Of a stretch of 16,415 bases of DNA, positions 1-16,415 are shown one piece after another. The DNA lies in contig JAUXFG010000085.1 of the NCBI GenBank assembly GCA_030620115.1, forward strand, positions 1 to 16,415, in the 5' to 3' direction. Each line of letters opens with the position of its first letter. Within the stretch, counting starts at the first letter, position 1. A program made the position numbers and the translations under genes. The DNA comes from Candidatus Fermentibacterota bacterium (GTDB lineage: Bacteria > JAFGKV01). Under the pieces are notes generated by a model. It had not been told where the DNA came from. It saw only the letters and a program-made list of their open reading frames with translations, and made no database searches.

Positions 1-280
1 GAGATGGGGAGATGGGGAGAAGATAGCGTTCAGCGTTCAGCGTTGAGATGATGGAGCAGGGAGAGATTCTTCGCTCCTTGCAGGCGCTCAGAATGACAGT
101 GGTGGTGCACAAAAGGATGTGGTGAATGTGTGTCATTCTGAGGGAGCGGAGCGACCGAAGAATCTGGGAAGGGGGATGGGGAGATGGAATGTAGAATCTG
201 TCAATCTGGAATCTGTAATCTGAAGAAGGGGAAGGAGGGATGAGGATTGAAGATCGAACATTCAACATTCAACATCGAAG
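1..280. repeat. Long dispersed intergenic repeat, copy 1
   Basis: No gene is supported here. The stretch matches 11165-11476 in order: G-rich leader, three AGCGTTC-type heptamers (25-45), an inverted repeat (64-98 against 131-165, built on AGATTCTTCG and CAGAATGACA), a purine-rich GAATCTGT/AATCTGTAATCTG block, and a block of ATTCAACAT motifs ending at 280. The inverted arms resemble a repeat style common in genomes of uncultured bacteria. Function is unknown. The left end may lie outside the window. Confidence 0.8.
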
Positions 281-289
281 TGAGGATGA

Positions 290-384
290 TGGAGGGCCAT
301 GCTCCGTCATGGCCGTTGATGCTCGATACGGGAAGATCACAGGCAGGGACGCCTGCGCCACTCGCGACGGAGCGCGTCCCTCCA
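290..384 (+). repeat. Dual-hairpin GGAGGG element, copy A
   Basis: The element begins TGGAGGGCCATG and ends GCGTCCCTCCA, so it has GGAGGG/CCCTCC terminal inverted repeats. The left arm folds as GGCCATG / CATGGCC around a 6-nt loop. A central AGGC-AGGGAC-GCCT hairpin lies near 341-355. The same two end modules occur in opposite orientation at 7491-7558. From 385 to 601 I see no gene or further clear element. Confidence 0.7.
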
Positions 385-601
385 GAGATTCTGATAGCTC
401 TGTCGAGAAAGATCGAACGTCGGAATCTGATGAGGGGGAGAGGTTTTTGGGCTTTCGTTTTCTGAGAGTTTGCCTAGATTGGCGAAGAGGAAAACGATCT
501 TTCATGCTGTTGCCAATTGGTGGCCTTGATACTGCGGGGATTTCTTGGCCCTACAATATGATGAGCAAGGCGTGCTGTGCCTCGAGAAAGGAGTGAGTTT
601 C

Positions 602-1129
602 ATGCAATGCCCAGCCTGTGGAAGACGCCTGACGCAGAAGACCGTAGAAGGCATCGCGGTAGACGTATGTGTGGGGGGGTGTGGAGGTATCTGGTTCGAC
701 AACTATGAGTTGGAGAAGATGGATGAGCCACATGAGTCTGCGGGGGAGATGTTGCTGGATGTCGAACGAGATGAGATGGTTTCTATTGACCAGACTGCAC
801 GACGTTTGTGCCCGATCTGTGACAACATCACTATGATGCAGCACTTCTTCAGTGTACGGCGGAGCGTGACCCTTGATGAATGCCCCTCGTGTGGTGGGAT
901 CTGGCTGGATTCCGGTGAGCTTGGTCTGATACGGAACCAGTTCACTTCCGAAAGGGAGCGGCGCCAAGCGGCGGAGGCGTATTTCAACGATGTGTTTGGC
1001 CCCAAGCTCGGCATCATGAGGGAAGAAGGCGAAGAGCAACGGCAGAGGGCTCGAAAGATCGCGAGGATCTTTCGCTATATCTGCCCGAGCAACTACATGC
1101 CCGGCAAACAGGAATGGGGCGCATACTAG
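602..1129 (+). CDS. Two-domain zf-TFIIB zinc-ribbon protein
   Basis: A 175-aa soluble protein with two copies of the TFIIB-type zinc-ribbon domain (the zf-TFIIB family of bacteria). Ribbon 1 has Cys3, Cys6, Cys23 and Cys27 and is followed by GGIWFDNYELEK. Ribbon 2 has Cys70, Cys73, Cys94 and Cys97 and is followed by GGIWLDSGELGL. The repeated GGIW(F/L)D..EL is the family signature. The C-terminal third is charged and helical with no recognised domain. The ATG at 602 is chosen because AAAGGAG (587-593) sits 8 nt upstream; the reading frame stays open further upstream without such a site. TACAAT at 552-557 could be a -10 box. Zinc binding is well supported; the cellular role (nucleic-acid or protein binding) is not known. 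Confidence 0.88.
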   Translation: MQCPACGRRLTQKTVEGIAVDVCVGGCGGIWFDNYELEKMDEPHESAGEMLLDVERDEMVSIDQTARRLCPICDNITMMQHFFSVRRSVTLDECPSCGGIWLDSGELGLIRNQFTSERERRQAAEAYFNDVFGPKLGIMREEGEEQRQRARKIARIFRYICPSNYMPGKQEWGAY

Positions 1130-1145
1130 ATGCTTCGGAGCCCTC

Positions 1146-1222
1146 CTTGCAATGACTAAGGCCCCGGGGGTCATCGCGAGCGGTAGCGCGGCGATCTCAG
1201 TTGAGCGCATGAGATTGCAATG
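1146..1222. repeat. Two-hairpin GCAATGA-type repeat between convergent genes
   Basis: TTGCAATGAC (near 1147-1156) pairs imperfectly with GTCATCGCGA, and GCGATCTCA pairs with TGAGATTGC (8 of 9) around a 10-nt loop. This resembles the widespread GCAATGAC...GCGATCTC type of dispersed bacterial repeat. It lies between the ends of two convergent genes and could stop transcription from both sides, although no T-run follows either stem. Confidence 0.55.
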
Positions 1223-1261
1223 AAATATCCCGAATTTTCTACCTGTGATCGATGGCACGAA

Positions 1262-2086
1262 TCATTTTCCGCCCCCGGTGGGCAATGTGCGTCGTCTCTT
1301 CGCCGGGCTGATGCATTCCAGGAAAATCTGGCCGGCCCATCTTGTCGCAATCTGCTGCAGGCCACAGGATAGCATCCTTCGATGCCCCCGCTGGGGGAGG
1401 AGGAAGAAGACCACATGGGTGGTGCGCAGCGCCCAAACGCGGTGACATCCCGCCCGCACTACCAATTCGCCCGCCAATGTAGACACGAATGTATTCCTTC
1501 TTTTCCTGGGGAAATGCTGATACACCAGGACCGAATATCCTGCCCGATAGGCGTGGATCAGCTCCGGCCAGTACAGGTATTTCGACGAATGCTTTCGACC
1601 GAGGGGTACGGACTTCACCTCCAAACCATTGTCAGGATCGAAGAAGACTAACCCGAACATCCCCTCGCCTATGCTCGGGGCAAGCTCACTCGGTTCAACA
1701 TCAAATGTGAGGCTTTTCCTTCGATCCGCCGGCTCCCAGAAGCGTGCGAAATAGTCCGACCGCTGTTCACGGTCATCGGTGAGCACGGTGTTGTAGAATC
1801 GAGCATTCCGGAGAAAGCCGGTAGAGGCGAACGACGATACGTCACGCATTCCCTCCACTATGACGAGTTGCCGGAGGGTGTTGAAGAGCTCAGGATCGAA
1901 GTACCGCCAAAGCTTGGGGAAGTCCAAGTATTGGGTGAATCCACCATCGGAGCGACCATCGTCCGGGGTGAGCATCCAGCAGATCGCCATGGAAAGCCGG
2001 CCGTTCTGGCTCAGAGCACGGAGCACCCCGTACTTCCTGTAGTCATTCATATCACCAAAGTACTGATTTTTCACGAGCTGTACCAT
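1262..2086 (-). CDS. Unrecognised NQYFGD/FFDPDNG protein
   Basis: A 274-aa protein that I cannot assign to a named family, though the N-terminal pattern NQYFGDMNDYRKYG looks like that of a family of bacterial hypothetical proteins. Visible motifs are NQYFGD (residues 7-12), CWMLTPDDGR (36-45), FFDPDNGLE (148-156), GRKHSSKYLYW (163-173) and VYQHFPR (188-194). The hydrophobic strand followed by FFDPDNG resembles the catalytic-loop position of Rossmann-fold methyltransferases such as RlmJ, whose N-terminus (NYRHAFHAGN) is faintly similar. This is inference only. There is no signal peptide or membrane segment. It starts 39 bp after the HTH gene and is probably co-transcribed with it. No good ribosome site precedes the ATG; GTG at codon 5 (VKNQYF) is an alternative start. 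Confidence 0.75.
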   Translation of the reverse strand: MVQLVKNQYFGDMNDYRKYGVLRALSQNGRLSMAICWMLTPDDGRSDGGFTQYLDFPKLWRYFDPELFNTLRQLVIVEGMRDVSSFASTGFLRNARFYNTVLTDDREQRSDYFARFWEPADRRKSLTFDVEPSELAPSIGEGMFGLVFFDPDNGLEVKSVPLGRKHSSKYLYWPELIHAYRAGYSVLVYQHFPRKRRNTFVSTLAGELVVRAGCHRVWALRTTHVVFFLLPQRGHRRMLSCGLQQIATRWAGQIFLECISPAKRRRTLPTGGGK

Positions 2087-2125
2087 GTTCGTGGGGCATA
2101 GTCCGCCGGGTGGAGGGCTATGCCT

Positions 2126-2380
2126 TCAGCGAGAGTTAGTCCTCAGTTTTTCCCGCAGGTCACTGAACCCGGAGTCGTCACCCACCATCTGCTCGTCCAA
2201 CCAGAGATCGATGATGCTCCTCTTGAATCGCCATTCCTTGCCGAGCTTGGCTGCGGGGAGACGTTTCTCCTGTGCCCACTTGTATATGGTTTGTGGTTTC
2301 AGGCGTAGGTATTGGGCAACCTCCTCTATGGTCATGATCTCGCCATCGTATACGGAAGCGCGGCTGTTGGTACTACTCAT
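2126..2380 (-). CDS. Excisionase-type helix-turn-helix DNA-binding protein
   Basis: An 84-aa protein with one HTH domain of the excisionase/MerR-like HTH_17 type at about residues 15-65: MTIEEVAQYLRLKPQTIYKW, then LPAAKLGKEWRF and the terminal helix IIDLWL. It probably binds DNA as a small regulator or recombination-directionality-like factor. The chosen ATG (2380) overlaps the end of the upstream membrane-protein gene by 8 bp, which suggests translational coupling. Starting at 2335 (MTIEEVAQ) is possible and keeps the whole domain. There is no integrase nearby, so an excision role is not supported. It may regulate its own operon. Confidence 0.82.
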   Translation of the reverse strand: MSSTNSRASVYDGEIMTIEEVAQYLRLKPQTIYKWAQEKRLPAAKLGKEWRFKRSIIDLWLDEQMVGDDSGFSDLREKLRTNSR

Positions 2381-3200
2381 GGGCCGATTTTGTTGGCGAT
2401 GGGTGGTCTTGCGAGTCGTCAAACAGGTCCTTGAAATGCACTCCCGGTGGTCGAGAAGCCGTGGGCTTGTTGGGTTCCTCTTCGTGCTTGAGCAGTTTCT
2501 TCACGGAGTAGACAACGGCAGTGTAGTAGTTGCCTTCATAGTCACGGAATACCTTGAACGGCTCATCTCGATCACCAAGAAATGGGCGAAGGTTCCACGC
2601 CATCTGAACACCGACAAAGGCGAAGAGCACGGCCCAAGCCCGCATTATGGTCATGGCCTTCTTAGGATAGACGCCATGCTTCTCGCATACGAGTGATAGG
2701 CCGTCATGGAGGACGAACATTCCAAAGAGGCCGGAGATCAGGACGATTACCACATGCAACAACTGAAGAAAGTAATAGTTGGAGCCCGTGAGCAGGAAAA
2801 AGGCGACTACAGGTACGAAGGTCGCCAACAGGATGGTGGTCAATGCCAATGAGCCCGTCACCAAGACAGCAACCTGAAGCAGTCGCAGCTGAGATCCGAC
2901 CAATACCTGGACGACGAAGAAAGCGGGGAAACAGATCAAGAAAGTGGCCACGAACATGATAGGTAGCTTGATCGCCGCCGAGAATGCCTGCAACCAACCG
3001 GAGTAGAATCCTGCTGTCAGACCGTAAAGGGCTGCCAGCGGAATCAATGTACACATCGAGTATCGGAGCTTTGCCGCAAGATCCTGCCCCGCAACCACTT
3101 CGCCGAAGAATCGATCTCGGTCGCTCAGAAGCATCGTAAGGAACTGGTGATACGTGATGTGTTGCTTGTTCAATTCAGCGGGTTCTGTGCCATCTCGCAT
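2373..3200 (-). CDS. Multi-pass Yip1-like membrane protein
   Basis: A 275-aa integral membrane protein with about five hydrophobic segments (roughly 47-68, 78-100, 107-137, 145-165, 186-202), followed by QMAWNLRPFLGDRDEPF.VFR...GNYY (199-226) and a polar C-terminal tail. The WNLRPFLG...PF..FR..EGN(F/Y)Y motif matches, from memory, a family of membrane proteins in cyanobacteria and other bacteria sometimes labelled actin-binding WH2; that label is doubtful and the function is unknown. The ATG at 3200 is chosen because AAGGAGG (3207-3213) lies 6 nt upstream. The frame stays open to 3362, but that extension is translated from the adjacent repeat and should be excluded. It is first of three tightly packed genes. 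Confidence 0.83.
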   Translation of the reverse strand: MRDGTEPAELNKQHITYHQFLTMLLSDRDRFFGEVVAGQDLAAKLRYSMCTLIPLAALYGLTAGFYSGWLQAFSAAIKLPIMFVATFLICFPAFFVVQVLVGSQLRLLQVAVLVTGSLALTTILLATFVPVVAFFLLTGSNYYFLQLLHVVIVLISGLFGMFVLHDGLSLVCEKHGVYPKKAMTIMRAWAVLFAFVGVQMAWNLRPFLGDRDEPFKVFRDYEGNYYTAVVYSVKKLLKHEEEPNKPTASRPPGVHFKDLFDDSQDHPSPTKSAHE

Positions 3201-3219
3201 GAGCATCCTCCTTCCCTTT

Positions 3220-3420
3220 AACCCGGACTTCTCATCCCGCGTCCGCCGCGGGACTGCAGTCCCGCGTCTGACGCGGGACAGAGGATACGCCTTCGGGCTT
3301 CGCCACGGCGGAGCCAGGCTACGCCCTGACAGAGCCGGGGTCTTCAGTCGCAAGCCTCGCATTCAGAATCCCGCGTCCGACGCGGGACTTCGCTTTGAAA
3401 GCCGGTGAGAAATCCGGGTT
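3220..3420 (+). mobile_element. MITE-like 201-bp palindromic element, copy 1
   Basis: The ends AACCCGGACTTCTCA and TGAGAAATCCGGGTT form 15-bp terminal inverted repeats with one mismatch. Inside are three TCCCGCGTC..GACGCGGGA-type hairpins (near 3236, 3258 and 3369) and a 60-bp core (3283-3342) identical to 4280-4339. There is no transposase, so any mobility would be non-autonomous. It ends 7 bp upstream of the ribosome-binding site of the membrane-protein gene, so it may be part of that gene's leader. Confidence 0.75.
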
Positions 3421-3570
3421 GTGCCCTTGGAGAGCGTCGCCAGAAATCATCCGCACATGGGACTATCACTGAATTAATGTTTGATGATGTTTTATGCAAT
3501 ATAAAACGGTTTGTTAGTTTTTGATGCAGGTTATCTGGAGTCCGGATTGCTACGGATGATGCCGAATTAT
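3421..3570. promoter_or_regulatory. AT-rich block with 7-bp inverted repeat, possible promoter region
   Basis: About 3465-3535 is strikingly AT-rich compared with its surroundings. It contains GTTTTAT-GCAAT-ATAAAAC at 3489-3507, a perfect 7-bp inverted repeat. This would suit a promoter for the leftward membrane-protein operon, which would then carry the 201-bp element in its 5' leader. I could not find a convincing -35/-10 pair. Confidence 0.35.
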
Positions 3571-3572
3571 CG

Positions 3573-3591
3573 GAGGGGCATCGCCCCCCTC
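3573..3591 (-). terminator. GGGGC/GCCCC hairpin at the end of the Cys-rich gene
   Basis: GGGGC (3575-3579) and GCCCC (3583-3587) form a stem with a 3-nt loop, flanked by more G/C pairing, and overlap the stop codon of the leftward gene. No T-run follows on the minus strand, so a terminator role is uncertain. Confidence 0.35.
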
Positions 3592-4000
3592 AGGCCAAAT
3601 GAGACTCGTCCTGGCACCTGAATAGGTAGAAGGCATCGTCGACGTTCTCGAATTCCAATGAGTGCCGCTTGCATCCATTGCGCGTACAGAGCTTGATGGC
3701 GCCGCCTACCTGGAGTTGCAGCGCCACCAGCGGAGCGTGGCACTCGCAGATCTGAGACACTGGGAAGGGTTCGTGACAGTGGGGACAAGAGAGATCGGCG
3801 ATGCTGCCCTCTATGTTTTCAACTCCATGAAAAGCCTTGGCATAGCTGCCGTAGACCTGGCTCAAGAACACCATCCCCGTCTTGCCAGCAATATTCGCTG
3901 CAAGGGCAATCGACGGGAGGTTGTCGATTGTCTCATCGGGATTCATGAGGGATTTCCCACAGGACGAGCATTTAAGCGGGATATTGATCTGATTACTCAT
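3590..4000 (-). CDS. Small Cys-rich zinc-binding-like protein
   Basis: A 136-aa protein of no family that I recognise. Cys pairs suggest at least two metal sites: Cys11/Cys14 (CSSC), Cys72/Cys75 (CPHC), Cys85/Cys87/His88 (CECH), Cys105/Cys110 and Cys129. Between the first and second clusters is a non-polar stretch (IALAANIAGKTGMVFLSQVYG, about 31-51) that may be an amphipathic helix. The ATG at 4000 is preferred because AAAAGGGGA lies about 8 nt upstream. The gene stands alone and is bracketed by direct copies of a ~200-bp element, about 170 bp downstream and 200 bp upstream. Zinc binding is inferred; the role is unknown. Confidence 0.75.
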   Translation of the reverse strand: MSNQINIPLKCSSCGKSLMNPDETIDNLPSIALAANIAGKTGMVFLSQVYGSYAKAFHGVENIEGSIADLSCPHCHEPFPVSQICECHAPLVALQLQVGGAIKLCTRNGCKRHSLEFENVDDAFYLFRCQDESHLA

Positions 4001-4045
4001 AAGGCGTCCCCTTTTGCTCATGACACATGGACCAGCGGACATCGT

Positions 4046-4073
4046 ATATTACAGCTATCACAGCGATGGTCAC
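4046..4073 (-). promoter_or_regulatory. Candidate promoter of the Cys-rich gene
   Basis: On the minus strand, GTGACC (4068-4073) and TAATAT (4046-4051) are spaced by 16 bp, each matching 4 of 6 consensus bases. The start codon would follow about 40 nt after the transcription start. Confidence 0.35.
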
Positions 4074-4078
4074 CATCG
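4064..4078. promoter_or_regulatory. Perfect palindrome over the candidate -35 box
   Basis: CGATGGT-C-ACCATCG is a perfect 7-bp inverted repeat around one base. It covers the proposed -35 of the Cys-rich gene, as an operator would. Its binding partner is unknown. Confidence 0.35.
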
Positions 4079-4197
4079 GCTTGTCTCACAGGGCGCCTGG
4101 CTCGAAGATACAGGTGTCCTCTGCGGATGGCGCAATACACCGAGCCATCACCGCTTACAGGACAATTTGCTTCCTTCGGCCTGTGAATGTCAACTGG

Positions 4198-4408
4198 CCC
4201 GCACTTCTCATCCCGCGTCCGCCGCGGGACTGCAGCGTTGCATTTGGCCCTGCCTGCTGTCCGCCGGCTGGCGGACAGGGGATACGCCTTCGGGCTTCGC
4301 CACGGCGGAGCCAGGCTACGCCCTGACAGAGCCGGGGTCATCAGTCGCAAGCCTTGCAGCCACAGCCAACTATACCGCTTCGCGACGAAAGCCGGTGAGA
4401 AGTGCGGG
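4198..4408 (+). mobile_element. MITE-like 211-bp palindromic element, copy 2
   Basis: Same orientation as 3220-3420. The terminal repeats CCCGCACTTCTCA and TGAGAAGTGCGGG are perfect. The base that differs from copy 1 (GGA to GCA at the left end) is matched by the paired base at the right end (TCC to TGC). The 60-bp core (4280-4339) is identical to copy 1. The middle differs: copy 1 has a second CCCGCG hairpin, while here a TGTCCGCCGGCTGGCGGACA hairpin (4258-4277) lies in that place. Confidence 0.75.
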
Positions 4409-4714
4409 TTAGGGGGCTGGAGTTCCCAGGAATGCAACTACTCGAAAATGCAGGCGATATCGAGAAAATCCGCAACTTCTCTCAAGATCGACGAAGCTCC
4501 CGACAAGGCTCCCGACGAAGTTTCAGGATGGGATGGCAGGCAGGGAAGATGTCCATTCCGATTTGGCATGTTATTGGCGAGATTCCTGAAACCCTTGAAT
4601 GGTTACGTCGTCTTTTCGTCTTCAGATTCAAGATTACAGATTCTTCAAGCAATTCCCCTTCGTCTTGGTCTTTCATTCAAGCAATCCAGCAATTCAGCAT
4701 TCACCCAATTCCCC
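4409..4714. repeat. Gene-free spacer with repeat fragments
   Basis: No gene supported. It holds GGGATGGCAGGCAGGGA (4528-4544), shared with 10397-10413, preceded by CTCCCGAC/GACGAAG motifs also found near 10440-10540 but in a different order. At 4623-4643 is an inverted fragment of the AATCTGTAATCT block of the long repeat at 1-280. Confidence 0.5.
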
Positions 4715-6892
4715 TCACTTCTCTATGCCGAATATGTCGAAGATGAATGCGTAGTCGAAGGCTCTGTCCCTGAGATAATCGTAGCGGCCGGATGCCCCTC
4801 CGTGACCAGCGCCCATGTCTGTCTTGAGAAGGAGAAGATGGTCATCGGTTTTCAGTGAGCGCAGCTTCGCTGTCCATTTTGTGGGCTCCCAGTACGAGAC
4901 CCTGGCATCGTTCAGCCCCGATCGAATCAGCATGGTCGGATAGTCCTTGGCTTCGATGTTGTCATACGGGGAGTAGGACTTGATGTAGTCGTAGGATTCC
5001 TTCTCTTCGGGATTGCCCCACTCCTCGTATTCCACCACAGTCAATGGTATCGAAGGATCGAGCATCGTGTTGAGAACGTCGACAAAGGGCACCACGGCGA
5101 CCACCATCCTGAAGAGATCAGGGCGCATGTTGATGACCGCACCCATGAGCAACCCCCCGGCGCTCCCTCCTTCAATCACCAAGTTCTCCTGGGAAGTGTA
5201 CCTCTCATCAATGAGGAACTGGGCACATGCAATGAAGTCGGTGAAGGTGTTCATCTTGTGCAGCAATTTGCCCTGATCATACCAGTACCGGCCCATCTCA
5301 CCACCACCGCGGATATGGGCGATGGCGTAGACGAAGCCCCGATCCAAGAGACTCAATCGGTTTGAAGAGAAGTAGGGTTCGGAGCTTGCTCCATAGGCGC
5401 CATACCCGGACATGAAGAGAGGATTCATTCCATCCTTGTTTATGCCCTTCTTGTACACAAGGGAGATGGGAATCTTGGTGCTGTCGGAAGCGGTCGCAAA
5501 GATCCTCTCTGACTGATACAAGCTCGGATCATAGCCACCCAGCACTTCATACTGCTTCTTCAATTCCCGGCCCCGCGTATCCATCTGATAATCATACACT
5601 GATCTTGGCGTGACCAAGGAGGTATAGGTGAATCGCAGCAGGTTGGTATTGAAATCGGGATTCTTGTTCAACCAGAAGGTGTACACCGGCTCGGGGAACT
5701 CAACGTAATGCCACTCTCCGCTCGTGAGATCCATGATTTGGATCTGCTCGAGGCCGTTCTCCCGTTCGTGCACCACCAAATTGTCCCTGAACAACTCAAA
5801 CCCTTCGATCTTCACATGGGTGCGATGTGGGATGAGTTCCCTCCAGTTATCTTTCGCAGGATTCTCCACAGGGACCTTCATCAGCTTGAAGTTCTTGGCA
5901 TTCTCATTTGTCATTATGTAGAAGTCATTCCCATGGTGATCAATGTAGTATTCCATCTCGTGCTGACGTGGATGGAGAAGTCGGAATTCGGTGGTCGGCA
6001 GGTCAGCATCAAGATAGTGGTATTCGCTGGTTGTCTTACTTCCCAATGAAAGAAGAAGATAACGTTTGCTTCTCGTCCTCGAAATGCCAAGCCAGAACTT
6101 ATCGTCTTTCTCATGGAAAAGCATAGAATCGTCTTCTTGTCTCGCGCCAAGTCTATGCATATACAGCTTATAGGGACGTCTTGTATTATCCAAGGTTGTG
6201 TAAAAAAGAGTCATATTGTCGTTTGCCCACACGACGTTGTTATCTACATCCTTGATCATATCTTTCCGCAATTCCCCGGTGGCAAGATCCTTGACATAGA
6301 TAGTGTAAATCTCCGAACCTGCCGTGTCCACGGAGTATGCAACCATCTGGTGATTCGGGCTTGTTCTGAATGCCCCGATGGAGAAATAATCGTGGCCCTC
6401 TGCAAGCTCGTTTTCATCGAGCAGGATCTCCTCATCAGCCTCCAAATTGCCTTTCTTCCTGCAGTGGATCCTGTATTGCTTACCTTCCTCTGTTCTGGTA
6501 TAGTAGTAGTAGTCATCGAGTTTTGCCGGCACGGAAAGATCGGTCTCTTTGATTCTGCCGAGCATCTCTCGATAAAGATGTTCCTGAAACTCCTTGGTGT
6601 GCGCCATGAAGGAGTCAACATACTCATTCTCGGCCTTGAGGTAGGCCATCACCTCAGGATTCGCTCGATCCCGGAGCCAGTAGTAGTTATCAACACGGAC
6701 ATCGCCATGCAGCGTATCTGCATGTGGTACTAGTTTTGCCACGGGTGGCAATAAGGATGTGAGATTGGAAGCCGGATGTTTCACAGGCGCTTCCTGTGCA
6801 AGAGCCTGGTGCGGCTGACTGATTGCTATGATGGTGAGCATCAGTAGCGCTACTGTACGAGCAGAGGAGAACAGCCGAGAGAAGTATGCCAC
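4715..6892 (-). CDS. ptrB: Exported oligopeptidase B (prolyl oligopeptidase family, S9A)
   Basis: A 725-aa serine peptidase that cleaves small peptides after Arg or Lys. The N-terminal two thirds form the propeller domain and the last ~250 residues the alpha/beta-hydrolase domain. The catalytic triad is Ser577 (GGSAGG), Asp662 (LNDARV) and His697 (GAGHGG). The offset from E. coli OpB (532/617/652) is a constant 45. Glu621 and Glu623 (VEYEEWGNP) fall where Glu576/Glu578 give basic P1 preference. A signal peptide is visible (Arg6, Arg12, hydrophobic 13-24, ALA|Q after 32), so it should act in the periplasm, whereas enterobacterial OpB is cytosolic. The GTG at 6892 is preferred: AAGGAGG (6900-6906) lies 7 nt upstream. 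The frame remains open to an ATG at 6997, but that would bury the signal peptide. It is monocistronic with its own promoter. Confidence 0.95.
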   Translation of the reverse strand: MAYFSRLFSSARTVALLMLTIIAISQPHQALAQEAPVKHPASNLTSLLPPVAKLVPHADTLHGDVRVDNYYWLRDRANPEVMAYLKAENEYVDSFMAHTKEFQEHLYREMLGRIKETDLSVPAKLDDYYYYTRTEEGKQYRIHCRKKGNLEADEEILLDENELAEGHDYFSIGAFRTSPNHQMVAYSVDTAGSEIYTIYVKDLATGELRKDMIKDVDNNVVWANDNMTLFYTTLDNTRRPYKLYMHRLGARQEDDSMLFHEKDDKFWLGISRTRSKRYLLLSLGSKTTSEYHYLDADLPTTEFRLLHPRQHEMEYYIDHHGNDFYIMTNENAKNFKLMKVPVENPAKDNWRELIPHRTHVKIEGFELFRDNLVVHERENGLEQIQIMDLTSGEWHYVEFPEPVYTFWLNKNPDFNTNLLRFTYTSLVTPRSVYDYQMDTRGRELKKQYEVLGGYDPSLYQSERIFATASDSTKIPISLVYKKGINKDGMNPLFMSGYGAYGASSEPYFSSNRLSLLDRGFVYAIAHIRGGGEMGRYWYDQGKLLHKMNTFTDFIACAQFLIDERYTSQENLVIEGGSAGGLLMGAVINMRPDLFRMVVAVVPFVDVLNTMLDPSIPLTVVEYEEWGNPEEKESYDYIKSYSPYDNIEAKDYPTMLIRSGLNDARVSYWEPTKWTAKLRSLKTDDHLLLLKTDMGAGHGGASGRYDYLRDRAFDYAFIFDIFGIEK

Positions 6893-7002
6893 GTCAAAAC
6901 CTCCTTGCGAGAATCCGCGCAGGCATTTGGAGAATGAATAATCCAGGCCGCGAACAACGGCACTCGGCCCTCTTGCCAAGTGAACCCGAGGATTCATTCT
7001 AG

Positions 7003-7031
7003 ATTATAACTTGGGTAATTGCGAAGGCTAA
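7003..7031 (-). promoter_or_regulatory. Candidate promoter of oligopeptidase B
   Basis: A perfect TATAAT (minus strand, 7003-7008) with a 17-bp spacer to a weak TTAGCC (7026-7031). It would give a leader of about 100 nt before the GTG start. The rest of 7032-7160 shows nothing clear. Confidence 0.5.
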
Positions 7032-7168
7032 GCTATGCTTCCTGAGCTTGCGCGGCAAGCCTAGTTTGCGCGTTCCGAAGACGTTTGATGACATTGATTG
7101 TGCTTGAGTTTGGAATGGACTGGTATTAGATGCCAGGGATGTGATATGTCCACTGTCATCTATTCTCC

Positions 7169-7200
7169 CATCCCGCACCCAAGGCTTTGGGTGCGGGATG
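7169..7200. repeat. Perfect 14-bp-stem hairpin CATCCCGCACCCAA / TTGGGTGCGGGATG
   Basis: Perfect 14-bp arms around a GGCT loop, 60 bp upstream of the small zinc-knuckle gene. The CATCCCGC / GCGGGATG ends resemble the CCCGCG hairpin modules of 3220-3420. With no T-run on either side it reads as a dispersed palindrome rather than a terminator. It could lie in the 5' leader of the next gene. Confidence 0.7.
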
Positions 7201-7260
7201 ACTCAGTACTCTTCAGCTCCCTTGGCATCGTCCATCATGCAACAGAGAAAGGAGAGTCGA

Positions 7261-7455
7261 ATGGCTGATCAAAGCTGTGAGAATTGCGGATTTCGAGCGA
7301 AATACGACAACAACCCAAGATCATTTCTGGGCCGCTTGTGGAGGTGGCATGCCAAATGGTGTCCCGGATGGAAGAACTACATGGAATCCCTTCCTGATGA
7401 CGATAGAAACGGATTGGCTCAGAGGTATGATCTGAAGAAATATCTGCGATCCTGA
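7261..7455 (+). CDS. 64-aa Trp-rich zinc-knuckle protein
   Basis: A small protein with CENCG (Cys6, Cys9) and WRWHAKWC (His30, Cys34), likely one zinc site, and the pattern AKYD.NP.SFLGRLWRWH..WCPGWK.Y, which looks like a conserved small-protein family without assigned function. The second half is helical and charged. The ATG at 7261 has GAAAGGAG about 6 nt upstream. The frame is open upstream to 7141, but that part runs through the hairpin at 7169-7200 and looks non-coding. It is a single gene, divergent from oligopeptidase B. Confidence 0.85.
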   Translation: MADQSCENCGFRAKYDNNPRSFLGRLWRWHAKWCPGWKNYMESLPDDDRNGLAQRYDLKKYLRS

Positions 7456-7490
7456 TACAATGCGTCCGTTGGCCATCAGAACCGGATAGA

Positions 7491-7558
7491 TGGAGGGACG
7501 CGTTTCATCGCGTCCGCGGTGTGCGGCATAGAGGGCCACGACGGAGCGTGGCCCTCCA
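7491..7558 (-). repeat. Dual-hairpin GGAGGG element, copy B (inverted)
   Basis: It begins TGGAGGGACGCG and ends CGTGGCCCTCCA. The left hairpin is GGACGCG / CGCGTCC with a 6-nt loop; the right arm is GGCCACG...CGTGGCC. Relative to 290-384 the two arm types are swapped, so this is the same element in inverse orientation with a shorter middle. It lies 36 bp after the small zinc-knuckle gene. Nothing else is seen up to 7693. Confidence 0.7.
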
Positions 7559-7693
7559 GCGGATGAATTCACGGTGGCGATGCGATGTCGCACGGGCTTA
7601 TTGAGAAGTTGTGTTCGCGCCGGCTCTGGTCGCTGCTCACCAACAGGAGGCGGGATTGGTGAGGAATGCGGGCTCGGGAAGGGCTGGTGCAGT

Positions 7694-9220
7694 CTATTGG
7701 AGCATGATGATCCGCTGTGTCTGCGCGTGCTTTCCTGACACAACTGTGCAGTAATAGGTCCCCGGAGAAACCCGATGTCCACGTGAATCCCGGCCGTCCC
7801 AGTGAAGGAGCACCGTTCGTGTGTCCCTGGCATCAGGACCTTCTCTGTACCAGAGATGGGATTTGATCAATCTCCCCGTTGCATCGTGGATCAAGAGCTT
7901 GGTTTCGGCGTTGCTGCAAGGACGCACGTGCATCCATACATCGGATCTGGCTGGATTGGGGTAGGGGGCACTCACTGTGAGTCTTGTGGGGTATGGCGGC
8001 ATCGTATCACCTATGTCCGACGGATCCAGTCGTCCAAAGAAGATGTCATTATCGTAGCCTCTGCCGCCCTCCCATACGACCCAGATGATGCCTCCCGGAT
8101 CGCTCACTAGGCGCGGTCCGAAGTCCGCCACGGAATCGGGATGGGTAACTCGTCTCTGCTCTCCCCAGGTTTGATCTTCCCACCCGCAAAGATACACATC
8201 CCCGCTCGATGTCCACCACGTGACCCACGGGTGCGAAGCTCGATCTATGCATATGGCCGGCGCAAGATGGAGCATGGCGTCAGGTTCATTGACGTAACCA
8301 CGGGGTTCCCAGCCATCTCCGTCCCAGAGGGCCGACTGGATATTCCGCGTTGCCTCTCCGTAGCGCGATACCTGCCATACGGCCCACGGCCGCCCTCGAG
8401 GGCCCGTTGAAAGCGTGGGCAGCTGCTCGTACTCATCAGGTGTGGATGTCAGATAGGCCGTCTCACTCCATTCATCTCCTTCCCAATGGCTGTAACAAAC
8501 CTCTTGGTCACCAGGGCCGGCATATCTATGCCACACTACCCACACGTCATCATTGCCGGCACATGCAATCTCCGCATCCCAATCCACAATGTCGGAATCT
8601 GTCTCCACGGGAGAAGGGGCAGTCCAGCCGTCCTGATCGCGGGTAGTATGGTAGATGTCGAATAAACCGGTCTGAGCATCCCACTGATTCCACACCACCC
8701 ACGGCGTGCCATCCCCCGATACCGCCAAATCAGGACTGTACCGGCTGTTGTTGCCTGTTGTCACCTGCTCTGCAGCAGCCCACTCCTCTCCTGTCCAGCG
8801 ACTGTAGTAGATCTGCATGTAGCCACTCGTATACTGCGACCAGATGACATGTGGCGCGCCGTCTCCTCCCACCGCCAATTCCGGCCACCCTTTGCCAGCG
8901 CCACCCGTTGCTTCCGGACACAACTCCTCTTCATGCAGCCATGCATCTCCGTTCCAATGGGCATACCACAATCCCGACCCTTCCTCCGTCTGACGAATCC
9001 ACGCAACCCAGACAATTCCATCGCCATCGACCGCAATCGTCGGCTCCAAATCATCGAACTCCATCTCCCAATTCACCTGGGCTTCCGGGGTCCATTCGAT
9101 CTGGGCAACGGCCGACGTCAGGGAGAAGCAAAGCAGTAGCATCCAGGGTAAGAGCCGCTGCGAGGCTCTACCAGTCTGTGTCAATGCCACTGGTTGACTA
9201 TACTGATGAATGCTGTTCAT
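7694..9220 (-). CDS. Secreted seven-repeat beta-propeller protein with FlgD/T9SS-like C-terminal tail
   Basis: A 508-aa exported protein. After a long N-region comes a hydrophobic stretch and the cleavage site AVA|Q (after 39). Seven repeats of about 50 aa follow (about 58-405), each with P.(I/L)(A/S)...G..WV.W, then a short strand and W.G..W, for example PTIAVDGDGIVWVAW and PELAVGGDGAPHVIW. Seven units suggest one complete seven-bladed propeller of the sialidase/BNR-like kind. The catalytic Arg/Asp set of sialidases is not evident, so binding is likelier than catalysis. Residues 417-508 (APYPNP...LLIHDATGRLI...WDGRDSRGHRVSPGTYY) match FlgD Ig-like or type-IX-sorting-like tails. The start at 9220 is the first ATG that keeps the signal peptide near the N-terminus; its ribosome site (TGGGGAT) is weak. 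Confidence 0.85.
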   Translation of the reverse strand: MNSIHQYSQPVALTQTGRASQRLLPWMLLLCFSLTSAVAQIEWTPEAQVNWEMEFDDLEPTIAVDGDGIVWVAWIRQTEEGSGLWYAHWNGDAWLHEEELCPEATGGAGKGWPELAVGGDGAPHVIWSQYTSGYMQIYYSRWTGEEWAAAEQVTTGNNSRYSPDLAVSGDGTPWVVWNQWDAQTGLFDIYHTTRDQDGWTAPSPVETDSDIVDWDAEIACAGNDDVWVVWHRYAGPGDQEVCYSHWEGDEWSETAYLTSTPDEYEQLPTLSTGPRGRPWAVWQVSRYGEATRNIQSALWDGDGWEPRGYVNEPDAMLHLAPAICIDRASHPWVTWWTSSGDVYLCGWEDQTWGEQRRVTHPDSVADFGPRLVSDPGGIIWVVWEGGRGYDNDIFFGRLDPSDIGDTMPPYPTRLTVSAPYPNPARSDVWMHVRPCSNAETKLLIHDATGRLIKSHLWYREGPDARDTRTVLLHWDGRDSRGHRVSPGTYYCTVVSGKHAQTQRIIMLQ

Positions 9221-9420
9221 GGCCGATCCCCAGGTTCCCGAATCGGATTTCCGCCACCCATACATACGCCACACCAGAGCTGCTATCTCAATTTACAGCC
9301 CTTTCCTTTGTCTCGCAATGTCTTTCAAATTCCCAATTCCCCGATACCGAATCTCGGCGTTGAACCAGCAAGCATGGAGACGTTGGCTCGTGATTTCTCA
9401 ATAATCATGTACGATATCGA

Positions 9421-9499
9421 GAAATCCCCTCACCGAATCGTAGCCTCTATGAGCCAGAGGCCTCGATCCCCTTATGCAAAGGAGGGAGGATGTCGGATG
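9421..9499 (+). repeat. Direct repeat flanking tRNA-Arg, left copy
   Basis: About 78 bp that align with 10021-10098 with roughly a dozen differences and short gaps. The shared parts are AATCCCCTCACCGA, CGTAG.CTCTA.GAGCC.GAGGCCTC and GGATG. It lies about 200 bp upstream of the propeller gene. Both copies contain small hairpins. Between 9221 and 9420, and from 9500 to 9658, I see no gene or clear signal. Confidence 0.7.
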
Positions 9500-9658
9500 C
9501 ATGGGCTCATTGAGATGCTACAGGAATGTGGGCGGAGAAGCACTCGGCCAACAGAAGCAGGACTGCACGAGGCGCAAATCCGCGGTCTTGGATGTCAGAG
9601 AGTGCAGAGAACACCAAGCCGATCCTTGCTCCCCACATCGCGCGAAAGAAGGGTTTCG

Positions 9659-9719
9659 ACCAGTAAACTATTTAAGTATATGCGCATAAACTTAAATAGT
9701 TCTGACTATCAGAACTGGT
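9659..9719. repeat. Nested AT-rich palindromes
   Basis: The 32-bp stretch 9668-9699 is a near-perfect palindrome (30 of 32): arms CTATTTAAGT / ACTTAAATAG around the palindromic core TATGCGCATA. It abuts a second hairpin, AGTTCTGA-CTA-TCAGAACT (9698-9716). ACCAGT (9659-9664) and ACTGGT (9714-9719) enclose both. The AT-rich base composition differs from everything around it. It could be an operator, a recombination site or a structured RNA; no gene is beside it to decide. Confidence 0.6.
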
Positions 9720-9820
9720 AATGGCGTGCCGGCGGAAAAGCGGTCAGGATGAGGCTCATGATAGAGCGATGTGGCCTGGTTCGGGATAAACTCACAGGCG
9801 GTCGGGTCTTGGGCAGTGGG

Positions 9821-9860
9821 CCAGATCAAAAGGGGGCCGCCGGGCCCCCTTTTGATCTGG
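9821..9860. terminator. 40-bp perfect palindrome, probable bidirectional terminator of tRNA-Arg
   Basis: The arms are 18 bp and perfect (CCAGATCAAAAGGGGGCC, loop of 4, then the complement). Read leftward from tRNA-Arg it gives A-tract, G/C-rich stem and CTTTT, a rho-independent terminator shape, and the reverse is equally true. The stem includes the CCA end of the tRNA (9858-9860). Confidence 0.75.
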
Positions 9861-9933
9861 CACGCCTGCCGCGACTCGAACGCGGAACCCTCGGATTAGA
9901 AGTCCGATGCTCTATCCATTGAGCTACAGGCGC
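9858..9933 (-). tRNA. tRNA-Arg(TCT)
   Basis: A 76-nt cloverleaf including an encoded CCA. The acceptor arm GCGCCTG pairs with CAGGCGT, with a G-U first pair and discriminator G. The D arm is GCTCAATGGATAGAGC, the anticodon stem-loop ATCGGACTTCTAATCCGA with TCT at 9898-9900, and the T arm CCGCGTTCGAGTCGCGG. Two GATAAC boxes lie upstream (near 9950-9965), and TGTCAG/CTGACA forms a small hairpin directly before the 5' end. Confidence 0.96.
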
Positions 9934-10020
9934 ATGTCAGTGATGGCTGACAGTTATCATGTTATCAGATCGCAACGTCGCAATAGGGTGATTTCTCACT
10001 AACCCCGTGCAATACTGGGG

Positions 10021-10098
10021 GAATCCCCTCACCGAGCCGTAGGCTCTACGAGCCGGAGGCCTCAATCCCCCTTTGCGAAAGGGGGAGGCGTTCGGATG
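10021..10098 (+). repeat. Direct repeat flanking tRNA-Arg, right copy
   Basis: Partner of 9421-9499. Here the second half folds as CCCCCTTT-GCG-AAAGGGGG, and GGCTC-TAC-GAGCC forms a first hairpin. It lies between tRNA-Pro and tRNA-Arg, so leftward transcripts from tRNA-Pro would cross it. Confidence 0.7.
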
Positions 10099-10162
10099 TC
10101 CAGATCCAGCAATCTCCCATGCCTGCCGTCAACTGCATTGCGAGGCAGGCGGATGAGGGATC

Positions 10163-10240
<78 letters not shown>

Positions 10241-10261
10241 CGAATGGGCAATGCAGGCGGA

Positions 10262-10291
10262 CATTTAGGCCGGAACCAGGGATAGGGTCAA
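10262..10291 (-). promoter_or_regulatory. Candidate promoter of tRNA-Pro
   Basis: On the minus strand TTGACC (10286-10291) is near consensus, with an 18-bp spacer to TAAATG (10262-10267), a weak -10. The tRNA begins about 21 nt after it. Confidence 0.4.
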
Positions 10292-10348
10292 GTGGTGGGG
10301 AAGGAAGCATGGTATGATATGGGCCTGGAGGGTGAAGTGATCTGATTT

Positions 10349-10421
10349 GGGCACGGTCCGCCAGCTGGCGGATGCCCCTACCGATGGGCGTCCCTTGGGA
10401 TGGCAGGCAGGGACGCCTGCC
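10349..10421 (+). repeat. GGGCACGGTCCGCC hairpin plus GGCAGGC hairpin
   Basis: 10349-10380 (GGGCACGGTCCGCC-AGCT-GGCGGATGCCCC) is almost identical to 15284-15315 and folds into a hairpin. It is followed by GGCAGGC-AGGGAC-GCCTGCC (10402-10421), also present in part at about 341-355 and 4533-4544. From 10422 to 10546 only GACGA/TTCGGGA motifs occur; no gene is seen. Confidence 0.65.
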
Positions 10422-10546
10422 CCACTGATCGACGAGGTTCGGGAGGAAGCTCCCGATGAGGTCTTTGGAGGAGGAAGGGAAGTTCGGGACCCGCCTTCGT
10501 CGGTTGGCTTCGGCGTGGCAAGCAAAGTTCGGGACGAAGTTTCGGA

Positions 10547-11161
10547 CTAGCCGGGGATGCCGCGGACATCGGGCATCAGGTGTTGGATGAGGGCTCGGGC
10601 GTTGTTCAAGGCCTTGCCGCGATGGCTGAGGCTATTCTTTTCTTCTGCAGTCATTTGTGCGAAGGTCTTTTCGGCAGAGGGGACATAGAAGAGTGGATCG
10701 TAGCCAAAGCCGCCGCTTCCCCGTTCTTCGTTGGTGATGACACCAAGGCACTCGCCATGGGCGATCTTTGTTTCGCCGTTGGGCAGGCAGAGCGCCACTA
10801 CGGTTCTGAACGCAGCATTTCGTTTCGCAGGGGGGAGGTTGCGCATTCGAGAAAGGAGCAGATGGCGGTTATCGGCATAGGTGGCCTCGTCCCCTGCGAA
10901 TCTGGCCGAGTGTACGCCGGGTTGGCCGCCCAAGGCGTCAACCTCAAGGCCCGTGTCATCCGCCAGGGCTGGCAGCCCTGCGAACTGTACGGCTGCCAGC
11001 GCTTTGAGCTTCGCGTTCTCCTCTAGTGTTTCACCTGTCTCCGGGGGGGGCAAGTAGTCCGGCCAATGATTGATCGGGATGAGCTCAAGATCGAGATTAA
11101 AGAGAAGGGCACGAATCTCTTCTATCTTGTCAAGATTACCGGTTGCCAGAATGAGTTTCAT
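10547..11161 (-). CDS. rdgB: XTP/dITP diphosphatase (RdgB/HAM1 family)
   Basis: A 204-aa house-cleaning enzyme that hydrolyses XTP, ITP and dITP to the monophosphates, keeping deaminated purines out of DNA and RNA. Family motifs are present in order: ATGNLDKIEEI (6-16), ENAKLKA (48-54), ADDTGLEVDALGGQPGVHSA (67-86) with Asp69 at the catalytic position of the E. coli enzyme, FGYDPLF (152-158) and SHRGKAL (179-185). The length is normal. The start is fixed by the MKLILATGN N-terminus, but no ribosome-binding site precedes it: the long dispersed repeat begins 4 bp upstream. It is separated by 373 bp from the GerMN gene on the same strand. Confidence 0.96.
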   Translation of the reverse strand: MKLILATGNLDKIEEIRALLFNLDLELIPINHWPDYLPPPETGETLEENAKLKALAAVQFAGLPALADDTGLEVDALGGQPGVHSARFAGDEATYADNRHLLLSRMRNLPPAKRNAAFRTVVALCLPNGETKIAHGECLGVITNEERGSGGFGYDPLFYVPSAEKTFAQMTAEEKNSLSHRGKALNNARALIQHLMPDVRGIPG

Positions 11162-11164
11162 TTC

Positions 11165-11476
11165 AGATGGGGGGATGGGGAAATGGGAGCGTTCAGCGTT
11201 CAGCGTTCACATGAAAGAAGGAGGAAAGAAGGAGAGATTCTTCGCTCCTTGCAGTCGCTCAGAATGACAGCAGTAGTGGACGGAAAGGCGCGGCCGGATG
11301 TGTGATTCAGAGGGAGCGGAGCGACTGAAGAATCTGGGGGGGAAAAGGGGGAGCTGAATGATGGAATGCTGGAATGGGGGGAGAATCTAGAATCTGTCAA
11401 TTTGGAATCTGTAATCTGTGGGATGGGATTGGGGGATGAGGATTGAACATCGAACATTCAACATCCAACGTCGAAG
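11165..11476. repeat. Long dispersed intergenic repeat, copy 2
   Basis: Collinear with 1-280: three AGCGTTC heptamers (11188-11208), an inverted repeat (11235-11269 against 11301-11335; the right arm is decayed at TGTGATTCAG), then the GAATCTGTAATCTG and ATTCAACAT blocks. It fills nearly the whole gap between rdgB and the GerMN gene. Nothing else is seen up to 11534. Confidence 0.8.
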
Positions 11477-11534
11477 TTTTGGGGAAGGTGTTGAGCTGGG
11501 AGGCAGATGAGGAGGAATGGGGGATTTGGGGTGA

Positions 11535-12137
11535 TCATTGTCTTTTGACGACGAGAGGGAGGCTCTGGTAGTCAAGGCCCAAGTGGCCAGCCCACGTGTC
11601 CACGGGGACTCCCCCGGAGAGGAGCACGAGGCGCCTGAGGCCTTGGACATTGGCCTCGAGGGTACGGAGCAGTGAGGTCAACAGCTCCATCTCGCTCCTG
11701 GTTCCAAGATCAAATGAGGAGATGAATGAAGGATTCAGATCGAGATAAACAATCCCATGGTCGTCGAGGAAGAAGTGTTCCACCGCAGTGAGAGGGGTCG
11801 TTCGCTTCGGGTCTCGCAGGCGCCCGATCTCACGCGCCCATTCGCCGGCTGCCATGGCGCCGACCTGGGCGCGATCAACCTGCGAAACGGATACATGGTG
11901 CGATGTCCAGACAAAACCGGAGCGTTTGGTCGAGGGGAGGCATATTCGAAGCTCCATCATGGTGATCTCGGTTGGTGGGATGGTCGCGTCCTTACCAGTC
12001 GAGGGATCGTGGGCTTCCAAGGATCGCCGGTAACGTAGGAATCCAACGATAATCGATAAGGCGATAATGGCAAGGAGGCTCAGGAGGAGCCAGTGTCTTG
12101 TGTTCGACCGACTTGTCTTCTTACGTTTGGACGGCAT
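11535..12137 (-). CDS. Membrane-anchored GerMN-domain protein
   Basis: A 200-aa protein with a basic N-terminus (KRKKTSR), one membrane anchor at about 15-34, and a GerMN domain at about 60-195, recognised by HGIVYLDLNPSFIS, GTRSEMELLTSLLRTL and LLSGGVPVDTWAGHLGLDYQSLPL. GerMN domains occur in GerM and other envelope proteins and probably bind cell-wall material or partners. Position just after an amidase gene (102-bp gap), with rdgB next, matches a recurring neighbourhood in many bacteria and suggests a role with the amidase at the wall. The ribosome site is weak. Confidence 0.87.
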   Translation of the reverse strand: MPSKRKKTSRSNTRHWLLLSLLAIIALSIIVGFLRYRRSLEAHDPSTGKDATIPPTEITMMELRICLPSTKRSGFVWTSHHVSVSQVDRAQVGAMAAGEWAREIGRLRDPKRTTPLTAVEHFFLDDHGIVYLDLNPSFISSFDLGTRSEMELLTSLLRTLEANVQGLRRLVLLSGGVPVDTWAGHLGLDYQSLPLVVKRQ

Positions 12138-12238
12138 GGTGCTTCACTACCGGTGAGGAGAGAAAAATGTGAAGGAAGCAGCAAGGCAGAAGGATGCCGG
12201 AGCGACGAGCAAGAGGATTGAGCAGGCAGTGTGGAAGA

Positions 12239-13732
12239 TCACCAGGCTGGCGTTTCCTGTTGGAGTGGGGGCTCGGTGTTGGATTCGCGGAGCCGTTCGG
12301 CTTCAAAAGATTCGATGCCCTCAGCAATAGCCAGAGCCACCTGCTCCAGATAGCCCTGATCACGCAGTCTTCTGGCTTCCATGGGATTCGAAAGATAGCC
12401 AACCTCAATGAGGACGGAGGGCATATCAAGACCGTTGAGCACGAATAAGCTCGCCTGAGCCGGTTTCAAGACAGCAGTATCGAGTCGGCTTCTCGCCGCA
12501 TCGGTAATCGCCCGGGCTAGGTCATTGGAGGCGCTGAGATAGGCATTCTGAACCATGTCCCACAAGGAGAAGGCGAGGCTGGTATCCGGGAAGCCGGGCT
12601 CAGGTTCCGGCAGAACGATCACGGCGTTTTCCATGGCAGCCACGGCCCGGGCTTGATCAGTCACCGCGGGGGAGAGGAAGAAGACCTGAAATCCTTTGGC
12701 AGACCGATTGAATGAAGAGTTGCAGTGGAGGCTGATGAAAAGATCGCCGCCCCAATGGTTGGCGGATTCCGCACGCTTCCGGAGCGGGATGCCGATGTCA
12801 TCCTGCCTGGTCAAGAGCACTTCCGCTTCAGGCAGCCGTCTTCGAAGGAGTTTGGCCAGGATTTTCGCCAGTGAGAGGGCAACGTCCTTCTCCTCTATGC
12901 CTTGGGGCGATCGTGTTCCATGATCTTCACCACCATGACCCGGGTCGATCACCACCGTGCGAATGGGACCAGAGGGATCCCGGGTAGACAGGGGAGCCGC
13001 ATTTTCGGCCATCTCTTCGACGGTGATGGTCAGAAGACCTCCTCCGGAGGGCTGACTCGCGTGAACGGAGATCTCTGTCGTGGTGAAATGGAGGGTAAGA
13101 TATGCTCTGCCCAGTAGTTGCTGTGCCGTGATCCTCCGTAGCGGCGCCTTTGTCTTCAACGTGTCGATCTCATCCAAAGACAGGATCGCGTCGAGTATGG
13201 TCACGGTACATGAATCTCCCGACACGGGTGAGATGGTCCATGAGGCTTGTGAGGGGAGCACAAGCCCCAGACTGGTTTCCAGGCTGTCCTGACGTAGGCT
13301 GGCAATATGAATGTCGCCGTCGCGGTGCCCGATCACCAGGCTGTCGGCTTCATGGATCCATTGTATCTCGATACTCTCGAGCCGACGGCAGGTCAGCAAT
13401 AGGAACTCCCCGGGGACCCAGACCAGACCCCTCCGGTAGAGTACCGGCGAGGTCATGTGGAGACCATGGCTGTTGACGACGAAGAATGGGCTGTCCACAG
13501 TAACCGCCACTGAATCTTGCTCCACTCGAAGGGTGGCGCGGCGCCGCAGAGGGATCCACGACCATGAGCCCCCCAGCACGGAAACAATCTCATCGAAGCG
13601 GTAATAGAGAAGCGAGTCAGCCGTCAACGGTTCGAGACTTCGTGCCGGTCTCCCGTCAAGATAGGTCACCTCCATGGCAGGTGCTGCCGTAGAGAGGAGA
13701 AACAATACCATCACAAGCACTGCCCATCTCAT
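12239..13732 (-). CDS. N-acetylmuramoyl-L-alanine amidase (Amidase_3) with N-terminal Cu-amine-oxidase-like domain
   Basis: A 497-aa exported enzyme that cuts the bond between N-acetylmuramic acid and the stem peptide. The signal peptide is residues 1-19 (APA|M). Residues about 22-135 look like the copper-amine-oxidase N-terminal-like domain (YYRFDEIVSVLGG...RRGLVWVPGEFLL), and a linker to about 245 may hold an AMIN-like strand set. The catalytic domain (258-476) has zinc ligands His266 (DPGHGG), Glu281 (GIEEKD) and His336 (SLHCNSS) and catalytic Glu443 (VLIEVGYLSN). It is C-terminally complete. Its ATG overlaps the smpB stop as ATGA (4 bp), so the two are translationally coupled. Confidence 0.93.
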   Translation of the reverse strand: MRWAVLVMVLFLLSTAAPAMEVTYLDGRPARSLEPLTADSLLYYRFDEIVSVLGGSWSWIPLRRRATLRVEQDSVAVTVDSPFFVVNSHGLHMTSPVLYRRGLVWVPGEFLLLTCRRLESIEIQWIHEADSLVIGHRDGDIHIASLRQDSLETSLGLVLPSQASWTISPVSGDSCTVTILDAILSLDEIDTLKTKAPLRRITAQQLLGRAYLTLHFTTTEISVHASQPSGGGLLTITVEEMAENAAPLSTRDPSGPIRTVVIDPGHGGEDHGTRSPQGIEEKDVALSLAKILAKLLRRRLPEAEVLLTRQDDIGIPLRKRAESANHWGGDLFISLHCNSSFNRSAKGFQVFFLSPAVTDQARAVAAMENAVIVLPEPEPGFPDTSLAFSLWDMVQNAYLSASNDLARAITDAARSRLDTAVLKPAQASLFVLNGLDMPSVLIEVGYLSNPMEARRLRDQGYLEQVALAIAEGIESFEAERLRESNTEPPLQQETPAW

Positions 13733-14199
13733 CTTATCTTCATCTCCCGTTCTATCTCACGTTTTGCCGCGGCCTTTGCCACCGCTTGACGCTTATCGTA
13801 CATGCGCTTCCCCTTGGCTACGGCAAGTTCCACCTTTGCTCTACCTCTCAGGAAATACACCGAGAGCGGTACAATGGTAAAGCCTTTCTCGCTGATGAGG
13901 CCATGGAGCCTTTGGATTTGCCGTTTGTGGAGGAGGAGTTTCCTGGTGCGTTTGGGATTGTGATTGAAGCGGTTGCCACGGTCATAGGGAGGTATGTAGA
14001 GATTGTGAATGAATGCCTCTCCATTGTCGACTGTGGCGTAGCTATCGGTCATTCCTGTTCTGCCGCACCGCAAGGATTTCACCTCCGTACCCTGGAGTAC
14101 GAGACCTGCCTCGAAGCGCTCGAGGAGAAAGAAGTCCCGATATGCCTTCCTGTTGCTGGCAACGAGCTTTTTTTCTTGCTGGTGGGAATGGTTGGACAT
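13729..14199 (-). CDS. smpB: SsrA-binding protein SmpB
   Basis: A 156-aa RNA-binding protein that carries tmRNA to stalled ribosomes for trans-translation. It has the OB-fold core with ASNRKAYRDFFLLERFEAGLVLQGTEVKSLR (about 14-44), NLYIPPYDRGNRFNHNPKRTRKLLLHK (66-92) and the basic C-terminal tail KGKRMYDKRQAVAKAAAKREIER that enters the mRNA channel. The length is normal. No ribosome site is evident upstream of the ATG. A telomere-like heptamer array lies 14 bp upstream. It is the first gene of the run with the amidase. Confidence 0.97.
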   Translation of the reverse strand: MSNHSHQQEKKLVASNRKAYRDFFLLERFEAGLVLQGTEVKSLRCGRTGMTDSYATVDNGEAFIHNLYIPPYDRGNRFNHNPKRTRKLLLHKRQIQRLHGLISEKGFTIVPLSVYFLRGRAKVELAVAKGKRMYDKRQAVAKAAAKREIEREMKIR

Positions 14200-14212
14200 G
14201 AAATATGTTCTC

Positions 14213-14240
14213 AGGGTTCAGGGTTTAGGGTTCAGGGTCT
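14213..14240 (+). repeat. Heptamer array AGGGTTC x4
   Basis: Four tandem heptamers: AGGGTTC, AGGGTTT, AGGGTTC, AGGGTCT. They lie in the 5' leader of smpB (minus strand). They resemble the AGCGTTC heptamers inside the long repeats at 25-45 and 11188-11208. Confidence 0.75.
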
Positions 14241-14293
14241 ATGGATGTCGGGATGGCTGCGTCATAATACATACACGATCCTTGATCAATACA

Positions 14294-15157
14294 TTATCCA
14301 TCCGACGCGAACTCGGACTTGATTCTCCCCCAGCTTCCGGCTTCATTGCCGGCAGCGGCCTGGGCGGGGCCGAAAAGCTGTACCGCACCGGACAGGGAGA
14401 TCTCTTGCAGCCAGTAGTAGAGGATACCCTCTAGGGGCGGCGCAGGGTCAATGAATCGATAGTCCCGCGGGGACGATGTGGTTCCTCCGCCGGGAATCAT
14501 CTCGGAGATCGCCTGGGCTTGAGCTTCTTCAGGGAATTGCGCCCGCAATACCTTGAAGCCGAAACAGTCGGATTCCGAGGCTGTCTTCCATGCAATGACT
14601 GCAACATCACCACGCCGGTAGGCATGCAGAGTCTGAAGCTCAACAGGAACGGCCACGTCGTCCATGGTGACCGCAAATGCCTGTATTGTTTGAAGAGCTT
14701 GAAGCGAGTCAGCCTCGCGATCGATGACCAGGTAGACGTAGAAGCGATTTCGCCAGAATTCCAAGGTGAAGTTGAACGGAAGATTATAGTTGATGCGTGC
14801 CTCGGATCCGGCGCCATCCCAGTCCGTCTCGAGTCCGGTGCCTACGATCTGGTAAATTATCTGCGCATTCTCGGCCGTTCCCTGATCGAACACGCGAGCC
14901 GTGAGAGCTGCCTCTTCCTGCGCGATCTCTCCGAGGTAATCCTGGAACACGCATTCAACAAATCCATTCTCGATGTAAGGGGGCGCAGCACCATTGATGA
15001 GGCCGAAGAGCTCCTCTTCGGTCTGTGCCGTCTGAGGCGGACCATTTTTCACCCAGCCGGGAATCTGATCATCGTAGGGCAAAAGGTCCGCCGCCTGTTG
15101 GGCATATGCGGCAGTGATCACCACCACCAGCATGGACAAGATTATGTAAAGCCGCAT
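14294..15157 (-). CDS. Secreted DUF6599 protein with FN3-like C-terminal domain
   Basis: A 287-aa exported protein. The signal peptide is 1-19 (AYA|Q). Residues about 22-165 fit the DUF6599 pattern: LPYDDQIPGWVKNGPP, then E(E)LFGLINGAAPPYIENGF, then a YLG...A strand and FDQGTAENAQIIYQI. Residues about 172-265 form an FN3-like domain (VAVIAWKTASESDCFGFKVLRA...IPGGGTTSSPRDYRFIDP.P..GILYYWLQEI...G), common in surface proteins of FCB-type bacteria. The function is unknown. The ATG at 15157 is preferred: AAGGAGG lies 6 nt upstream. It lies downstream of nothing on its strand and is divergent from the barrel gene. Confidence 0.82.
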   Translation of the reverse strand: MRLYIILSMLVVVITAAYAQQAADLLPYDDQIPGWVKNGPPQTAQTEEELFGLINGAAPPYIENGFVECVFQDYLGEIAQEEAALTARVFDQGTAENAQIIYQIVGTGLETDWDGAGSEARINYNLPFNFTLEFWRNRFYVYLVIDREADSLQALQTIQAFAVTMDDVAVPVELQTLHAYRRGDVAVIAWKTASESDCFGFKVLRAQFPEEAQAQAISEMIPGGGTTSSPRDYRFIDPAPPLEGILYYWLQEISLSGAVQLFGPAQAAAGNEAGSWGRIKSEFASDG

Positions 15158-15283
15158 TTTTCTCCTCCTTGGAGATGCAGAATTGGCGCATGACATGAAC
15201 GTGTAATGTTGATTCCCTGAAGCCTAGCGTCAAGGCCGCCACGGCTCATACTCATGTGGACTGCGCATTTTGACGCCTCCGGC

Positions 15284-15316
15284 GGGCACGGTCCGCCGGC
15301 TGGCGGATGCCCCTAC
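15284..15316 (+). repeat. GGGCACGGTCCGCC hairpin repeat
   Basis: Matches 10349-10381 with one change in the loop (AGCT to GGCT). It folds as CCGCC-RGCT-GGCGG inside GGGCA/TGCCC. It sits in the 346-bp gap between two divergent secreted-protein genes. I could not place promoters with confidence in the rest of this gap (15317-15490). Confidence 0.65.
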
Positions 15317-15503
15317 TGAAGACGGGCCAGGATTCCTTCTCGATACGATGATCGATCCTTGATTTGTTTGGCCGCTTGCGATAGCTTCTTGCCACATTTT
15401 GTTACAAGGCTCATCAAGTGACGGGTCTTGTACCTGACTCAAACTCGCGTGGCCTCATGATCACGCATGATGTCCCCATATGGACAGAAAAGGGAGGACC
15501 TAA

Positions 15504-16061
15504 GTGAGACTCCAGAGAAAGATTGCCGTCTTGACGGCGATAGGTCTGATGGTCGTTTTTGCTTCAGGAGCTGATGCGGCGGATATCGGCCTGAAGGGCA
15601 TTGGCGGCAGGCTGGGATTTGTGATGCCTGACGAGGCTGACAACACGATCGGCTTTGGTGCTGTTGCAAAGCTGGGATCGCTCTCGCCCATTATTGGTTT
15701 CGACGCATTTATCGATTTCTGGACCAACAGCTACGATATTGGTATTTATGAATGGAAGTACACGGAGATCGCTTTTGGCGCTATGGCCAAGTACCTTTTC
15801 CCGGCCGGTGGCGATATTAAACCATACGCCGGCGGAGGGCTGGCCCTCCATTATGGGAAGATTTCGGGGGAGTCGATAGATTACCTTGGTCAGACTTATG
15901 ACACATCAGATTCGGACATGGATCTAGGCATCCATCTCGCCGGTGGCGTGGAAAAAGCCCTTTCCCCGAGTATGACCGGGTTCGCCGAGGCCAAGTACGC
16001 GATCGGCGGCCATGACTATTTCTTTATTTCGGCCGGCGTTATTTTTAAAATGGGTGACTAA
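15504..16061 (+). CDS. Outer-membrane beta-barrel protein
   Basis: A 185-aa protein with signal peptide 1-25 (ADA|A) and alternating glycine/aromatic strands typical of small 8-stranded barrels of the OMP_b-brl/OmpW-like kind: IGGRLGFVMP, TIGFGAVAKLG, YTEIAFGAMAKYLFP, IKPYAGGGLALHYG, DLGIHLAGGVEKAL, MTGFAEAKYAIGG, HDYFFISAGVIFKMGD. The length suits eight strands. The start is GTG at 15504 with AGGGAGG (15491-15497) 6 nt upstream. The protein does not end in Phe, unlike many barrels. Followed by a clear terminator, so monocistronic. The ligand is unknown. Confidence 0.88.
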   Translation: MRLQRKIAVLTAIGLMVVFASGADAADIGLKGIGGRLGFVMPDEADNTIGFGAVAKLGSLSPIIGFDAFIDFWTNSYDIGIYEWKYTEIAFGAMAKYLFPAGGDIKPYAGGGLALHYGKISGESIDYLGQTYDTSDSDMDLGIHLAGGVEKALSPSMTGFAEAKYAIGGHDYFFISAGVIFKMGD

Positions 16062-16085
16062 CAAAGTTCTCTGAACTTCCTCAAG

Positions 16086-16120
16086 GCGGGCCATGGTGAA
16101 TATCTTGGCCCGCTTTTCTA
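16086..16120 (+). terminator. Rho-independent terminator after the barrel gene
   Basis: GCGGGCCA (16086-16093) and TGGCCCGC (16106-16113) form a perfect 8-bp stem followed by TTTTCTATT. It lies 25 bp after the stop codon. On the minus strand there is no T-run, so it acts for the + strand. Confidence 0.88.
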
Positions 16121-16144
16121 TTGGGCTTCTTGAAGGATCGTCCC

Positions 16145-16415
16145 TCAGCTTTTGACCTGCGGGCTACTCGAGGGTTCTGTATGATCGGAGGAGATCTCTA
16201 CGAGACGGAAGCCCCATGGAGGGAGTCGAAAGGGAAGGGCTACGCGCGTACAGCTCACTCCTGGCCGGAGGCTGGTGCCGCCGGATAGCACGTCCTTCAC
16301 TGAGGCGGGCATGGTTTTTCCTCCGGGTACCGAGGGATGAATACATCCTTCCTGCCATGACGGAGTGAGATTCGCCACGAAAAGAAGGCATCCCTGATGG
16401 TGCAGGGAGGTCCAC
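16145..16415 (-). CDS. C-terminal end of a probable glycoside hydrolase (partial)
   Basis: The frame is open from the window edge to the stop at 16145, about 89 residues, beginning WTSLHHQGCLLFVANLTPSW. The pattern LLFVANLTP.WQEG..., VKDVLSGG, then LPFRLPPWGFRLVEI resembles the C-terminal beta-sandwich of GH13-type glycosidases, which commonly ends in LPPWG.RV. The catalytic part lies outside. The reading is based on pattern only; another sugar-active family is possible. Confidence 0.55.
   Translation of the reverse strand, partial: WTSLHHQGCLLFVANLTPSWQEGCIHPSVPGGKTMPASVKDVLSGGTSLRPGVSCTRVALPFRLPPWGFRLVEISSDHTEPSSSPQVKS

Follow-up and report, generated by a model that had tools for sequence, protein, structure and literature searches.

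Chunjie, Correia/NEMIS and ERIC are bacterial MITEs, a class reviewed in PMC10969869; they are short, non-coding and palindromic, with inverted repeats and many intergenic copies. The elements described here share these features; in contrast to those MITEs, which were described in one or a few related taxa, one fold here spans many phyla and end types. The elements also resemble the IS1380-family insertion sequences (NF033539, PF13701), with which they share the terminal repeats CCCGCATTTCTCACC with YTAR flanks, a complete IS1380 element having the same 16 bases at each of its ends. Unlike these insertion sequences, they are 48–434 bp long and lack a transposase gene, in the place of which stands a structured hairpin. 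With the structured RNA families of Rfam 15 they have in common conserved stems with compensatory changes, conserved loops and a strand preference, whereas no family matched them at the sampled loci, either at the gathering threshold or at E ≤ 1, and the elements are known as DNA sequence and predicted fold. Among the papers searched, none joined IS1380 and YTAR, and those with the element end sequences dealt with other subjects. Two representative elements had no match in a plasmid collection.

Two elements in the window and their family in the genome

The window, that is, the whole stretch of 16,415 nucleotides analysed, had been noted in a preliminary description to hold two MITE-like elements with inverted ends. 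Both are present, copy 1 at 3222–3418 (197 bp) and copy 2 at 4198–4408 (211 bp), with the model strand on the minus strand in each case, and such ends are far beyond chance: the exact end TGAGAARTSCGGG occurred 348 times in the 4.1-Mb genome and 0 times in a reversed control. On the plus strand, the terminal inverted repeats of copy 1 read CCCGGACTTCTCA (3222–3234) and TGAGAAATCCGGG (3406–3418), and those of copy 2 read CCCGCACTTCTCA (4198–4210) and TGAGAAGTGCGGG (4396–4408). Covariance model R1 gave scores of 36.2 bits (E = 3e-8) for copy 1 and 68.1 bits (E = 3e-16) for copy 2, the latter with a fold z of −4.3. The flanks of copy 1 are TTAA, a YTAR target, at 3218–3221 and TTGT at 3419–3422, and those of copy 2 are CTGG at 4194–4197 and TTAG at 4409–4412, a decayed duplication in both cases. 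In agreement with the preliminary description, a Pfam scan of ten ORFs of the window found no transposase.

When set against an intact 177-bp copy, both window copies are mosaic derivatives of a 177-bp hairpin, in which small palindromes (TCCCGCGTCNGACGCGGGA, GTCCGCCRGCTGGCGGAC) and a hairpin-forming block of about 60 bp have taken the place of parts of the stem. In copy 1, the block (3283–3342), which is the 60-bp core of the preliminary description, replaces the apical part of the ancestral hairpin, two small palindromes of the TCCCGCGTC..GACGCGGGA type (3235–3278) replace stem sequence, and a third lies at 3369–3389. Copy 2 carries the same block at 4280–4339 and a small palindrome, GTCCGCCGGCTGGCGGAC, at 4259–4276. 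An interior stretch of 86 nt is 97% identical between the two copies, and the 60-bp block recurs in many other copies of the same genome. Across the window, small palindromes were located at 3235–3278, 3369–3389, 4211–4229, 4259–4276, 10349–10384 and 15284–15319; TCCCGCGTCNGACGCGGGA and GTCCGCCRGCTGGCGGAC swap for one another at matching places of the hairpin and are also present outside hairpins.

Several further features of the window were observed. The likely start codon of a membrane-protein gene on the minus strand lies at 3206, with copy 1 ending about 15 bp upstream of it and the model strand being that of the gene. The copy adjoins (3204–3222) the Shine-Dalgarno-like sequence of this gene and would therefore be part of the 5' leader if transcribed. 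A single degenerate element end, GGTGAGGAATGCGGG, followed by CTCG, lies at 7658–7672, and no partner was found for it. Four repeat families (D2, D5, D6 and D8) are common to two intergenic regions 11 kb apart (1–281 and 11165–11477). The region 9390–10240 contains two minus-strand tRNA genes (9861–9933 and 10167–10240), the flanking sequence of which is duplicated (D4, D9), together with an inverted repeat of 41 nt at 9798–9883.

The search for further copies proposed in the preliminary description revealed a large family, in which copy 2 matched 54 similar places. A catalogue over 1.48 Mb of the genome, mostly contigs already known to carry copies, comprised 432 ends, where the reversed control gave 39. 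Its 115 unique inward end pairs measured 48–434 bp, with a length peak at 177 bp, and one further pair measured 738 bp. The covariance model gave at least 135 matches at E ≤ 0.001 in this genome among the 138 candidates scored. Agreement between direct repeats was clearly above shuffles at a length of 4 only (z = 3.65; 18 of 94 exact), and the flanks on both sides were YTAR, so that the ends read YTAR-CCCGNAYTTCTCACC with a 4-bp YTAR target site. Exact 4-bp repeats in other genomes (20 of 53) were hardly above chance because CTAG dominates both flanks. A strong intergenic bias was observed, as 45 of 87 elements had no ORF overlap, compared with 10% of random placements, with a simple ORF caller. 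The copies in this genome are numerous, diverged and decayed. The window elements are thus worn members of a high-copy, non-autonomous miniature transposon family with IS1380-type ends, and the label MITE-like was rightly applied: they are short and non-coding, with terminal inverted repeats, many copies and 4-bp target-site duplications, and an insertion sequence with identical ends exists elsewhere.

Element ends and candidate transposases

A transposase with the same ends, which the preliminary description had suggested looking for, was found in another genome and not in this one. One gammaproteobacterial genome rich in such elements encodes a complete IS1380 transposase of 485 aa (contig L328; 405.9 bits with NF033539, cut-off 180), flanked on both sides by CTAGCCCGCATTTCTCACC, the right end lying at the contig edge. 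A second IS1380 element, on a viral contig, has the close variant CTAACCCGGATATTTCA at its ends. Since these two IS1380 transposases are bounded by identical or close-variant ends, the assignment of the ends to the IS1380 type is well supported. The extended end GGTGAGAARTNCGGGYTAR occurred in at least 115 stretches in named genomes (Gammaproteobacteria, Acidobacteria, Planctomycetota, Neomarinimicrobiota and others) and was not found in any of 59 other genomes sampled, among which were two from the same family.

No IS1380 transposase above the cut-off was detected in this genome, the assembly of which is fragmented; the best match to PF13701 reached 18.3 bits against a cut-off of 34.7. A resident transposase in the same genome is not a defining feature of a MITE. 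An autonomous copy inside this genome was considered and rejected, as the ORFs inspected between end pairs 0.7–3.7 kb apart included no recognisable transposase. Another insertion sequence of this genome, with the ends TAAATCTC ... GAGATTTA, and elsewhere a solo palindrome resembling those ends were observed (L061:1320–2790, L072:1251–1292).

The elements might instead have been moved by a transposase that does reside in this genome, of the IS5 type or of the REP-associated Y1 type, as eight DDE_Tnp_1 and four Y1 loci are present and IS5-type transposases also favour YTAR targets. However, none of the eight DDE_Tnp_1 loci was bounded by a pair of element ends, as would be expected of an IS5-type MITE, nor was any of the four Y1 loci, as would be expected of a REP/REPIN (RAYT) system, and the element ends match IS1380 elements exactly. 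This explanation is already disfavoured, and we regard it as very improbable.

Paired changes and the intact hairpin across genomes

The preliminary description had held that the left arms of the two copies differ and that the right arms differ in the matching way. At arm position 5, the G/C difference between copies 1 and 2 is indeed matched on both sides; but the right arms differ at two positions, 5 and 7, and the C/T change at position 7 is unpaired. In copy 1, this position is C in the left arm and T in the right one, so that the matching of the arms is only partial. Across the family, the two ends were strongly associated at position 5, C going with C (OR 22.6, p = 4e-9); the pairs were C/C in 21, C with another base in 15 and neither C in 58 in this genome, and C/C in 34 and G/G in 10, with few mixed pairs, in other genomes. 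No end-to-end association was observed at position 7 in this genome (p = 0.6), and covariation at every arm position was rejected, the association being clear at position 5 only. It follows that variation of the ends without paired change, named beforehand as evidence against the proposal, was found for position 7 and not for position 5. Position 5 marks sub-families with matching ends, which is expected from transposase binding and from hairpin pairing alike. The further suggestion that end pairing is selected therefore stood in part: the paired change at position 5 holds and is seen again in other genomes, whereas one transposase recognising both ends would give the same result and position 7 is unpaired.

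The stronger evidence for pairing lies in the whole ancestral hairpin of 176–177 bp, beyond what had been seen in the window, with stems that covary across phyla and a strand preference. This intact form is one end-to-end hairpin with conserved internal loops and was found in Gammaproteobacteria, Acidobacteriota, Gemmatimonadota, Actinomycetota, Neomarinimicrobiota and others. Copies of 176–177 bp that fold end to end occur in Sedimenticola (L270), Holophagae (L284), Actinomycetota (L315), Acidobacteriota (L229), Gemmatimonadetes (L211) and this genome; their internal loops are closely alike, most have the apical stem GGCGTA...TACGTCGAG, and the fold z ranged from −7.6 to −11 in the four tested. 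The culturable Acanthopleuribacter pedis KCTC 12899 also carries copies (L213, L231).

In a sequence-only alignment of 24 copies, 29 of the 47 consensus pairs showed double changes. The observed covariation was reached by 0 of 500 shuffles, and slid structures gave 0.08–0.11 compared with 0.42 observed. A covariation test of the aligned copies, as had been proposed, was carried out with our own re-implementation of the R-scape idea (a tree-based null). In the two-set test on this alignment, 9 of 47 pairs were significant at E ≤ 0.05, among them the pair 5-180 that had first drawn attention (E = 0.0007), while testing all column pairs of the 24 sequences as one set gave nothing significant. With one copy per genome from 42 genomes, 31 of 47 pairs reached E ≤ 0.05 in an alignment that leans towards structure because it was fitted to the model. 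Both the two-set and the 42-genome tests thus found stems that covary between distant genomes, as expected of a new class of structured RNA.

Model matches at E ≤ 1e-4 were present in 23 of 289 other sampled genomes, each of a different family, the E-values being rough because the model calibration was short. The core itself was present in 22 of the 289 (about 8%), because the 57-nt match in one genome (G296) consists of ends only. Short matches of 40–60 nt (e.g., L410 and L371) are joined ends only and were excluded from the counts of the fold. Contamination during binning could account for single metagenome-assembled genomes at most, not for the whole pattern. Some copies (L395, L396, L398) have ends of a second type that is also IS1380-like (CTAGCCCGGATWATTCATGA and relatives), and several genomes carry only model positions of about 30–147 with unrelated outer arms, as complete hairpins in several copies that often lie beside tRNA genes. 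Core copies on such arms, e.g., GGCTGTTCAAAAA ... TTTTTCAACAGCC, were observed at L418–L428 and L434–L437, several directly adjoining tRNA genes. A second type of hairpin element was observed at L262:688–847, L277:2378–2537, L258:7751–7909 and L300:970–1129; it measures about 160 bp, its ends are IS1380-like and its conserved core (GCGATGATYGCRCAGAGA ... GGATCAAGCRAGGGC) is a different one.

Strand preference and proposed selection on the hairpin

In each of the 24 aligned copies, the homologous strand gave a better fold than the complementary strand, by a mean of about −18 kcal/mol (consensus −49.8 vs −31.0), and the better-folding strand was the same in 31 of 33 copies outside the named loci of the training alignment. 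In the oriented arms of this genome, G-U exceeded A-C (195 vs 68), with arm position 7 leaning the opposite way, A-C over G-U. Many of the invariant alignment columns sit in loops. No bias was observed towards the strand of neighbouring genes (24 vs 18) or, judged by GC skew, towards the leading or lagging strand (31 of 76, p = 0.14).

These observations bear on whether the elements are an ordinary IS1380 MITE family, the palindrome of which is kept by DNA-level processes only, through ends that fit the transposase and hairpin-templated repair between the arms, with a folded strand that has no function. Two-ended recognition alone gives the paired change at position 5, and the numerous, diverged and decayed copies and the lack of a gene-strand bias agree with this explanation; however, it does not predict the conserved unpaired loops, the strand preference in 24 of 24 and 31 of 33 copies or the same core on unrelated outer arms. 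We consider it unlikely, although it keeps appreciable weight. Simple arm-to-arm gene conversion, offered in the preliminary description as one source of the paired change, likewise fails to predict the conserved unpaired loops or the excess of G-U over A-C. Strand preference, invariant loops and G-U excess are not predicted by hairpin-templated repair or by mere two-ended recognition, and the better reading is that a single strand is selected in its folded state, most simply as RNA.

The selected form might also be a folded single DNA strand, in a cruciform or a hairpin exposed by replication, that is recognised by the transposase or by a host protein. A strand-specific fold can be read as single-stranded DNA too, and the lack of a gene-strand bias suits this possibility, but IS1380 transposases are DDE enzymes, which are expected to act on double-stranded ends, and the GC-skew result gives no leading- or lagging-strand bias. 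We judge selection on folded DNA to be improbable.

Taken together, the data favour, with a probability of about 0.6, IS1380-ended miniature elements whose hairpin is under selection as a folded strand, most likely RNA, and which were spread in trans by an IS1380 transposase. The transposase would since have been lost from this genome or be missing from the assembly. The hairpin RNA would most likely arise by read-through of neighbouring transcription and may act as a structured or double-stranded substrate of the RNase III type, altering the processing or stability of the message, and such processing might make insertions tolerable. The window copies are mosaics within this scheme, with palindromes and a hairpin block in place of stem parts, and the paired change at position 5 marks sub-families in which the two ends have to fit the transposase as well as pair with each other. 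We put forward tentatively, as a possibility of rather less than even weight, that the predicted fold represents a mobile structured RNA not previously described, with a hairpin core of about 120 nt in high copy, its strand, stems and loops conserved across many phyla, and with exchangeable outer arms (IS1380-type in most genomes seen, unrelated in others), so that selection would act on the fold as its unit and not on the transposon ends.

The covariance model and the copy sets are provided for direct tests of transcription, processing and mobility. Bacterial MITEs are usually treated as lineage-specific debris. A single hairpin fold that compensatory changes have preserved in many phyla, that is carried on more than one end type and that occurs in about 8% of the genomes sampled would imply that some MITEs have a function under selection, probably at the level of RNA.
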